64,000 bases of DNA, from the NCBI RefSeq assembly GCF_008369115.1, contig NZ_VOAZ01000001.1, positions 930,001-994,000 on the forward strand, read 5' to 3'. The translations under genes were made by a program, and so were the position numbers. Below, piece after piece: positions 1 through 64,000 of the stretch (positions are counted from its first letter, which is position 1; every line of letters starts with the position of its first letter). Source of the DNA: Psychrobacter sp. ANT_WB68 (GTDB lineage Bacteria > Pseudomonadota > Gammaproteobacteria > Pseudomonadales > Moraxellaceae). The notes beneath the pieces are model-generated. The model saw only the letters and a program-made list of their open reading frames with translations, searched no databases and was not told where the DNA came from.

Positions 1-545
1 CCTAAATGATTACCCACTTGTCCAACCGTTGCGCCCACAGGACCAGTCGCCGCAGCTACTACTAAGGTTTCGCCTTTTTTTGGTTTGCCAATATCGGTCA
101 AACCCATATAACCGGTAAAGCCTGGCATACCGAGGACACCAAGACCATAAGAAGGGTTGGACATGTTCTTATCAAGCTTTAGCACGCCTTCGCCATCACT
201 GACGCTATAATCCTGCCAGCCTGAATTCGACACCACTAAATCACCGACGGCAAATTTATCGATATTAGATTCGACGACTTGTGCGACCGTCCCGCCTAGC
301 ATAACATCGCCGACTTCTAGCGGGTCAGCATAGCTTTTTGAAGCACTCATACGTCCGCGCATATAGGGGTCAAGTGACATATAAACTGTGCGCAGAAGCA
401 TTTGATTGTCATTAGGAGTTGGGATGTCGCTGGTGGTTAGCTCAAAATCATCGCTGGTTGGTGCGCCATTAGGACGGCTGGCCAGTCTGATTTGACGATT
501 TTGTGTTTGGTTTTGTTGTGCATTAAAATTATTATCAAGGCTCAT
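1..545 (-). CDS. NADP-dependent oxidoreductase of the MDR family (CurA/YncB-like), cut by the window edge
   Basis: The reverse strand opens at an ATG at 545 and stays open to base 1, so about 181 N-terminal residues are present and the C-terminus lies outside the window. The translation carries the zinc-free medium-chain reductase signatures: an N-terminal MSLDPYMRGRM stretch, GMPGFTGYMGL, and the start of the nucleotide fold at AAATGPVG. Family members reduce alpha,beta-unsaturated ketones and aldehydes with NADPH in the cytoplasm. An AGGAGCTTTAAT segment before the ATG gives a good ribosome binding site. It lies downstream of the YqhD-like gene on the same strand (154 bases apart), so it may belong to the same aldehyde-detoxification group. 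The exact substrate cannot be read from the sequence. Confidence 0.85.
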   Translation of the reverse strand, partial: MSLDNNFNAQQNQTQNRQIRLASRPNGAPTSDDFELTTSDIPTPNDNQMLLRTVYMSLDPYMRGRMSASKSYADPLEVGDVMLGGTVAQVVESNIDKFAVGDLVVSNSGWQDYSVSDGEGVLKLDKNMSNPSYGLGVLGMPGFTGYMGLTDIGKPKKGETLVVAAATGPVGATVGQVGNHL

Positions 546-699
546 ATTAAAGCTCCTTATTTTAGTTATTGGTTGTAGTTATTGGTTTTCTTAAAGTTTT
601 AAAATTCTTGAAGTCAGTAGCCACACCAATATGGATGGCTACCGATTGTTATGACGATAAAAATTTATAACCATAAATTATTTTGAAAATTAATAGCGA

Positions 700-1917
700 T
701 TAAGCTTTACTGGTAACAGCGCGTTCTAAAATACGGCGTGATACGTCTAAATCATTTTTACCATGTTCGCCCAATTTCACCATTTTGTGTGCTTCAAGTT
801 GCTTGATGATAGGGTCAATGGCTGACTTATCTAACTCAGCATCTTCTAAGCTAACTGGCAATCCAAGCTCACGGAAGAAGTTCTCAGTATGCACAATAGC
901 AGTTTCGATGATGGTGTCATCGTCGAGATCTGTATCTGTAATGTTCCAAACGTTACGCGCATACTGAAGCAATTTGTCTTTCTTGCTGTCTTTAAGCTCA
1001 CGCAGCACTGATGGCAATACAATCGTTAGCGTACGAGCATGGTCAATCGCATGTAACGAAGTCAGCTCATGACCAATCATATGTGTCGTCCAATCTTGTG
1101 GCACACCTGTACCAATCAGACCATTCAATGCCATGGTGGCCGTCCACATGATGTTTTTACGCGTTTCTAAATTTTCTGGATCGGCTTTGACCGCTTTACC
1201 TTCTTCGATAAGGATTTTTAATAAGCTCTCAGAAAAGGCATCTTGGACTTTCGCATTAACTGGATAGGTGAGGTACTGCTCCATGACGTGAACAAAGGCG
1301 TCAGCAACACCGTTCATCACTTGGCGCTCAGGTAAAGTTAGAGTCTTAGTAGGGTCTAGAATTGAAAATTTAGGGAAGGCAAGTGGGTTGCCAAATGGTA
1401 GTTTTGCGTGACGTTCGCTATAGTTAATCACGCCGCCAGAATTCATCTCAGAACCTGTCGCTGGAATGGTCAATACCGCGCCTAAATCAATCGCTGAATC
1501 GATATTTTTACAATAACTGGTCAATGCATCCCACGCTTTTTCACGAGATACTGTGCCATCTGTGCTGCCATCTTCAGTTAATGAAGAGATAAGGGCGACG
1601 AATTTACTGCCATCAATGACTGAACCGCCACCAACAGCTAATAAGAAGTCAATATTATGTTCATTGACCATATCAGCGGCTTTTAACAAGGTGGTGAATT
1701 CTGGATTGGCTTCAATACCGCCAAACTCAAATACTTCACGATTACCATTAGCTGATAGCGCATTTTTAACTTCATCTAAAGTGCCCGTACGCTGCGCTGA
1801 ACCACCACCATAAGTGATTAACACGCGCGCATCTGTCGGCACTAGCTCTGATAACTGTTTAATTTGACCTTCGCCAAAGACGATACGTACGGGATTGTAA
1901 TATTGAAAGTTATTCAT
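700..1917 (-). CDS. yqhD: YqhD-type NADPH-dependent iron/zinc alcohol dehydrogenase
   Basis: This 405-residue protein aligns by eye with E. coli YqhD along its whole length (opening MNNF, TYGGGS near 35-40, VGGGSVIDGSK at 95-105, DWTTHMIGHELTSLHAIDHA near 275-294). Metal ligands are intact: Asp206, His210, His279 and His293 match YqhD D194, H198, H267 and H281. YqhD reduces toxic short aldehydes such as glyoxal, methylglyoxal and lipid-derived aldehydes to alcohols using NADPH. Compared with YqhD there is an insert of about 12 residues near 112-135. A TAGAC-N5-GTCTA operator lies 130 bases upstream of its start, and a copy also sits before the neighbouring TetR gene, suggesting derepression by electrophiles. 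Assignment to the family is secure; the physiological substrate is inferred. Confidence 0.9.
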   Translation of the reverse strand: MNNFQYYNPVRIVFGEGQIKQLSELVPTDARVLITYGGGSAQRTGTLDEVKNALSANGNREVFEFGGIEANPEFTTLLKAADMVNEHNIDFLLAVGGGSVIDGSKFVALISSLTEDGSTDGTVSREKAWDALTSYCKNIDSAIDLGAVLTIPATGSEMNSGGVINYSERHAKLPFGNPLAFPKFSILDPTKTLTLPERQVMNGVADAFVHVMEQYLTYPVNAKVQDAFSESLLKILIEEGKAVKADPENLETRKNIMWTATMALNGLIGTGVPQDWTTHMIGHELTSLHAIDHARTLTIVLPSVLRELKDSKKDKLLQYARNVWNITDTDLDDDTIIETAIVHTENFFRELGLPVSLEDAELDKSAIDPIIKQLEAHKMVKLGEHGKNDLDVSRRILERAVTSKA

Positions 1918-2046
1918 AACGTTCCTAGTTTTTGAGGTGATTTTATTAAGGTGATCTCTAATATGAGTTTTTAAGGAGTGTCTAAAACTTTTTATATTAA
2001 ATGTGAGTCATCGCATAATTGCTATCTGTGCGCATTGTACATTAAT

Positions 2047-2061
2047 TAGACCGGTCGTCTA
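2047..2061. promoter_or_regulatory. Probable TetR-family operator, copy 1
   Basis: TAGAC-CGGTC-GTCTA is an inverted repeat with perfect 5-base arms. It lies upstream of the yqhD-like gene, between that gene and the end of the tetR gene. An almost identical copy occurs at 2924-2938. Both copies sit in control regions of the same gene group, so binding by the TetR protein encoded between them is the simplest reading. Confidence 0.6.
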
Positions 2062-2162
2062 GTAGTTTTTTAAGTGATTTTACAAAACTATCGTATAACT
2101 AAAAATTGTCATTTACTGATTAGCTGTCTAAGCATTCACTAATCAAGGCTCTGAATAAAAGT

Positions 2163-2765
2163 TTAGCGCCCAAGCTGAGAGGTGGTCATCAGCCATACTT
2201 CTGCTAATGGCGTATCGGTTTGACTGATCTTAGCGACCAAACTGGCACCCAACCAAGCAAAGTACCAACGCTTAGCCATACTCTCGGCGGCGATATTATC
2301 AGGGTGAGGTATAGAGCCATCTGCCCAACCTGCTTTTATTTGCTCAGCAATCCAGTTGATAGTTTGCTGATAACCTGCGTATAAGGCTTTACGCATGGTT
2401 TCTGAGATATCAGCCACTTCGGCACTGAGCTTTACCACCAAACATTTTTCATGGTCGCAGCCGTTCTGCTGGGTGTCATACCAGTTTTGAAAATAGTTAT
2501 AAATCTTTTGTTGCGCACTAATGTCCTCAGCCGCAATCGACTCTAAGCGCTTTTTATAATTAGCAAAATAATGCTCTATGATGGCTTCACCAAAGGCTTC
2601 TTTTGACGCAAAATAATGATAAAAAGAGCCTTTGGGCACACTCGCAGTATCGAGTATTTGCTTGATGCCGACAGCAGTGAAGCCTTTTTGTGCGATGAGC
2701 TGATAGCCTATTGCTAATAGGTGCGCTCTGGTATCTGATGGAGCAGTGGTTGTAATGGCTGACAT
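2163..2765 (-). CDS. TetR-family repressor, NemR-like electrophile sensor
   Basis: This 200-residue protein has an N-terminal TetR helix-turn-helix (roughly residues 12-58, ending GSFYHYFASKEAF) and an all-helical ligand domain. The segment with Cys103 and Cys108 followed by LVVKLSAEVAD resembles E. coli NemR, which senses reactive aldehydes and chlorine through Cys106 and a nearby lysine. Lys179, in LVAKIS, is at a place that could match the NemR lysine. The gene sits between an aldehyde-reducing and an aldehyde-oxidising enzyme. The TAGAC-N5-GTCTA palindromes upstream of yqhD and upstream of this gene are its likely targets, implying autoregulation. The TetR call is firm; the NemR-like sensing is inference from motif and context. 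Confidence 0.88.
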   Translation of the reverse strand: MSAITTTAPSDTRAHLLAIGYQLIAQKGFTAVGIKQILDTASVPKGSFYHYFASKEAFGEAIIEHYFANYKKRLESIAAEDISAQQKIYNYFQNWYDTQQNGCDHEKCLVVKLSAEVADISETMRKALYAGYQQTINWIAEQIKAGWADGSIPHPDNIAAESMAKRWYFAWLGASLVAKISQTDTPLAEVWLMTTSQLGR

Positions 2766-3112
2766 GAAGAGGATGTTCTCCTTAGATCTGTATTTGGTTG
2801 TTTAATAGAATGATAATCAGTTAGATAGAAAGTGCTATTTTTAATAATAGTTTTAAACGTTACGTTTTTTCAACAATACGTAGTGATAAATGATTCTTGT
2901 TTTTATGATTACTATGTTAGCATTAGACCAGTCGTCTAGCAAGTAGCGTTTGTTAAGAAACCTTTTATCAACGTTTAATAGCAAATGTTTATTGCACAAT
3001 AGACAAGCCGACTATTTATATAACCAAATTATATAATCAAATATTTTTAACTAAATAAATGTTTTTGATTAAACAGCTTTTAAAAACAACCATAAAATAT
3101 ATAAGGATAATT
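2766..3112. other. Divergent control region between the tetR gene and the aldehyde dehydrogenase gene
   Basis: These 347 AT-rich bases separate two genes read outward and hold the second palindromic operator (2924-2938). A weaker related sequence, TAGAC-N5-GACTA, lies at 3000-3014. No further gene is visible. Promoters must lie here, but no convincing -35/-10 pair was identified. Confidence 0.5.
2924..2938. promoter_or_regulatory. Probable TetR-family operator, copy 2
   Basis: TAGAC-CAGTC-GTCTA differs from the copy at 2047 by one base in the spacer. It lies between the divergent tetR and aldehyde dehydrogenase genes, where one bound repressor could control both directions. Confidence 0.62.
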
Positions 3113-4603
3113 ATGTCAACCGATACTAAGAAGACTCAGCAGAGCGCCTATAGCAATTTTCATTTGCAATATATCGCCGGTACTTGGCAAAAAGGTCAAG
3201 ATGATAGCGTCAATACCGATACCAATCCTTTTAATGGCGAAACCTTGGTAGAGATTCAGCAAGCAACCGATAAACAGCTTGATGAAGCTTTTCAGACAGC
3301 AACCAACGCACAGGCAGAGTGGGCGAAGCAAACACCCGCCCAGCGTGCAGCGGTCTTATATAAAGTCGTCAATATCTTTGATGAGCGTCAAGAAGAAATC
3401 GTCGATTGGCTAATTAAAGAGTCGGGCAGTACGCGCATTAAGGCGATGGTAGAGTTCGGCAGTGCGCGTGCGATTACGCTTGAAGCTGCCAGTTTCCCTA
3501 ACCGTGTGCATGGTGAAATTCGTCCTTCTAATACGCCGGGTAAAGAGAATTTTATTTATCGTGAACCGATGGGCGTGATTGCAGTGATTAGCCCATGGAA
3601 CTTTCCCCTACATTTAACTCAGCGTTCTATCGCGCCTGCGTTAGCACTGGGTAATGCTGTGGTACTCAAGCCTGCCAGTGATACGCCGATTACCGGCGGT
3701 CTGCTATTAGCAAAAATATTTGAAGAGGCGGGTCTGCCGAAAGGCTTGCTGAGCGTGGTGGTTGGTGCGGGCAGCGAGATAGGCGATGCGATTGTCATCC
3801 ACGATATTCCAAGCTTAGTGTCATTTACCGGCTCAACTGCAGTCGGTAAACGTATCGGCGAGCTTGCTAATGGTGGCGATTATATCAAGCAAGTGGCGCT
3901 TGAGCTTGGTGGTAATAGCCCATTTGTGGTGCTAAAAGATGCCGATGTTGAGCAAGCTGTGAAGGCGGCTGCCTTTGGTAAATTCCTCCACCAAGGTCAG
4001 ATTTGTATTGCTATCAATCGCATCATTGTCGAAGATGAGATTTATGATGATTTCGTTGAGCGTTTCTTAGCGCATGTAAAAACCCTCAACGTGGGTGATC
4101 CTAGCAAGGCGGATACCGCGGTTGGTCCTATTATTAATAAAAAACAAGTCGAATCGCTGCAAGAAAAAATCGCCAAAGCGCAGGAAGAGGGCGCCAAAAT
4201 GATATTAAGTGGTGAGATTAAAGGTCAAGTCGTGCCACCGCATATCTTTAGTGAAGTGACGCGTGAGATGGATTTGTCACGTAACGAAGTGTTTGGCCCC
4301 TTGGTTGGTATCATTCGTGCCAAAGATGAAGACGATGCGCTATCGATTGCCAATGACTCTATGTATGGTCTATCGAGTGCGGTCTTTACCCAAGATATGG
4401 CAAAAGGTTTGCGTTTTGCGCGTGGTATCAAAGCGGGCATGACTCATATCAATGACATCTCGGTCAATGATGAAAGTAATGCACCATTTGGTGGCGAGAA
4501 AAACTCTGGTATCGGACGCTTTAATGGTGAATGGATATTAGAAGAATTTACCACTTTGCATTGGATTTCGGTGCAGCATGAGCCACGTGAGTATCCTTTT
4601 TAA
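3113..4603 (+). CDS. NAD(P)-dependent aldehyde dehydrogenase (ALDH superfamily, benzaldehyde-dehydrogenase-like)
   Basis: The frame is open from 3059, but ATG 3113 is preferred because ATAAGGATAATT precedes it as a ribosome binding site and the first 18 residues would not belong to the family. The 496-residue product has PWNFP with Asn163, LELGGNSP with the general base Glu264, and QGQIC with the nucleophile Cys298, all at family spacing. Such enzymes oxidise aldehydes to acids in the cytoplasm; closest relatives by appearance act on aromatic or small reactive aldehydes. It is transcribed away from the NemR-like repressor gene with an operator between them. With the YqhD-like reductase it would give two exits for toxic aldehydes. 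A terminator follows at 4658. Confidence 0.9.
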
Positions 4604-4657
4604 AATCAGCTATTCTAGGAACAGCCATTTTAAATAATTGGATTAAATTTTTAGTAT

Positions 4658-4687
4658 AAAAAAAGACTGCCTTTGGGTGGTCTTTTT
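4658..4687 (+). terminator. Rho-independent terminator after the aldehyde dehydrogenase gene
   Basis: GACTGCC pairs with GGTGGTC around a TTTG loop, using two wobble pairs. The stem is flanked by A and T runs, and it lies 55 bases after the stop codon. Confidence 0.75.
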
Positions 4688-4752
4688 ATTTGTATACGAT
4701 AACGAAAGATATCTAGAGGCTATTTTTAAGGCTATTAAAAATCAAAGTCATA

Positions 4753-4848
4753 TTAGATAACATGGCTTACTCTTAAAAGCGTTACTATTATTAATAATAT
4801 CGCGCATATCGTTATTAAGAACCAGGTCGTTTTAGCCCAGTTTTGCAT
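4753..4848 (-). CDS. Possible 31-residue single-span membrane protein
   Basis: On the reverse strand an ATG at 4848 opens 31 codons ending with TAA at 4753. The peptide starts MQNWAKTTW, continues with a run of hydrophobic residues (FLITICAILLIIVTLL) long enough for one membrane span, and ends RVSHVI. A GGAG motif lies about 10 bases before the start. Codons are plausible for this genome, but the frame is short and the surroundings AT-rich, so chance is possible. Nothing is known about function. It lies in a 431-base stretch that otherwise holds only two terminators. Confidence 0.35.
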   Translation of the reverse strand: MQNWAKTTWFLITICAILLIIVTLLRVSHVI

Positions 4849-4990
4849 AATCCCATTACTCCGATATATTCGTTATTATGAATATATTATATAACAATAT
4901 AAATAAGTCAAACTTTTTAGAGCGTAATGGAGATTTCAATGTGTTGTGGCCAGTTTTGGGAATAATAGATTATCGCTCTCAATATAAATG

Positions 4991-5016
4991 AAAAGACCGC
5001 TATATGGCGGCCTTTT
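4991..5016 (-). terminator. Terminator after the 76-residue hypothetical gene
   Basis: AAAAG-A-CCGC faces GCGG-C-CTTTT across a short TATATG loop, with one mismatched pair. It lies 19 bases past the stop of the reverse-strand gene at 5035. Confidence 0.65.
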
Positions 5017-5034
5017 AAAAAATTTCAAACGTAA

Positions 5035-5265
5035 TTATTTAAGATGAAAGCCCAATAAACCCTGTATCTCTTCAATAGTCATATGCCTAACGAGCGCTTG
5101 TTCTTCAACCGTTAGGCGGTTGGTATGTTCCTTTATCATCGTATAAATGCTGCGAGAAATCTCAGACGTTGTGGCATAGTACATTTGTGGCTGTTCTTGG
5201 GTAAGCTTGATTAAAAATTTATTGATAATTTTATGCTTTTGAGTGGAAGCGTGTTCTTCAGTCAT
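5035..5265 (-). CDS. Small hypothetical cytoplasmic protein (76 residues)
   Basis: The frame starts at an ATG preceded by AGGAGAATGCC, a good ribosome binding site, and is followed by a terminator, so it is probably a real gene. The product is predicted soluble and helical, with no cysteine, no signal peptide and no membrane segment. It is rich in Lys, Glu and Gln near the start, and the C-terminal half (VEEQALVRHMTIEEIQGLLGFH) looks amphipathic. I do not recognise a family and assign no function. Confidence 0.6.
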   Translation of the reverse strand: MTEEHASTQKHKIINKFLIKLTQEQPQMYYATTSEISRSIYTMIKEHTNRLTVEEQALVRHMTIEEIQGLLGFHLK

Positions 5266-5452
5266 GGCATTCTCCTAGGTATAAACTATTTAAGCAGGCG
5301 CTTGAATGATAGTCAATCATGATACTTAGAATAATGATAAATATCACAGGCTGCTGTTTAACAAGGCATCTATAGTATTTTTAATTATAAAGTATTATAT
5401 TTATTTATTGGTAACTTATTAAGTAAATCTAATTAAAATATTAGGGATAATT

Positions 5453-6859
5453 ATGGGCAATCATCCAGCAGCTAAGTTATCACAAGCACTGATGGACAGA
5501 AAAGTCGTGTTGATGCTGTTCCATAATGATTTACGTATTAATGATAATGCAACCTTACTAAAAGCGGCTGAAATAGCCAGTGATAATAACGGACGGCTGC
5601 TGTGTGTTTATGCCTCAGACTTGGCAGATTTGCTTGCCGAGCAGGCTAGTAAACCACCTTATCAGTTTGCCGATATGGGGCAGGCACGCACGACGTTTTT
5701 AGTTGAGAGCTTGGTTGATTTGGATAAATCACTACAACGCCTTGGCAATAGATTGCTGTATTTAGAAAAAGAATATTCATTACAAAACGGTTCATTCCAA
5801 GCGTTAGATGCCTTTATACGGCTGTGCCAACTTATCGAGCAAAACGCGGTCACTGATATTTGTATCAGCCAAACTGCAGACTATAATCAAAATCAAGTTT
5901 ATAAGGCGTTGCAACATAAATTCCCGCATATTAATTGGCACAGCCAGTCAACAGCAACCTTATTTGCTGCTATGCCAACGGATGAGCTACCCAAAAGCTT
6001 TACCCAATTTCGTAAGCTAGTAGAAGCACATCATGATTTATTAACCGCAGAAAGTGGCTTTGAGATTTGTCAGACACCAGAAGCATTGCCATCAATGCCC
6101 GATAACATGTTGAATGGTCACCAATATTTACTAAATCAGCAATCTGATGATTCATCACAGCAAACAAAACCATCTGAATTTCAAGGCGGTGAAACAAGCG
6201 CTATCAATCATCTAAATAGCTATTTTGAGTCCGAATCACCGAGCACTTATAAGACCACTCGTAATGCACTGGACGATTGGACGCACTCCACTAAGTTTTC
6301 AGCGTGGCTAGCGAATGGCACATTATCGGTCAAAATACTGCTGAATCGCTTACGGCTTTATGAAGCACAAGTTATCGCAAATGACTCCACTTATTGGATA
6401 TGGTTTGAGCTGCTATGGCGCGAGTATTTCCACTGGTATGCGATGGTACATCAACAAAAACTGTTTTGGTTCCGCGGTATTAGTCAGCATGCGCCAACGA
6501 CTTGCATTGATAACGAACGTTTAGAGCAATGGCAAACGGGTACAACGCCATATCCTATCGTCAATGCCTGTATGCATAAGCTAAAAGCAACAGGCTATAT
6601 GTCTAATCGAGGCAGGCAAATCGTTGCAAGTTATCTGATTCATGAGCTGAATCTTGATTGGCGTTATGGCGCTAGCTATTTTGAGCAGCATCTTATCGAT
6701 TATGATGTCGCTAGTAACTGGGGTAATTGGCAGTATTTAGCAGGCGTAGGCGCTGATCAACGAGGGTGCAGACAGTTTAATCTTAAAAAACAAACACAAC
6801 AGTATGACCCCAACGGTGACTTTATTAAAAAATGGCAAGGGAATAAAATCAGTGAATAG
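5453..6859 (+). CDS. DASH-family cryptochrome/photolyase
   Basis: This 468-residue protein has the photolyase N-terminal alpha/beta domain (HNDLRINDN near 24-32) and a C-terminal FAD domain. DASH-type landmarks are in order: GGE at 245-247, YKTTRN at 266-271, WREYF at 322-326, MSNRGRQ at 383-389 and YDPNG at 451-455. Cry-DASH proteins bind FAD and an antenna folate, and repair cyclobutane dimers mainly in single-stranded DNA or act in light signalling. The usual DA before the conserved methionine is NA here (Asn371). The linker at 205-242 is long and polar. The DUF3429 gene follows 40 bases later and is probably co-transcribed. Confidence 0.9.
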   Translation: MGNHPAAKLSQALMDRKVVLMLFHNDLRINDNATLLKAAEIASDNNGRLLCVYASDLADLLAEQASKPPYQFADMGQARTTFLVESLVDLDKSLQRLGNRLLYLEKEYSLQNGSFQALDAFIRLCQLIEQNAVTDICISQTADYNQNQVYKALQHKFPHINWHSQSTATLFAAMPTDELPKSFTQFRKLVEAHHDLLTAESGFEICQTPEALPSMPDNMLNGHQYLLNQQSDDSSQQTKPSEFQGGETSAINHLNSYFESESPSTYKTTRNALDDWTHSTKFSAWLANGTLSVKILLNRLRLYEAQVIANDSTYWIWFELLWREYFHWYAMVHQQKLFWFRGISQHAPTTCIDNERLEQWQTGTTPYPIVNACMHKLKATGYMSNRGRQIVASYLIHELNLDWRYGASYFEQHLIDYDVASNWGNWQYLAGVGADQRGCRQFNLKKQTQQYDPNGDFIKKWQGNKISE

Positions 6860-6899
6860 CGATAATAAGCCTTAGATTAGATACCTTAATACGAGATAA

Positions 6900-7346
6900 A
6901 TGAATACTATGAAAAAACCTAGTCCTTATTTAACTTTTGCAGGCACTATTCCCTTCAGTGTCTGCGCCATTTTTATTACTTTAGGTATTGATACTATCCC
7001 AGTCTTGGGAAAAACTACAGATATCCTATCTATTTATGGCTTAGTGATAGCGTCATTTATGGCAGGCGCGCATTGGGGTAATCATCTGAGTTTAGCTGAT
7101 GACAATAGATGGGCAATCAAGCTACCTATATTTAGTAATATTATCGCGCTTGCACTGTGGTTAGGATTTCTGACTTTATCAAGTGCTGGTTTTATTTGGC
7201 TGTTGGTCGCTGCCTTTATTAGCATGTTAATGATTGATTATGGTTTACATCAAGCGCATATTATTAATAATGAGTATTTTAGAGTAAGAAAGTACGTCAC
7301 TATAATAGTGGTGGTTGCACTTATTATTGCAGGAGTTCAGCTGTAG
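6900..7346 (+). CDS. DUF3429 family inner membrane protein
   Basis: The 148-residue product is mostly hydrophobic, with about five membrane spans, and carries the family signature GAHWGNHL around residues 57-64. DUF3429 proteins have no established function. The gene starts 40 bases after the cry-DASH gene on the same strand, so the two are likely one transcript, suggesting a light- or stress-linked role; that link is inference. A second in-frame ATG at 6909 is an alternative start. Confidence 0.75.
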   Translation: MNTMKKPSPYLTFAGTIPFSVCAIFITLGIDTIPVLGKTTDILSIYGLVIASFMAGAHWGNHLSLADDNRWAIKLPIFSNIIALALWLGFLTLSSAGFIWLLVAAFISMLMIDYGLHQAHIINNEYFRVRKYVTIIVVVALIIAGVQL

Positions 7347-7439
7347 ATTTTTATTGGTTACCTTCATTTTCAAAACCATTATGCTCAAAATCACTCTATT
7401 CAAAATAATGGTGTAAATATTGCTATAGATTCTAATTTA

Positions 7440-7514
<75 letters not shown>

Positions 7515-7538
7515 TCGAAGAAGTAAAGGAGCTTGGTT

Positions 7539-8987
7539 ATGAGATACTTATTTATTTCTCTTTGCTGCGTGAGCTTATTGTCTTGTTCGACTATTCCTGA
7601 TCAGGCTTATCATAAAGTTGTCTGCGCTACAGAAGATTCTTGCGCCAAAACAGAGTTAGATGCCAATATCAAGCCGGTTACCAATATGGTGATTGTCAAT
7701 GGTGTATCAGTCTTTCGAGAAGATCAGGTAGAGAAAAAACAGGGAGATACCATTGCTAATACCTCCTTCAATTTACTTTACTTGGAATATGCTGAGAGTG
7801 GTCAGAAATTTGAGGGCACTAGGCAGCTCGATGTTATTAAGCGTGCCATAGCAACTTCAAACAAACCAGTTTATTTGGTTATTTATGTGAATAGTTGGAA
7901 TAATAATGCGAGCAGCGATCAGCCAAGCCCAGATTTAGTCAGTTTTCCTTATCTACTCGCTCGTCGCAATTTCCAGAATCCAGAGATGACTGTTATCGGT
8001 GTGTATATTGGCTGGAATGGTAAAAAACATCAGAATGCTCTAGCCAATATTTTATCGGTACAAAATAGAGCAAAAGTTGCGGATACGATTGGTAAAAAAG
8101 GAGAAGTACGCTCAGATATTATTTCTTTGGTAAGTAATGTGCAAAAGAGTCCTCATTTAGGATACACGCTTATCATAGGCAAATCTTTTGGTGGACGACT
8201 GTTGTCACGAGCTTTTATCGACGATTTAGCGCAAGCAAAATCAGTTAAAGATTGGCCTCTGGGAAGTCGTTCATTGTTAGTGACATTAAACTCAGCAATA
8301 GGGGCTGACGCCTTTGATAAAATATATCAAAATATGCCTGGTCCTGAGCTTAACTCTGGTTTGACACTGCAACGACCCTTTTGGATAAATTTAACCTCAA
8401 AAGATGATTGGGTGACTGGGAAAGCATTCCCAAAAGCGCGTTTAATCGGGCAAAAGCTCTCTGATTTGGCAAAAAAAAGAACGATTGGACATTATATGCC
8501 GTATGTTTCTCATTCTATTACCATTGAGAATGGCGATTCGCCATATAAAAACCCTGAGTGTTTTTCTAGCTACGACAGTCACGGTATTGAAGAGAAAGAT
8601 GGGCAGTTAACGCCAACGCCTAATGTTAGAAGCACAGAGCCATGGTTCAAAATACCCTTACAAGACCCAAATTATAATGAGAAAAATCGGCGCAATGATA
8701 AGGAGAATGTGACGACCAATTTCTGTGATGAGACGCGATATGTGTATGAAAATCGAAACGCTATAGCAGCGGATGTTCGATATTACACCACCGTTTTGCG
8801 ACCTTTATATCATCGACCAGAAAGTAAATTAGGTTATATGTGGAATTTCCACACCGATCAAAGTGTCATCGGCTATAGACCGGAGGAAGCAAAAGTCATA
8901 AAAAACTCAGGAAAACATAATGCTTATGTGCAGACCATTCTTGGTCGTATGGCTGATGATATGTTATTCACAGCCCCAGAAAAGTAA
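7539..8987 (+). CDS. Predicted lipoprotein with a serine-hydrolase-like motif
   Basis: ATG 7539 is chosen over the upstream in-frame TTG at 7533 because AAAGGAG lies about seven bases before it. The 482-residue product begins with a short lipoprotein signal whose lipobox LLSC puts the acylated cysteine at residue 16. The middle contains LIIGKSFGGRLLSRAF, where GKSFG fits the G-x-S-x-G nucleophile elbow of alpha/beta hydrolases, preceded by a beta-strand-like stretch. The acid and histidine partners could not be placed. No family is recognised with certainty. The protein is expected to be anchored in a membrane facing the periplasm. An unusual tandem repeat precedes the gene. Confidence 0.7.
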   Translation: MRYLFISLCCVSLLSCSTIPDQAYHKVVCATEDSCAKTELDANIKPVTNMVIVNGVSVFREDQVEKKQGDTIANTSFNLLYLEYAESGQKFEGTRQLDVIKRAIATSNKPVYLVIYVNSWNNNASSDQPSPDLVSFPYLLARRNFQNPEMTVIGVYIGWNGKKHQNALANILSVQNRAKVADTIGKKGEVRSDIISLVSNVQKSPHLGYTLIIGKSFGGRLLSRAFIDDLAQAKSVKDWPLGSRSLLVTLNSAIGADAFDKIYQNMPGPELNSGLTLQRPFWINLTSKDDWVTGKAFPKARLIGQKLSDLAKKRTIGHYMPYVSHSITIENGDSPYKNPECFSSYDSHGIEEKDGQLTPTPNVRSTEPWFKIPLQDPNYNEKNRRNDKENVTTNFCDETRYVYENRNAIAADVRYYTTVLRPLYHRPESKLGYMWNFHTDQSVIGYRPEEAKVIKNSGKHNAYVQTILGRMADDMLFTAPEK

Positions 8988-9065
8988 TTGATTTTGCGTA
9001 AATAAAAAAATGATAACGGTACTTTATAAACGAACTTAAAAGCTAAAGACATTGAATAGTTCATA

Positions 9066-9088
9066 AGATTCATCTAAAATGAATCTTT
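9066..9088. promoter_or_regulatory. NsrR-type operator upstream of nnrS
   Basis: A perfect inverted repeat with 9-base arms (AAGATTCAT and ATGAATCTT) around five bases CTAAA closely matches the known NsrR box form (AAGATGCAT-N5-ATGCATCTT). It overlaps a possible -10 (TAAAAT, 9076-9081) placed 18 bases after a possible -35 (TTGAAT, 9052-9057), as expected for repression relieved by nitric oxide. It lies 38 bases before the nnrS start. Confidence 0.85.
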
Positions 9089-9126
9089 AAGACATACCTT
9101 CTAACTTTTACTATAAGAAGTCTGCT

Positions 9127-10380
9127 ATGCAATCGATTAATTTACCTACTAAGCCACCAAGCTCGCCGCATCCCATACTCAACTTGAGCTTTAGGATATT
9201 TTTTAGTGCAGGGGCAATTTTTGCCATTATAACCATGGCGTTGTGGGCATTTGTGTTTACCGGACATACCGATATCGATGCACAAACATTGAATCCGTTA
9301 TATTGGCATGGCCATGAAATGGTATATGGCTATGCGTTGGCCATCGTTGCAGGGTTTTTGCTGACCGCAGTGAAGACCTGGACCGGCGTGATGATGCCAC
9401 ACGGCTATAAGCTGCTCGGTATTTTTATGTGTTGGTTGCTGGCGCGTTTGGGCTGGGTGGCATTTGGCTTAGGTATTACGGTTGCTGGCAGCGGCGCGGC
9501 GTTACTATATGCTGCTGCGGTATTTGATTTGTTGTTTGTCGGCTCGATGGCTTTTGTGATTTTCCGTGCTGTGCTACAAGTTAAACAATATAAACAAATG
9601 GGTATTTTAGCCAAGCTTGCACTACTGACGCTGGGTAATGCTTTGTGCTATTGGGGCATTATCAGCGCCAATATGAATTTAACTAAAACAGGCGTCTATT
9701 TAGGTTTTTATCTGATTATTGGCTTGGTATTGACCATCGGTCGCCGCGTCGTGCCGTTCTTTATTGAGCGTGGTCTGAGTATGCCAAACGCTAAAGGCGA
9801 GACAGAAGTAGTGACGGTGCGTAATAATAAAGCACAAGATATCGCAAGCTTATTGTTCTTCTTTGCCTTTTTTATCTTTGATCTGTTTTATCCTAATAAA
9901 TACTTACTGACCATTAGTGCGCTTGGCGTGGCAGTGGTCAATATTGTACGCTTAGTAGGTTGGTATCATCGCGGCATTTGGCAAAAACCGCTGTTATGGT
10001 CATTATTTGTCGCGTTTTTAGGTATGTGTGTGAGCTTTGTTTTGTACGCACTGCAACCATGGCTAGGCTATAATCATAGTATTGCGGTACATGGATTATC
10101 GATTGCTGGTGTTGGTATGATGACGGTAGCGATGATGGCGCGCGTGTCACTTGGTCATACAGGGCGAAGTATCCATCAGCCACCCAAAATCGTTAATGCG
10201 ATATTTGCGCTCATGGTGTTGGCATTTGTGAGTCGGGTATTTTTACCCTTGGTTGATATGAGTCATTATTTATTATGGATCATGGTTGCACAAGGGGCTT
10301 GGATAGCGTGTTTCGCTCTATTCTGTATCAGTTATTTACCGATGCTCGCACGCCAAAGACCAGACGGTTTATTCGGTTAA
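9127..10380 (+). CDS. nnrS: NnrS family haem-copper membrane protein
   Basis: The 417-residue product is highly hydrophobic with about twelve predicted spans. It shows the family pattern of an N-terminal FRIFFSAGA segment, YWHGHEMVYGYA near 58-69 with conserved histidines, and GRRVVPFFIERG near 205-216. NnrS proteins are inner membrane haem- and copper-containing proteins that help cells withstand nitrosative stress. The preceding NsrR box and the NsrR-like gene 73 bases downstream support a nitric-oxide-controlled pair. Start ATG 9127 follows a purine-rich AAGAAG segment. The family call is strong; the biochemical activity of NnrS is still incompletely known. Confidence 0.9.
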   Translation: MQSINLPTKPPSSPHPILNLSFRIFFSAGAIFAIITMALWAFVFTGHTDIDAQTLNPLYWHGHEMVYGYALAIVAGFLLTAVKTWTGVMMPHGYKLLGIFMCWLLARLGWVAFGLGITVAGSGAALLYAAAVFDLLFVGSMAFVIFRAVLQVKQYKQMGILAKLALLTLGNALCYWGIISANMNLTKTGVYLGFYLIIGLVLTIGRRVVPFFIERGLSMPNAKGETEVVTVRNNKAQDIASLLFFFAFFIFDLFYPNKYLLTISALGVAVVNIVRLVGWYHRGIWQKPLLWSLFVAFLGMCVSFVLYALQPWLGYNHSIAVHGLSIAGVGMMTVAMMARVSLGHTGRSIHQPPKIVNAIFALMVLAFVSRVFLPLVDMSHYLLWIMVAQGAWIACFALFCISYLPMLARQRPDGLFG

Positions 10381-10453
10381 TAAGGTTTTAGAACGGCTGA
10401 AATGCAAGTTATACATAAAGTTTACATCCACATTAATAATCGGAGCGCTTACA

Positions 10454-11047
10454 ATGCGACTGACCAACTATAGTGATTATGCGCTGCGTTCATTAATATA
10501 TTTGGCGACTAAGCCTGATCCGTACCTATTGGCGAATATTAGTGATATCGCCAATAGTTATAATATCTCTAAAAGTCATCTGACCAAAATTATTCACCAA
10601 TTAGGGCAACTTGGCTATATCGATAGTGTGCGTGGCAAGAACGGTGGTATCCGCTTGGCTCGTGCCCCAAAAGACATTAATTTGGGAGTATTGATTAAAC
10701 AGATTGAGCCAGATTTTAATTTGGTTGAGTGTTTTTCGACCGACTTACTAATCAATCCTAAGCCTGATGCTCATAGAGGTGCTGACAGCTCTGTTAGTAA
10801 TCCTGTTAATGGTGATGAGGATAAAGCGATCGGCAAAGATTTATCCTTGACGCTTATTGATGAACAAGCAAGCGAGGCGGTCAAATCAGGCTGTGTTATC
10901 AGTCCTGTTTGTCAGCTAAAACAGGTGTTTTTTGAGGCATTGACCGCTTTTATTAACGTCCTTGAGCGTTATACATTGGCTGATATTATCAGTAATGAAG
11001 CAGAGCTTGCGGAGTTATTATTTTATAGAAATAGCTTTGTAAAATAA
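10454..11047 (+). CDS. nsrR: Rrf2-family nitric-oxide sensing repressor, NsrR-like, with an insert between cluster cysteines
   Basis: The N-terminal winged helix (MRLTNYSDYALRSLIYLA, then KSHLTKIIHQL and RGKNGGIRLA) matches NsrR, including the early Asp8 used as a cluster ligand in some members. Cysteines occur at 93, 147 and 153. NsrR proteins normally place three cysteines about five residues apart to hold an Fe-S cluster that reacts with nitric oxide. Here 53 residues separate the first from the second, roughly 48 more than usual, and the insert (98-145) is polar and probably disordered. The C-terminal YTLADI helix is typical. An NsrR box before nnrS gives an evident target. The frame is intact. 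Confidence 0.85.
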   Translation: MRLTNYSDYALRSLIYLATKPDPYLLANISDIANSYNISKSHLTKIIHQLGQLGYIDSVRGKNGGIRLARAPKDINLGVLIKQIEPDFNLVECFSTDLLINPKPDAHRGADSSVSNPVNGDEDKAIGKDLSLTLIDEQASEAVKSGCVISPVCQLKQVFFEALTAFINVLERYTLADIISNEAELAELLFYRNSFVK

Positions 11048-11070
11048 AAGCTTTATATATAAAGCTACTA

Positions 11071-11113
11071 AAAAAAGGCTGCCCCACTAGTAATAGTGTC
11101 GGCAGCCTTTTTT
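11071..11113. terminator. Bidirectional terminator between nsrR and the MBL-like gene
   Basis: AAAAAAGGCTGCC (11071-11083) pairs perfectly with GGCAGCCTTTTTT (11101-11113), and an inner CACTA/TAGTG stem extends the hairpin. A and T runs on both sides suit the two convergent genes. Confidence 0.9.
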
Positions 11114-11133
11114 GTTATAAATTTCTAAAGCAT

Positions 11134-11880
11134 CTAATCATTTTCAAGTTTAGGGCGGGCTTTTGCAATGGCTTTTAAGAGCGCTTTTTCGAACTCACCG
11201 TCTTTAAATGTGACCAAATAAGAATGTGCCGCGCAAAAGTTACGTACCTCGCGCCAGTCATGCGCCAAATTACTCGCCCAATCGCAATATTGCTTGCCAG
11301 CGTTTGGCTCATTTTTCAGCGCTTTTTTGGTCGTTGGATGCAGCAATAACTCAGGTAATACCGCTTCTAGTAATTTGGTTGGCGGACTCATAAAAGTATC
11401 GTCAACGTGCAAACTCTTACTGGCAGGATGGAACGCCAGTAGCGAGCCTGCATGAATCATCTCATTAGGCGCGATATAGTGAATGCCTTCAGACATAGAG
11501 AATTTTAGCTCAGGATAACGCTCAGCGACCGCCTCGCTTTCGACCAAATCGTCTGCCCATTGTATTGCAGGGATTTTTTTATGATGACGACTGCTGCCAT
11601 AAAAAATCGCTTGCGGAAAGTCTTTGGCCATTTGTGCACAGTGAACAGTATGAAAGGGGTGGACATTGAGCACTGCTTCGACATCTTGCCCATTATTGGT
11701 TAGTATCATTACCTGATCGCGTACGTCACCCGTGAGCTCGTAGCTGTCCAAAAAAATAAAACGCCCTGATGCTAACTTTATAAGCGAGCATTGAGTGCCT
11801 ATATTAATGACGCCACCTAAGCGGAATGTGCCGCGAATATTCCAAAACCCTGCGCCCAAATCATGTATTTTATCGGTCAT
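11134..11880 (-). CDS. Metallo-beta-lactamase-fold-like protein with a degenerate metal motif
   Basis: This 248-residue soluble protein has the beta-strand pattern of the MBL fold (SLIKLASGRFIFLDSYELTG, then VEAVLNVHPFHTVH, later GSLLAFHPASKSLHVDDTF). The canonical HxHxDH metal motif is replaced by HPFHTVH, so only part of the usual ligand set is visible. Metal use and catalysis are therefore uncertain. It converges on nsrR with a shared terminator and is followed by the PETase-like gene on the same strand, but nearly 200 bases apart. No substrate is suggested by the context. Confidence 0.6.
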   Translation of the reverse strand: MTDKIHDLGAGFWNIRGTFRLGGVINIGTQCSLIKLASGRFIFLDSYELTGDVRDQVMILTNNGQDVEAVLNVHPFHTVHCAQMAKDFPQAIFYGSSRHHKKIPAIQWADDLVESEAVAERYPELKFSMSEGIHYIAPNEMIHAGSLLAFHPASKSLHVDDTFMSPPTKLLEAVLPELLLHPTTKKALKNEPNAGKQYCDWASNLAHDWREVRNFCAAHSYLVTFKDGEFEKALLKAIAKARPKLEND

Positions 11881-12076
11881 TGATATTTTCCCCTAATTGT
11901 TATTTTCTGAGTATTTTGATCGTTAATAATGGCAATAGATAGTCCATGACTTATGATTATGGTTTTTTAAGGGCGCAAAGTCTGTAATGAAATGGATATA
12001 AGCAATCTAAATGGGTAAATATAGCAACGATTCATTAGATAATAGCCCTGAATATGGGGCGATTTAACAAAGGTCG

Positions 12077-13033
12077 CTATACACAATTTTTATAATCGTA
12101 AGCTGATATACGAGGGCTGCTGCCATAATTTTCGTTATTGCACAAAAACTTATCGAAGCGCATATCACCATTAATGTAACGATGCATCCAAGCAATGCCC
12201 GGTTTGCTCAGTAATTTCTCATTAAAGCGATAGCTTGGACAAAAGTGGCTACCGTTTTTTATCTCAATTTTCATTTTTGGCCCAGCAGCAGCATTATAAA
12301 AAGGACTGCTATATTTCTTATTGGAAGCAATACGGTCGTTCTGGCAGGTAATAAATAAAGCAGGTGTATTCATGTCGCCATAGTCTTTATCATGATAGGG
12401 CGTTTGCGGAATAATTGCGCGAACGCTACTGCGCTTGGTCGCTAGCTGCAGCGCACCACCACCGCCCATTGACCAACCGATCGCCCCCAAACGTTTGTTA
12501 TCTATCTGAGCACCCACCGTACTGTCGCTAAGAATATGGTCGAGAGCGGCACTTAACTGCGTTGCTCGGCTATCTGGGTCATCATAAATAGAGTTGGTAT
12601 CAATAGTTATAACCACAAACCCCCAGGATGCCAGACGCGGACCCCACCATTTAATAGACGCTTCATAAGACACGTAACCAGGAATTACTGCGATGCCGCC
12701 TAACAGGCCACAGTCGCCAGCATTGGTTGGATAATGAATGGTTCCGCCGCCAAAGCCATTTGCCAGCTGCCGAGGCACGGCTTTACTTGCCACAGCAAAA
12801 GGACCGTTATCGCGCGTATCTGACAACTCAGCCGCAGTAATGACACTATCAGAGATACATTTTGATGTAGTGGTTGAGGCTTCTTTGGTCGATAGGGTGA
12901 CGGTTGACAGCTCTTTGATTGTTAGCTTTTCAATTGGGACTATTTGTTCTGTTGTGACCGCTGCCACATTCATAGAAAAAATCAGCGTGCCTGTAGCAGT
13001 AATTAATCTTAAATAAAAAAGGGTGTTCAACAT
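12077..13033 (-). CDS. Secreted PETase-like polyester hydrolase / lipase (dienelactone hydrolase superfamily)
   Basis: The 318-residue protein has a signal peptide (hydrophobic to about residue 25), a Thr/Ser-rich linker, and a hydrolase domain from about residue 75 strongly resembling bacterial PET hydrolases and Moraxella Lip1. The triad is readable: Ser188 in GWSMGGGG, Asp233 in CQNDRIA and His263 in GSHFC, with Tyr120 in PGY for the oxyanion hole. Cys230 and Cys265 match the extra disulfide of type II PETases, and Cys298 and Cys317 the common C-terminal disulfide. Tyr213 takes the place of PETase Trp185, and Phe264 that of Ser238. The likely activity is extracellular hydrolysis of esters or polyesters in the cold; PET activity is not proven. 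Confidence 0.85.
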   Translation of the reverse strand: MLNTLFYLRLITATGTLIFSMNVAAVTTEQIVPIEKLTIKELSTVTLSTKEASTTTSKCISDSVITAAELSDTRDNGPFAVASKAVPRQLANGFGGGTIHYPTNAGDCGLLGGIAVIPGYVSYEASIKWWGPRLASWGFVVITIDTNSIYDDPDSRATQLSAALDHILSDSTVGAQIDNKRLGAIGWSMGGGGALQLATKRSSVRAIIPQTPYHDKDYGDMNTPALFITCQNDRIASNKKYSSPFYNAAAGPKMKIEIKNGSHFCPSYRFNEKLLSKPGIAWMHRYINGDMRFDKFLCNNENYGSSPRISAYDYKNCV

Positions 13034-13471
13034 GATAAATGGTCTGTTATATGATGGTTTCTTTTATGGGCTATGTTGTTTTAGAGCTTAAGTTGGTCTG
13101 TAGCTTCTGCTTTACAGTTGATAATATGAAAATATAAATTGGATAAGTCAACGTAAAACAATAGTAGGCAGTAATCTATTGGCTGTCAAAAATATCAGTT
13201 ACCTCTAGAGTTTTAAACCTAGCATAGCTTTTTAGTCATAAGCGCTTTAATCATAAGTACTTTAAAAATAACTGGTTTCATAAAAGGCACTGCGAATAAC
13301 ACACCGAAACCTGAGTCTGGTATTTGGTGTGATAAAATCATCAATCACGCATAGTTTTACGGTAAGCCATGCGCTCTATTATTGCGATTTCAACTGCTAT
13401 CGCTTCATTTCTATCACCCATGCCCTATATAGCCCCAGCTAAAAAAGGCGTCCAATATAGTCAGTGCTACT
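13034..13471. other. Gene-free region between the PETase-like gene and the MFS gene
   Basis: These 438 bases lie between two divergent genes and must hold both promoters. A tandem 15-base repeat sits at 13236-13265. A 36-codon frame (13369-13479) overlaps the proposed MFS start, but it has no ribosome binding site and is not called. Confidence 0.5.
13236..13265. repeat. Imperfect 15-base tandem repeat upstream of the PETase-like gene
   Basis: TCATAAGCGCTTTAA is followed directly by TCATAAGTACTTTAA, with two mismatches. It lies about 200 bases before the start of the PETase-like gene and a similar distance before the MFS gene. It could be a pair of protein binding sites. Confidence 0.6.
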
Positions 13472-14761
13472 TTGAATAATAATATAAATAACAGTATAGA
13501 TAACAACATCAATATTAATGGCAATGGCAATGGCGAAGATAACAGCGACATCAGCCGCCGTATGCAAGCACCCAATAAGCCAGTGCCATTTTATGCCCCC
13601 TCTTGGATATTGAAGCTCACGATTGGCTTGATTGGGATGTTTGCTTTTTTGCAGGTGTATTCTATTCAGGCTATTTTGCCGGTATTGATGGTGGATTTTT
13701 CGGCAACTGAGGTACAGGCAGGTATGATTGTCGGTGCTACCATATTGGCGATTGCGATTATGTCGCCATTTTTGGGCATGCTTTCGGATGCCGTGGGGCG
13801 CAAATTATTTATCGTGGGGGCGTTATTGTTTTTAGCGATACCCACTGCGTTAATCGCCCAAAGCCCAGATATTGGTTGGATGGGGATGTGGCGGTTTATG
13901 CAGGGATTGTCTGTACCGGGTATTACGGTGGTGACGATTGCTTATATCGGTGAAGAGTTTGAGGGACGTGCGGTCACTGAGCTGATGTCGTTTTATGTAT
14001 CAGGTTCGGTACTTGGCGGCTTTATGGGGCGTTTTTTACTTGGGCACTTGCATGAGCTGATTGGTTGGCGGGCCGGATACTATGTGATGGCAGGTATGAC
14101 GCTTGTTGGGGCGTTATGGGTGGGTAAAATGCTGCCATCCTCACGGCACTTTGTCGCCAATCCCAATTTTCGCTCAGCCATGCAGACGCTCGGCGAGCAT
14201 TTAATCAACCGTTACGTCGTTACGTCCTGCTTGCTCGGTGCTTGCGTTCTGTTTTCTTTGGTAGGCTGTTTTACCTTTATCAATCTGCATCTTGCGGACA
14301 CGCCTTATGCATTAAGCACGGGTGCGCTTGCCAATATTTTTGCCGTGTATTTAATTGGCGTTATTATTACGCCATTGTCGACGACGTTATTGCGCCGATT
14401 TGGTTCAGCGCGTACGGTTCGGGTAGCGGTGGTTATATCGATGCTCGGGGTGCTGCTAACATTGGTAACGCCGCTTTGGGGGATAGTGATAGGGCTTGCT
14501 GTCATGTCCACCGGCGTCTTTATTACCCAAGCTGCTACCATCAGCTATATCGCGGTCAATGTTAAAAAAGGACGTTCATTAGCCTCTGGCTTATATTATA
14601 TGGGCTATTATGCTGGCGGCACGATGGGCGCGTGGCTATGTGGCATCGCTTATGCGCGTGGGCAATGGTCGCTGACAGTTTGGTTATTATTGTTTGTACA
14701 AATGCTTGCTTTATTAGTCGCTAGCATCGGCATGGTTAAAACAACTGCTCGTGCAAATTAA
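13472..14761 (+). CDS. Major facilitator superfamily efflux transporter (YnfM-like)
   Basis: The product (up to 429 residues) has twelve predicted spans in two halves, with the MFS loop signature GMLSDAVGRK between spans 2 and 3 (near residue 110). Overall it resembles E. coli YnfM and related drug/sugar efflux carriers. The start is unclear: TTG 13472 gives an Asn-rich 30-residue tail (many N, I and G) with no good ribosome binding site, while the in-frame ATG 13562 gives a normal-length 399-residue protein. Substrate unknown. The upstream neighbour is the divergent secreted hydrolase, with no evidence that they work together. Confidence 0.78.
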   Translation: MNNNINNSIDNNININGNGNGEDNSDISRRMQAPNKPVPFYAPSWILKLTIGLIGMFAFLQVYSIQAILPVLMVDFSATEVQAGMIVGATILAIAIMSPFLGMLSDAVGRKLFIVGALLFLAIPTALIAQSPDIGWMGMWRFMQGLSVPGITVVTIAYIGEEFEGRAVTELMSFYVSGSVLGGFMGRFLLGHLHELIGWRAGYYVMAGMTLVGALWVGKMLPSSRHFVANPNFRSAMQTLGEHLINRYVVTSCLLGACVLFSLVGCFTFINLHLADTPYALSTGALANIFAVYLIGVIITPLSTTLLRRFGSARTVRVAVVISMLGVLLTLVTPLWGIVIGLAVMSTGVFITQAATISYIAVNVKKGRSLASGLYYMGYYAGGTMGAWLCGIAYARGQWSLTVWLLLFVQMLALLVASIGMVKTTARAN

Positions 14762-15108
14762 TGCAGTTTTTGATACCGTAATTTTTAAGACAACACCTTT
14801 TTATTTTTATACCGCATCTTTTAGCACACTGTTTCCATAGCATAATAATTTAAGTATTTAAATGCGAATTAATGTACCTGTAGTCGTATACTACTTACGC
14901 AAGCACGCTTTACATAGCCTAGGTTTTTTCTTATTATCAACAGCATCTTATTAAGAAGGACGATAAGAATCATAACAACCTATAACTCCGTGTATACCGA
15001 TAATAACAGTGAACGAGGCGATAAAAACGCTCTGTTTTTATGAGGTTCTCTAAGACCCACAAGAACCATTGAAACCCCCTTAAAACCATTCACAAGGAAG
15101 TCGAATTT
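14762..15108. other. Gene-free region before the acyl-CoA ligase
   Basis: This 347-base spacer holds a hairpin with 8-base arms ATAAAAAC and GTTTTTAT (15021-15041) about 70 bases before the ligase start. It is perhaps a leader structure. A GAAG purine stretch precedes the ATG. No other gene is seen. Confidence 0.45.
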
Positions 15109-16779
15109 ATGTCAAATATTTATAATAGTGCGCCGTCAGCCTACGATTATCCACTAATCATCAAGCAACTGTTAAACCGTGCCAAAACGGTATCGCTCGA
15201 GCAAGAAGTTGTGTATGCAGATAAAAAGCGTTTCACTTATAAAGAGTTGTTTCAGCGTATCAATCGCTTAGCCAATGTCTTAGCAGGTTTAAATCTTGAT
15301 GCGGGTGATGTGATTGCGGTCATGGATTGGGACAGTCATCGCTACTTAGAATCATACTTCGCCATACCAATGTCTGAGTATATCCTGCAAACTGTTAATA
15401 TCCGTCTGTCGCCCGAAAAAATCCTGTATACCATCAATCATGCTAAGCCCAAAGTACTACTACTCAATTCTGAATTTGCGCCATTGGTGAAAGATTATCA
15501 GTTTGAAAACTCCAGCATTGAGCATATTATTTGGCTCGATGACAATGGGGTATCTTACGAAGGCGTCTTCGGTGGTAACCAAAACCGCGTTACAGGTGAG
15601 TATGAGGCATTGTTAGAGGCGGCCAATAGCGAATTTGATTTCCCAGATTTTGATGAAAACACCATTGCTACTACTTTTTATACTTCAGGCACGACCGGCG
15701 ATCCAAAAGGTGTGTTCTTTAGCCATCGCCAATTGGTATTACATACCCTCACAGAGGCGGCGACATTGGGTATGCTTCCCAACAAGCAAGGCGTCAGTTA
15801 CGGCGATGTTTATATGCCAATGACGCCGATGTTCCACGTTCATGCATGGGGCTTCCCTTTTACAGCCACTATGGTAGGGCTAAAGCAGGTCTATCCAGGT
15901 CGCTATGCGCCCGATGTGTTGATGGATTTGATTATCAATGAAAAGGTCAGTATCACCCATTGCGTACCAACTATTTTGCAAATGGTACTTAAAGAAGCGC
16001 AAGATCGCGAGGCCAGTTTTAATGGTCTAAAAATGATTATCGGTGGTTCTAAACTGACTGAAGGGCTAGCAAAAGCAGCGTTGGCGCAAGGTATTGAAGT
16101 TTATACTGGCTATGGTATGTCAGAGACGGCACCCCTTATTAGCTTGACAGAATTTAGTCTCGATGAGCCTGAGATGTCTGAAGAAGAAGATATTGCTCGC
16201 CGTTGTATGACTGGTAAGCCGGTGCTGATGGTCGATGCTCAAATATGGAATACCAACAATGAATCGGTTGGTACCGGTAAAGATCATACGGGCGAGTTGG
16301 TGCTGCGTGCCCCTTGGCTAACGCAGAGCTATCTAAAGAATGACGATGCGGGTAAAGAGCTGTGGGAAAATGGCTATATGCATACCCAAGATATCGCCTA
16401 CATCCAACCTGATGGTTATATCAAAATCACCGATCGTCTAAAAGATGTCATCAAGTCAGGTGGCGAGTGGATATCATCATTAGAAATTGAGACGATTTTA
16501 TCCTTGCATCCAGCGGTGGCTGATGTGTCAGTGATTGGCGTACGTGATAAGCAGTGGGGCGAGCGTCCGCTAGCTTTGATTGTGCTCAAACCTGCTTGCC
16601 AAGATACCAGCGCTGATGACATCAAAGCGATTGCTGAGCAGGCAGTAGAGCGCGGTATTATTCCTAAATATGGTGTGCCTAGTCAGTTTAAGTTTGTCGA
16701 TGAGCTACCTAAAACCTCTGTTGGTAAACATGACAAAAAAGTTATGCGTGAGATGTATGGTAATCAGACTGAGGTGTAA
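15109..16779 (+). CDS. Fatty-acid/short-branched acyl-CoA ligase (AMP-binding family)
   Basis: The 556-residue enzyme shows the adenylation motifs in order: FYTSGTTGDPKGV near 187-199 (phosphate binding), GYGMSETAP near 338-346, DRLKDVIKSGGEWIS near 443-457 (hinge), and LPKTSVGK near 537-544 with the catalytic lysine. It activates a carboxylic acid with ATP and then CoA. By length and appearance it belongs with medium/long-chain acyl-CoA synthetases. Standing first before prpE and the valine genes, it may feed isobutyrate or a related acid into the pathway, which is inference. CACAAGGAAG before the ATG supplies a ribosome binding site. Confidence 0.85.
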   Translation: MSNIYNSAPSAYDYPLIIKQLLNRAKTVSLEQEVVYADKKRFTYKELFQRINRLANVLAGLNLDAGDVIAVMDWDSHRYLESYFAIPMSEYILQTVNIRLSPEKILYTINHAKPKVLLLNSEFAPLVKDYQFENSSIEHIIWLDDNGVSYEGVFGGNQNRVTGEYEALLEAANSEFDFPDFDENTIATTFYTSGTTGDPKGVFFSHRQLVLHTLTEAATLGMLPNKQGVSYGDVYMPMTPMFHVHAWGFPFTATMVGLKQVYPGRYAPDVLMDLIINEKVSITHCVPTILQMVLKEAQDREASFNGLKMIIGGSKLTEGLAKAALAQGIEVYTGYGMSETAPLISLTEFSLDEPEMSEEEDIARRCMTGKPVLMVDAQIWNTNNESVGTGKDHTGELVLRAPWLTQSYLKNDDAGKELWENGYMHTQDIAYIQPDGYIKITDRLKDVIKSGGEWISSLEIETILSLHPAVADVSVIGVRDKQWGERPLALIVLKPACQDTSADDIKAIAEQAVERGIIPKYGVPSQFKFVDELPKTSVGKHDKKVMREMYGNQTEV

Positions 16780-16883
16780 TGGTTTAGGGAGTGGTCGGCT
16801 TTTAAACATACTTACGCCTAGCAAAATATCGAATGGCTTACGTGCTTAATAGTTGACCTTTATCGTTCGCTCTGCTACATTTT

Positions 16884-16912
16884 AAACCGATACATAACGT
16901 ATCGGTTTTTTA
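16884..16912 (+). terminator. Terminator between the acyl-CoA ligase and prpE
   Basis: AAACCGATAC pairs perfectly with GTATCGGTTT around ATAAC and runs into a T tract. It suggests that prpE has its own promoter. Confidence 0.8.
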
Positions 16913-16999
16913 GTTCTGGCCGGGATAGCCAGTCTTATATTATGATATTATCGGATACATATATCGCATCACCCATCATTTATGCTAAGGACAGCTATT

Positions 17000-19045
17000 A
17001 TGAGCGAGCAAACCGCCACTGCAGTGACCAACCAAACTTCAACCCAAACCTCTCAAGCGCCAACTAACAATCAAACCTTTGCTGATATTTATCGCTCCTC
17101 TATTGAAAATAAAGCGCAGTTTTGGGCAGAGCAAGCTAAGCGTATTTATTGGCATAAAGAGCCTGAGCAAATTCTTGATGACAGCAATTTGCCGTTTGCC
17201 AAATGGTACGTCGGCGGTGAAACCAATCTCTGCTATAACTGTGTCGATCGTCACCTTAAAGAACGCGCAGAGCAGGATGCTTTTATCTGGCTCTCATCTG
17301 AGATTAATCAAGAATTAATAGAAACCTTCCCCGCTGTGGTTGATGCGTTTAAAGATTTGGGCAATAACGTTGAGTTTTATACTGACTATACCAAGCGTCG
17401 CCTGACTTACAACGATCTTTATAAAGAAGTCAATTATTTCGCAGATGTGCTACAGCGTCACGGTATTAAGCAAGGCGATCGCGTCATTATCTATATGCCG
17501 ATGATACTAGAAGCCGCTTACGCGATGTTAGCCTGCGCTCGTATTGGTGCGGTGCATTCAGTGGTGTTTGGTGGCTTTGCCGCGCATAATCTGGCTATTC
17601 GTATGGATGATGCCGAAGCAAAAATGGTGATTACCGTTGATGCCGGCCTACGTGGCGGTAAGGTCGTTAACTATAAGAGCCTTGTGAATCAAGGTATCGA
17701 GCAAGCAACGGTCAAGCCAGAGCATGTGCTAGTGGTCAATCGCGGTGTACTACCATTTGAGCCGCAAGCTATTGATGTGGATTATGCAACCCAGCGCCAC
17801 ATCAGCTGTGAAGCCAATGCCATTGTTGAACCAGTTTGGCTAGAATCTAACACGCCCTCTTATTTGCTTTATACCTCAGGTACCACTGGTACGCCAAAAG
17901 GCGTGCAACGCGATACGGGCGGTCATGCAGTGGCACTGACGACGTCGATGGATTATATCTACGATGGCAAGGCGGGCGAGACGTTTTGGGCAATATCAGA
18001 TATCGGCTGGGCCGTTGGGCATTCTTATACCATTTATGCACCATTGCTCGCTGGCATGACCAGTATCATGTATGAAGGCTTACCGCATCGCCCAAATCCA
18101 GGTATCTGGTGGCGCATTGTCGAAGCCAATAAAGTGAATATCTTATTCACCGCACCGACCGGTGTACGTATGCTCAAAAAACAAGATGAGACTTGGATGA
18201 CGCGCTATGATGTTTCAAGCGTCAAGTCGTTCTTTTTAGCAGGTGAGCCACTTGATGAGTCAACGGCCAATTGGCTGACTAAGCATTTAGGGGTGCCAAT
18301 TTTAGATCATTACTGGCAGACAGAATCGGGTTGGCCGATTCTAAGTAATACGCCCAAGTTTAATCATAAACCTCACAAACAAGGCTCACCGGGATATCCC
18401 ATGTATGGCTATGATGCGCATGTCATTAATGAAGAGACAGGCGAGCCTTGTGCTGCAGGTGAAAAAGGTCTGCTAGCGATTCGCGCACCTTTACCGCCGG
18501 GCTGTTTAACCACAGTATGGCGTAATGACGAGCGCTTTATTAGCAGTTATTTTGGTTTATTTGACGGCAAGCAATACTCGACCTCAGACTATGCCGTGAG
18601 TGACAAAGACGGCTATTTTTATATATTAGGACGTACCGATGATGTGATTAACGTTGCCGGTCATCGTATTGGGACGCAAGAGATTGAAGAGGCTATCAGC
18701 ACCCATCCAGAAATGGCGGAGTGTGCGGTCGTCGGTATCCAAGATGAGTTAAAAGGCGAATTGCCCATCGCCTTCTGTGTGCTCAAAGATCATGAGCAAG
18801 TGGCAACGACAGAAAACCGCTTCCGCATTGAGCAGCAGGTCATTGGCGCGGTGGTCAAATCGCTTGGTGGTATTGCAAGGCCAGCGGCGATTTATTTCCC
18901 GCAAGCATTACCAAAGACGCGATCTGGTAAAATCTTACGCCGTGCTATTCGCGCTTTAGCAGAGGGTAATGAGACAGGTGATATGTCTACACTGGATAAT
19001 CCAACAGCGATTGAGGCCATTAAACAATCTATGAAAGATTACTAA
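17000..19045 (+). CDS. prpE: Propionate--CoA ligase
   Basis: ATG 17000 is preferred to the in-frame ATG 16982 because TAAGGACAGC precedes it at proper spacing. The 681-residue product follows E. coli PrpE over its length (FWAEQAKRI, LCYNCVDRHL, ACARIGAVHSVVFGGFA, YTSGTTGTPKGVQRD, YWQTESGWPI, GRTDDVINVAGHR and LPKTRSGKILRR with the catalytic lysine near the C-terminus). It makes propionyl-CoA from propionate, ATP and CoA; related acetyl-CoA synthetases are the alternative, but the matches favour PrpE. The N-terminus is about 30 residues longer than in E. coli and Thr/Gln-rich. Placed next to the valine genes, it shares their end product, propionyl-CoA. Confidence 0.88.
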   Translation: MSEQTATAVTNQTSTQTSQAPTNNQTFADIYRSSIENKAQFWAEQAKRIYWHKEPEQILDDSNLPFAKWYVGGETNLCYNCVDRHLKERAEQDAFIWLSSEINQELIETFPAVVDAFKDLGNNVEFYTDYTKRRLTYNDLYKEVNYFADVLQRHGIKQGDRVIIYMPMILEAAYAMLACARIGAVHSVVFGGFAAHNLAIRMDDAEAKMVITVDAGLRGGKVVNYKSLVNQGIEQATVKPEHVLVVNRGVLPFEPQAIDVDYATQRHISCEANAIVEPVWLESNTPSYLLYTSGTTGTPKGVQRDTGGHAVALTTSMDYIYDGKAGETFWAISDIGWAVGHSYTIYAPLLAGMTSIMYEGLPHRPNPGIWWRIVEANKVNILFTAPTGVRMLKKQDETWMTRYDVSSVKSFFLAGEPLDESTANWLTKHLGVPILDHYWQTESGWPILSNTPKFNHKPHKQGSPGYPMYGYDAHVINEETGEPCAAGEKGLLAIRAPLPPGCLTTVWRNDERFISSYFGLFDGKQYSTSDYAVSDKDGYFYILGRTDDVINVAGHRIGTQEIEEAISTHPEMAECAVVGIQDELKGELPIAFCVLKDHEQVATTENRFRIEQQVIGAVVKSLGGIARPAAIYFPQALPKTRSGKILRRAIRALAEGNETGDMSTLDNPTAIEAIKQSMKDY

Positions 19046-19350
19046 GCACATTTTTAGGTATATTTCAAAATAGCCTTTATCTAAAAAAGCTCATGAATGG
19101 TCATGGGCTTTTTTATTGTCGCCAATAACTTACCGGTAATGATAAAGAAATCTGACATTAACATTAACTTTGCTAAAAGCAACATAAAGAGCTTGACCCT
19201 AAAATTGTTTTATTGTTATAGTCAATAACGATACGAAACAAATCATTTTAAAATCATATTTGATTGCTAAAAACTTATTATTTTTAACATCTTTTACGCA
19301 CACGAAGACACCGTCACACGGCAGTCCGGTAAACAAGATAAGGAAATCTT
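19046..19350. other. Spacer between prpE and mmsA
   Basis: These 305 bases hold the prpE terminator (19083-19115) and presumably the promoter of the valine operon. An AT-rich stretch at 19200-19290 would suit one, but no confident -35/-10 pair was picked. A purine-rich AAGGAAATC element precedes the mmsA start. Confidence 0.45.
19083..19115 (+). terminator. Terminator after prpE
   Basis: AAAAAAGC-T-CATGA pairs with TCATG-G-GCTTTTTT, with one wobble, followed by T residues. It begins 37 bases after the prpE stop. Confidence 0.8.
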
Positions 19351-20835
19351 ATGCACCACGTTCAGCAGCTCATCAATGGTCAATTTGTTGATTCTAATAC
19401 TAGCGAATGGATTGATATTACCGATCCTGCCACGCAGGAAGTCATCGCTAAAGTTCCGCAAACCACCGATGATGAGATTAACCAAGCAGTCGCGGCCGCT
19501 CAAACGGCTTTTCAAACTTGGCGAAAAACGCCAATCACCACCCGCGCCCGTATCTTCTTAAGGTATCAAGCATTGATACGTGAACATATGGACGAGCTGG
19601 CAGAAATCTTAACGGCCGAGCAAGGCAAAACGATTGCTGATGCGCGCGGTGATGTATTTCGTGGCTTAGAAGTGGTTGAGCATGCCGCTGGTATTGCTAA
19701 CTTGCAGATTGGTGATTTCGTTGAAAACGTCGCCTCAGGCGTTGATACTTACAGCATTTGGCAGCCACTTGGCGTCTGCGCAGGCATTACACCGTTTAAC
19801 TTTCCAGCGATGATTCCGTTATGGATGTTCCCAATGGCGATTGCCACGGGCAACACCTTTATCCTTAAGCCTTCTGAACAAGATCCTATGGTCACTATGC
19901 GTTTGGTTGAGCTAGCCGTTGAAGCGGGTGTGCCTGAAGGCGTACTAAACGTGGTTCATGGTGGCAAGGCGACGGTTGATGCTATTTGTGATCACCCAGA
20001 CATCAAAGCGGTTTCATTTGTTGGCTCTACCAATGTCGGTAAACACGTCTATGAGCGTGCTAGTAAATCGGGCAAACGCGCTCAGTGTATGATGGGCGCA
20101 AAAAATCACGGTGTTATCCTGCCAGATGCCAATAAAGAGCAAACGCTTAATCAGCTAGCGGGTGCTGCCTTTGGTGCTGCTGGGCAACGTTGTATGGCGC
20201 TGTCAGTCGTGGTACTAGTAGGTGCAGCAGGTGAGTGGATTGATGATATCAAAGCCAAAGCTGAAGGCTTGGTTGTATCAGCGGGTAAGCATGATAAAGA
20301 TTTAGGTCCGCTGATTTCTCCTGCTGCAAAAGCTCGTGTTGAGCATTTGATTGGTACTGGTGTAGAAGAAGGGGCTAGTTTGATTCTTGATGGTCGCGGT
20401 ATTACGGTTGAAGGTTATGAGAAGGGCAACTTTGTAGGACCTACTATCTTTGATAACGTCACTGCGGATATGCAAATTTATAAAGAAGAAATCTTTGGAC
20501 CTGTACTGTGTATCATGCGTGCAGCCGACCTTGATGAAGCGATTGAGCTGCTAAATGCCAATCCACATGGTAATGGTACTGCTATATTCACTCAGTCAGG
20601 CGCAGCGGCGCATAAGTTCCAACAAGATATTCAGGTGGGTCAAATCGGTATCAATTTGCCGATTCCTGTGCCACTACCAATGTTCTCATTCTCAGGCTCG
20701 CGTGCCAGTAAACTTGGTGATCTCGGTCCTTATGGTAAGCAGGCTGTGCAATTCTATACTCAAACCAAGACTGTCACGGCGCGCTGGTTTGATGATGAGG
20801 CGAGCCGCGGGGTTAATACCACTATTTCAATTTAA
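19351..20835 (+). CDS. mmsA: Methylmalonate-semialdehyde dehydrogenase (CoA-acylating)
   Basis: This 494-residue ALDH-fold enzyme has the MmsA hallmarks: [17 protein letters not shown] (near 150-166), and GQRCMALS with the nucleophile Cys281. The segment before it ([10 protein letters not shown]) replaces the usual general-base glutamate region, as is normal in MmsA. It converts methylmalonate semialdehyde plus CoA and NAD to propionyl-CoA and CO2, the last step of distal valine breakdown; it can also act on malonate semialdehyde. It heads a same-strand run with acyl-CoA dehydrogenase, enoyl-CoA hydratase, HIBYL-CoA hydrolase and mmsB. AAGGAAATCTT before ATG 19351 is a good ribosome binding site. 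Confidence 0.93.
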
Positions 20836-21008
20836 TCATTAATTCACTATATTAGCGGTGTAACGTCAATCTTGCTTACTATGTTTTTTAGACACTGATG
20901 CATGATTTTTTGATTGTCGTTATGCCGCCGCTATTATAAGTGACATTAAATTGACACTTTACCAAATTCTCTCCACCATATTTGCTTTTTAAGCACAAGG
21001 ATGACCCT

Positions 21009-22169
21009 ATGGATTTTTCACTGACCGAAGATCAAATTGCCTTTCGCCAAACTGCCAGACAGTTTGCCCAAAAAGAGCTAAGGCCGAATGCGGCTGAATG
21101 GGATCGCACCTCGCATTTCCCAGTCGATGTGATTAAAAAATCAGGCGAACTTGGCTTTTTGGGGCTATATACCAATCCAGAATATGATGGTTTGGGATTA
21201 CCACGCTTAGACTCTGCTATGGTCTTTGAGGAACTGGCATGGGGTGATACGGCGGTTGCTGCCTATATGAGTATTCATAATATGGCTGGTTGGATGATCG
21301 GTGAGTATGGCAGCGATACTTTGTGTAAGAAGTATTTGCCCAATATGGTCAGCGGTGAGTGGCTTGGCAGCTATTGCTTAACTGAGCCGAACGCCGGTTC
21401 TGATGCTGCATCGTTACGTACCAAAGCTGACAAGCAAGGCGACCATTACGTACTCAATGGGGAAAAAACCTTTATTTCAGGCGCAGGCTCGACCGATGTC
21501 TTAGTAGTGATGGCTCGCACAGGTGGTGCAGGACCTAAAGGCATTTCAGCTTTTGTAGTAGACGCTGATAGCGCCGGTATCGAGTATGGGAAAAATGAGC
21601 ATAAAATGGGCTGGAAAGCGCAGCCAACACGCACCATCAGCTTTAAAGATGTCAAAGTGCCAGCAGAAAATCTGATAGGTGAGGAAGGCCAAGGTTTTCG
21701 TATCGCTATGAAAGGTTTAGATGGCGGTCGTATTAATATCGGTATCTGTGCAGTGGGTACCGCGCAGTCTGCACTAGAAACAGCAACCAATTACGTGCAA
21801 GAACGCAGCCAATTTGGTAGCGCGATTGCCAGCTTACAATCAGTACAGTTTAAACTGGCCGATATGCTCACTCAAACCATTACTGCAAGGCAAATGCTGT
21901 ATTTAGCAGCTAATAAAGTCGATAACAATGATGGGCAAGCATCCACCTACTGTGCTATGGCCAAGCGTCTTTCTACAGATCTTTGTTTTGATGTCGCTAA
22001 TGAAGCTCTGCAACTACATGGTGGCTATGGCTATCTAAATGAGTATCCACTTGAGCGCCATGTGCGAGATTTGCGTGTTCATCAAATTTTAGAAGGCACC
22101 AATGAAATCATGCGCGTGATTGTCTCGCGTCAGCTGCTACAAGATGAGGCATTGAGTCAATTGCGTTGA
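21009..22169 (+). CDS. Isobutyryl-CoA dehydrogenase (acyl-CoA dehydrogenase family)
   Basis: ATG 21009, preceded by CACAAGGATGACC, is a better start than the in-frame TTG at 20982. The 386-residue product has acyl-CoA dehydrogenase signatures: CLTEPNAGSDAASL near 123-136, GRINIGICAVG near 240-250, and LHGGYGYLNEYPLERHVRD near 335-353. Glu362 in LEGTNEI is at the place of the catalytic base used by short-chain and isobutyryl-CoA dehydrogenases. FAD-dependent oxidation of isobutyryl-CoA to methacrylyl-CoA fits the context of mmsA, the crotonase genes and mmsB; the substrate is inferred from the cluster. Confidence 0.85.
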   Translation: MDFSLTEDQIAFRQTARQFAQKELRPNAAEWDRTSHFPVDVIKKSGELGFLGLYTNPEYDGLGLPRLDSAMVFEELAWGDTAVAAYMSIHNMAGWMIGEYGSDTLCKKYLPNMVSGEWLGSYCLTEPNAGSDAASLRTKADKQGDHYVLNGEKTFISGAGSTDVLVVMARTGGAGPKGISAFVVDADSAGIEYGKNEHKMGWKAQPTRTISFKDVKVPAENLIGEEGQGFRIAMKGLDGGRINIGICAVGTAQSALETATNYVQERSQFGSAIASLQSVQFKLADMLTQTITARQMLYLAANKVDNNDGQASTYCAMAKRLSTDLCFDVANEALQLHGGYGYLNEYPLERHVRDLRVHQILEGTNEIMRVIVSRQLLQDEALSQLR

Positions 22170-22274
22170 TTTTATAATGCTACTGTTTATATTTCGCTAT
22201 GGTTTTCTATGGCTGTTTAATAACTTTACTTTTTAAGAAGCCGTATCAACTTCAAATAAAATAAAGGATTATTT

Positions 22275-23057
22275 ATGACGGATTATACCAATCTTCAATT
22301 ATCGATTGACGGTCATACTGCTACCGTGACATTGAACAACCCACCAGCTCATACATGGACGATGGAAAGTCTACCAGCGCTCAAGCAGCTGGTTTCTGAC
22401 CTCAATGCGAATGATGATGTTTATGCCTTAATTATTTATGGCGATGGCGAGAAGTTCTTTTCAGCTGGTGCAGATTTAAATAATTTTGTAGATGGTGATA
22501 AAGGTCGTGCCATCAGCATGGCTATCGCTTTTGGTGAAGCGTTTGAAGCGCTATCAGCCTATCGCGGCGTTAGCATCGCGGTCATCAACGGTTATGCGAT
22601 GGGTGGTGGACTTGAGTGCGCGCTGGCCTGTGATATCCGTATCGCAGAAGCGCATGCACAGATGGCATTGCCCGAGACAGGCGTTGGCTTATTGCCGTGC
22701 GCTGGTGGCACACAAAACCTGACTATGTTGGTTGGCGAAGGCTGGGCAAAGCGCATGATATTATGCGGTGAGCGCGTCGATGCTGATACCGCATTACGCA
22801 TTGGTTTAGTCGAAGAAGTCACGGCAAAAGGTGGTGGTTTATTAGCGGCGCAAGCATTGGCGCAAAAAGTCGCTAAGCAGTCTCCTGTTGCCGTCACTTA
22901 TTCTAAGCAGCTTATCCAAGCGGCAAGAAACACCCCGCCTGCACAAAACCTTATCCATGAGCGCGAAGCTTTTGTTAAGTTATTCGACACCAAAGACCAG
23001 CGTGAAGGCGTGCAAGCCTTCTTAGAGAAACGTAAACCCACTTGGCAAAATAAATAG
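22275..23057 (+). CDS. Enoyl-CoA hydratase (methacrylyl-CoA hydratase step of valine breakdown)
   Basis: The 260-residue crotonase-fold protein carries SAGADLN near 64-70 and GYAMGGGLECALA, forming the oxyanion hole. Both catalytic glutamates are present, Glu114 (GGGLE) and Glu134 (LPETGVG), twenty residues apart as in crotonase. It would add water to methacrylyl-CoA to give 3-hydroxyisobutyryl-CoA in this cluster. ATAAAGGATTATTT precedes ATG 22275. It starts about 105 bases after the dehydrogenase and 60 bases before the hydrolase gene, probably one transcript. Confidence 0.87.
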   Translation: MTDYTNLQLSIDGHTATVTLNNPPAHTWTMESLPALKQLVSDLNANDDVYALIIYGDGEKFFSAGADLNNFVDGDKGRAISMAIAFGEAFEALSAYRGVSIAVINGYAMGGGLECALACDIRIAEAHAQMALPETGVGLLPCAGGTQNLTMLVGEGWAKRMILCGERVDADTALRIGLVEEVTAKGGGLLAAQALAQKVAKQSPVAVTYSKQLIQAARNTPPAQNLIHEREAFVKLFDTKDQREGVQAFLEKRKPTWQNK

Positions 23058-23117
23058 GCAAAATTGCATCAGATTTCATTCTAATATTTTCCCTTTTAAT
23101 CTTTGTAGGTCACTTTT

Positions 23118-24383
23118 ATGACAGCAGCTATGACAGCGACGGATGACAATAATCAGAAAGCCGTAGAAAAAATCGCACAAGAAGCACCAGTATTGTTTCA
23201 AACTGAAACGACAGACTGTGGTCATCTCATTGGGATAATGACGTTGAATACACCAAAATCTCTCAATGCTTTAAGTGTGGAGATGTGTCAGTTATTATCC
23301 CAACAGCTAGAGCAGTGGGAAAGTGATGATCAGGTAGTGGCATTGGTGCTAAAAGGGGCAGGGGATAAAGCCTTTTGTGCTGGCGGTGATATCCGTAAAC
23401 TCTATGACAGTATGTCAGAAACAGCACCGCTGCCAAACCCTTATGCGACAGAGTTTTTCGGTAGTGAGTACAATCTCTATCGACAGATGCACTTTTATCC
23501 TAAGCCACTCATCCTCTGGGGTGATGGCATTATTATGGGTGGCGGTATGGGGCTAATGGCTGGTTGTAGTCATCGTCTGGTCACTGAGCGCACCCGTTTT
23601 GCGATGCCTGAGATTACCATTGGACTGTTCCCTGATGCCTCTGGCAGTTGGTTTTTGCAGCGTATGCCAGCTAAAACAGGTTTGTTCTTGGGATTAACGG
23701 GTGCGATGTGTAATGGCAGTGACGCATTATTGGCCAATCTGGCAGAGTATGCCGTCGCCAGTGATGATTATGATGCCATCATCCAACGCCTAAAGCAGAG
23801 CGATTGGCAAGCCACAGCTGGTAGCCCAGATCAATGTCATAACAATAGCGCCCATAATATCGTGAGCCGCGCACTGGCAGCGCAACCAGTTGCTAAATTG
23901 CCTGCTAGTAAGCTTGCACAGCATTGGAGTGCTATCCAGCAGCTGATGAACAGCGGTGGCTTGGGTGACATTGATGCAATGCTACAAAGTGACGAGGCTA
24001 TCGCAAAGTTAGATGAAGACTTTGCTAATGACAGTTGGACGCAGCGAGCCGTAGCAACTTATCGACATGGCTGCCCAGTGACTGCAGCGTTGACCTATGC
24101 GCTTTATCATAAAGTCACTGACTTATCGCTAGAGCAAGTTCTGTATTTAGAAACCAACGTGGCGGTACACTGTGCAGCCAATCCGGATTTCAAAGAAGGC
24201 GTACGTGCGCTACTGATTGATAAAGACCGTAATCCACAATGGTCACGTTCATTAACAGACTGCCTCAGTACAGAAGGGCAAGCATACATTCATCAGCATT
24301 TTGTGAATCCTTATGCTAAAGGTGAGCATCCCTTAGATAATTGGTTGGGTGATGAAGCATTAAGCAGTCAGTTGGTGCGCTAA
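23118..24383 (+). CDS. 3-Hydroxyisobutyryl-CoA hydrolase
   Basis: The 421-residue crotonase-superfamily protein shows FCAGGDIRKL near 89-98 and GIIMGGGMGLMAG near 138-150. Glu165 and Asp173 in MPEITIGLFPDASGS are eight residues apart, as in characterised HIBYL-CoA hydrolases. It is longer than an ordinary enoyl-CoA hydratase, with the C-terminal extension usual for hydrolases. The reaction frees 3-hydroxyisobutyrate from CoA, which lowers toxic methacrylyl-CoA and feeds mmsB. An N-terminal tail of about 25 residues is poorly conserved in appearance; the in-frame ATG at codon 5 is an alternative start. Confidence 0.88.
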   Translation: MTAAMTATDDNNQKAVEKIAQEAPVLFQTETTDCGHLIGIMTLNTPKSLNALSVEMCQLLSQQLEQWESDDQVVALVLKGAGDKAFCAGGDIRKLYDSMSETAPLPNPYATEFFGSEYNLYRQMHFYPKPLILWGDGIIMGGGMGLMAGCSHRLVTERTRFAMPEITIGLFPDASGSWFLQRMPAKTGLFLGLTGAMCNGSDALLANLAEYAVASDDYDAIIQRLKQSDWQATAGSPDQCHNNSAHNIVSRALAAQPVAKLPASKLAQHWSAIQQLMNSGGLGDIDAMLQSDEAIAKLDEDFANDSWTQRAVATYRHGCPVTAALTYALYHKVTDLSLEQVLYLETNVAVHCAANPDFKEGVRALLIDKDRNPQWSRSLTDCLSTEGQAYIHQHFVNPYAKGEHPLDNWLGDEALSSQLVR

Positions 24384-24488
24384 GCGTCTTTAAATATCTA
24401 TAAAGCAATACAAACAATTTCAATTAAATAAATCATGCAATAACTTATGTAGCAATACCTACATAAGCGATCATCAAGGAGTGATGAG

Positions 24489-25463
24489 ATGGGTACAACG
24501 GGTTCAGTTTTAAGTAATAAAGAAACAAAGAATACGGTTACGACCAATAGCAATACTGCTAAGCCAAATATAGCCTTTATTGGGCTTGGCAATATGGGCG
24601 CACCGATGGCAGAGAACTTGTTAAAAGCAGGTTATACACTGTCTGTTTATGACTTATCTGCGGATGCGACCCAGCGCTTGCAGCAAGCAGGTGCCAGTGT
24701 GGCTGATAGTCCTAAAGATGCTGCAAGCAACGCTCAGGTCATCATTAGCATGTTGCCGGCTGGTAAGCACGTCCATTCTGTCTATTTAGGTGACAGCGGC
24801 GCTAATGGTTTGCTGGCAGTATTGCCTAAAGGTACATTGGTTATTGATAGCAGTACCATTGCTGCTGCTGATGCAAGATTGGTGGCAGAGGCAGCAAGTA
24901 AGCTTGGCATCGACTTCTTAGATGCACCAGTCTCCGGTGGTACAGGCGGTGCCATCGCTGGTACTTTAACCTTTATCGTTGGTGGTAGCGACGACGCATT
25001 TGCCAAAGCTGAGCCAATACTTGCCATTATGGGAAAAAATATCTTTCATGCAGGCGACCATGGTGCCGGACAAGTTGCAAAAATCTGTAACAATATGCTG
25101 TTAGGTATTTTAATGGCGGGTACGGCAGAAGCAATTAATCTGGGTGTCAAAAACGGTCTAGACCCTAAAGTGCTATCAGATATTATGCTACAAAGCTCAG
25201 GTCGTAACTGGACGCTAGAAGTCTATAACCCTTATCCGCAAGTGATGGAAAACGTTCCTTCTAGTAATGGCTATAAGGGCGGATTTATGAGTAAACTGAT
25301 GCAAAAAGACCTTAACCTTGCGATGCAAACGGCTCAGGATACCAATGTTGAGACGCCAATGGGTGCTAAAGCAACGGAGCTCTATGAAGCTCATGCAGTA
25401 GAGAACGGCGATAAGGACTTCTCTAGTATTATTGCGCGTCATGATAGCTCGGTACTGTCTTAA
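24489..25463 (+). CDS. mmsB: 3-Hydroxyisobutyrate dehydrogenase
   Basis: This 324-residue beta-hydroxyacid dehydrogenase has an N-terminal Rossmann motif FIGLGNMGAPMAENLL (near 31-46), the substrate loop DAPVSGGTGGAIAGTLT, and the catalytic Lys198 in GQVAKICNNM. It oxidises 3-hydroxyisobutyrate to methylmalonate semialdehyde with NAD, just before MmsA. AAGGAG seven bases before ATG 24489 supports a start that leaves an N-terminal tail of about 27 residues (Asn/Thr-rich) not found in most relatives. It ends the catabolic run, followed by a strong terminator. Confidence 0.92.
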   Translation: MGTTGSVLSNKETKNTVTTNSNTAKPNIAFIGLGNMGAPMAENLLKAGYTLSVYDLSADATQRLQQAGASVADSPKDAASNAQVIISMLPAGKHVHSVYLGDSGANGLLAVLPKGTLVIDSSTIAAADARLVAEAASKLGIDFLDAPVSGGTGGAIAGTLTFIVGGSDDAFAKAEPILAIMGKNIFHAGDHGAGQVAKICNNMLLGILMAGTAEAINLGVKNGLDPKVLSDIMLQSSGRNWTLEVYNPYPQVMENVPSSNGYKGGFMSKLMQKDLNLAMQTAQDTNVETPMGAKATELYEAHAVENGDKDFSSIIARHDSSVLS

Positions 25464-25553
25464 AGTTCTAAGCACTTAATAATTGTTAATTAATTTTGAA
25501 TGATAGTGCTTTAGTCAAATGTTGGAAGATTATTTCCATAGCACTATAAACAA

Positions 25554-25603
25554 GCATAAAAAAAGGTCTACGCTCTTATTATGGCGCAGACCTTTTTTTA
25601 TGC
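25554..25603. terminator. Strong bidirectional terminator between mmsB and the IclR gene
   Basis: Two perfect 16-base arms, 25554-25569 and 25588-25603, hold GGTCT/AGACC next to seven A and seven T residues. It separates the convergent mmsB and iclR genes and can serve both. Confidence 0.9.
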
Positions 25604-25666
25604 TTAATTTTTTATGCTTAATAATGTTTTGGCTTGATGCCTCTTATGCTTGAGATTATATAGCCT

Positions 25667-26425
25667 CTAGTTTTGTAGCTCATAAACCAATGCTTGAATA
25701 TCCTGCGCCGCTACTTGCAAGCGCGGTACATGTGTCAGTAGATCATCTAGCGATACGCGTATCGTAGGTGCATGCAAGTATAAAGACGCTAGATAGCGCG
25801 ATTTCTTGTCCAATATTGGTACCGCTACCGCTACCATCTCAGAGATGAATTCTTCATTATCAATGCCAATACCTGTTTCAGCGATACGATCAAGCTCAGC
25901 ATTTAAAGCATCAACATTGGTAATCGTATTTTTGGTAAATCTATCTAACGGTAGTCCTTGCAGTATTTTAGCGCGGCTAGTAGCCGGTAATTGGCTTAAA
26001 TAAAGCTTGCCAGTAGCGGTACACCACATCGGTGATTTTGCGCCTACGGGGAGATAAATTTGTAAGGGTAGCGAGGTCTTAGCACGATTGGTATATATCA
26101 TATCCATTTTATAAGGAATAGCAATACCACAAGTCTCTTGAATCTCATCAACCAATTTGTGCAAAATTATTTGCCGCTCATTGAAGAACTGACGCTGTTG
26201 CCAAAGCTCAACGCTCAAATTACGTACCCGCTTGCCAGGAATAATGCCACCGCCAATATCAACTGTGACAAACCCTTCATCAACCAGATTTTGAATCAAT
26301 CGATGGATAGTTGGCTTTGGGATATCAAGCTTTTGCGACAGCTCAAGTGGAGAGAGGGGTTGAGAAGCATAAGACACCGCTTCAATGATCTCTAACACAC
26401 GGGTAATCGACGATACTTTAGGCAT
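25667..26425 (-). CDS. IclR-family transcriptional regulator
   Basis: The 252-residue protein starts with a winged helix (SITRVLEIIEAV, LSQKLDIPKPTIHRLIQNLVDEGFV, near 5-55) followed by an IclR effector domain (GAKSPMWCTATGKLYLSQLP, GIGIDNEEF, VAVAVPILD). IclR proteins sense small acids and often control neighbouring catabolic genes. Converging on the valine/isobutyrate cluster, it is the natural candidate regulator, but no operator was recognised, so the link is inference. It begins at ATG 26425 with no obvious strong ribosome binding site. Confidence 0.87.
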   Translation of the reverse strand: MPKVSSITRVLEIIEAVSYASQPLSPLELSQKLDIPKPTIHRLIQNLVDEGFVTVDIGGGIIPGKRVRNLSVELWQQRQFFNERQIILHKLVDEIQETCGIAIPYKMDMIYTNRAKTSLPLQIYLPVGAKSPMWCTATGKLYLSQLPATSRAKILQGLPLDRFTKNTITNVDALNAELDRIAETGIGIDNEEFISEMVAVAVPILDKKSRYLASLYLHAPTIRVSLDDLLTHVPRLQVAAQDIQALVYELQN

Positions 26426-27021
26426 ATAAATGGCTCAATAAAAAGAATAAGTATAAAACAGAGAACAAACGAACATGGAATCAGTCAGTTAAAAGCCGAT
26501 AAATATAAGGACTAAAAACAAATCTATTATTAAGTCTAATTTAGCATATTATAGCGCTCAGACAAGCTTATATCTCATTATATGTAAACACATTTATGCT
26601 CCATACACCGTTTATAGAATATCTGATGTTTAAGTAAGATTAGATACGTTCATTCACAAATGACAACAAACTGTAGTAATAAACTCTAGAAATGTAATTG
26701 AGTTAAGTGCTGATGTAGGTCATCATACTGACATGTTTTGTAATACCTTTACATGAGCGTTAAGCAATTCAATATTCATGTTTATACTGTTCAGTTGCTT
26801 TGAGAGCTTTGTGTAACAGGAAAGCGAAGTTTTGCGGGTTGGTGTAGCAATTATTACAATATCTATGCAATCTTTACACAACGGCAAATAAAAAGCGCAT
26901 CCTTGGGGGTGACTTTTCGAGCCAAAATTGTTTTAATCTGCTCAACAAAATGGTTGTTTAAAAAAAGCTAAATTATCATTTTTTTACGGGCGAGTTATTT
27001 CACACTTTAGGAGAGTATTTT
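26426..27021. other. 596-base leader/promoter region before the outer membrane protein gene
   Basis: No ORF is evident. The stretch separates divergent genes, so both promoters lie here. A terminator-like hairpin is at 26891-26917. The last 100 bases are AT-rich, and TAGGAGAG precedes the ATG at 27022. The length and the high-expression codons of the gene suggest a long 5' leader. Confidence 0.5.
26891..26917 (+). promoter_or_regulatory. Hairpin in the leader of the outer membrane protein gene
   Basis: AAAAG and CTTTT enclose CATCC-TTGG-GGGTG, a short stem about 105 bases before the start codon. It could be an mRNA-stabilising or attenuating structure. This rests on base pairing alone. Confidence 0.3.
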
Positions 27022-27924
27022 ATGAAACTTATTAAATTAACAGCAATCTCTGCTGCTGTTTTAGCATCAAGTGCTGCATTAGCAGCTGAGCCAGTTATCG
27101 TTGTTGACGGTAATGACGCAGTTGTATACGAAGCTGAGCCAGTTGCTGTTGCTTATCAAGCAGAACCTGTTGCCGTTGCATATGAAGCAGAACCTGTTTC
27201 TTATGCATACAATCCTGACGCTGGTGTAGTACGTAACACGACTGGTGCAGTTGTTGGTGGTACTAAAGGTTTCTTTACTAAAGTAATCAACCCAGCATCT
27301 GTTAGTGCTGAAGTTGGTACTTTGGGTTATGGCGCTAACATCGGTTGGTCTCTAAACGAGAAAACTGAACTACAAGCTGGTTGGGCAGGTGGCGATGTTG
27401 CTGACCTATTAGGCGGTGACTTTGATGCTGGTGATGTAAACTACGACGTTGATTCTGATTTCAGCAACCCATACCTAGGCGTACAATTACGTCCTACTGG
27501 TAACTGGTTCACAATGGGTGCTGGTATCATCGTTCCTGATAACGATATTGATGTAACAGCTAATGCTGACGGTGGCTTCTTTAAGATTGATGGTCAGCAA
27601 TATAATTCTGCTGAGGTAGGTACTCTTAAAGGTACGATGGAACATCGTAACAAGCTAGCACCTTATGCGACTATAGGCTTCCGCCCTAATATCACTAACA
27701 ACTTCGGTTTATTTGGTGAGCTTGGTGCAGCCTATATGGGTAAGACTGATGCAACCGTACGTGCGACAGATCCTAATAGTGTAGTTAACTATATAGACGC
27801 AAACGGTACTAAGCTTACTACTACTGCGGGCAAAGTTGCTTCTAAAGCAGAAGGCGAACTAGAAGATAAAGATTGGTTAGAGTGGATGCCAATTGTTAAA
27901 GTTGGTGCAACTTACCGCTTCTAA
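27022..27924 (+). CDS. Outer membrane beta-barrel protein of unknown family
   Basis: The 300-residue protein has a clear signal peptide (MKLIKLTAISAAVLASSAALA), then a mature region beginning with near-identical repeats of AEPVAVAY (residues about 38-62), then alternating hydrophobic/polar strands ending in the terminal Phe typical of proteins inserted in the outer membrane by Bam. Codons are biased to those of highly expressed genes, and AGGAGAG precedes the start. It is probably an abundant surface protein or small porin. No substrate can be read. The proline/valine repeat after the signal peptide is unusual and could sit in the periplasm. A strong terminator follows. Confidence 0.8.
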   Translation: MKLIKLTAISAAVLASSAALAAEPVIVVDGNDAVVYEAEPVAVAYQAEPVAVAYEAEPVSYAYNPDAGVVRNTTGAVVGGTKGFFTKVINPASVSAEVGTLGYGANIGWSLNEKTELQAGWAGGDVADLLGGDFDAGDVNYDVDSDFSNPYLGVQLRPTGNWFTMGAGIIVPDNDIDVTANADGGFFKIDGQQYNSAEVGTLKGTMEHRNKLAPYATIGFRPNITNNFGLFGELGAAYMGKTDATVRATDPNSVVNYIDANGTKLTTTAGKVASKAEGELEDKDWLEWMPIVKVGATYRF

Positions 27925-27966
27925 GCTAATCACAGTCTAAGGACTGTTGTTAGAAGATAAGTAGTA

Positions 27967-28002
27967 AAAAAAACGATCCTGCAAAGGGTCGTTTTTTTTG
28001 TC
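27967..28002 (+). terminator. Terminator after the outer membrane protein gene
   Basis: AAAAAACGATCC faces GGGTCGTTTTTTTT across TGCAAA (one wobble), followed by a T run. Confidence 0.85.
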
Positions 28003-28042
28003 TCAAATAAAGCCAGAATCTTTTGTTTTGATTAAATATTTT

Positions 28043-28840
28043 CTAATAAACAATCACTGTCTGCTGCTCAGGTAAGTAGGCAAGATGGTACTTGGTTTTA
28101 TCATCCTCAAATACCAACAAAGGCAGTTTTTCTTTGATGCTGTTTATTAAGCAAGTCATGAGATGGGAGTAATCCATACCTAACCCTTGCGCAAGTTTAT
28201 ACTGATGAATCTTGATAAAACACTCTTTTATTTGCCATAATAACTTAGCAACAGTGTCACGTTGCATAATGCTTAGAGCTTGTAAGACAGTAAGTTCATT
28301 AGCATGATAAAATCGCTGTGCCACCCGCCATTCAACGCTATTAGTTTCTATGTCGATGCCTACCGAACGATGACAGCTGATAACAACTGCAACTTTATTA
28401 TCTAATCCATCAAAATTTTTTTCTTCTTCATGTTGAGTAAGGGTGTTTTGACTACTAGCACCAGTATGACTAAAACACACAAAATATTGGCTGTTAACAA
28501 GTCGGTAGGGGAAGCTCGCGTCATCTAAATTATCGGTAATATCGAGCTTGTTAAGCAGGGATTGTAATAACAGTCTCACGCCAGCACGTTGTTGCTTGCG
28601 CTGATGATAAGCAGTTTTACGCGCTGATAGAGATGGGTTGGGAATATGATAGTGCCATGTAATACGGCATAGTTCATAGTTTTTGATGTTCAATAGGTTT
28701 ACGTTAAATAATAAAGGCGAATTGCTGAATAAGTCCAAAGAATCTAGCGGGCACGGCGCAGTTACCTGAGCCGTTGCGCACCATGTCATAGGGTCAAGTT
28801 GACTGTATTGGATATTATGTAAATTTAAGGTTGGCATCAT
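28043..28840 (-). CDS. 4'-Phosphopantetheinyl transferase (Sfp/AcpT superfamily)
   Basis: This 265-residue protein has both family motifs: SVGIDIE with metal ligands Asp163 and Glu165, and WQIKECFIK with Lys206, Glu207 and Lys210. It would move the phosphopantetheine arm of CoA to a carrier protein serine. No fatty-acid, polyketide or peptide synthase genes are near, so the carrier served is not apparent; it may be the housekeeping ACP if no AcpS is encoded elsewhere. There is no strong ribosome binding site. A terminator lies 40 bases before the neighbouring pal stop, on the pal side. Confidence 0.85.
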   Translation of the reverse strand: MMPTLNLHNIQYSQLDPMTWCATAQVTAPCPLDSLDLFSNSPLLFNVNLLNIKNYELCRITWHYHIPNPSLSARKTAYHQRKQQRAGVRLLLQSLLNKLDITDNLDDASFPYRLVNSQYFVCFSHTGASSQNTLTQHEEEKNFDGLDNKVAVVISCHRSVGIDIETNSVEWRVAQRFYHANELTVLQALSIMQRDTVAKLLWQIKECFIKIHQYKLAQGLGMDYSHLMTCLINSIKEKLPLLVFEDDKTKYHLAYLPEQQTVIVY

Positions 28841-28975
28841 TTATATATATATAGTAACGACTAGAGGATTAAGGGTATCGAGAGATAGGGTTCTTTATGT
28901 TTTCAGATTGGTCACGGTCGAACATTATCATGACCTAAACGGTTTTTATAAATTCATCTTAGCGTAATAGAATGC

Positions 28976-29008
28976 AAAAAGCCCAGCAATCATATTGTTG
29001 GGCTTTTT
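28976..29008 (-). terminator. Terminator after pal
   Basis: AAAAAGCCCA-G-CAAT pairs with ATTG-T-TGGGCTTTTT around CAT. It lies about 40 bases past the pal stop; the A/T symmetry may allow use in both directions. Confidence 0.85.
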
Positions 29009-29050
29009 AATACTAAGGAATTACTACTAATAAAGTCTTATTAAAAGTGA

Positions 29051-29569
29051 TTAGTAAGACAATTCAGCACGGCGATTTTGTGCATAGGCTTCTTCAGTCG
29101 TACCAGCAGCAGCAGGACGCTCTTCACCATAGCTGATGACGCGGATGTTATTTACCGCAACACCTTGGGTTGCAAGATAATCACGTGCGGCTTGGGCACG
29201 GCGCTCACCTAGTGCGATGTTGTATTCACGGCTACCGCGCTCATCAGTGTGACCAGCAATCACAACACTGGCAGCTGGGTTTGAGCTCAATAGACTGGCA
29301 TGTTGGTTTAATACGCCAGCCGCTTGTGAAGTGATTTCACTGCTATCAAAGGCAAAGTATACAACTGCTTGTAGATTCTCAGCACCAGCAATAACAGCAT
29401 TTGAGTTACCGACGATAACTGCGCCGTTATAACCGGCCTGACCACCTGGGATACCTAGTGGGGCAACGACAACTTCTGAAGTTGCACGTTTGTTAGCACA
29501 GCCTGACGCTAGTACCACAGCGCTTGATAATACTGCTAGAGCAGCGATTTTTGAAAAACTAGTTGACAT
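29051..29569 (-). CDS. pal: Peptidoglycan-associated lipoprotein
   Basis: The 172-residue protein has a lipoprotein signal ending LASGC with the lipidated Cys24, then an OmpA-like peptidoglycan binding domain (VYFAFDSSEI, AGHTDERGSREYNIALGERRA, ISYGEERP). Pal anchors the outer membrane to peptidoglycan and is part of the Tol-Pal system in cell constriction. Usually pal follows tolB; here no tol gene adjoins, and the gene has its own terminator. AGGAGCTCGTT before ATG 29569 supports the start. Identification is strong. Confidence 0.93.
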   Translation of the reverse strand: MSTSFSKIAALAVLSSAVVLASGCANKRATSEVVVAPLGIPGGQAGYNGAVIVGNSNAVIAGAENLQAVVYFAFDSSEITSQAAGVLNQHASLLSSNPAASVVIAGHTDERGSREYNIALGERRAQAARDYLATQGVAVNNIRVISYGEERPAAAGTTEEAYAQNRRAELSY

Positions 29570-29720
29570 AACGAGCTCCTAAAATTTTAATGATATTTGT
29601 TGTTGTAAACTGCTTTTGGTAAAACTTAGGCAATTGCTGTCTATCATATACTAAATGTTACTTTATGTAAGTAGTATTACTGTAAATAATTCGAGAATTT
29701 ACCTATATTTATCAGATATT

Positions 29721-30398
29721 TTACCAACGGTGCTTACCCCAACTCTCAGGGTTTGCCCAATAGTCAGCATTGAGCCAGTTTGGCAATTGCTTATAATCGT
29801 ATAAATTAAACTGCCAAAGTGTGGCGGATATGGGTGGTGATGTCATTAATAAAGAGGGTGTAGTTCGATGAGTAATATCCTCTTCTAAAGATGGTTCGCT
29901 CAAAATATCAAATGGCGTCAATCCGTAAGCGCGCAAGTCTATTGCCTCATCAAGTACAATAAGTAAATGGGCTGCATAGATGTCCCGATAGCGCATGAGT
30001 AGAGGGACATACTGTTGCAGTAATTCTGCTGATAAGGTTGGCAACCAAAAACAGGCCAACTTATAGCGTTCAGGCAGCGTTTGTTGGGTAAGCTCGGTTA
30101 AAGTTACTATAGGCAACGCTGCCATTTCATCATTGTTTCCATCATTATTGTCATTGCTACTATCGAAACTATCAGAGCAGCTGCTTTGTATAATAGCGGT
30201 ACTATCTGCCAGTTGGGCTTGTAAGTTTAAGCGTTCCTTTTTATCTGGTACGACCCACAATATTCCACCCTGATGATTATCGACAGAGGTTAGTTGCTCG
30301 CTTACTTCGTCACGGGTAGGCATGGCTAATGAAGGTAGTAGTGCGTCAATATAAGCACTTAATAATGGTAAAGTAATGTTTGAGGCATAAGTCGTCAT
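29721..30398 (-). CDS. Conserved hypothetical protein, C-terminus like the DUF6231 group
   Basis: The 225-residue soluble protein has no signal peptide. A low-complexity Ser/Asp/Asn segment lies near 73-92. The conserved-looking part is the C-terminus, LPNWLNADYWANPESWGKHRW, which recalls the DUF6231 proteins of Pseudomonas relatives; that name is tentative. Hydrophobic LTELTQQTLPERYKLACFWLP and LLIVLDEAIDL stretches suggest an alpha/beta fold, perhaps SAM-free. It lies on the same strand and 151 bases before pal. No function is known. Confidence 0.6.
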   Translation of the reverse strand: MTTYASNITLPLLSAYIDALLPSLAMPTRDEVSEQLTSVDNHQGGILWVVPDKKERLNLQAQLADSTAIIQSSCSDSFDSSNDNNDGNNDEMAALPIVTLTELTQQTLPERYKLACFWLPTLSAELLQQYVPLLMRYRDIYAAHLLIVLDEAIDLRAYGLTPFDILSEPSLEEDITHRTTPSLLMTSPPISATLWQFNLYDYKQLPNWLNADYWANPESWGKHRW

Positions 30399-30744
30399 AA
30401 AGTAGGTCGTTTAATTGGTGGTTAGATTATCAATGAGTCTATTAAATCATGTTGATACGGATTATCCAATAATTAACTAGGTCCAATCATTAACTGCTGT
30501 GATTGACGAAAGCGCTAGTGGTTCATAAATAAAAATGCTAACTGTTAATGCCGGCCATGACCATTACGTTAGCATAAATGATAAGCACGTTTTTACTCAT
30601 CATCGCACTTGAAATTTCATACTTTAGGTCAATGTAGCTTAGACTATTAATGTAGCCAAGAGTTATTATCTATTTAATTTATTATCCTTTTTTCTATAAA
30701 TGCCGTTATAAATATAATCCTCATAAAAATCAATAGGAATTCAT
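30399..30744. other. Gene-free region between the hypothetical gene and pepN, with a direct repeat
   Basis: These 346 bases separate divergent genes. CCAATAATTAACT (30466-30478) and CCAATCATTAACT (30483-30495) form a direct repeat with 17-base period and one mismatch, possibly protein sites. ATAGGAATTC precedes pepN. Nothing else is seen. Confidence 0.45.
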
Positions 30745-33393
30745 ATGTCCACCACTGAAACCGCTGCTCAAATTATCAATCCTGACATGCCAGATGTGCC
30801 ACCATATGCCCCAAGCAAAATTTATTTAAAAGATTATAGAGCGCCAAGCTTTGATGTCGAAACCGTTGATTTGGATATTAAGCTATTTGATGACCATGCC
30901 ATTGTAGATAGCACCTTGATGATGCAGCGTCAGGCCGATGGCGACTTGGTACTGTATGGCGAAGCGCTTGAGCTGATATCTATTAAGCTTAATGATGAGC
31001 CGCTTGCTAGTGATCGTTATACACAAGCTGAGGGCAAATTAACCATTACCGATGCTCCAGAAAATACAAGATTACAGCTACAAGTACGCATCCATCCGCA
31101 TACCAATACGGCGCTCGAAGGCTTATATATCGCTGGTAGTGGTGATGATACGATGTTTGTCAGCCAGTGTGAGCCAGAGGGCTTTCGCAAGATTACATTT
31201 TATCCAGACCGTCCTGATGTGCTGGCGATATTTACCACACGCTTGGAAGCCGATAAGCGTTTTCCAACGCTATTGAGTAATGGTAATTTGCTCGAAGCGG
31301 GTGAAGTTGTGGATGCGCCTGAGCGTCATTATGCTATTTGGCAAGACCCAACCAATAAGCCAAGCTATCTGTTTGCTTGCGTCATCGCTGGTTTGGATGT
31401 ATTGACTGACAGCTATACGACCAGTGAAGGGCGTGAGGTGATGCTTGAGCTATATGCTAAGTCTGAAGATATCGATAAATGTGCTGTCGGTATGCAAGCT
31501 TTGAAAGACTCGATGCAATGGGATGAGGTCAATTATGGCCGCGCTTATGATTTAGACCGTTATATGATTGTGGCCGTTAGTCAGTTTAATATGGGCGCGA
31601 TGGAAAATAAGGGTCTGAATATTTTCAATACCGCTTGTGTCTTATCTAGCCCTGAGACAACCACAGATTCTCGTAGCTTTAGTGTCAAATCCATCATTGC
31701 CCATGAGTATTTTCATAACTGGACGGGTAATCGCATCACGTGCCGCGATTGGTTTCAGCTGTGTTTAAAAGAAGGCTTTACGGTTTATCGTGACCAATCG
31801 TTCTCAGCCGACCAGCAATCCAGTGCCGTCCAGCGTATCGATGATGTAGCGACCTTGCGTGCTCATCAGTTTGCTGAGGACGCAGGACCACTGGCGCACC
31901 CTGTACGCCCTGAGAGCTTCGTGGAGATTAATAACTTTTATACCACGACTGTTTATGAAAAGGGCGCTGAAATCGTCCGTATGATTGCCAATACCTTGGG
32001 GCCAGATAACTTCCGTAAAGGTACGGATGAGTATTTCCGTCGTTATGATGGCCAAGCGGTCACGGTTGAAGACTTTTTGTCAGCGCTTAGTATTACCGAT
32101 AGCAAGATTGAAGACTTTATCGATTGGTATAGCCAACCCGGTACACCAGTGGTGTCTGGTCATCAGGATTATGATAGCGCTACGCAAACGTTAACGATTA
32201 CTTTGAGTCAGCAAACCCGCCATGTCAGTGGCTTTGATGCGCCAAAACCACTGCCGATTCCAGTAGCGACAGCGTTATTTGATAAAGATTCTGGCGCTAT
32301 CGTCACTGAGCGTATGCTGCTGCTCGATCAATCAAGCCAAACCTTTACCTTCGAGAATGTAGCGAGTGAGCCCGTGGTATCTTTGCTACGTGATTTTAGT
32401 GCGCCAGTACAGCTCAATTATGATTATCAAGATGAAGATTTGGCATTTTTACTAAAATATGAGGACAATGGTTTTAATCGCTGGCAAGTGACACAAATGC
32501 TGGTCAATCGTATTTTACTCCAAGGACACGGCGCGAAAAGCTGTCCGGACGTGTATTTGCAAGCAGTAGCGCAAACTTTACCTGAATTGGCTGCTACTGA
32601 TGCGATGTTGGCGGTGCGTTTGCTGGATATTCCGTCAGCGCCAGAGTTGGCATCTGCCATTCATAAAGATTACGATCCAGAGTTGGTGAAAGCGCAGCGC
32701 GAAAGCTTATATCAGCAGCTGGCAGAGGCACTAAAAGATCAATGGTCTGAGCTTTATACACAGCTACCTATGCAGGCTTATGAAGATAGTGCTGCTGCTC
32801 GTGGTACGCGTGCCTTACGTAATGTGGTGTTAGATATGGCACTGACCGCCAATATTGCCGATGCAGCTGAATGGGCGCAGCAGCAATATGATAATGCCAG
32901 CTGTATGACAGAGCGCTTTGGCGCCTTAAAGGTAATGGTCAATCATCAACTGGCAAACGCTGATGAGTATTTGACGGACTTTTATAATCGCTTCCAAAAT
33001 GATGATTTGGTCATAGATTTATGGTTCAGTGTGCAAGCATCTGCTGATATGGTCACGCCTGATACTATTAAATCCTTGCTTGCTCATAAAGACTTTGATT
33101 GGAATACACCCAATCGCGTACGCTCGGTCATCAGTGCCTTTACCTCGCAGCCAACGGTCTTATGGACAGCGGAAGGCTTAGATATTTATATTGCTGTGAT
33201 TAAAAAGCTGGATGATGCCAATCCGGTGTTAGCATCGCGCCTATTACAAGTGCTGGCACGTTGGAATACACTAGCTGAACCACGTCGTCAAATGGCGTAT
33301 GAGCAGTTGATTGAACTGCAAAAGCAGGCGACTTCTAAGCACGTAATTGAAAGCTTAAGCAGTGTTTTAGGTACGGAAAATGAGAGTGCGTAA
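30745..33393 (+). CDS. pepN: Aminopeptidase N (M1 metallopeptidase)
   Basis: The 882-residue product matches the bacterial PepN length. GAMEN (284-288) binds the N-terminus of the substrate, and the zinc site is complete: His320, Glu321 and His324 in HEYFH, with Glu343 nineteen residues later. It is a cytoplasmic exopeptidase that removes N-terminal residues from peptides during protein turnover. The C-terminal half has the helical repeat region of the family. A strong terminator follows 18 bases after the stop. Nothing about the sequence is unusual. Confidence 0.95.
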   Translation: MSTTETAAQIINPDMPDVPPYAPSKIYLKDYRAPSFDVETVDLDIKLFDDHAIVDSTLMMQRQADGDLVLYGEALELISIKLNDEPLASDRYTQAEGKLTITDAPENTRLQLQVRIHPHTNTALEGLYIAGSGDDTMFVSQCEPEGFRKITFYPDRPDVLAIFTTRLEADKRFPTLLSNGNLLEAGEVVDAPERHYAIWQDPTNKPSYLFACVIAGLDVLTDSYTTSEGREVMLELYAKSEDIDKCAVGMQALKDSMQWDEVNYGRAYDLDRYMIVAVSQFNMGAMENKGLNIFNTACVLSSPETTTDSRSFSVKSIIAHEYFHNWTGNRITCRDWFQLCLKEGFTVYRDQSFSADQQSSAVQRIDDVATLRAHQFAEDAGPLAHPVRPESFVEINNFYTTTVYEKGAEIVRMIANTLGPDNFRKGTDEYFRRYDGQAVTVEDFLSALSITDSKIEDFIDWYSQPGTPVVSGHQDYDSATQTLTITLSQQTRHVSGFDAPKPLPIPVATALFDKDSGAIVTERMLLLDQSSQTFTFENVASEPVVSLLRDFSAPVQLNYDYQDEDLAFLLKYEDNGFNRWQVTQMLVNRILLQGHGAKSCPDVYLQAVAQTLPELAATDAMLAVRLLDIPSAPELASAIHKDYDPELVKAQRESLYQQLAEALKDQWSELYTQLPMQAYEDSAAARGTRALRNVVLDMALTANIADAAEWAQQQYDNASCMTERFGALKVMVNHQLANADEYLTDFYNRFQNDDLVIDLWFSVQASADMVTPDTIKSLLAHKDFDWNTPNRVRSVISAFTSQPTVLWTAEGLDIYIAVIKKLDDANPVLASRLLQVLARWNTLAEPRRQMAYEQLIELQKQATSKHVIESLSSVLGTENESA

Positions 33394-33411
33394 GAGCAGT
33401 AATTTATAAGT

Positions 33412-33451
33412 AAAAAAGCCCGTCTGACAATATCTGTCAAACGGGCTTTTT
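33412..33451. terminator. Bidirectional terminator between pepN and the DAHP synthase gene
   Basis: AAAAAAGCCCGT-C-TGACA pairs with TGTCA-A-ACGGGCTTTTT around a 5-base loop. It lies between convergent genes. Confidence 0.9.
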
Positions 33452-33490
33452 ATTGAGTGGTCAATAAGGATTCATTATGACCAATCGTTA

Positions 33491-34573
33491 TTAACGATTC
33501 GGCAATACGTCTTTAACCATATCACGTAGATTGCGCATGGCAGTGACGGTACTATCCCAATCTAAGCAACCATCGGTGATAGATTTACCATATTCAAGCT
33601 GGCTCAAATCAGCGGTCAGCTTTTGATTGCCGCCTTTTAGATGGCTCTCTATCATCAGACCGATGATAGATTTATTACCGTTTTTAATCTGCTCGGCAAC
33701 GTTTTGGATGACCATTGGTTGCAGATATGGGTCTTTACCCGAGTTGGCATGACTTGAGTCAATCATAATCTTACTATTGGTTTTGCCTTTTGCTAGCTCG
33801 TTTTCAACTTGCGCAACAGCCGTTTCATCATAGTTAGGCTTGCCATCACCACCGCGTAGTACTACGTGTGCATAAGGGTTGCCTTTTGATTTGATGATAG
33901 AAACTTTACCATCTGCTGATAAGCCGAGGAAGCTATGACCTTCTTTTACTGCTTGCATGGCATTCACAGCAACCGTCATACCACCATCGGTACCGTTTTT
34001 GAAACCAACTGGGCACGATAAGCCCGAGCTCATTTCACGATGAGTTTGGCTTTCAGTCGTACGCGCGCCAATCGCTGACCAGCTAATCAAATCCTGCATG
34101 TACTGCGGCGTATTCGGGTCTAACGCTTCAGTCGCACACGGCAGACCTTTTTCATTCAAATCAAGCAGTAGCTTACGGGCAGTACGCAGACCTTTTTCGA
34201 TATCAAAGCTGTCGTTCATGTCAGGGTCGTTAATCATGCCTTTCCAGCCAACCGTGGTACGCGGCTTTTCAAAATAGACGCGCATCACAACAAAGATGCT
34301 GTCTTCAATCTCTTTGGCCAATACGGCTAAGCGATCGGCATATTCGTGGGCGGCTTTAATGTCATGAATAGAGCAAGGGCCAATAACCACAAATAGGCGC
34401 TTGTCTTTACCATCTAAGATATTTTGGATGGTATTGCGACCGTTTAGAACCGTGTTATAGGCGTCTTTCGACAAAGGTAGCTCAGACTTTAGCTCAGCGG
34501 GAGTGATTAAAGGAATGAATTTTTCAATATTCACGTCGTCAATATCTGCATTATGGGTAACTGGTGTTGTCAT
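33491..34573 (-). CDS. aroG: 3-Deoxy-7-phosphoheptulonate synthase (class I DAHP synthase)
   Basis: The 360-residue enzyme has the class I signatures VIGPCSIHD near 63-71, VYFEKPRTTVGWKG near 99-112, GARTTESQTHREMSSGLSCPVGFKN near 162-186, and DSSHANSGKDP near 265-275. It joins phosphoenolpyruvate and erythrose 4-phosphate, the first step to aromatic amino acids. Which amino acid inhibits it cannot be decided, so the aroG symbol is a family label. The N-terminal 40 residues are a little longer than in E. coli AroG. The 435-base region upstream may hold regulatory sites. Confidence 0.92.
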   Translation of the reverse strand: MTTPVTHNADIDDVNIEKFIPLITPAELKSELPLSKDAYNTVLNGRNTIQNILDGKDKRLFVVIGPCSIHDIKAAHEYADRLAVLAKEIEDSIFVVMRVYFEKPRTTVGWKGMINDPDMNDSFDIEKGLRTARKLLLDLNEKGLPCATEALDPNTPQYMQDLISWSAIGARTTESQTHREMSSGLSCPVGFKNGTDGGMTVAVNAMQAVKEGHSFLGLSADGKVSIIKSKGNPYAHVVLRGGDGKPNYDETAVAQVENELAKGKTNSKIMIDSSHANSGKDPYLQPMVIQNVAEQIKNGNKSIIGLMIESHLKGGNQKLTADLSQLEYGKSITDGCLDWDSTVTAMRNLRDMVKDVLPNR

Positions 34574-35008
34574 GATTATATATCGTCTAGCTGATTTATA
34601 GGGAGTTTCATTATGCGGACAAAAGCGCCGGTTGACAAGGGCAGTCGCGCAGTTAATTGACTGCTAACTGGAATGCTGAGGCTAAAACTTCGTTATCATT
34701 GCCAAGTCTGAGCGATGTGCTAAGCCTAATATGCGTTAAAGTGAGCGCTGATTTTGTCTGTGCAAATATTGGCTAATTTGGCTATTTGTAGCGCCGTCAC
34801 GTATGATGAACTTGTAAACAGCCAAATGTAAGACTTATATTTAAAGCTTATAAATTGAGCTTAAGTCTTATAAATGCTACTAAGATAGCTTTTGATGGGC
34901 ATCTTATAAGCGATTTCATATACTATATTTTATAATATCTATATTGTATTCTTTGTACTATTTTAACTGTGCTACTTTAGCGGCACTAACTTATATTGAG
35001 AGCTTGTC
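34574..35008. other. Divergent promoter region between the DAHP synthase gene and lpxB
   Basis: These 435 bases hold inverted repeats. GCAGTC/GACTGC lies at 34641-34664 on the aroG side. AAGACTTA/TAAGTCTT with an inner AAGCT/AGCTT pair lies at 34830-34869, forming a possible cruciform. No TyrR-like or leader peptide was recognised. No gene is seen. Confidence 0.45.
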
Positions 35009-36334
35009 ATGACAGATTCTGCTATGCCTCACCAACCTTCTGATTTGACGTCAGCGCTTGACGCCTATAATGCTTATGATGAAAGGCCTGACGTAACGGC
35101 TGCGCCATTGGTAATAGGTATCGTCGCTGGTGAAGTGTCAGGGGATAGTTTGGGTGCAGACTTTATGCAGCAAATGAATAACCTACGTGATGATATCATT
35201 TGGGTCGGTGTAGGCGGCGCAAAAATGCAAGCGCAAGGGCTGCGAAGTATTTTCCCGTTATCACGTTTGGCGGTGATGGGTTTGGTGGAAGTTATGGCGC
35301 AATTGCCCGATTTGCTTAAAGCTCGGCGTGAGTTATTAAGTGCCTTTAAAGCCGCTGATATTGATTGGTTTATCGGTATCGATGCCCCTGATTTCAATTT
35401 AAGAGTGGCTAAAAAATTAAAGCCGCAAGGGGTGTTCTGCGTACAATATGTCAGTCCCTCTATTTGGGCATGGCGTGAGTCGCGTATTCATAATATTAAA
35501 GCGGCAACCAATTTAGTCTTGTGTCTATTTCCGTTTGAGCTGCCAGTTTATGAGCGTCATAATCATCCAGCGATTTGTGTCGGTCATCCGCTATTACGCA
35601 CTATTGATCAGACGTTGCTAGAGACACCCGTCAATCAGCGCCGTAGTGAATTGGTCTGGCATAATGACGGCTTACAGCAGTTTTTCATTGACCGCTTTGA
35701 TCATGTCAGTCAGCTTATCTGTGTCATGCCAGGCTCCAGACGTGGTGAAATTACCGCCATCTTGCCATTGATGCTCGATGGCATTCAAAAGCTGATTTTA
35801 TTGGACCCCAAGCTTTGCTTTATCATTCCAACGGTCGATCAAAATCATCAATATATTGTACAAGATGTCATTGATAAGCGCTCAGAGCAACTGCGAGCAG
35901 CGATTGTGGTGGTCTATGATGAAAGCCAGCCTGCGTTTAGTCAGCATGCGATGGCTGCATCAGACATGGTGATGCTAGCATCGGGTACAGCAACCCTGGA
36001 AGCCATGCTGCTTGAGCGTCCAATGGTGGTGATTTACCAGTTAAATCAGCTGACTTATCAGATTGCCAAGCGTTTGGTCAAAGTTCCTTATGTCGGCTTA
36101 CCCAATATTTTGGCAGATAGCGCGATTGTGCCAGAGCTTATCCAGGAGCAGGCGAGTGGCGATAATATCTGTCGTACCGTGATGCGTCTGTTGCAGCCAC
36201 GCGCGTATGCCGAGCAATTAAAAGCGCTCATTGATACCAAGCATTTATTACAACAACAGAGCAATCATGACCCTGCTAATAGCGTGATTGAGCAGTGGTT
36301 CTTACAAGACATTCATCAATCCCAAGCTCACTAA
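35009..36334 (+). CDS. lpxB: Lipid-A-disaccharide synthase
   Basis: This 441-residue GT19 glycosyltransferase has GEVSGDSLGADFM near 42-54, GVGGAKMQAQG near 68-78, the PSIWAWR segment, MPGSRRGEI and the C-terminal ASGTATLEAMLLERPMVV. It joins UDP-2,3-diacylglucosamine and lipid X in lipid A synthesis at the inner membrane. The N-terminus runs about 33 residues longer than E. coli LpxB and is acidic and poorly conserved in appearance. rnhB follows 102 bases later, the same order as the E. coli lpxB-rnhB pair. Confidence 0.93.
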   Translation: MTDSAMPHQPSDLTSALDAYNAYDERPDVTAAPLVIGIVAGEVSGDSLGADFMQQMNNLRDDIIWVGVGGAKMQAQGLRSIFPLSRLAVMGLVEVMAQLPDLLKARRELLSAFKAADIDWFIGIDAPDFNLRVAKKLKPQGVFCVQYVSPSIWAWRESRIHNIKAATNLVLCLFPFELPVYERHNHPAICVGHPLLRTIDQTLLETPVNQRRSELVWHNDGLQQFFIDRFDHVSQLICVMPGSRRGEITAILPLMLDGIQKLILLDPKLCFIIPTVDQNHQYIVQDVIDKRSEQLRAAIVVVYDESQPAFSQHAMAASDMVMLASGTATLEAMLLERPMVVIYQLNQLTYQIAKRLVKVPYVGLPNILADSAIVPELIQEQASGDNICRTVMRLLQPRAYAEQLKALIDTKHLLQQQSNHDPANSVIEQWFLQDIHQSQAH

Positions 36335-36436
36335 ACCTAAGTAAACTAAACCCAAATTCACTAAGCATCAGTAAAGTAGCTCCAATATTGTTTGAACAAC
36401 ACTTCAATCTATTAATAAATAAGACATTACAATTTT

Positions 36437-37309
36437 ATGAGTAACCCATCCTGCAGCGAAAATCCTTTTACGCCAATCAACCTTCTTATTGAGCAAGTAG
36501 ATATTAAAGGACAGTATATTCAACTGACGGCACCGATACAGTTATCTGGTCAGTTAAATATTGCTGAACTATTGGCGCAATATCTGATAAATGAAGGGAG
36601 CGAAAAAGCACCTATACAAATTGGTGTGGATGAAGCAGGGCGTGGACCTCTGTTGGGAAGCGTCAATGTGGCGGCTGCGATACTACCTGCAACTTGGTCA
36701 GGGCTGATTGAGGCGCATCCACTCAGAGGCACGCCGTTATCTATATTGACGGATTCTAAGCAGCTGAGTGAAAAAAAACGCGACTTTCTTTATCCATTAG
36801 TACAGCAGCATGCAGTCGGGCACATCGTCGCTGATATACCCGCAGCGGTCATCGATCAAGTAAATATCCTGCAAGCAACGATGCTAGGTATGCGTTTATG
36901 CTCAGAGGTTTTAGTCAAGATGGTTGCCAAGCACCTTAATATGGTGCATGAAAAGCAGTTTGAGGTGTTGATTGATGGCAATCGCTGTCCAGATTTAGAT
37001 TATGCAATCCTTGCTAAACTTGGTGTAAAAGAATCAGTAATTGACTGTCAAGCTTGGGTGAAAGGTGATGCACGTCATACCAGTATTGCCGCAGCCAGTA
37101 TCTTAGCAAAAGTAAGCCGTGACAAAACCATGTATGCACTTGATGCTGAGCATCCTGAATTTGGCATTGCCAAGCATAAAGGCTATCCGACTCGCGCTCA
37201 CATGGAGGCTATCGTAAAATATGGAGTATTAACCGCGCATAGACGTAGTTTTGCACCCGTTAGAAAAGCGCTCGAAAACGTAGCACATACCGAAAAGGAC
37301 AAGAGGTAG
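36437..37309 (+). CDS. rnhB: Ribonuclease HII with an N-terminal extension
   Basis: Core motifs are present: VDEAGRG with Asp65 and Glu66, LIDGNRCP with Asp180, and [21 protein letters not shown] with Asp211, together forming the metal site that cuts RNA in RNA-DNA hybrids. At 290 residues it is about 90 longer than E. coli RnhB. About 60 extra residues precede the catalytic core, and about 13 lie between Asp180 and Asp211. The extension has some beta-strand-like pattern ([19 protein letters not shown]). It follows lpxB as in many gammaproteobacteria. Confidence 0.9.
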
Positions 37310-37363
37310 GTTGTTAAAATTTTAGTAGAATAGCCTAAGTAAAAATTTGCTATCATTTAAATA

Positions 37364-37400
37364 TAAAAACCACCTATTTATTTTAAATAGGTGGTTTTTA
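37364..37400. terminator. Bidirectional terminator between rnhB and the DUF924 gene
   Basis: Two perfect 17-base arms (TAAAAACCACCTATTTA and its complement) surround a TTT loop. It serves convergent genes. Confidence 0.92.
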
Positions 37401-37444
37401 TTTCATCGTTCAATAGTAAGAATGTCTTAAAGCTGAAGAAATAC

Positions 37445-38110
37445 TTAAAAAGACGAGTTCGGCTGCTCCAAGAAAGCTTCTTCTTCGTCAGTGGATTCAC
37501 GATCTAAGATGTCATTACGATGTGGGTAACGGCCAAATTTTTCAATAATGTCCTTATGGCGATGCTCGAATTCTAACGTGTTGGCATCATTTAATTGTTC
37601 AAACAGAGGTAGGTAGCGTTTATGAATCATCGCTGATTCAGAATGCATAAAAGGCATGATAATAAATTTACGCCACTGCGTCGGTAGTTTATCAAAATGC
37701 GGCTGCCCAATAGCTTCTTGTGCCAATGCTACGGCCATGCTGTCTTGCGCAAAGGCATCCGCTTGACCACGACATAAATTACGTGAAAATTGATCTAAGA
37801 CAATAATTTCTGCCAATCTTCCTGCCAAAGAAGTGAGAGAGCTGTTGCTATCGGCTGGCGCATTTGCGATTCGCCAAGTCACGCATTCCCCTTGTTTTGC
37901 TGCTTGCCAAATCTTGCCAAATTTAACATCTATCTGTTTATCAAAGTCCTCATTTTTTTCAAACCAATATGGCTCATTGTCTTCATTGAACCAAAAATCC
38001 AATACGGCACGTGCATCCGAATCGAGATGGTCTAAATTTATACTTTTTGGATCGAGGGGCGATGAATTGACATGGCTTTTTGAGGTGGAATAATCGGTTG
38101 AGAGTGACAT
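37445..38110 (-). CDS. DUF924 family protein
   Basis: The 221-residue soluble protein shows the DUF924 pattern: LDFWFNED followed by PYWFEKNEDFD, IIVLDQFSRNLCRGQADAFAQD, and FIIMPFMHSESAMIHKRYLPLF. The fold is alpha-helical and TPR-like; no reaction is established for the family. It is a single gene with a terminator at its 3' side and the divergent nspC upstream. The N-terminal 30 residues are Ser-rich and may be unstructured. Confidence 0.85.
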   Translation of the reverse strand: MSLSTDYSTSKSHVNSSPLDPKSINLDHLDSDARAVLDFWFNEDNEPYWFEKNEDFDKQIDVKFGKIWQAAKQGECVTWRIANAPADSNSSLTSLAGRLAEIIVLDQFSRNLCRGQADAFAQDSMAVALAQEAIGQPHFDKLPTQWRKFIIMPFMHSESAMIHKRYLPLFEQLNDANTLEFEHRHKDIIEKFGRYPHRNDILDRESTDEEEAFLEQPNSSF

Positions 38111-38286
38111 AAGCTATTCTAATTATGATGAATTTAGTCTACTATAGCGCACTTATTTGGCCCTGTCATTTGGCCTTGTCACAATGTGTGATAACGTGTC
38201 ATAACTGTATCAAAGTACGCCATTAAGCTATCGTTAGCATTAAGCTATTATCGCCGTATATTGTTAAAGCTATTAGGTTATCTCTT

Positions 38287-39519
38287 ATGAAATCAACACA
38301 AGCTATCTCTCCTGTCGCCCTGAAAACACCTTATTACTTGCTTGATGAAGCGGCGATTGTCGCAAATATGCAGATTATCGCTCGTCTATGTGAATTGTCG
38401 GGCGCCAAGGCCTTACTCGCCCTCAAATGTTTTGCGACTTGGGGTGTATTTGATGTCATGGAACCCTATTTGCATGGTACAACCTCGTCTTCATTAAATG
38501 AAGTGCGTCTAGGTTATGAAACCTTTGGCAATAATAATGCTAACAACGAAGATAAAAAAGAAACCCATGCATACAGCGTTGCTTATAGCGTCGATGAAAT
38601 CGACGAAGTATTAAGCTATGCGGATAAAATTATCTTTAACTCTATCTCACAGTTGTATGCTTTTAAAGATAAGGCTGCTGCTCAGAATATTCCAGTAGGG
38701 CTACGTTTAAATCCCAAGACCAGCAATTCATCTTTTATTATTGCTGATCCTGCGCGTCCTTTTAGCCGCCTTGGAGAGCATGATAAAGATAAGATTGCCG
38801 CGGTATTAAATGACATTAGCGGGGTAATGATTCATAACAACTGTGAAAACGATAGTTTTGAGGCGTTTAGCGCAAGCTTGGCGGATATCGAGAACAGATT
38901 CGGTGATATTTTAGCGCAACTTGAGTGGGTAAGTTTGGGCGGTGGTATTCACTTTATTGCGCCTGATTATCCGTTAGAAAAACTTGCTGAGAGATTAAAA
39001 GGCTTTAGCGAAAAATATGGTGTACAAGTCTATCTTGAGCCGGGTGAGGCGAGCATTCATGGCGCTGGGTCATTGGTGACGACGGTATTAGATACCATGC
39101 ACAATGAAAAAAACCTAGCTGTAGTAGATTCATCAATTGAAGCGCATATGCTGGATTTGCTAATTTACCGTGAGTCAGCGCCGATAGTAGCTGTTAATAG
39201 TGATTTAATTAATATTGCCTCTCTTGATATCGACCCTACTAATATCGCACCCATCAGCGAGAACGCTAAATCAGCTGATAATACGATTATCTATGGTCGT
39301 TCTTGTTTGGCAGGCGATATCTTTGGTGAATATATCTTGCCAAATAATCTAAAAATAGGTGACACCGTGACCTTTGGCAATGCTGCAGGATATACCATGG
39401 TGAAGAAAAACTGGTTTAACGGCGTTAATATGCCAGCGATTGTTATCCGTCGTTTAGATGGCAGTATCGATATCCAGCGCGAGTTCGATTATCAAGATTA
39501 CAAAGAAAGCTTGTCATAA
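38287..39519 (+). CDS. nspC: Carboxynorspermidine/carboxyspermidine decarboxylase
   Basis: This 410-residue PLP enzyme of the alanine-racemase-type decarboxylase fold opens with KTPYYLLDEAAI and carries ALLALKCFATWG, whose lysine would hold PLP, LGGGIHF in the barrel, and EPGEASIHGAG and IYGRSCLAGDIFGEY near the C-terminus with the active-site cysteine. It removes CO2 from carboxynorspermidine or carboxyspermidine, the second step of the alternative polyamine route used by Vibrio and Campylobacter. The partner dehydrogenase gene follows on the same strand. Whether the product is norspermidine or spermidine is not visible in sequence. Confidence 0.9.
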   Translation: MKSTQAISPVALKTPYYLLDEAAIVANMQIIARLCELSGAKALLALKCFATWGVFDVMEPYLHGTTSSSLNEVRLGYETFGNNNANNEDKKETHAYSVAYSVDEIDEVLSYADKIIFNSISQLYAFKDKAAAQNIPVGLRLNPKTSNSSFIIADPARPFSRLGEHDKDKIAAVLNDISGVMIHNNCENDSFEAFSASLADIENRFGDILAQLEWVSLGGGIHFIAPDYPLEKLAERLKGFSEKYGVQVYLEPGEASIHGAGSLVTTVLDTMHNEKNLAVVDSSIEAHMLDLLIYRESAPIVAVNSDLINIASLDIDPTNIAPISENAKSADNTIIYGRSCLAGDIFGEYILPNNLKIGDTVTFGNAAGYTMVKKNWFNGVNMPAIVIRRLDGSIDIQREFDYQDYKESLS

Positions 39520-39790
39520 CACTATTATGCTCGGGATTATTAAATGACACTGCCAAACAACTATCTAGAAATGAGGATTGTTCTCGAATTTTCTAAGTTA
39601 TGTTGTAATTTTTGCCGAAAAGTAAGTAAAGATTGTTATAATTGCCATTGGCAAATGCAGTAAGGTTTGTCTAACGGGTGCGTGGGTTTTCCTCGGTCTT
39701 CCTTTTTAATTCACGCATATCATTCACTCGTTTCTGTTTTGCATAGCCAATATCAATGGTATCGACAGGGGCACAAAGGAGGATTGTTCT

Positions 39791-41065
39791 TTGAACACAA
39801 ACCAACAAGCTAAACCAAGCAAAAAAGATGTACTTATCATTGGTGCAGGCGGTGTCGCCCAAGTGGTCGCGCATAAATGTGCGATGCATAACGACGTACT
39901 TGGCGAGATTCATATTGCCTCCCGTACTCAAGATAAATGCGATGCCATTGCCCAAAGCGTAATAGAAAAAAATAGCTTTAAGCAGCCTGCGGTATTACAT
40001 ACGCATCAAGTTGATGCGTTGGATACCCAAGCGCTGATACAGCTGATCCAAGACACGGGTATTCAGATCGTGATCAATGTCGGTTCGGCATTTGTGAATA
40101 TGACCGTATTAGAAGCCTGTATTGAGACTGGTGTGGCATATATCGATACTGCTATTCATGAAGATCCTCGCAAGATTTGTGAAACGCCGCCATGGTATGA
40201 CAATTATGAATGGAAGCGTAAACAGCGCTGTGCGGACAATAATGTCACGGCAATTTTGGGTGCAGGATTTGATCCCGGTATGGTCAACGCCTATGCGCGT
40301 CTTGGCTATGACATGATGGATGCAGGCTCGGTGACTGATGTCGATATTATTGATATCAATGCGGGCAGCCACGGTAAATACTTCGCTACCAACTTTGATC
40401 CTGAGATTAACTTCCGTGAATTCACCGGTACTGTCTACTCTTGGCAGGACAGCAAGTGGCAATCGAACAAGATGTTTGAAGTGAAGCGTACTGACGATCT
40501 ACCTGTTGTTGGCGTGCAAAATAGCTATTTAAGTGGTCATGACGAGATTCATTCCTTATCAGCCAATTTAGATGTGCCTAATATTCGTTTTTGGATGGGT
40601 TTTGGTGAGCATTATATTAATGTCTTCACTGTGCTAAAAAACCTAGGTCTATTGTCCGAGCAGCCGGTGATGACTGCTGAAGGACAAGAAGTGATTCCGC
40701 TAAAAGTGGTGAAAGCGGTACTACCAGATCCAAGCTCGCTTGCGCCAGATTATACGGGTAAGACCTGCATCGGTGATAAGGTTAAAGGAAAAATCGACGG
40801 CGTTGATAGCGAGGTATTTATCTACAATATCTCAGATCATAAAGATGCTTATAACGAAGTTGGTAGCCAAGGTATCTCTTATACCGCAGGCGTGCCACCT
40901 GTTGCCGCTGCGATACTGGTCGCGACTGGTGAGTGGGATGCTGGCAAGATGGTTAACGTTGAAGAGCTTGATGCCAAACCGTTTATCAATCTATTGAATA
41001 AAATTGGTTTGCCAACGCGTATCAAAGATAGCGAAGGCGATAGAGCGCTTGAGTTTGATATTTAA
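39791..41065 (+). CDS. Carboxynorspermidine/carboxyspermidine dehydrogenase (saccharopine-dehydrogenase family)
   Basis: TTG 39791 is taken as start because AAAGGAGGA precedes it at good spacing and the next residues join directly to the fold. The 424-residue protein has an N-terminal Rossmann motif VLIIGAGGVAQVVAHKCA near 15-32 and the family segment INVGSAFVNMTVLEACIETGVAYIDTA. It joins aspartate semialdehyde with diaminopropane or putrescine using NADPH, supplying the substrate of NspC next door. It appears complete and is followed by a terminator. Confidence 0.9.
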   Translation: MNTNQQAKPSKKDVLIIGAGGVAQVVAHKCAMHNDVLGEIHIASRTQDKCDAIAQSVIEKNSFKQPAVLHTHQVDALDTQALIQLIQDTGIQIVINVGSAFVNMTVLEACIETGVAYIDTAIHEDPRKICETPPWYDNYEWKRKQRCADNNVTAILGAGFDPGMVNAYARLGYDMMDAGSVTDVDIIDINAGSHGKYFATNFDPEINFREFTGTVYSWQDSKWQSNKMFEVKRTDDLPVVGVQNSYLSGHDEIHSLSANLDVPNIRFWMGFGEHYINVFTVLKNLGLLSEQPVMTAEGQEVIPLKVVKAVLPDPSSLAPDYTGKTCIGDKVKGKIDGVDSEVFIYNISDHKDAYNEVGSQGISYTAGVPPVAAAILVATGEWDAGKMVNVEELDAKPFINLLNKIGLPTRIKDSEGDRALEFDI

Positions 41066-41083
41066 TCAGTAAGTTTATGCAAT

Positions 41084-41117
41084 AAAAAAGCTCATCTTTT
41101 ATAGATGGGCTTTTTTA
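41084..41117 (+). terminator. Terminator after the carboxynorspermidine dehydrogenase gene
   Basis: AAAAAAGC-T-CATCT pairs with AGATG-G-GCTTTTTT around TTTAT; it begins about 18 bases after the stop. Confidence 0.85.
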
Positions 41118-41227
41118 TTTTTGGGTTTTTACATTAATTTTACGAGGAGTTAGTGGGGCTAATCCATAGATAGTCGATTCAATCTAAAAATTACGCCTGT
41201 AGCAGTTCATGAAAGCTAATCAATACA

Positions 41228-42142
41228 TTACGCATCACTAGGATTATAATTTCTCAACGCCGCAATACGGTCATCAAGCGTCGGATGTGAGCGGAAAAAG
41301 TTAGCTATACTAAAGCCTGTAGACTGTCCTGATGAAATAGCAAAAGCTTTCATGCTCTCTGGCATTTGGTCTGGACGCTGCTCAGAAGGACGCAAGGCAT
41401 CAAGCGCACTAATCATCTTGTCTTTGCTGGCAAGCTTGGCACCCATCTCATCGGCACGGAATTCACGTAGGCGAGAGAACCACATAACGATGGCAGACGC
41501 CAAAAATCCAAGCAAAATATCCATCACCATACTCGTTACAAAGTAACCAACACCTGGGCCATCGCTGGTATTCTTAAAAACAGTCCGATCAACGAAGCTA
41601 CCAATAATACGCGCAAAGAACATCACAAAAGCGTTTACCACACCTTGAATGAGCGCCAGTGTGACCATGTCGCCATTTGCTACATGACCAATCTCATGAG
41701 CAAGCACCGCTTCCACTTCATCGGGTGTCATACTTTGCAGTAAGCCAGATGACACGCCAACCAACGCTTTGTTTTTATTCCAGCCCGTTGCAAATGCGTT
41801 TGGCTGAGAGTTATTAAAAATTCCCACTTCTGGCATTCCAATATTCACCGCTCGCGCCTGTTTGGCGACCGTATCTACAAGCCATTTTTCGGTGGCATTG
41901 CTTGGCGCTTCAATAACCACCGTTCCCGTTGATCTTTTGGCCATCCACTTCGAGATGAATAGTGATACCATCGAACCAACCATGCCGTATATACCGCACA
42001 TAATGGCAAGACTGGTGTAATTTAACCCACCTACCGTGTGTACGCCACCAACCCCAAAAAATCTGGATAAAATACCAAACACGATGCTAAATACCACAAT
42101 CACCGCTAAGTTGGTTAATAAGAACAATCCAATACGCATCAT
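41228..42142 (-). CDS. htpX: HtpX-type inner membrane zinc protease
   Basis: The 304-residue M48 protease has two N-terminal membrane spans (about 5-25 and 42-64), [21 protein letters not shown], and the zinc motif His149-Glu150-His153 in HEIGH. More spans lie near 163-185 and 195-220, followed by FRADEMGA with the likely third ligand. HtpX degrades misfolded membrane proteins together with FtsH under envelope stress. The gene appears to stand alone. ATG 42142 is followed directly by MRIGLF; the second Met could be the start. Confidence 0.93.
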
Positions 42143-42465
42143 GACACTAGTTTCCTAATTTAAAGACAACATCAAGGCATAATCCTCTATGAGGTATTAT
42201 ATTTTTATATATGTTTTAGTTTTATATAAATGGCGTTATTTTGATAAATAACAATCCCAGTTAACAGTCTAAATACAGTGGCATAATTAGAAAGTAAAGA
42301 ATAATAAATAAATGATAAAGCCATCTAAAAATTAAACATAATAGCTTTGTGACTGTTTAAGTAGTGAAGAGATAAAAGTAGAAAAATTAAAACAAAAACA
42401 GTTAGCAGGTATAATCGATAGTGAACAGTTCAGATTTATTATTTAACCATCCATAAGGTCTAATT
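42143..42465. other. AT-rich divergent promoter region
   Basis: These 323 bases lie between htpX and the methyltransferase-like gene. No ORF, repeat or confident promoter was recognised. Confidence 0.5.
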
Positions 42466-42927
42466 ATGAATTCTCTAGAGCTAAAAATACCCCCTGTCGC
42501 CCAAGTCATTATTACCGCCGCTGCTATGTATGGTGTATCTAAAATTGCTCCTGCTCTGAAGTTTTCGCTCGGCGGCTCAACTGCGCTGGGCATTGGCTTA
42601 GGTATTGTAGGATTGAGCAGTGGTATCATGGGCGTGACACAATTTAAAAAAGCGCAGACCACACCCAACCCGCAAGCACTTGAGAAAGTATCCAGCTTGG
42701 TGACCGGCGGTATTTACAAATATACTCGCAATCCTATGTATGTGGGATTGGTGCTTATTTTATTAGGTTGGGCGTTCTATTTGTCTCACTTTCTTGCGTT
42801 TGTGTTGTTACCTATTTTCATACTTTATATGACACGTTTTCAAATCCAGCCAGAAGAGAGGATGCTGGCACGAAAGTTCAGCAAGCATTATCACGCATAC
42901 CTAAAAAAGGTGCGCCGTTGGATTTGA
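42466..42927 (+). CDS. Isoprenylcysteine methyltransferase-like membrane protein (ICMT/PEMT family)
   Basis: This 153-residue membrane protein has four to five spans and the conserved cofactor region GGIYKYTRNPMYVGLVL near 79-95, then RFQIQPEERMLARKFSKHYHAYLKKVRRWI at the end, as in bacterial ICMT-like and phospholipid methyltransferases. These use S-adenosylmethionine at the membrane. No bacterial substrate can be named. The stop is 62 bases before the cupin gene on the same strand. Confidence 0.8.
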   Translation: MNSLELKIPPVAQVIITAAAMYGVSKIAPALKFSLGGSTALGIGLGIVGLSSGIMGVTQFKKAQTTPNPQALEKVSSLVTGGIYKYTRNPMYVGLVLILLGWAFYLSHFLAFVLLPIFILYMTRFQIQPEERMLARKFSKHYHAYLKKVRRWI

Positions 42928-42988
42928 GGTATAGTAAGTAAAGATGTTTATGATAGATTGATTAACGATAAAATCAGGGAGATGATTT

Positions 42989-43318
42989 ATGGAAATGAAG
43001 AATATACCTTTTGGGATTACCGATTGGGCCACAGTAGAAGCAGTGGAAGTCAAAGGTGAAACTGGCACAGGGTATTGGAAGACTCGTGAATTTAACACTA
43101 TCAATGTACATATGGTTGAGTATTCTGCAGGCTATCTTGCCGATCACTGGTGCGATAAAGGGCATATTTTATTCTGTGTTGAAGGCGAGCTGAACACAGA
43201 GTTAAAGGATGGTCGTACTTTTACCTTAACAGCGGGCATGACTTATCAAGTAGCGGACCATACGATTGCGCATCGTTCGTCAACGAAGATAGGGGCTAAG
43301 CTATTTATTGTTGATTGA
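42989..43318 (+). CDS. Small DHCW-motif cupin protein
   Basis: The 109-residue protein has a single cupin barrel with VEYSAGYLADHWCDKGHILFCVEGEL, matching the DHCW-type small cupins; the His and Glu residues of this stretch would bind metal. There is no signal peptide. The function of the family is unknown. It lies between the ICMT-like and PhzF-like genes, all on one strand with spacings of about 50-60 bases, so an operon is likely. AGGGAGATGATTT before ATG 42989 is a good ribosome binding site. Confidence 0.8.
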   Translation: MEMKNIPFGITDWATVEAVEVKGETGTGYWKTREFNTINVHMVEYSAGYLADHWCDKGHILFCVEGELNTELKDGRTFTLTAGMTYQVADHTIAHRSSTKIGAKLFIVD

Positions 43319-43366
43319 TATTGCCCATAAAACCATAAAAAATAAAAATAGAAACGAGAATATAAC

Positions 43367-44188
43367 ATGCAACTAGAAATCAATGTCGTCGATGCCTTCA
43401 CTGACATCATTTTTAAAGGCAATTCAGCAGCAGTTATTATTACGGAAAATTGGTTGTCTGATGACTTGATGCAATCTATCGCTTTTGAAAACAATTTATC
43501 TGAGACGGCCTTTATTGTTCTTGATGATGACGGCATTTATCATATCCGCTGGTTTTCACCATTCACTGAGATTGCGTTTTGCGGGCATGCGACTTTGGCC
43601 TCTGCCTTTGTCTTATTTAAGAAAAACCCTAATGTAGAATTTATCAAATTTTCTGCTGAAGCCGTTGGGATTTTAACCATCGTGCAAACAGAGGCTGGCA
43701 AGATACAAATGGATTTTCCCAATACTAAGCCTGAGAGAGTCGATGACATCCCTAGCAGTTTGCTAGCAGGGTTGTCTATCGTACCAGTCGAGGTCTATAA
43801 AAATACCCAAGCGTATTTTGTAATCTATGATTCGGAGTCTGATGTATTGACGGTTGAGCGTGATAACGAACAGCTTAAACAGCTTGCGCCATTAAATGTG
43901 GTAGTGACTTGTCAGGCTAAATCTGCTGATTATAAAAAATACGATTTTATTTCACGTTATTTTTGGCCAGCCAATGGGGGCGATGAAGATCCAGTAACTG
44001 GTTCAGTTCATACGGGGCTCGCACCATTGTGGGCTGAGCGTCTAGGTAAAAATAACTTGGTCGCTTATCAAGCATCACGTCGCGGCGGGGTTTTAGACTG
44101 TACGGTCGCCGGTGACAGAGTCATTATTTCTGGTCATGCCGTGCAGTATATGACAGGATTTATCACCGTTGAGGAGCCGTTGGTTTGA
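43367..44188 (+). CDS. PhzF family isomerase-like protein
   Basis: This 273-residue protein has the two-domain PhzF fold: [15 protein letters not shown] near 10-24, NNLSETAFI with the conserved Glu46, [14 protein letters not shown] near 72-85, and the second-domain [25 protein letters not shown]. PhzF enzymes isomerise small acids; outside phenazine producers their substrates are unknown. No phenazine genes are present, so a phenazine role is not supported. It overlaps the next gene by four bases, indicating translational coupling. Confidence 0.85.
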
Positions 44189-44517
44189 CTGAATTAAAAA
44201 CCGTTGGTCTGTTTGCGCTCACCGCATTGGCAGAGATTGCGGGTTGCTATCTGCCTTATTTATGGCTGCGAGAAGGTAAGTCGATTTGGCTGCTTGTTCC
44301 TGGCGCCTTAAGTTTGCTTGCTTTCGTTTGGTTATTGTCTTTACATCCTACCGCAGCCGGTCGGGTTTATGCCGCTTATGGCGGTGTCTATATATCGATG
44401 GCAATTCTATGGTTATGGACGGTGAATGGTATCAGGCCAACCACGTGGGATATATTGGGTTCGGCTGTTGCACTGTTAGGGATGGCGATTATTATGTTTG
44501 CGCCACGTAGTACTTAG
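44185..44517 (+). CDS. YnfA/UPF0060 family small membrane protein
   Basis: The 110-residue product has four membrane spans and the family signature near the start, [22 protein letters not shown], and [11 protein letters not shown] near 54-64. The start is TTG at 44185, overlapping the PhzF-like stop (TTGA), so it is probably translated by coupling. YnfA proteins resemble small multidrug transporters, but their transport role is only partly tested. A terminator follows. Confidence 0.85.
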
Positions 44518-44538
44518 CATAAAGGCAGTGCCTAGCAT

Positions 44539-44580
44539 AAAAAATGCCAATCTAACCGTGAGGCTTGATTGGCATTTTTT
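44539..44580. terminator. Bidirectional terminator between ynfA and the 40-residue gene
   Basis: AAAAAATGCCAATC (44539-44552) pairs perfectly with GATTGGCATTTTTT (44567-44580) around a 14-base loop. Confidence 0.9.
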
Positions 44581-44606
44581 CAATTAGTTTATTGATGTAC
44601 TTAATA

Positions 44607-44729
44607 TTAATGTTTACCCAAGATACTGCCATTGTCATCTTTTTTGGATTGTTTCGCCGCTTTCTTCTCTTTTGCCGTTAATAGCGGTTTCTTTTTAACG
44701 TTCTTTTTACTGTCTTGACCTTTACTCAT
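44607..44729 (-). CDS. Small basic conserved-looking protein (40 residues)
   Basis: ATG 44729 follows GAGGAAAATACC, a clear ribosome binding site, and 40 codons run to TAA at 44607, followed by a terminator. The product starts MSKGQDSKK, has many lysines with a core PLLTAKEKKAAKQSKK, and ends SILGKH. It is hydrophilic, lacks Cys, and is probably helical or disordered, perhaps nucleic-acid binding. I recall short MSKGQ-type proteins of this composition in related gammaproteobacteria, without known function. The gene-like control signals on both sides support it. Confidence 0.65.
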   Translation of the reverse strand: MSKGQDSKKNVKKKPLLTAKEKKAAKQSKKDDNGSILGKH

Positions 44730-45120
44730 GGTATTTTCCTCTTGAGATAAGCCGTAATGCCTTTGAAGCCAGAATAAACAGACTCAAAGGTTAGGTTAAT
44801 ACTGATGACGCAAATTGTGCGTACTGCAATGAGTATAGGCTTAAGGGGTCGCAATAGATAGCGCAAGCACAATTCACCTACGATTCGATGCAAGCATACC
44901 TTTTTTTAATGCTGCCTTTCAAAACGGTATTTGATAAATAGGTTTCATAAGTAGAAGTTGGCTGCCGTGGATTCATTTAGTCAATATTGCTATTAATAAG
45001 TGCTTACTTACGGATACATCACGATTTGCTATAATGAGCCACAAGCCGATAAATAGTAGCGGCAAACTTTTATAATATTCATATTTAGCACTAAGATGCT
45101 TACTGTTTGGGTTGATTATT
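44730..45120. other. Gene-free region before the queD-like gene
   Basis: These 391 bases hold a 7-base inverted repeat CCTTTGA/TCAAAGG (44760-44790). The promoters of the divergent small gene and the queD-like gene are expected here. No other ORF was recognised. Confidence 0.45.
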
Positions 45121-45723
45121 ATGCGTATCCGTAAACTTTTTAAATTTGAAAATGCGCATATCGTGCGTAATTGTAGCTCTGAGCGCTGCAAACATTCCAT
45201 CCATGGTCATAGCTATCAGATCGAATTGATCCTTGAAGCTAAGCGCTTAGATCATGGGCAGATGGTTTATGATTTTGGCTTATTAAAATCCTCTATCAAA
45301 GACATTATCGATAGCTTTGATCATGCGATTTGCTTTTGGAACAAAGACGACCCTGAATATATTGCTGCCTGTAAAAAATTCAGTGCACGATGGATAAGTT
45401 TGCCAGTATCGCCATCAGCAGAGCAGTTCTCTCGTGTCATATTCTTTTGGGCGCAAGAGATTTTGCAGCAAACGCAAATGCAAAACGGTGAGGCAGACGT
45501 TAGTGTTTACTCGGTGATTGCACATGAAACTGCAACGGGATATGCTCAGTGTTTTGCAGATGATGTGGCCAACGAGCAAATGGGTATACTTAATTTAGAT
45601 GAATTTGAGTTTAGCGAGCAAGTTTGTGCTGAGTGGCACGATCCTGAACTATATGCCAAATTGATTCGTGGCGAGAGCTTCATTAATCCTTCAGTGACGA
45701 TGCAGGTACAGACTGATGTCTAA
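45121..45723 (+). CDS. queD: 6-Carboxytetrahydropterin synthase family protein (QueD-like)
   Basis: The start is taken at ATG 45121 (an in-frame TTG at 45112 is less likely). The N-terminal part has the zinc site of this family: His13 in FENAH, then HGH with His28 and His30, plus Cys23 as likely nucleophile, and HETATGYA later with the catalytic Glu. QueD makes 6-carboxytetrahydropterin for queuosine and other deazapurines. At 200 residues it is well over QueD's usual 120, with an insert of unknown role in the middle, so a related pterin enzyme is possible. It overlaps tsaE by eight bases. Confidence 0.78.
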   Translation: MRIRKLFKFENAHIVRNCSSERCKHSIHGHSYQIELILEAKRLDHGQMVYDFGLLKSSIKDIIDSFDHAICFWNKDDPEYIAACKKFSARWISLPVSPSAEQFSRVIFFWAQEILQQTQMQNGEADVSVYSVIAHETATGYAQCFADDVANEQMGILNLDEFEFSEQVCAEWHDPELYAKLIRGESFINPSVTMQVQTDV

Positions 45724-46246
45724 TAATGACCCCATAAAACCAGACTCACACTCGAAAAGACTCACATTGCATACAGAGGCGGACACTAAGCGGTTAGCTG
45801 AGCAACTAGCGACTTTATCATTATCAGGTAGTGTCTGGCTGGCGGGTGATTTGGGTGCCGGTAAAACCACCTTGACTCGCTATTGGTTGCAAGCATTGGG
45901 TCATAGTGGTGCAGTGAAAAGTCCAACTTATACCTTGGTCGAACCTTATAGCATCGAGCAAAATGATGGGTCAACAAATCCGGTTTATCATGCTGATTTA
46001 TATCGTCTGCAAGATCCAGAAGAGCTGTCTTTTATCGGATTTGATGAGTATCTGGATGAGCCAAACGCGTTGGTTATCATCGAATGGGCTAGCCGCGCAG
46101 ACACCTACTTACCGCCACCTGCTATGTTTATCGATATGACGCAAGACAAGAGCAGTGACAAAAATGCCGAGGCTCGTCAAGTTGAGCTGCGACTATCCAA
46201 GGCAGGACAAGCGCAAGGCTTAGATTTATCTTCTCTTAAGATTTAG
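45716..46246 (+). CDS. tsaE: tRNA threonylcarbamoyladenosine synthesis ATPase
   Basis: The 176-residue protein has a Walker A GDLGAGKTT (44-52), VKSPTYTLVEPY near 64-75, and a Walker B-like VYHADLYRL, followed by FIGFDEYLDEPNALVIIEWASR. TsaE works with TsaB and TsaD to put threonylcarbamoyl on adenine 37 of tRNA. The ATG overlaps the end of the queD-like gene, giving coupling. In E. coli amiB lies between tsaE and mutL; here mutL follows directly after 84 bases. Confidence 0.9.
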   Translation: MSNNDPIKPDSHSKRLTLHTEADTKRLAEQLATLSLSGSVWLAGDLGAGKTTLTRYWLQALGHSGAVKSPTYTLVEPYSIEQNDGSTNPVYHADLYRLQDPEELSFIGFDEYLDEPNALVIIEWASRADTYLPPPAMFIDMTQDKSSDKNAEARQVELRLSKAGQAQGLDLSSLKI

Positions 46247-46330
46247 TTTACACCCAATACCTGTACTCGATGTCAGTTATAAACATCCGCCCGCATCACT
46301 TATCAACACGCAAAACAACGATACCTCTTA

Positions 46331-48163
46331 ATGCCACAAATGCCCGACAATCATTCTAATACTCGTATCAAAAAATTATCACCACTGCTTATCAATCAAT
46401 TGGCAGCAGGTGAGGTGGTGACGCGTCCATCAGCAGTGGTTAAAGAGCTACTGGAAAATGCGCTTGATGCTGGTGCTACCGATATTGAGATACATATTAC
46501 TCAAGGCGGTATGGGTATGATTGAAGTGGTGGACAATGGTATGGGCATCCATCCCGATGATATGGTCATGGCGATTACCCGCCATGCGACCAGCAAAGTC
46601 GCGGATGTGGCTAATTTGCACGGTATTACGACGTTAGGCTTTCGCGGTGAGGCGTTGGCAGCGACAGCAGCTGTTTCGCGTTTGACCTTAACCAGCAGTC
46701 ATGATGACACTGGTATAGGCCGTCAGTTGCAAGTTGCTGGTATACTGGATGGTGTACCAAAGTTGATACCGGTTGTGCATCATCGTGGTACGACCATTAC
46801 CGTTAAGGATTTATATTTTAATGTACCAGCACGTCGTGGCAACTTGAAATCTATTGCGACGGAGTTTGGTCATATTGAAACGATTGTCCGCGAAGTGGCT
46901 TTGGCGCGAGCAGATGTGGCGCTGACGCTCTTTCATGATAATAAAAAGCGGCTAACACTGTCTTCAAGTTCCATACATTCAAATAATGGATCTGCAAATA
47001 ATAGTTCTGTAGACGCTAATGAAAGTCGCCATGCTCATATTAATCGTCTGCCGTTATCACGTCTTGAACAAGCAACTGGGTCATCATTAGCAGATAAGGC
47101 GTTAGAGATAGCAATAGATCTCACCAGTCTAGTTCACCAACCTAGAGCGTATGCTAGTAATAGCTTTAACGATCAGGCAGGCATTAATGGTTGGTTATGG
47201 CCCATCACTGATTCTCAGAATGCGTTACCAAAGTTAATCTATGTAAATGGCAGGCTAGTAAAAGAGGCGTTAATTAGCAATCAGCTACGCCAACTCGCTC
47301 AAAGCGCTCATTTGGCAGGCATTGGTTATGCACTTTATTTTGATTTGCCTACCCAGTGGCTCAATATCAATGTACACCCCTCTAAACAGCGCATTAAAAT
47401 CAGCTCACTTAACAACATCATGGCGCACTTGAGTCATGCAATTCAGTCAAAGCTTAAAAACATCTCTGCAAAAGAGAGAATGGCTAAAAACGCTACACCA
47501 CTTATAGAAAATAATAATGCCATAAACGCCAATTCTATTATTAATACGCCTATAAACGAGCAAGCATTAAATACAGATTTGGCGGGAAAACCTTATGAAA
47601 GTACTATGTTGCTGCAAAACAGAAAGCCAGATAGACAGGTACGCGAAGCTAAGCAGTCTTATCAATTATCAGAAAGTACGTCTGACACTCAATCCTTAAC
47701 AAACACCGCTCATATTCCAAATGACAGATTAATACAAGTTGCACCTTTACCATATTGTTTGGATATTATTTGTTTAGATGCTATTAAACACTTAGATGGT
47801 TTAGCGCTCGATTCTGCTGTGATGAAAAGCATAGGTGATAATATACTACCTTGGTTACTGTTCTATAGTGAAAGTAAGTTTTCGGTTATTAGCGCCGAGG
47901 TTTGGCAGTCGCAGCTGAATCTATTGTTTGATTCAGAGTCGGTTAGGCAAAATGGCGCTCAAAAAGCTGCTGCTCAGAAAAATGGTTTGCCTGTCCATGC
48001 TAGTGATGTTAACGAACAACTTGCGGCTTTAAGCATTCAAATGTCTGCACAAGATGTTTTGGCATTTAAGACAGATCTTGAAGGCTTACTCACTAAGCAT
48101 GCTATCAAATCTATTAACAGCAGTCGATTGGCTGTATTGATGCTGTCGTCTGGACCTGAGTAA
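46331..48163 (+). CDS. mutL: DNA mismatch repair protein MutL
   Basis: The N-terminal GHKL ATPase is typical: AAGEVVTRPSAVVKELLENALDAGAT with Glu39 and Asn43, VDNGMGI, TLGFRGEALAA, and NVPARRGNLKS, then VNGRLVKEALISNQLR and NVHPSKQRIKISS. A long Asn/Ser-rich linker (about 380-460) leads to a C-terminal domain that looks divergent; no DQHA-x-x-E-type endonuclease motif or C-terminal CPHGRP motif is seen, like E. coli MutL. MutL links MutS recognition to strand removal. The frame is intact at 610 residues. Confidence 0.93.
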   Translation: MPQMPDNHSNTRIKKLSPLLINQLAAGEVVTRPSAVVKELLENALDAGATDIEIHITQGGMGMIEVVDNGMGIHPDDMVMAITRHATSKVADVANLHGITTLGFRGEALAATAAVSRLTLTSSHDDTGIGRQLQVAGILDGVPKLIPVVHHRGTTITVKDLYFNVPARRGNLKSIATEFGHIETIVREVALARADVALTLFHDNKKRLTLSSSSIHSNNGSANNSSVDANESRHAHINRLPLSRLEQATGSSLADKALEIAIDLTSLVHQPRAYASNSFNDQAGINGWLWPITDSQNALPKLIYVNGRLVKEALISNQLRQLAQSAHLAGIGYALYFDLPTQWLNINVHPSKQRIKISSLNNIMAHLSHAIQSKLKNISAKERMAKNATPLIENNNAINANSIINTPINEQALNTDLAGKPYESTMLLQNRKPDRQVREAKQSYQLSESTSDTQSLTNTAHIPNDRLIQVAPLPYCLDIICLDAIKHLDGLALDSAVMKSIGDNILPWLLFYSESKFSVISAEVWQSQLNLLFDSESVRQNGAQKAAAQKNGLPVHASDVNEQLAALSIQMSAQDVLAFKTDLEGLLTKHAIKSINSSRLAVLMLSSGPE

Positions 48164-48266
48164 GCACATCAGTAACGATATAAGAAAATATAATAAGCAC
48201 ACGTAACAATCTAAATAGCTAAACTCCGTTTTTGCTAATGACAACATAATTGATAAAGGCAACCCT

Positions 48267-49457
48267 ATGCGACTTTCGTCTGATAGCTCATCTTATAGCC
48301 TAAATCCCAAGTTAGCGGATAATAGCGTCGTATGTCTGATGGCACCGACAGCGAGTGGAAAAACTGCTCTGGCTTATGAGTTATACGATACGGGACGTTA
48401 TGAGTTAATCTCGGTTGATTCGGCGCTGATATATCGCGATATGAATATCGGTACAGCGAAGCCAACAGCTACTGAGCTGGCACGCTATCCGCACCATTTA
48501 GTCGATATCATTGACCCCATGCAGAGCTATAGCGTTGCTGAATTTGTGAATGATGTTGCCCGTTTGATTGATAGCTGTCACGAGAATGGAAAAATACCCT
48601 TGCTGGTAGGTGGCACCATGATGTATTACATGGCGCTACTTGACGGACTATCTCCAGTACCGGATAGTGATGATGGTGTTCGCGCGCGCGTTGAGCAGTG
48701 GCGGCAAGAGGAAGGTATTAGTTCACTTTATGACTATTTGGGTAAAATTGATCCGATAAGTCACCAGCGTCTTAATGCGACTGATACTCAGCGTATTACT
48801 CGAGCACTTGAAGTCTATCTACAAACCAATATACCTATAAGTGACTGGCAAAAAAAGCCAAAAAAGGCGTTGGCTCATAGCCCTAACCAGCAGTGGCATG
48901 CATTGGCGGTGATGCCCGATCGCTCATGGTTGCATAAGCGTATCGAGCAACGTTTGGACATCATGTGGAATGAAGGTCTAGTGAATGAAGTGATAGGATT
49001 GCTTGAGCAGTATCCCCTAACGCCGAACTTGCCATCTATGCGCTGTGTTGGTTATCGGCAAGTATTGGAATACCTGGTCCATATCAACCATTCGATATTC
49101 GAACAGCCGCATTTGGATAAAGCGCAGTTTTATGAGGCTTTTGGTGAAATAGATACTTCGATAAATGAAAAAGAAAAGCCACAGAGAATAGCCGAGTTAC
49201 CCATCCAATCGTCCGAGCACGCTACACAGACTCAGGCGCTTGCTTGTCAGCAAATGCAAAATAAGGCATTATATGCGACAAGGCAGCTAGCAAAGCGTCA
49301 GTACACGTGGCTGCGCAAGGTTATGCAGTTATCCGATACTTTAGCAACCCCATCAACGATAAGGCCCTCATCTATTGATGTGAATAATCCTGCTTCTGAT
49401 AAGATGATACTACACTCATTCACCACGATGGAGCAGGTACGAGATTATTTATACTAA
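48267..49457 (+). CDS. miaA: tRNA dimethylallyltransferase
   Basis: The 396-residue enzyme has the P-loop APTASGKT (26-33), LISVDSALIYRDMNIGTAKP, PHHLVDIIDP, LLVGGTMMYYMALLDG, and TLRC-like SMRCVGYRQVLEYL. It adds dimethylallyl to A37 of tRNAs reading U-starting codons. About 55-70 residues (near 275-330) are inserted before the ending KALYATRQLAKRQYTWLRK, making it about 80 longer than E. coli MiaA. The order mutL-miaA-hfq is the classic gammaproteobacterial one. Confidence 0.93.
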   Translation: MRLSSDSSSYSLNPKLADNSVVCLMAPTASGKTALAYELYDTGRYELISVDSALIYRDMNIGTAKPTATELARYPHHLVDIIDPMQSYSVAEFVNDVARLIDSCHENGKIPLLVGGTMMYYMALLDGLSPVPDSDDGVRARVEQWRQEEGISSLYDYLGKIDPISHQRLNATDTQRITRALEVYLQTNIPISDWQKKPKKALAHSPNQQWHALAVMPDRSWLHKRIEQRLDIMWNEGLVNEVIGLLEQYPLTPNLPSMRCVGYRQVLEYLVHINHSIFEQPHLDKAQFYEAFGEIDTSINEKEKPQRIAELPIQSSEHATQTQALACQQMQNKALYATRQLAKRQYTWLRKVMQLSDTLATPSTIRPSSIDVNNPASDKMILHSFTTMEQVRDYLY

Positions 49458-49915
49458 TTTTCTCTAATAGCGCCCATATAAAGGTCTTATAGAAGTTATT
49501 AATAAAGACAAGCTAAATGGTTTGTTTTTGAAGGGTATTAGAAATACAAGGCGGTAATAAAGAGTTAGAAGAAAATAGTAAAGTAGTCACAATTAATTTC
49601 AATATACAAAACAGATAACTGTTATAATTTAAACCATAGTAAACTAGTGTGAATTATATTGATAAAATTGCTTTTTTATTGACTGTTTAGTTAACGTTTG
49701 TTGATATATTTGCTTTTGAAACAAGTAGTTACTTAGTTGTTTACACTAACAACGTATTCACAATAAAGCGGAGTCATTTAACAAGAATGAGCGCTTATTC
49801 AGATACGTTTCATAAATAAAACTTATTATTGTATCTGCCCTTAGCCATTATAATTAAAGCAACACTTAAAATAATTGGCATTAAAAATAATTATATAATA
49901 TTTAGGAGAGACTTC
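49458..49915. other. 458-base AT-rich region before hfq
   Basis: Very AT-rich spacer with no convincing ORF. A possible sigma-70 promoter is noted at 49679-49707. The start of hfq is preceded by TAGGAGAG. Confidence 0.5.
49679..49707 (+). promoter_or_regulatory. Possible sigma-70 promoter for hfq
   Basis: TTGACT and TGATAT are separated by 17 bases, about 210 bases before the hfq start. In such AT-rich DNA this may be chance. Confidence 0.3.
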
Positions 49916-50443
49916 ATGTCAAAAGGACAAACTTTACAAGATCCGTTCTTGAATTCGCTGCGCAAAGATCGTATCCCGGTTTCTATTTTTTTGGTCAATG
50001 GTATTAAACTGCAAGGTCAAATCGAATCATTTGACCAATATGTGGTGTTGCTGAAAAATACTGTTAGCCAAATGGTATATAAACATGCTATTTCAACAGT
50101 AGTTCCAGCCCGTAACCCTAGAAGTAGCACAGCGACAGGTACCACTACACAGACGCCAACCGCCGCACCTGTTGGCTATCAAGGCAGTGGTTTTGAGCGC
50201 GGTAGTAACCCTGTTAGTACCGGTGGTTTTGAAGAGCGTGGCTTTGCCAATCGCAGTGGTTTTAATCGGGGTGGCTTTAGCCAAGGTCAAGATCGTGGTT
50301 TTGAGCGTGGTGGCTTTGGTCAGAGTCAAGAGCGCGGTTTTGAGCGTGGTGGCTTCGGTCAGGACCGTGGTTTTGAAGCGCCGTTGGATAATACGGGTTT
50401 CGAAAATAAGCCGAATGATGACTCTGATGACAGTAATCATTAA
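49916..50443 (+). CDS. hfq: RNA chaperone Hfq with a long glycine-rich tail
   Basis: ATG 49916 follows TTTAGGAGAGACTTC and gives the usual [13 protein letters not shown] opening, so the earlier in-frame start at 49829 is rejected. The Sm core is complete: [21 protein letters not shown] and the Sm2 motif [10 protein letters not shown] (to about residue 66). It then continues with about 100 extra residues of Gly, Phe, Arg and Gln repeats such as GFERGGFGQ, ending in an acidic stretch. E. coli Hfq has 102 residues; long glycine-rich tails are known in Acinetobacter and relatives. Hfq pairs small RNAs with mRNAs. miaA lies upstream on the same strand, 458 bases away. Confidence 0.95.
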
Positions 50444-50808
50444 AGTCTAGGCGTAAAGCGCTATGATTTAAATATGATTCTTAAAACACTATAGTTGGAA
50501 TACTGTGCTTGAAATACGATGCTTAAATCTAAGAACAATGCTTAACCCTATCATATAGCCTTGCTCATTTGATAAATCATTTATTAAAATGCCCTATATC
50601 TGATTAAGACCTACTATTATAGTGGGTTTTTTTTGTATGAATAGACGTATAATCTATCTGGCAATGATGAAGTTAGTGCTAAAATTATGGCTGTCATCGT
50701 GCGCTATATTATTAATATCGAGCATAGTATAGTAAAATGTTTTATTGATTCATTTAAAATATTACATCAATAAACCTCAAGTCACTGAATATAGAATAGA
50801 GCTGCTGT
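50444..50808. other. Spacer between hfq and kdsD
   Basis: These 365 bases contain the hfq terminator and probably the promoter of the kdsD operon. No ORF was recognised. Confidence 0.5.
50607..50634 (+). terminator. Terminator after hfq
   Basis: CCTACTA pairs with TAGTGGG around TTA, with one wobble, followed by eight T residues. It lies about 165 bases after the stop of hfq. Confidence 0.7.
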
Positions 50809-51801
50809 ATGAGTAATCCCCAATGCAATCTGACCCACGAACAATTCATTAGTACTGCTATCGAAGCGATTAATACTGAGATAGCCGCGCTCGCATTATT
50901 GACTGAGCAAATCGATGATAGATTTGCCCAAGCCTGCGACATTATTTTGGCCTGTCAAGGACGCGTAGTAGTGACGGGTATGGGTAAGTCAGGATTGATT
51001 GGGCGCAAAATAGCGGCGACTTTTGCTTCTACGGGCACGCCAGCGTTTTTTATGCATCCTGGTGAAGCAGGGCATGGCGATTTAGGGATGTTGGTAAAGG
51101 GTGATGTATTACTTGCCATCTCAAACTCGGGCGAGTCGGATGAGATTAGAATGCTACTGCCAGTAGTCAAACGCTTAAATATCCCGCTGATTAGTATCAG
51201 CCGAGACAAGCGCGGTATGCTACCACGAGCGGCTGACATCGTCTTAACGCTGGGCAAATCACAGGAAGCTTGTCCGCTCAATTTGGCACCAACTTCCAGT
51301 ACCACGGCGACTTTGGCATTAGGCGATGCGTTGGCAGTGGCTTTGGTACATGCCCGTAACTTTACTTCAGAAGATTTTGCTTTATCGCATCCCGCCGGAG
51401 CCCTAGGACGGCAACTGCTGACGCGGGTTGAGGATTTGATGCATACCAATTCTGGAGATTTGCCACTTATCAACCAACAGGCGCCATTGCAAGAAGCTTT
51501 ATTTACCATGTCTGCGGGGCGTTTGGGTATGACAGTGGTGACTGACGACGAACAAAAAGTGGTTGGTGTATTTACTGATGGTGATTTGCGCAGAGGCTTA
51601 GAAAAAGGCATTGATTTGCAGACGCCTATGGGTGAGCTGATGGTAAGCAATCCACGCCGCGTTAGTAAAAGCATGCGGGCTTCAGATGCGCTGAGTGTGA
51701 TGAATGAAAATGGGATTAGCCAGCTGCTGATTATCGATGATGCAGAGCGCTTGGAAGCCGTCATTACGGTGCATGATTTATTACAAGCCGGTGTGAAGTA
51801 A
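50809..51801 (+). CDS. kdsD: Arabinose-5-phosphate isomerase (KdsD/KpsF family)
   Basis: The 330-residue protein has an N-terminal SIS domain (GRVVVTGMGKSGLIGRKIAATFASTGTPAFF near 45-75, AISNSGESDEIRMLLP near 103-118, and a later SHPAGALGRQLL) followed by two CBS domains from about residue 205. It turns ribulose 5-phosphate into arabinose 5-phosphate for Kdo synthesis. It opens the kdsD-kdsC-lptC-lptA-lptB block, the same order as in E. coli. It is a complete and ordinary member. Confidence 0.93.
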   Translation: MSNPQCNLTHEQFISTAIEAINTEIAALALLTEQIDDRFAQACDIILACQGRVVVTGMGKSGLIGRKIAATFASTGTPAFFMHPGEAGHGDLGMLVKGDVLLAISNSGESDEIRMLLPVVKRLNIPLISISRDKRGMLPRAADIVLTLGKSQEACPLNLAPTSSTTATLALGDALAVALVHARNFTSEDFALSHPAGALGRQLLTRVEDLMHTNSGDLPLINQQAPLQEALFTMSAGRLGMTVVTDDEQKVVGVFTDGDLRRGLEKGIDLQTPMGELMVSNPRRVSKSMRASDALSVMNENGISQLLIIDDAERLEAVITVHDLLQAGVK

Positions 51802-51855
51802 GTACTATACTAATAAGTAGTATATTAAAAAACAGCCTTTAATAAGAGAGCACTG

Positions 51856-52422
51856 ATGCAAGACTTAATAAAAAAAGCCGGACAAGTAAAGCTATTGGTC
51901 ATGGATGTTGATGGTATTTTGTCAAATGGTCAAATTATCTATGATGCCAATGGCATTGAGACCAAAGCCTTTTCAGTACAAGATGGCGTAGGCGTTAAGT
52001 CGTTGGCACGTTATGGTATTTTAACTGCTATTATCACCGGTCGTAGCAGTCCTATGGTAGATAAGCGTGCTTCTGAGATGGGTGTGAATTATATCGTACA
52101 AGGTCGGGATGACAAGCTGATTGCTTTACAGGAGCTCTTAACCACCCTTGATCCCGCGCTCAATATCACCGCTGCCGATTGTGCTTATATGGGTGATGAT
52201 TTACCCGATATCAAAGCGATGCAAACCGTTGGCTTTGCTGCGACTGTTCCTAATGCACATGCAGAAGTCATAAAACGTAGTCATATGGTGACCACGCGCG
52301 CAGGCGGTACCGGCGCTGTACGTGAAATATGTGATCTGATTTTAAAAGGTCATGGACACTATAAAGACTTTATTGCGCACTATACGCTTGATGAAGCAAA
52401 GCCTGGGGATAACTTGTCGTGA
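51856..52422 (+). CDS. kdsC: 3-Deoxy-D-manno-octulosonate 8-phosphate phosphatase
   Basis: This 188-residue HAD-type phosphatase has DVDGILSNG with Asp17 and Asp19, AIITGRSS near 57-64, and AYMGDDLPDI near 114-123. It removes phosphate from Kdo 8-phosphate, the last step before CMP-Kdo. Its TGA stop overlaps the GTG start of lptC by four bases. Length and motifs are normal. Confidence 0.93.
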   Translation: MQDLIKKAGQVKLLVMDVDGILSNGQIIYDANGIETKAFSVQDGVGVKSLARYGILTAIITGRSSPMVDKRASEMGVNYIVQGRDDKLIALQELLTTLDPALNITAADCAYMGDDLPDIKAMQTVGFAATVPNAHAEVIKRSHMVTTRAGGTGAVREICDLILKGHGHYKDFIAHYTLDEAKPGDNLS

Positions 52423-53003
52423 ATACTCGTGTTTTAATCGTTCTTGCGTTGATTATTGCTGTGATTGCTGGCTGGTTTTTTAAGCAGCAAGGAGAGATTG
52501 CGCCACCTGTTAATATTGAAGCGACGGATGTTGACTACGAAGCCACAGATATTAAGGCCGTGCAGACTAACGAGAAAGGTGAGACTGAGTATGAATTGAG
52601 TGCTGAATCACTAACGCACAATCCTGTGACCGATAAAGATGAGATGAAAGGCATTACCATGAATTGGGAGCCTTCAGACGAGCAGCGTTATCGTATTGAA
52701 GCGGGTAATGCTGCAATCAGTCAACAGACGGGTGAAATGAGTTTATCAGGCGGTTTCTCGCTAGTCAGCGAAGGTAAGGCGGGCGAGTCTGATGTTGAAC
52801 CTATTAAAGTCACAGGTACTACATTAAAAGGCAATACCAAGTCTGGTAAAGTCTATAGTGATGAAGCGGTCAAAGTCGAACAAGGTATGAATCGCTTTGA
52901 AGCATCGAGTATGACTGCCAATCTCGAAACAGGCGAATATGAATTTGGTAAAGTCGCTGTTGCCTTTATGCCAGCAAAGCGTCAAGACAAAGCCTTGTTT
53001 TAA
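52419..53003 (+). CDS. lptC: LPS export protein LptC
   Basis: GTG 52419 overlaps the kdsC stop (GTGA), so translation is probably coupled. The 194-residue product has one N-terminal membrane span (VLIVLALIIAVIAGWFF) and a periplasmic beta-jellyroll part with ATDIKAVQTNEKGETEYELSAESL. LptC passes LPS from the LptB2FG transporter to LptA. Identity is set mainly by position between kdsC and lptA plus fold features; primary sequence is not highly conserved. Confidence 0.87.
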   Translation: MNTRVLIVLALIIAVIAGWFFKQQGEIAPPVNIEATDVDYEATDIKAVQTNEKGETEYELSAESLTHNPVTDKDEMKGITMNWEPSDEQRYRIEAGNAAISQQTGEMSLSGGFSLVSEGKAGESDVEPIKVTGTTLKGNTKSGKVYSDEAVKVEQGMNRFEASSMTANLETGEYEFGKVAVAFMPAKRQDKALF

Positions 53004-53120
53004 CATTAACCTAAGCTTGAATATTGTTTTAATCGCCTGACTGCTTTAACCAGCCTATTGATATTACATTCTTATTAGCAGCAGCACCTAGCAGGAAGTT
53101 TGCAAACTCTACTACCCATA

Positions 53121-53708
53121 ATGAAACGAGTAACTTTTATGAAATTCACTTTTTTGCCTACTTTACGCTTGCTATCGACGCGCTCTATCCAAGTATCAAA
53201 CGGACTACGTACGTTGGCGATGGTTATGCTGTTAGCCTTGCCATTATATAGCCATGCCTTACCATCAGATGCCAATCAAGAAATTAAGCTGTTGGCCGAT
53301 AAAGCCACTTATAGTGAACGTACAGGAATTACCAGCTATTCAGGTAGTGTGGTGATTACTCAAGGTACGTTTAAGATGACTGCTGATAATATTACGGTCA
53401 ATTTATCGCAGGGGCGTAGTATCAACTCGGCCGTAGCAACTGGTCGTCCAGCAACGATGCAACAAGTGGTGACGCAAGAAAAAGGCTTAGCAAAAGGTCA
53501 GGCGAACAAAATCGACTACAATGCCGTCACAGGCATTGTTACGCTCACTGGTAATGCAAAGCTGGTGCAGAATGGCGCAAGTTTTGCCGGTAATGTCATT
53601 CGTTACAGCCTAAAAGCGGGTGATGTAGAAGCAACTGCTGGTGGTAATCAGCGTGTGGAGCTGGTTTTTCCGCCCAATAATGGTACCAATCAAAGCAGCA
53701 TACGCTAA
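53121..53708 (+). CDS. lptA: LPS transport periplasmic protein LptA
   Basis: The frame is open from TTG 53100; ATG 53121 is taken as start, and ATG 53139 is equally possible, since the ribosome binding site is unclear. The signal peptide ends LPLYSHA near residue 43 of the longer form. The mature part is an OstA/LptA beta-fold: IKLLADKATYSERTGITSYSGSVVITQGTFKM, ATGRPATMQQ, and ANKIDYNAVTGIVTLTGNAKLVQNGASFAG. It bridges the periplasm between LptC and LptD for LPS. It lies between lptC and lptB as usual. Confidence 0.9.
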   Translation: MKRVTFMKFTFLPTLRLLSTRSIQVSNGLRTLAMVMLLALPLYSHALPSDANQEIKLLADKATYSERTGITSYSGSVVITQGTFKMTADNITVNLSQGRSINSAVATGRPATMQQVVTQEKGLAKGQANKIDYNAVTGIVTLTGNAKLVQNGASFAGNVIRYSLKAGDVEATAGGNQRVELVFPPNNGTNQSSIR

Positions 53709-53844
53709 GTGACTTAACCAAATAACCTATTAACTAATGGGTTAATTGGCTAATAACGCTGAATGAATAGAAATCGTTAAACCTCTCAGCCATTCCTATT
53801 AGCGCTTGAGTGTTGCAACTTTAACAGTAAGTGATGAGTAAGTT

Positions 53845-54651
53845 ATGAGTGATATTAAAAGTAATGTTCTTAATAATAATGAGCTTAATAATGACTCTGT
53901 CGCGTCAATGAACAACTCTGACTCTGTCGCCCGTTTAACGATGCAAAATTTAGGGAAGCGCTATGGTAAACGCTGGGTTGTGAAAGATGTGTCATTTTCT
54001 GTTGAACAAGGACAAGTCGTTGGGTTGCTAGGTCCAAACGGTGCTGGCAAAACCACCAGTTTTTATATGGTGGTAGGTCTGGTCAACATGGACAAGGGCC
54101 GTGTTACTTTAGGGAAGATGGATTTATCAAAATATGCCATGCATGAGCGTGCGCGCGCCGGCATTGGCTATTTGCCGCAAGAAGCGTCTATCTTTCGTAA
54201 GTTATCGATTGAAGACAATATTCTAGCCATCTTGCAAACTCGTAAAGAATTGAGCGCCAGTGAACAACGCCAAGAGCTTGAAAAACTGATAGGCGAGTTT
54301 CATTTAGAACATGTGCGCAAATCTCTGGGCATGAGTGTTTCAGGCGGTGAGCGCCGTCGCTGTGAGATTGCCCGCGCTTTGGCCGCCGATCCTAAATTTA
54401 TCCTACTGGATGAACCTTTTGCGGGTGTCGATCCTATCTCTGTTGGGGATATTAAAGATGTTATTTTAACCCTGAAAAATCGTGGTATTGGCGTCTTAAT
54501 CACTGACCATAATGTTCGTGATACTTTAGCGATTTGTGAAAAAGCGTACATTGTCTCAGAAGGTGCTATCATTGCTGAAGGTACATCGTCTGAAGTACTG
54601 GAGAATGAATTGGTAAAATCTGTCTACCTTGGTAAAGATTTCCAAGTATAA
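53845..54651 (+). CDS. lptB: LPS export ABC transporter ATPase LptB
   Basis: The 268-residue ABC protein has the Walker [10 protein letters not shown] (63-71), signature SVSGGERRR near 161-169, and Walker [14 protein letters not shown]. It drives extraction of LPS by LptFG. An Asn/Ser-rich tail of about 28 residues precedes the domain, which E. coli LptB lacks; an in-frame ATG at codon 22 or 33 would remove it. In E. coli rpoN follows; here radA follows instead after a 284-base gap. Confidence 0.93.
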
Positions 54652-54935
54652 AGCCATATTCATATTGATGCTTAGCCGATATCCTTCTTTTTAAGTCCTT
54701 ATCTGTATTTTTAGCCGACTATTTTGTCATTGGGCAGGACTCTATAGGTGTCCAACTAATATTTGGCTATTCCTTCTTTGTAATCACAGTTTTTGTAAGC
54801 ACATTCCTCTATAAAGTACGGCCTGATTCTACAGGCTGGTATATCATTTCTTACTCTTATATTAAAACTTTTACAAAGCCTCACGAAACTCTATTTATTA
54901 TTCTCGATTGACCAGCTGAATAAGGTTTATAGGTT

Positions 54936-56372
54936 ATGGCAAAAAATAAAAGCAGTTATGTTTGTCAACATTGCGGTGCGCATTTCGGTAAGTGGGCAGG
55001 GCAATGTACAGATTGCGGCGAATGGAACAGTTTAGTTGAAGCGCCAAATGTCAGTATGCCACACCATAACAAAAATATGGCAAAACCTAATCCCAGTCGC
55101 GCCGTTTCTGGTAGTGCGGGGGCGCCCGCTGGAAACTACTCCGGTACACATAGTGCGGTCATGCCGCTCAATGCGGTGAGCGTAGGTTTAGATACCCGTT
55201 TACCAACAGGTATCAGTGAGTTTGATCGGGTATTGGGCGGCGGTTTGGTTGCCGGTTCTGTTGTATTGATAGGCGGTGACCCGGGTATTGGTAAATCGAC
55301 GATTCTATTGCAAACAGCAACTAATATGGCAAAAGCTGATTCATTGGCAGGTAGTGCGCTGTATGTGACTGGTGAGGAGTCGTTGGCACAGGTGGCTATG
55401 CGTGCAAAACGCTTAGATTTACCGGCTGATAGACTTCGTGTGCTCGCTGAAACCAATGTAGAGACTATTTGCGCTGCCTTGACGCAAGAGCAGCCAGCTA
55501 TTGCTATTATTGACTCGATTCAAACCATTTATACCGATGCGATCAATTCTGCACCGGGCGGTGTCAGTCAGATTCGAGAGTCGGCAGCTATTTTGACCCG
55601 CTATGCGAAGCAAACCGGTACGGCGTTGTTCTTAGTGGGGCATGTAACCAAAGAAGGCACGCTTGCTGGGCCACGTGTGCTTGAGCATATGGTCGATACG
55701 GTTTTATACTTTGAAGGTCAGTCTGACTCGCGTTTTCGCATGATACGCGCCGTCAAAAACCGTTTCGGCGCGGTGAACGAGTTAGGTATTTTTGGCATGA
55801 CTGATATGGGGCTTAAAGAGGTTGCCAATCCTTCAGCGATATTTTTGAGCCGTTATGACAAACCTGTGGCTGGCTCTGTGGTGATGGTAAGCCGCGAAGG
55901 TACTAGACCGCTACTGGTCGAAGTACAGGCCTTGGTTGATGATTCACAAGGCTCACCGAGACGTATGGCGTTGGGATTAGATTTTCAACGACTATCAATG
56001 CTGCTGGCGGTCATGCATCGCCATGGCGGTATCCATACTAGCGGACAAGACGTTTACGTCAACGTTGTTGGCGGCGTTAAGGTCATAGAAACAGGATCTG
56101 ATTTGGCAGTACTCTTGGCTTGTGCTTCTAGTATCAAAGAAAAGCCTTTACCGTCATCACTGGCCGTTTTTGGTGAAGTTGGTTTGTCTGGGGAGATCCG
56201 CCCTGTTCCCAATGGTCAAGAACGCTTAAAAGAAGCGATGAAGCATGGTTTTAAACACGCCATTATCCCTAAAGCCAATGCGCCTGTTAAAGATGCACCG
56301 CAGTTTAAAGGCATCAATGTGATTGCAGTAGAACGCTTAGACGATGCGATTGAAAGAGCATTCGAGTTATAA
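54936..56372 (+). CDS. radA: DNA repair protein RadA
   Basis: This 478-residue protein has an N-terminal zinc finger (Cys10, Cys13, Cys24, Cys27), a RecA-like core with Walker A GGDPGIGKST, the RadA-specific KNRFG motif, and a C-terminal Lon-like domain (VNVVGGVKVIETGSDLAVLLA, FGEVGLSGEIRPVPNG). RadA is a helicase-like partner in recombination branch migration. A Ser/Ala/Gly-rich linker after the finger (about 45-80) is longer than in E. coli. A terminator follows. Confidence 0.94.
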   Translation: MAKNKSSYVCQHCGAHFGKWAGQCTDCGEWNSLVEAPNVSMPHHNKNMAKPNPSRAVSGSAGAPAGNYSGTHSAVMPLNAVSVGLDTRLPTGISEFDRVLGGGLVAGSVVLIGGDPGIGKSTILLQTATNMAKADSLAGSALYVTGEESLAQVAMRAKRLDLPADRLRVLAETNVETICAALTQEQPAIAIIDSIQTIYTDAINSAPGGVSQIRESAAILTRYAKQTGTALFLVGHVTKEGTLAGPRVLEHMVDTVLYFEGQSDSRFRMIRAVKNRFGAVNELGIFGMTDMGLKEVANPSAIFLSRYDKPVAGSVVMVSREGTRPLLVEVQALVDDSQGSPRRMALGLDFQRLSMLLAVMHRHGGIHTSGQDVYVNVVGGVKVIETGSDLAVLLACASSIKEKPLPSSLAVFGEVGLSGEIRPVPNGQERLKEAMKHGFKHAIIPKANAPVKDAPQFKGINVIAVERLDDAIERAFEL

Positions 56373-56421
56373 TTATCTACAAACAAACTATCTAACACTC
56401 CTTACTGAACGTTAAACAATA

Positions 56422-56458
56422 AAAAAGCGCCTAACGTTGAATGAGTTAGGCGCTTTTT
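56422..56458. terminator. Bidirectional terminator between radA and rlpA
   Basis: AAAAAGCGCCTAAC (56422-56435) pairs perfectly with GTTAGGCGCTTTTT (56445-56458). Confidence 0.92.
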
Positions 56459-56552
56459 ATTTATATCTACAATACGACTCTAAGGAATTGTCGTCTTTAT
56501 CATACGAAACCGTTAAAGGCTTAAACCGCTAATGGTCTAAAACGTTGATGGT

Positions 56553-57173
56553 TTAAGAGGATGGGCCTGAAACACGTTCAATAGCAACGTTACCCACACC
56601 TTTACCCGTAATACCGAGTTTTTTGGCAGCACCGTAAGATAAATCTAAGACGCGATTGCCGTGGAATGGACCACGATCATTTACTTTAACGACCACGCTT
56701 TTACCATTGTTGTTATTGGTGACTTTGACGTAGCAGTTAAGGGGTAGTGAGCGGTGAGCAGCCGTTAAGCCATTCATATCAAAGGTCTCACCGCTAGCGG
56801 TTTTGCGACCATGAAACTGACGACCATACCAAGAGGCTAAGCCTGTTTGTTTAAATTTGCTGACAGAGTTAGACGCGACTGCTGTCAGGCGCTCTAAAAC
56901 GTCTTCGTCATTGGATACTTGTGCCGTGTCACTGGCTAACAGTGAGCTGCTCAGCGCTAATGAAGTAGGTTGGCGAGCAGACTTAACTAAGCTTGATGCG
57001 CCATCATGTTGACGACTCAGTTCACCTAGCACACGGTCGATACGGGAGGCGTTATCTTGCGAGACCATTGCAAGGGAGGTTTTTGATTCTACAGCATTTG
57101 CATTAGAAGCGATTGCAGAGCCAGCAAATAAAACTGCTGACATTGTAAGTAAACCAGATAAACGCTTATTCAT
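56553..57173 (-). CDS. rlpA: RlpA family septal/peptidoglycan protein
   Basis: The 206-residue protein has a signal peptide (ending SNANA) and a C-terminal double-psi beta-barrel: GLASWYGRQFHGRKTASGE, FDMNGLTAAHRSLP, and VVVKVNDRGPFHGNRVLDLSYGAAKKLG, with the conserved Glu, His and Asp. RlpA in Pseudomonas cuts denuded glycan strands at the septum. There is no SPOR domain, and no lipobox cysteine follows the signal, so it may be a free periplasmic protein. rodA lies upstream on the same strand but 957 bases away. Confidence 0.87.
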   Translation of the reverse strand: MNKRLSGLLTMSAVLFAGSAIASNANAVESKTSLAMVSQDNASRIDRVLGELSRQHDGASSLVKSARQPTSLALSSSLLASDTAQVSNDEDVLERLTAVASNSVSKFKQTGLASWYGRQFHGRKTASGETFDMNGLTAAHRSLPLNCYVKVTNNNNGKSVVVKVNDRGPFHGNRVLDLSYGAAKKLGITGKGVGNVAIERVSGPSS

Positions 57174-58130
57174 AAATACCTCTATAACTGATACATTAGA
57201 ACCTAACTCTAAAGAATCTTAGATTGAGCGAGACAACGTTAGACCAATCTAACAGTGCCGCAAACTCTAAAGCCTCTTTATCATCTGATGTTCTCATAAT
57301 GATAATAATAAATGCGGGCTTTTATAAGTTCAAACATATGGTAATTTTTCATTCCATCATCATAAGTGAGTAGGCGTTTATGATTTAGGTACAAATCACC
57401 AAACAGACTTATGACACGCTCAAATGATAGTTAACAATGTTAATTAAATAACGAATCAACCACTAAAATGGGATACTGATATTCGATAAAAAAACTTTCA
57501 CACAATGCTAAATTAATAAGGAGTTTAAAGACTATTACGTAGTACTTTGTTATTAAACCGTTAATTAAGTAGTGACTTTGAAAGTCCGAAATCTACAAGT
57601 TGCTAACTATACGGATGAGCTACAACGATAATATAATCGAATGATAACTTTGTTAGTAGCTATGTACGGGTTATGTATCATAGCTACAGTAAAACGAGGT
57701 TAACGCAATTATTTGTAAAAAACAAGCAATAAAACCTCTAAGTATCAATAGGTCTATATTAGATTTTTAATGGTTAATTACGGAGGGGATATTGAAGTAA
57801 TTTATATTAAAATCAATAACTTGTTTTTATATATAAGTTGTTGATGTTAGGGTTTTTATGACAATCTGTGTAGCATTGGTTACAAATAAAGGCACGTTAA
57901 GACAGTAAATAGTGGCTTGATTTTAGATATTCTGTCGTGATGTTAGCTTAACGAGTACGATGAGTTTTGCTTGGATTTACCCATTAATTTATTAATTAAT
58001 AATGTGATAAATAACTTTATAGGATGTTTAGTAGCTTGGGTAGTTACTTATTTTAGCGAAAGCTAAGACCGCTATTAAGCATAAAAATTGCTATAAAAAA
58101 CTCACCTGATAAGTTGTTTAAAAAACAGCG
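57174..58130. other. 957-base gene-free gap between rodA and rlpA, with inverted repeats
   Basis: AT-rich and without a convincing ORF or tRNA. Two inverted repeats stand out. GTAGCTATG (57656-57664) pairs with CATAGCTAC (57679-57687). TCAATAACTT (57813-57822) pairs with AAGTTGTTGA (57835-57844) with one wobble. TTAGC-GAAA-GCTAA at 58053-58066 is a short stem with a GNRA-type loop. The rlpA promoter is expected at the left end. A small RNA, a decayed gene or plain spacer are all possible. Confidence 0.5.
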
Positions 58131-59273
58131 TTAGTCAGATTTATGAGTATGGATTGACATTAATAAGCCGAAACCAGCCATCAAAGTAACGATGGCCGTA
58201 CCGCCATAACTAATAAAAGGTAAGGGTACACCGACGACCGGTAGAATGCCGCCTACCATACCGACATTGACGAAGACATAGACAAAAAAGGACATGGCAA
58301 TCGCGCCTGCCAATAATCGACTGTATGTGTCAGGATGAGTGAAAGCGATATATAAAGCACGAGTCAGCACGCATGCATAAATAGATATGAGTAATATCAC
58401 ACCGAACAAGCCAAATTCTTCAGAAAATGCGGCAATGATAAAGTCAGTATGACCTTCTGGTAAAAAATGTAGATGAGACTGTGTGCCTTCTAGATATCCT
58501 TTTCCGGTGAGACCGCCTGCACCGATCGCTGTTTTGGATTGAATGATATTCCAGCCAGCCCCTTGTACGTCAGCCTCAGGATTAAATAAGGTTAAGACGC
58601 GCGTACGTTGGTAATCATGTAATAAGAAGTTCCAAGCGAAGGCGATAAGTGGCACTGCCAAAGCCGCCGCACTCGCAATCAATCGCCATGATAGGCCAGC
58701 TAAAAACAACACGAAGATGCCACTGGCTGCGACCAATAATGAAGTGCCAAGGTCAGGCTCTTTAGCGATTAATAATACAGGCACCACTATTAACGCCAAA
58801 GTGATGGCAATGCTTGATAATGATGGCGGTAAGTCCCGTTTGGATAAAAACCACGCACACATCATGGGCATGCCAAGTTTCATAAACTCTGAAGGCTGTA
58901 CACTGCCAAATCCTGGTAAATTAATCCAGCGCTGTGCACCCATACGCACCTCACCAATGATATCAACCAGTACCAATAAAATCAGTCCTAACACATAAAA
59001 GATGGGTGTGAAAGTACGATAGAGGCTAGGTGGTATCTGTGCCATGATAAACATCACCGTAAAGGCAACGCTGTAGCTGATTATTTGGCGTATGACCATG
59101 TCGCTATCTTGACCGGCTGCGCTATATAAAATCGTCAAACCAATACAGCAAACCGTTAATAGTAGTAGGGTCAGCCATGGATCAATATGAGTACGTTGCC
59201 ATAGCGTCGGCGCATGACCTTGACCTAAATGATGGCTCTGACGTGAAAAACGGTATTGCGGGTTAGGAGACAT
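58131..59273 (-). CDS. rodA: Rod shape-determining SEDS glycosyltransferase RodA
   Basis: The 380-residue inner membrane protein has about ten spans and the SEDS signatures GSVQPSEFMKLGMPMM near 123-138, KEPDLGTSLLV near 170-180, and the C-terminal FISYGGTAIVTLMAGFGLLMSI. RodA polymerises peptidoglycan during cell elongation together with PBP2. The N-terminal 30 residues are polar and cytoplasmic. No PBP2 gene adjoins within the window on its upstream side. Identity as RodA rather than FtsW rests on length and its relation to rlpA. Confidence 0.92.
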   Translation of the reverse strand: MSPNPQYRFSRQSHHLGQGHAPTLWQRTHIDPWLTLLLLTVCCIGLTILYSAAGQDSDMVIRQIISYSVAFTVMFIMAQIPPSLYRTFTPIFYVLGLILLVLVDIIGEVRMGAQRWINLPGFGSVQPSEFMKLGMPMMCAWFLSKRDLPPSLSSIAITLALIVVPVLLIAKEPDLGTSLLVAASGIFVLFLAGLSWRLIASAAALAVPLIAFAWNFLLHDYQRTRVLTLFNPEADVQGAGWNIIQSKTAIGAGGLTGKGYLEGTQSHLHFLPEGHTDFIIAAFSEEFGLFGVILLISIYACVLTRALYIAFTHPDTYSRLLAGAIAMSFFVYVFVNVGMVGGILPVVGVPLPFISYGGTAIVTLMAGFGLLMSIHTHKSD

Positions 59274-59536
59274 AGGCAGAATGTGACTGGCAGTTGGTGT
59301 GAAAGAAAAGTCTGGCTTGACAGATAGTAAGTAAGCAATCAGCGATTATAAGGCGTTCATTCAACCGGATAATAGCGAATAAATTAACTTGCCAGTAATA
59401 AAGTAACGTTAATATTAACATTATAAGGATAAGTGTTAATAACGAATGGGTGACCGCTGATTCGTTGCGATAGTTTAGCCTGCTTGCTTAAAATTTGATA
59501 GTATCGATAAAACGTTTTTAGCGGTAGTTTCTTATA

Positions 59537-60526
59537 ATGATAAAGACAAAAAAATCTGTTTATAGGCAAATCTATAAGCCTATTATAGCCCTATGTATTT
59601 GTACCAGCAGTGTCTCTGCTTATGCCGCTATTATAAGTGACAATAGTGAGCGCCGCATTCAGATCCGTCATGGCAGTAGCACTATGGATAGCACTTCCAA
59701 CGCCTATATCACGCCTGCTAGAAATAACGCTAGTCAAGGAAGTGCCTATAGTGGTGGCGTGACTATATTAAGCGAGGGTAGAAGTGGGTCAAATGGCTTA
59801 GGCAGCGACAGTATGCAAGGCCTCATTCAACAAAAACAGCGTGAATTTAATTTTGATAGTGGTTTATCGATAGAAGAGAGCAAGCGCGTCATTACCAATA
59901 AAGTTACGCCACGTTATAACACCACTTATAGTACTGGTAATAATAACTTCGGAAATAGTAATTATAATGATTTTACCAGTATGGACTTTAATACCTGGCT
60001 AAATAGTAATAGCTATCGCGCCGAGCAAGTGGCCAACTATCAGCGCTATTTAAGCTCACGAGTGGGGGCACGAAATGTGCCGCCTTTATCGCAGCTACTG
60101 ACAACCGCTCGTAGCTGGGATAAATGTGGCTATGAGCCTTATCAGCTACCACCGCAGGAACTATGGGCAAATATTGTGCCGACATTACAGCTCTACAGCC
60201 AGCTAAAAACCCAAGGGATTTTACCTCCTAATACTGAGATACGTTCAGTGTATCGCAGTCCAGGGCTGAATGACTGTGCGGGCGGGGCAGGTGCTAGTAA
60301 GCATATGACCGCAGGTGCCATGGATATTTGGGTGCCTGAATATGAAGGTAGTCCATGGCAGCTGAGTCAAATGCAAGACAGCTTATGCGAGTTTTGGCAA
60401 TATCAAGGTCAGTCTCATAGGTTTGGGCTAGGATTATACTCTACGGGCGCTATTCATCTTGATACCGATGGTTATCGTAAATGGGGCTTTAACCATGCCA
60501 GTAGCAGCTCTGCTTGCCGCTATTAA
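59537..60526 (+). CDS. Secreted M15 family peptidase (peptidoglycan D,D-carboxypeptidase-like)
   Basis: The 329-residue product has a signal peptide (ending SVSAYA near residue 30), a long Ser/Asn/Gly-rich region to about residue 160, and a C-terminal M15-type domain. The zinc ligands His256 and Asp263 (SKHMTAGAMDIW) and His307 (IHLDTDGY) are in family order. Such enzymes trim peptidoglycan peptides in the periplasm. Its neighbours rodA and rlpA also act on the cell wall. The exact bond cut cannot be read. Confidence 0.8.
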   Translation: MIKTKKSVYRQIYKPIIALCICTSSVSAYAAIISDNSERRIQIRHGSSTMDSTSNAYITPARNNASQGSAYSGGVTILSEGRSGSNGLGSDSMQGLIQQKQREFNFDSGLSIEESKRVITNKVTPRYNTTYSTGNNNFGNSNYNDFTSMDFNTWLNSNSYRAEQVANYQRYLSSRVGARNVPPLSQLLTTARSWDKCGYEPYQLPPQELWANIVPTLQLYSQLKTQGILPPNTEIRSVYRSPGLNDCAGGAGASKHMTAGAMDIWVPEYEGSPWQLSQMQDSLCEFWQYQGQSHRFGLGLYSTGAIHLDTDGYRKWGFNHASSSSACRY

Positions 60527-60550
60527 TGCAATAAGCTGGATGTAAAATGT

Positions 60551-60593
60551 AAAACAAGCTCAGTCAGTAATATTTACTGACTGAGCTTGTTTT
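60551..60593. terminator. Long-stem bidirectional terminator after the M15 gene
   Basis: Two perfect 20-base arms (60551-60570 and 60574-60593) enclose TAT. The A and T runs at the ends suit the convergent M15 and M16 genes. Confidence 0.92.
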
Positions 60594-60678
60594 TTGAGCT
60601 TTTTTTTATAAATTATTAATGAAAGCATAGCAGAACTTAATCGATATGTTTAAACGCCTGCAAAAAAGGCTGTTAGGT

Positions 60679-62262
60679 TTATGGCTTTTTCTTAGACTTC
60701 TTCTCTTCCCACGGGTTGTCTTGTCCGACAGTGACGATTAAAAAGTCATCGGGTTTTAGCGTATCGCGTAAGGTTTGATTGACCTCTGACAATTTGACCT
60801 GTTCGATACGATTGACATAATTGGTCAAGTAGCTGGTAGGGAGCTGATAAAAATTCATCATGCCAAGGAGGCTGTTGATTCCCGCATTACTGGCAAAACC
60901 CATCGGGAAACTGTTTTTTAAATTATCCGTCGTTAACCTCATCTCATCACTGGTAATACCTTTATCTAACGTCTCATTAATCACGTCTAAGCTGGCATCA
61001 ATTGCGGCTCGCGCTTTATCATTACGGGTTGAAAAACCAATCTGATAAGGCCCACGCGCTAGCATCGGGTTCATTGAACCTGAAATGCCATAGGTATAAC
61101 CAAGGTTTTGCCTGATTTCAGTCATCAAGCGCGCATTAAAATCGCCCCCTGCTAGCACTTCATTACCGACGGCAAAGTTGGTTTGTTTTTGCTGTGCTTG
61201 GGTATCAGTGGCACGCTTATCGCCCAATTGCCCCATTAATACCGTGGTTTGGGTACTAGGAAACGGAATATGGATGTGCTGAGATTGGGTCAGCGGTTTT
61301 GGCTCAGGTAAGATAGTCGCGGCTTGACCAGCTGGTAAGTCTGCTGTTATCTCCTCAGCCAACTGCTTTGCTTGTGCCAAAGTCAAATTACCGGTCATGG
61401 CAAGCGAAGCATTTGCGGCGACTAGATAGCGGTTTTTAAAATCGATTAGCTGTTGTCTTGTGATGTTAGGGACTGTTTCTAGTGTACCAACCGATGGATG
61501 GGCGTAAGGATGGTCGCCATAGAGTGCCTTGCTAAAGGCGATACTAGCAAGACTATTGGGGTCTTGTTTCTGCTGTTGCAAACCGACCAATAAGCGTGCT
61601 TTGTTACGGGCCAAGATTTGCTCATCAAAGCTGGGTTCAGTGAGCATTTGGGTCATTAAATCGATAGCAGGTAATAAGTGCTTATCGTCAGATAAGCTAC
61701 GCAACGAGACAGTAAACATGTCTTTATAAGCGCTGCTACTTAGATTAATACCCAAGGTTTCTACCGCCCGCGTGAATTCATTTTCGTCTAAGCGTTTGGA
61801 GCCTTGTTCAAGCATCGTCGCGGTCATATTGGCGATACCAAAGCCTGACTTACTAATACTGCCATCACGCGCACTACCAGCATTAAAGCGTAAATCAATA
61901 TCGACAATGGGTAAGGTAGTCGTCGGTACAAAAAGTACAGAAACCCCTGCTTTGGTCTTAAAGGTCTGAATCTTTGGGACAGTGACTTTTAAAGGTTTGG
62001 CATCGACAAGACTGCTAAGCTTAGATAGAGCGGCAATAGGGGCGCTGGTATCGACTGCTGCGGGCGTACGAGTATCTTCGCCATCCGCTATATCTGCCTG
62101 CGCTATGGTGGTCAATGTCATCATCCCCAAAAATACACCGGCACTCAGATAAGATAGCTGCTTAAAACGAGGCTTGAATTTGGGTTTTGTGAGTGCTGTT
62201 GGTTTGATGGATGATGTTAAAGCGGGCTTTTTTGTTTTCATGAGAAAAGGTGTCTGAGTCAT
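60679..62262 (-). CDS. M16 peptidase-like protein lacking the zinc motif
   Basis: The 527-residue protein has a long signal region (hydrophobic SYLSAGVFLGMMTLTTIAQA to about residue 55) and two M16 domains. Where active M16 proteases have HxxEH, this one reads GIANMTATMLEQG, so it should not bind zinc. The second-domain signature RQNLGYTYGISG is kept. Such inactive members form a complex with an active M16 partner, as in mitochondrial and bacterial pairs. It is downstream of the active gene, 66 bases away, most likely co-transcribed. MKTKK at codon 8 is an alternative start. Confidence 0.88.
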   Translation of the reverse strand: MTQTPFLMKTKKPALTSSIKPTALTKPKFKPRFKQLSYLSAGVFLGMMTLTTIAQADIADGEDTRTPAAVDTSAPIAALSKLSSLVDAKPLKVTVPKIQTFKTKAGVSVLFVPTTTLPIVDIDLRFNAGSARDGSISKSGFGIANMTATMLEQGSKRLDENEFTRAVETLGINLSSSAYKDMFTVSLRSLSDDKHLLPAIDLMTQMLTEPSFDEQILARNKARLLVGLQQQKQDPNSLASIAFSKALYGDHPYAHPSVGTLETVPNITRQQLIDFKNRYLVAANASLAMTGNLTLAQAKQLAEEITADLPAGQAATILPEPKPLTQSQHIHIPFPSTQTTVLMGQLGDKRATDTQAQQKQTNFAVGNEVLAGGDFNARLMTEIRQNLGYTYGISGSMNPMLARGPYQIGFSTRNDKARAAIDASLDVINETLDKGITSDEMRLTTDNLKNSFPMGFASNAGINSLLGMMNFYQLPTSYLTNYVNRIEQVKLSEVNQTLRDTLKPDDFLIVTVGQDNPWEEKKSKKKP

Positions 62263-62328
62263 GTCTTTCTTCTTATTAATGTCACGAATATTGGGTTCTT
62301 ACTAAGATAACTGAATCGCATAGTGATG

Positions 62329-63906
62329 TTATTTAGCTTTGCTCGCCGTCTCTTTATTAGCATCGTCTTTGCTAGCGGTATTTTTACTAGTCTTATCTTG
62401 GCTGACTTTATCTATATTGGCAGTCTCTTTAGGCGGGATAATATGCATCACCGTTAAATTGTCTTTCACCAAATATTTTTTGCTTGCCGCTTGGATATCT
62501 TTAATCGTCACGCTATCAAGCTTGGTTGGCAATTTAGCCAACAGCCTATCGTCAAGACCGATAGATTGTAGTGATCCAATCATACGTGCCTGACCTTCCA
62601 TGCTGTCCTGTGCGTACACCAGACCAGTGACGGTGTTGGTTTTGGCGCGCTCAATCTCATCAGCAGCAATCGGGTCGGTAGAAAGCTTATTAATCTCATT
62701 AATAACGGCTTGTTGTGCATGCGCTAAGCTGACGCCTTCACGCGGGGTTGCTTGTATCAAAAACAGTCCATCGCCGCGATCAAGCAAATCATAAGAGGTA
62801 CCCACTGTGGTGAGTAACCCTTGTTCGCGTACCAGTCTGCTCTCGAGACGTGCTGATAGACCACCATCTAGCACATCTTGCGCAAGCGAGAGGGCATAAG
62901 CTTGCTTTTCATTATCAGCGCCCGCTGTCACTAGACTGGGCACGTTATAACCCATCAGTAAAACCGGCACTTGTACCGCTTGTTCAGATTCTACTTGCTG
63001 ATAACCGCGGAACCCCTTTTGATTGACTGCAGGACGCTTGGGTAATGCACTTGGTTTTAGCTCACCAAAGTAACGTTTGACCTGAGTTAAGACGTCGTTT
63101 GGCTCGACATCTCCTACGATGACTAAGGTGGCATTATTGGGTGCGTACCATGTTTTATACCAGTCTTTTAAATCAGCAAGAGTGATTGATTCAAGCTCGG
63201 CCATCGGTCCGATGACCGATTCACCTTTGGGGCTGTTCGGCATGGCAAGCAAGCGAAAGGACTCATAAGCTTTGGCAAGAGGATTGTCATCAGTACGCTG
63301 ACGACGTTCTTCCATGACCACTTGATGTTCTTTGACAAATTCTTTGTTATCAAAAACTAAATTGGTCATACGATCCGCTTCAAGCTCTAAAGCTAAAGGA
63401 AAGCGGTTGGCCGGGAAAAGCTCGTAATAACCGGTATAATCGTAACTGGTAAAGGCATTATTAACGCCGCCAAACTTAGCAATTAAACGCTCATAGTCGT
63501 CGCTTGACACATTAGTAGTGCCTTTAAACATCATATGCTCGAGCACATGAGAGATACCGCCTTTATCAAGTGGCTCATCTGCTGACCCGACGCGATACCA
63601 AATCTGTGTCATCACTACAGGCGCGCGGTGGTCTTCTTTTACCACTACTTTTAAACCATTTGCTAACTGATACTCATGGCGACCGGACATATCCATGGTC
63701 AGCGCTGACGATTGCTCAGCATCTTTAACCGCTTGGTTTTTATTCACTAACTCTGTAGTCGCGGCATTTTCAATAGCGGCAACTTTATTCGCCGAAGAAA
63801 CAGCATTAGTTTGGCAAGCAGCAAGAGTAGTTGCTATGGCTAAAGCGCAGGCTAGGCGTAAAGAGTTAGCAGATAATGATAAAGACAGTGATAAAGGTAG
63901 TGACAT
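62329..63906 (-). CDS. M16 zinc protease, predicted lipoprotein
   Basis: This 525-residue protein has an N-terminal signal with lipobox LAAC, placing the lipidated cysteine at 31. The zinc motif HVLEH (His120, Glu123, His124) is intact, with Glu199/Glu200 about 76 residues on as the third ligand. The first-domain EADRMTNL and the C-terminal half follow the M16B pattern. The last 25 residues are Lys/Ala/Ser-rich. It is probably an envelope protease acting together with the inactive partner encoded next. Confidence 0.9.
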   Translation of the reverse strand: MSLPLSLSLSLSANSLRLACALAIATTLAACQTNAVSSANKVAAIENAATTELVNKNQAVKDAEQSSALTMDMSGRHEYQLANGLKVVVKEDHRAPVVMTQIWYRVGSADEPLDKGGISHVLEHMMFKGTTNVSSDDYERLIAKFGGVNNAFTSYDYTGYYELFPANRFPLALELEADRMTNLVFDNKEFVKEHQVVMEERRQRTDDNPLAKAYESFRLLAMPNSPKGESVIGPMAELESITLADLKDWYKTWYAPNNATLVIVGDVEPNDVLTQVKRYFGELKPSALPKRPAVNQKGFRGYQQVESEQAVQVPVLLMGYNVPSLVTAGADNEKQAYALSLAQDVLDGGLSARLESRLVREQGLLTTVGTSYDLLDRGDGLFLIQATPREGVSLAHAQQAVINEINKLSTDPIAADEIERAKTNTVTGLVYAQDSMEGQARMIGSLQSIGLDDRLLAKLPTKLDSVTIKDIQAASKKYLVKDNLTVMHIIPPKETANIDKVSQDKTSKNTASKDDANKETASKAK

Positions 63907-64000
63907 GATGTGTTCTACTTATATAAAAAGACAGCGGGTAAGTGACTGATTTATAAAATGAGCAGTGTGCATATTAAGGCGTACATTAGTATGAGCCTTT

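Follow-up and report, generated by a model that had tools for sequence, protein, structure and literature searches.

The window, a 64,000-nucleotide stretch of the genome of Psychrobacter sp. ANT_WB68, encodes a 318-aa protein that, judged from its sequence, is very probably the Mors1 orthologue of Psychrobacter, a type IIa member of the PETase/cutinase family: a secreted, cold-adapted serine ester hydrolase that would cleave polyesters promiscuously. The first-pass annotation had read the gene as a PETase-like secreted hydrolase with type II cysteines, and the searches agree on the family, the signal peptide being judged by eye. The protein matches Pfam family PETase (PF12740) with an E of 5.6e-87, and its best PDB match by phmmer is 8spk (Lipase 1 / Mors1; E 1e-139). 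The score against the NCBIfam equivalog NF051441 (bis(hydroxyethyl) terephthalate hydrolase) is 241.3 bits, far under the curated cut-off of 520, which makes that name unsuitable for the protein. We found no characterisation of this particular 318-aa protein in the literature. Coordinates are collected in Table 1.

Table 1. The hydrolase gene, its parts and its downstream neighbour (window positions; residue numbers of the 318-aa protein).
Feature	Position	Strand	Basis or remark
Secreted PETase-family (type IIa, Mors1-like) hydrolase gene, 318 aa	12077..13033	-	ATG start; Pfam, PDB matches
Likely Sec signal peptide, residues 1-25 (MLNTLFYLRLITATGTLIFSMNVAA)	12959..13033	-	By eye; without lipobox cysteine
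Thr/Ser-rich linker, residues 26-58 (13 of 33 S/T)	12860..12958	-	Length varies among orthologues
Catalytic alpha/beta-hydrolase domain, residues 59-318	12080..12859	-	Alignment, PDB match, models
Ser188, nucleophile, within GWSMG	12470..12472	-	Alignment
Asp233, triad	12335..12337	-	Alignment
His263, triad	12245..12247	-	Alignment
Tyr120 (IsPETase Tyr87), oxyanion hole / subsite I	12674..12676	-	Alignment
Tyr213 (IsPETase Trp185, Mors1 Tyr214)	12395..12397	-	Alignment; Mors1 residue from PMC11509169
Phe264 (IsPETase Ser238), type IIa residue	12242..12244	-	Alignment
Cys230 (Mors1 Cys231), predicted half of active-site disulfide	12344..12346	-	Alignment
Cys265 (Mors1 Cys266), predicted half of active-site disulfide	12239..12241	-	Alignment
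Cys298, predicted half of C-terminal disulfide	12140..12142	-	Alignment
Cys317, predicted half of C-terminal disulfide	12083..12085	-	Alignment
Cys59 (Mors1 Cys60), predicted half of third disulfide	12857..12859	-	Alignment
Cys108 (Mors1 Cys109), predicted half of third disulfide	12710..12712	-	Alignment
Downstream neighbour gene, 248 aa, same strand as hydrolase	11134..11880	-	Near-constant in carriers

We aligned the protein with IsPETase, RgPETase, PET6, LCC, the Thermobifida hydrolase (TfH) and Mors1. The IsPETase, LCC and Thermobifida sequences used are identical to the PDB chains residue for residue, and for Mors1, PET6 and RgPETase we used the sequences shown in the PDB match alignments. 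The catalytic set called in the first-pass annotation stands: Ser188, Asp233, His263 and Tyr120 align with IsPETase S160, D206, H237 and Y87, and the triad within GWSMG is accompanied by the oxyanion-hole Tyr/Met (Tyr120, Met189) and by Trp187, the equivalent of IsPETase Trp159. The cysteine pairs Cys230/Cys265 and Cys298/Cys317, as the same annotation had it, fall at C203/C239, the special disulfide of IsPETase, and at C273/C289, and probably form the two bonds that mark type II enzymes. The extended beta8-alpha6 loop of type II is likewise present, two residues longer than in LCC and TfH and one shorter than in IsPETase and PET6. Phe264 fits type IIa, which has Phe or Tyr at the position of IsPETase Ser238, and in the tree the protein groups with PET6, order-level relatives and Mors1, split from IsPETase and RgPETase (99/94). 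By sequence, then, the protein is type IIa-like, unlike the type IIb IsPETase.

Further residues place it in the Mors1 clade: Tyr213, Cys59 and Cys108 are all present. Both cleft changes noted at first pass, Tyr213 for Trp185 and Phe264 for Ser238, are borne out by the alignment, and as aligned they are not peculiar to the window enzyme, since they recur in Mors1 and in almost every member of its clade; position 213 is Tyr throughout the 34 distinct Psychrobacter sequences in the alignment. Asp152 corresponds to Mors1 Asp153, at the position of IsPETase Gln119, and varies among Psychrobacter sequences. The pair Cys59/Cys108, missed by the first-pass annotation, aligns with Mors1 Cys60/Cys109 and is invariant in 34/34 distinct Psychrobacter sequences; IsPETase, LCC and the Thermobifida enzyme have no cysteines at these positions. 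For Mors1 the bonds Cys60-Cys109, present in its crystal, and Cys231-Cys266 are reported (PMC11509169), and the cysteines matching both are kept throughout the same 34 sequences. Most order-level type IIa relatives (L050-L059) have two close N-terminal cysteines right before the domain, unlike the Psychrobacter Cys59/Cys108. We also noticed a tandem pair of PETase-family genes in one genome from another family of the order (L049; G202, contig C6), comparable to the tandem genes Ple628/Ple629 (PMC11509169).

The N-terminal region is more variable. A Thr/Ser-rich linker does precede the fold as first annotated; its length from signal peptide to Cys59 is 33 residues, not about 45, and across Psychrobacter orthologues the same stretch spans 10 to 62 residues in the alignment. 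Residues 1-56 have pLDDT below 50 in the full-length AlphaFold model. The AlphaFold models were built template-free and are of moderate confidence at best: the full-length model is poor (pLDDT 63.6), and the domain-only model is better (mean pLDDT 73.5), its value being held down by the small number of usable sequences. With the template-free model as query, 8spk comes top by Foldseek; it also comes top by VIA-align (Z 25.4, rmsd 2.9 over 248 residues), where the next row, Z 24.6, lies inside the 1-unit tie margin. A database search and a structure model, two of the checks proposed at first pass, converge on 8spk by phmmer, Foldseek and VIA-align.

Identity to Mors1 (8spk) is 75.7% over residues 59-318 and to IsPETase 45%, in keeping with the first-pass view that it resembles IsPETase and Moraxella Lip1. 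The tree was to decide between plain lipases and PET hydrolases, and it places the protein with the latter: Mors1 lies inside a Psychrobacter clade that also holds the 318-aa protein (100/100), pairing with P. okhotskensis (99/92) and then with P. glaciei (99/93). Because it nests in this way, the nominally Moraxella gene for Lip1 of strain TA144 is of the Psychrobacter type. The strain also goes under the name Psychrobacter in the literature.

What the protein would do to polyesters has to be read from Mors1, whose clearing of PCL is best at 25 °C; at the same temperature amorphous PET film loses ~2% of its weight to Mors1 within 6 days, and the enzyme releases MHET and TPA from PET (PMC11509169). 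The strongest rival explanation is that we are looking at a plain lipase or esterase with the family fold and no meaningful activity on polyesters such as PET. Mors1 was originally named Lipase 1 (the molecule name of 8spk), and Tyr213 stands in place of the usual subsite I Trp185. However, the subsite I of Mors1 has the same Tyr (Tyr214, which with Asp153 makes up its two differences there) and the enzyme still degrades PCL and amorphous PET (PMC11509169), and the subsite II residues and the active-site cysteine pair appear conserved in the 318-aa protein. We consider a lipase of this limited kind unlikely.

Distribution was followed in two ways. A PF12740 search covered 105 Psychrobacter genomes, one per species, its weak matches resembling other hydrolases, and the 318-aa query was run at E <= 1e-30 against 299 genomes, which represent 16 genera of the family. 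Fifty genomes match the query, all of them Psychrobacter; at this threshold the hydrolase is absent from the 15 other genera sampled. It is present in about half of Psychrobacter species, with two copies in one carrier genome and an apparently split copy in another, less complete one. Compared codon by codon with those orthologues for which dS is computable, the gene has a dN/dS of 0.04-0.10. The hydrolase is an old, maintained Psychrobacter gene, patchily present and under strong purifying selection.

Almost every carrier has a homologue of the 248-aa neighbour downstream of the hydrolase gene and on its strand, the nearest homologue being 75 to about 1,600 bases away. The 248-aa family is found in 96/105 Psychrobacter species, with or without the hydrolase and often as two tandem copies; the window's member (11134-11880) has no Pfam or NCBIfam match and, by eye, looks like a metallo-beta-lactamase-like fold. 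Promoter and terminator scans gave nothing over chance level. Elsewhere in the window, 10454-11047 (+) encodes an Rrf2-family regulator whose top NCBIfam match is NsrR (135.8 bits, under the cut-off of 182), directly preceded by a gene (9127-10380) for a 417-aa, membrane-protein-like product without NCBIfam match. A run of genes at 15109-25463 (+) fits valine/propionate catabolism: fatty acyl-CoA ligase, propionate-CoA ligase (PrpE), methylmalonate-semialdehyde dehydrogenase, acyl-CoA dehydrogenase, enoyl-CoA hydratase, 3-hydroxyisobutyryl-CoA hydrolase and 3-hydroxyisobutyrate dehydrogenase.

Could the protein be dedicated to degrading plastic and supply a terephthalate pathway of its host, as in Ideonella sakaiensis? 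There are true PET hydrolases in the family, and the nearest characterised relative yields MHET and TPA (PMC11509169). However, Ring_hydroxyl_A has a single match in the host genome, which is nearly complete: benzoate 1,2-dioxygenase (BenA; 840.9 bits against a cut-off of 781), whose gene adjoins those of its small subunit and of a catechol 1,2-dioxygenase. This disfavours the idea that the host uses terephthalate from PET through the known dioxygenase route. A search of the host for a tannase-family (MHETase-like) protein gave no match, and the search's own controls were also silent. The spread of the gene through about half of the genus under strong purifying selection likewise makes it far older than plastics. 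A dedicated plastic degrader is thus very improbable, and since the host's one ring-hydroxylating dioxygenase match is the benzoate enzyme, PET cleavage is probably a side activity: a natural role like that of a lipase or cutinase fits best.

Recent acquisition by ANT_WB68, for example via a mobile element, is less probable still and was rejected: Psychrobacter alone among the 16 sampled genera carries the gene, which would allow an old transfer into the genus, but the nearest relatives are all Psychrobacter, and tree position and synteny are common across the genus, almost every carrier keeping the gene on one strand with its neighbour.

For the Mors1 orthologue that we favour, the mechanism would run as follows. 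The protein would be exported via the Sec route and, once outside the cell, cleave triglycerides or natural polyesters. His263 and Asp233 would activate Ser188 for its attack on the ester carbonyl, with Tyr120 and Met189 contributing the oxyanion hole. Three disulfides may lend stability to a cold-adapted, otherwise flexible fold, and at about 25 °C the enzyme would also accept aliphatic polyesters and amorphous PET as promiscuous substrates. A more far-reaching proposal, which we consider unlikely, is that the Mors1-like enzymes of Psychrobacter are a distinct subgroup of type IIa, adapted to cold (Tyr at Trp185, three disulfides, an SYRF-type shorter loop) and with a specific natural polyester or lipid substrate, and that the window enzyme is more cold-active than Mors1.

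With this protein, a cold-active polyester hydrolase that has been characterised gains a close natural homologue. Mors1-like enzymes are standard in about half of Psychrobacter species and not the rarity of one Antarctic isolate; the roughly fifty natural variants, with their fixed Tyr185-equivalent and third cysteine pair, offer ready material for enzyme screens and for work on cold adaptation.

The protein is a good candidate enzyme of a kind already known, and known in the same genus, since P19833 and A0A0D4L7E6 are already catalogued: as PET8 (Moraxella sp.) and PET9 they are among the 13 PET hydrolytic enzymes of Danso et al. (PMC8540959, a 2021 review). PET9 (Psychrobacter sp., 313 aa) is listed as a putative PET hydrolase (PMC8540959, Table 11). 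Mors1/Lip1 ('Moraxella' sp. TA144, P19833, 8spk, PET8) has the triad in common with it, and likewise Tyr where IsPETase has Trp185, Asp for Gln119, Phe for Ser238, the three cysteine pairs and the N-terminal extension; it differs by 24% sequence divergence and a separate subclade inside Psychrobacter, a Mors1 Asp being replaced by Asn232 and a Mors1 Ala by Pro244. PET6 (Vibrio gazogenes, 7z6b), also type IIa, is 52% identical and has Phe at the equivalent of position 238, and a third, N-terminal disulfide is reported for it (PMC11509169); unlike the 318-aa protein it has Trp at 185, Gln in place of Asp at 119 and one more residue in the loop. IsPETase (Ideonella sakaiensis, 6ane, type IIb) has the triad, Tyr87, Trp159 and the positions of the active-site and C-terminal disulfides in common with it, but has Trp185 and Ser238 where the Psychrobacter enzyme has Tyr and Phe, lacks the third cysteine pair and carries another extended-loop sequence.
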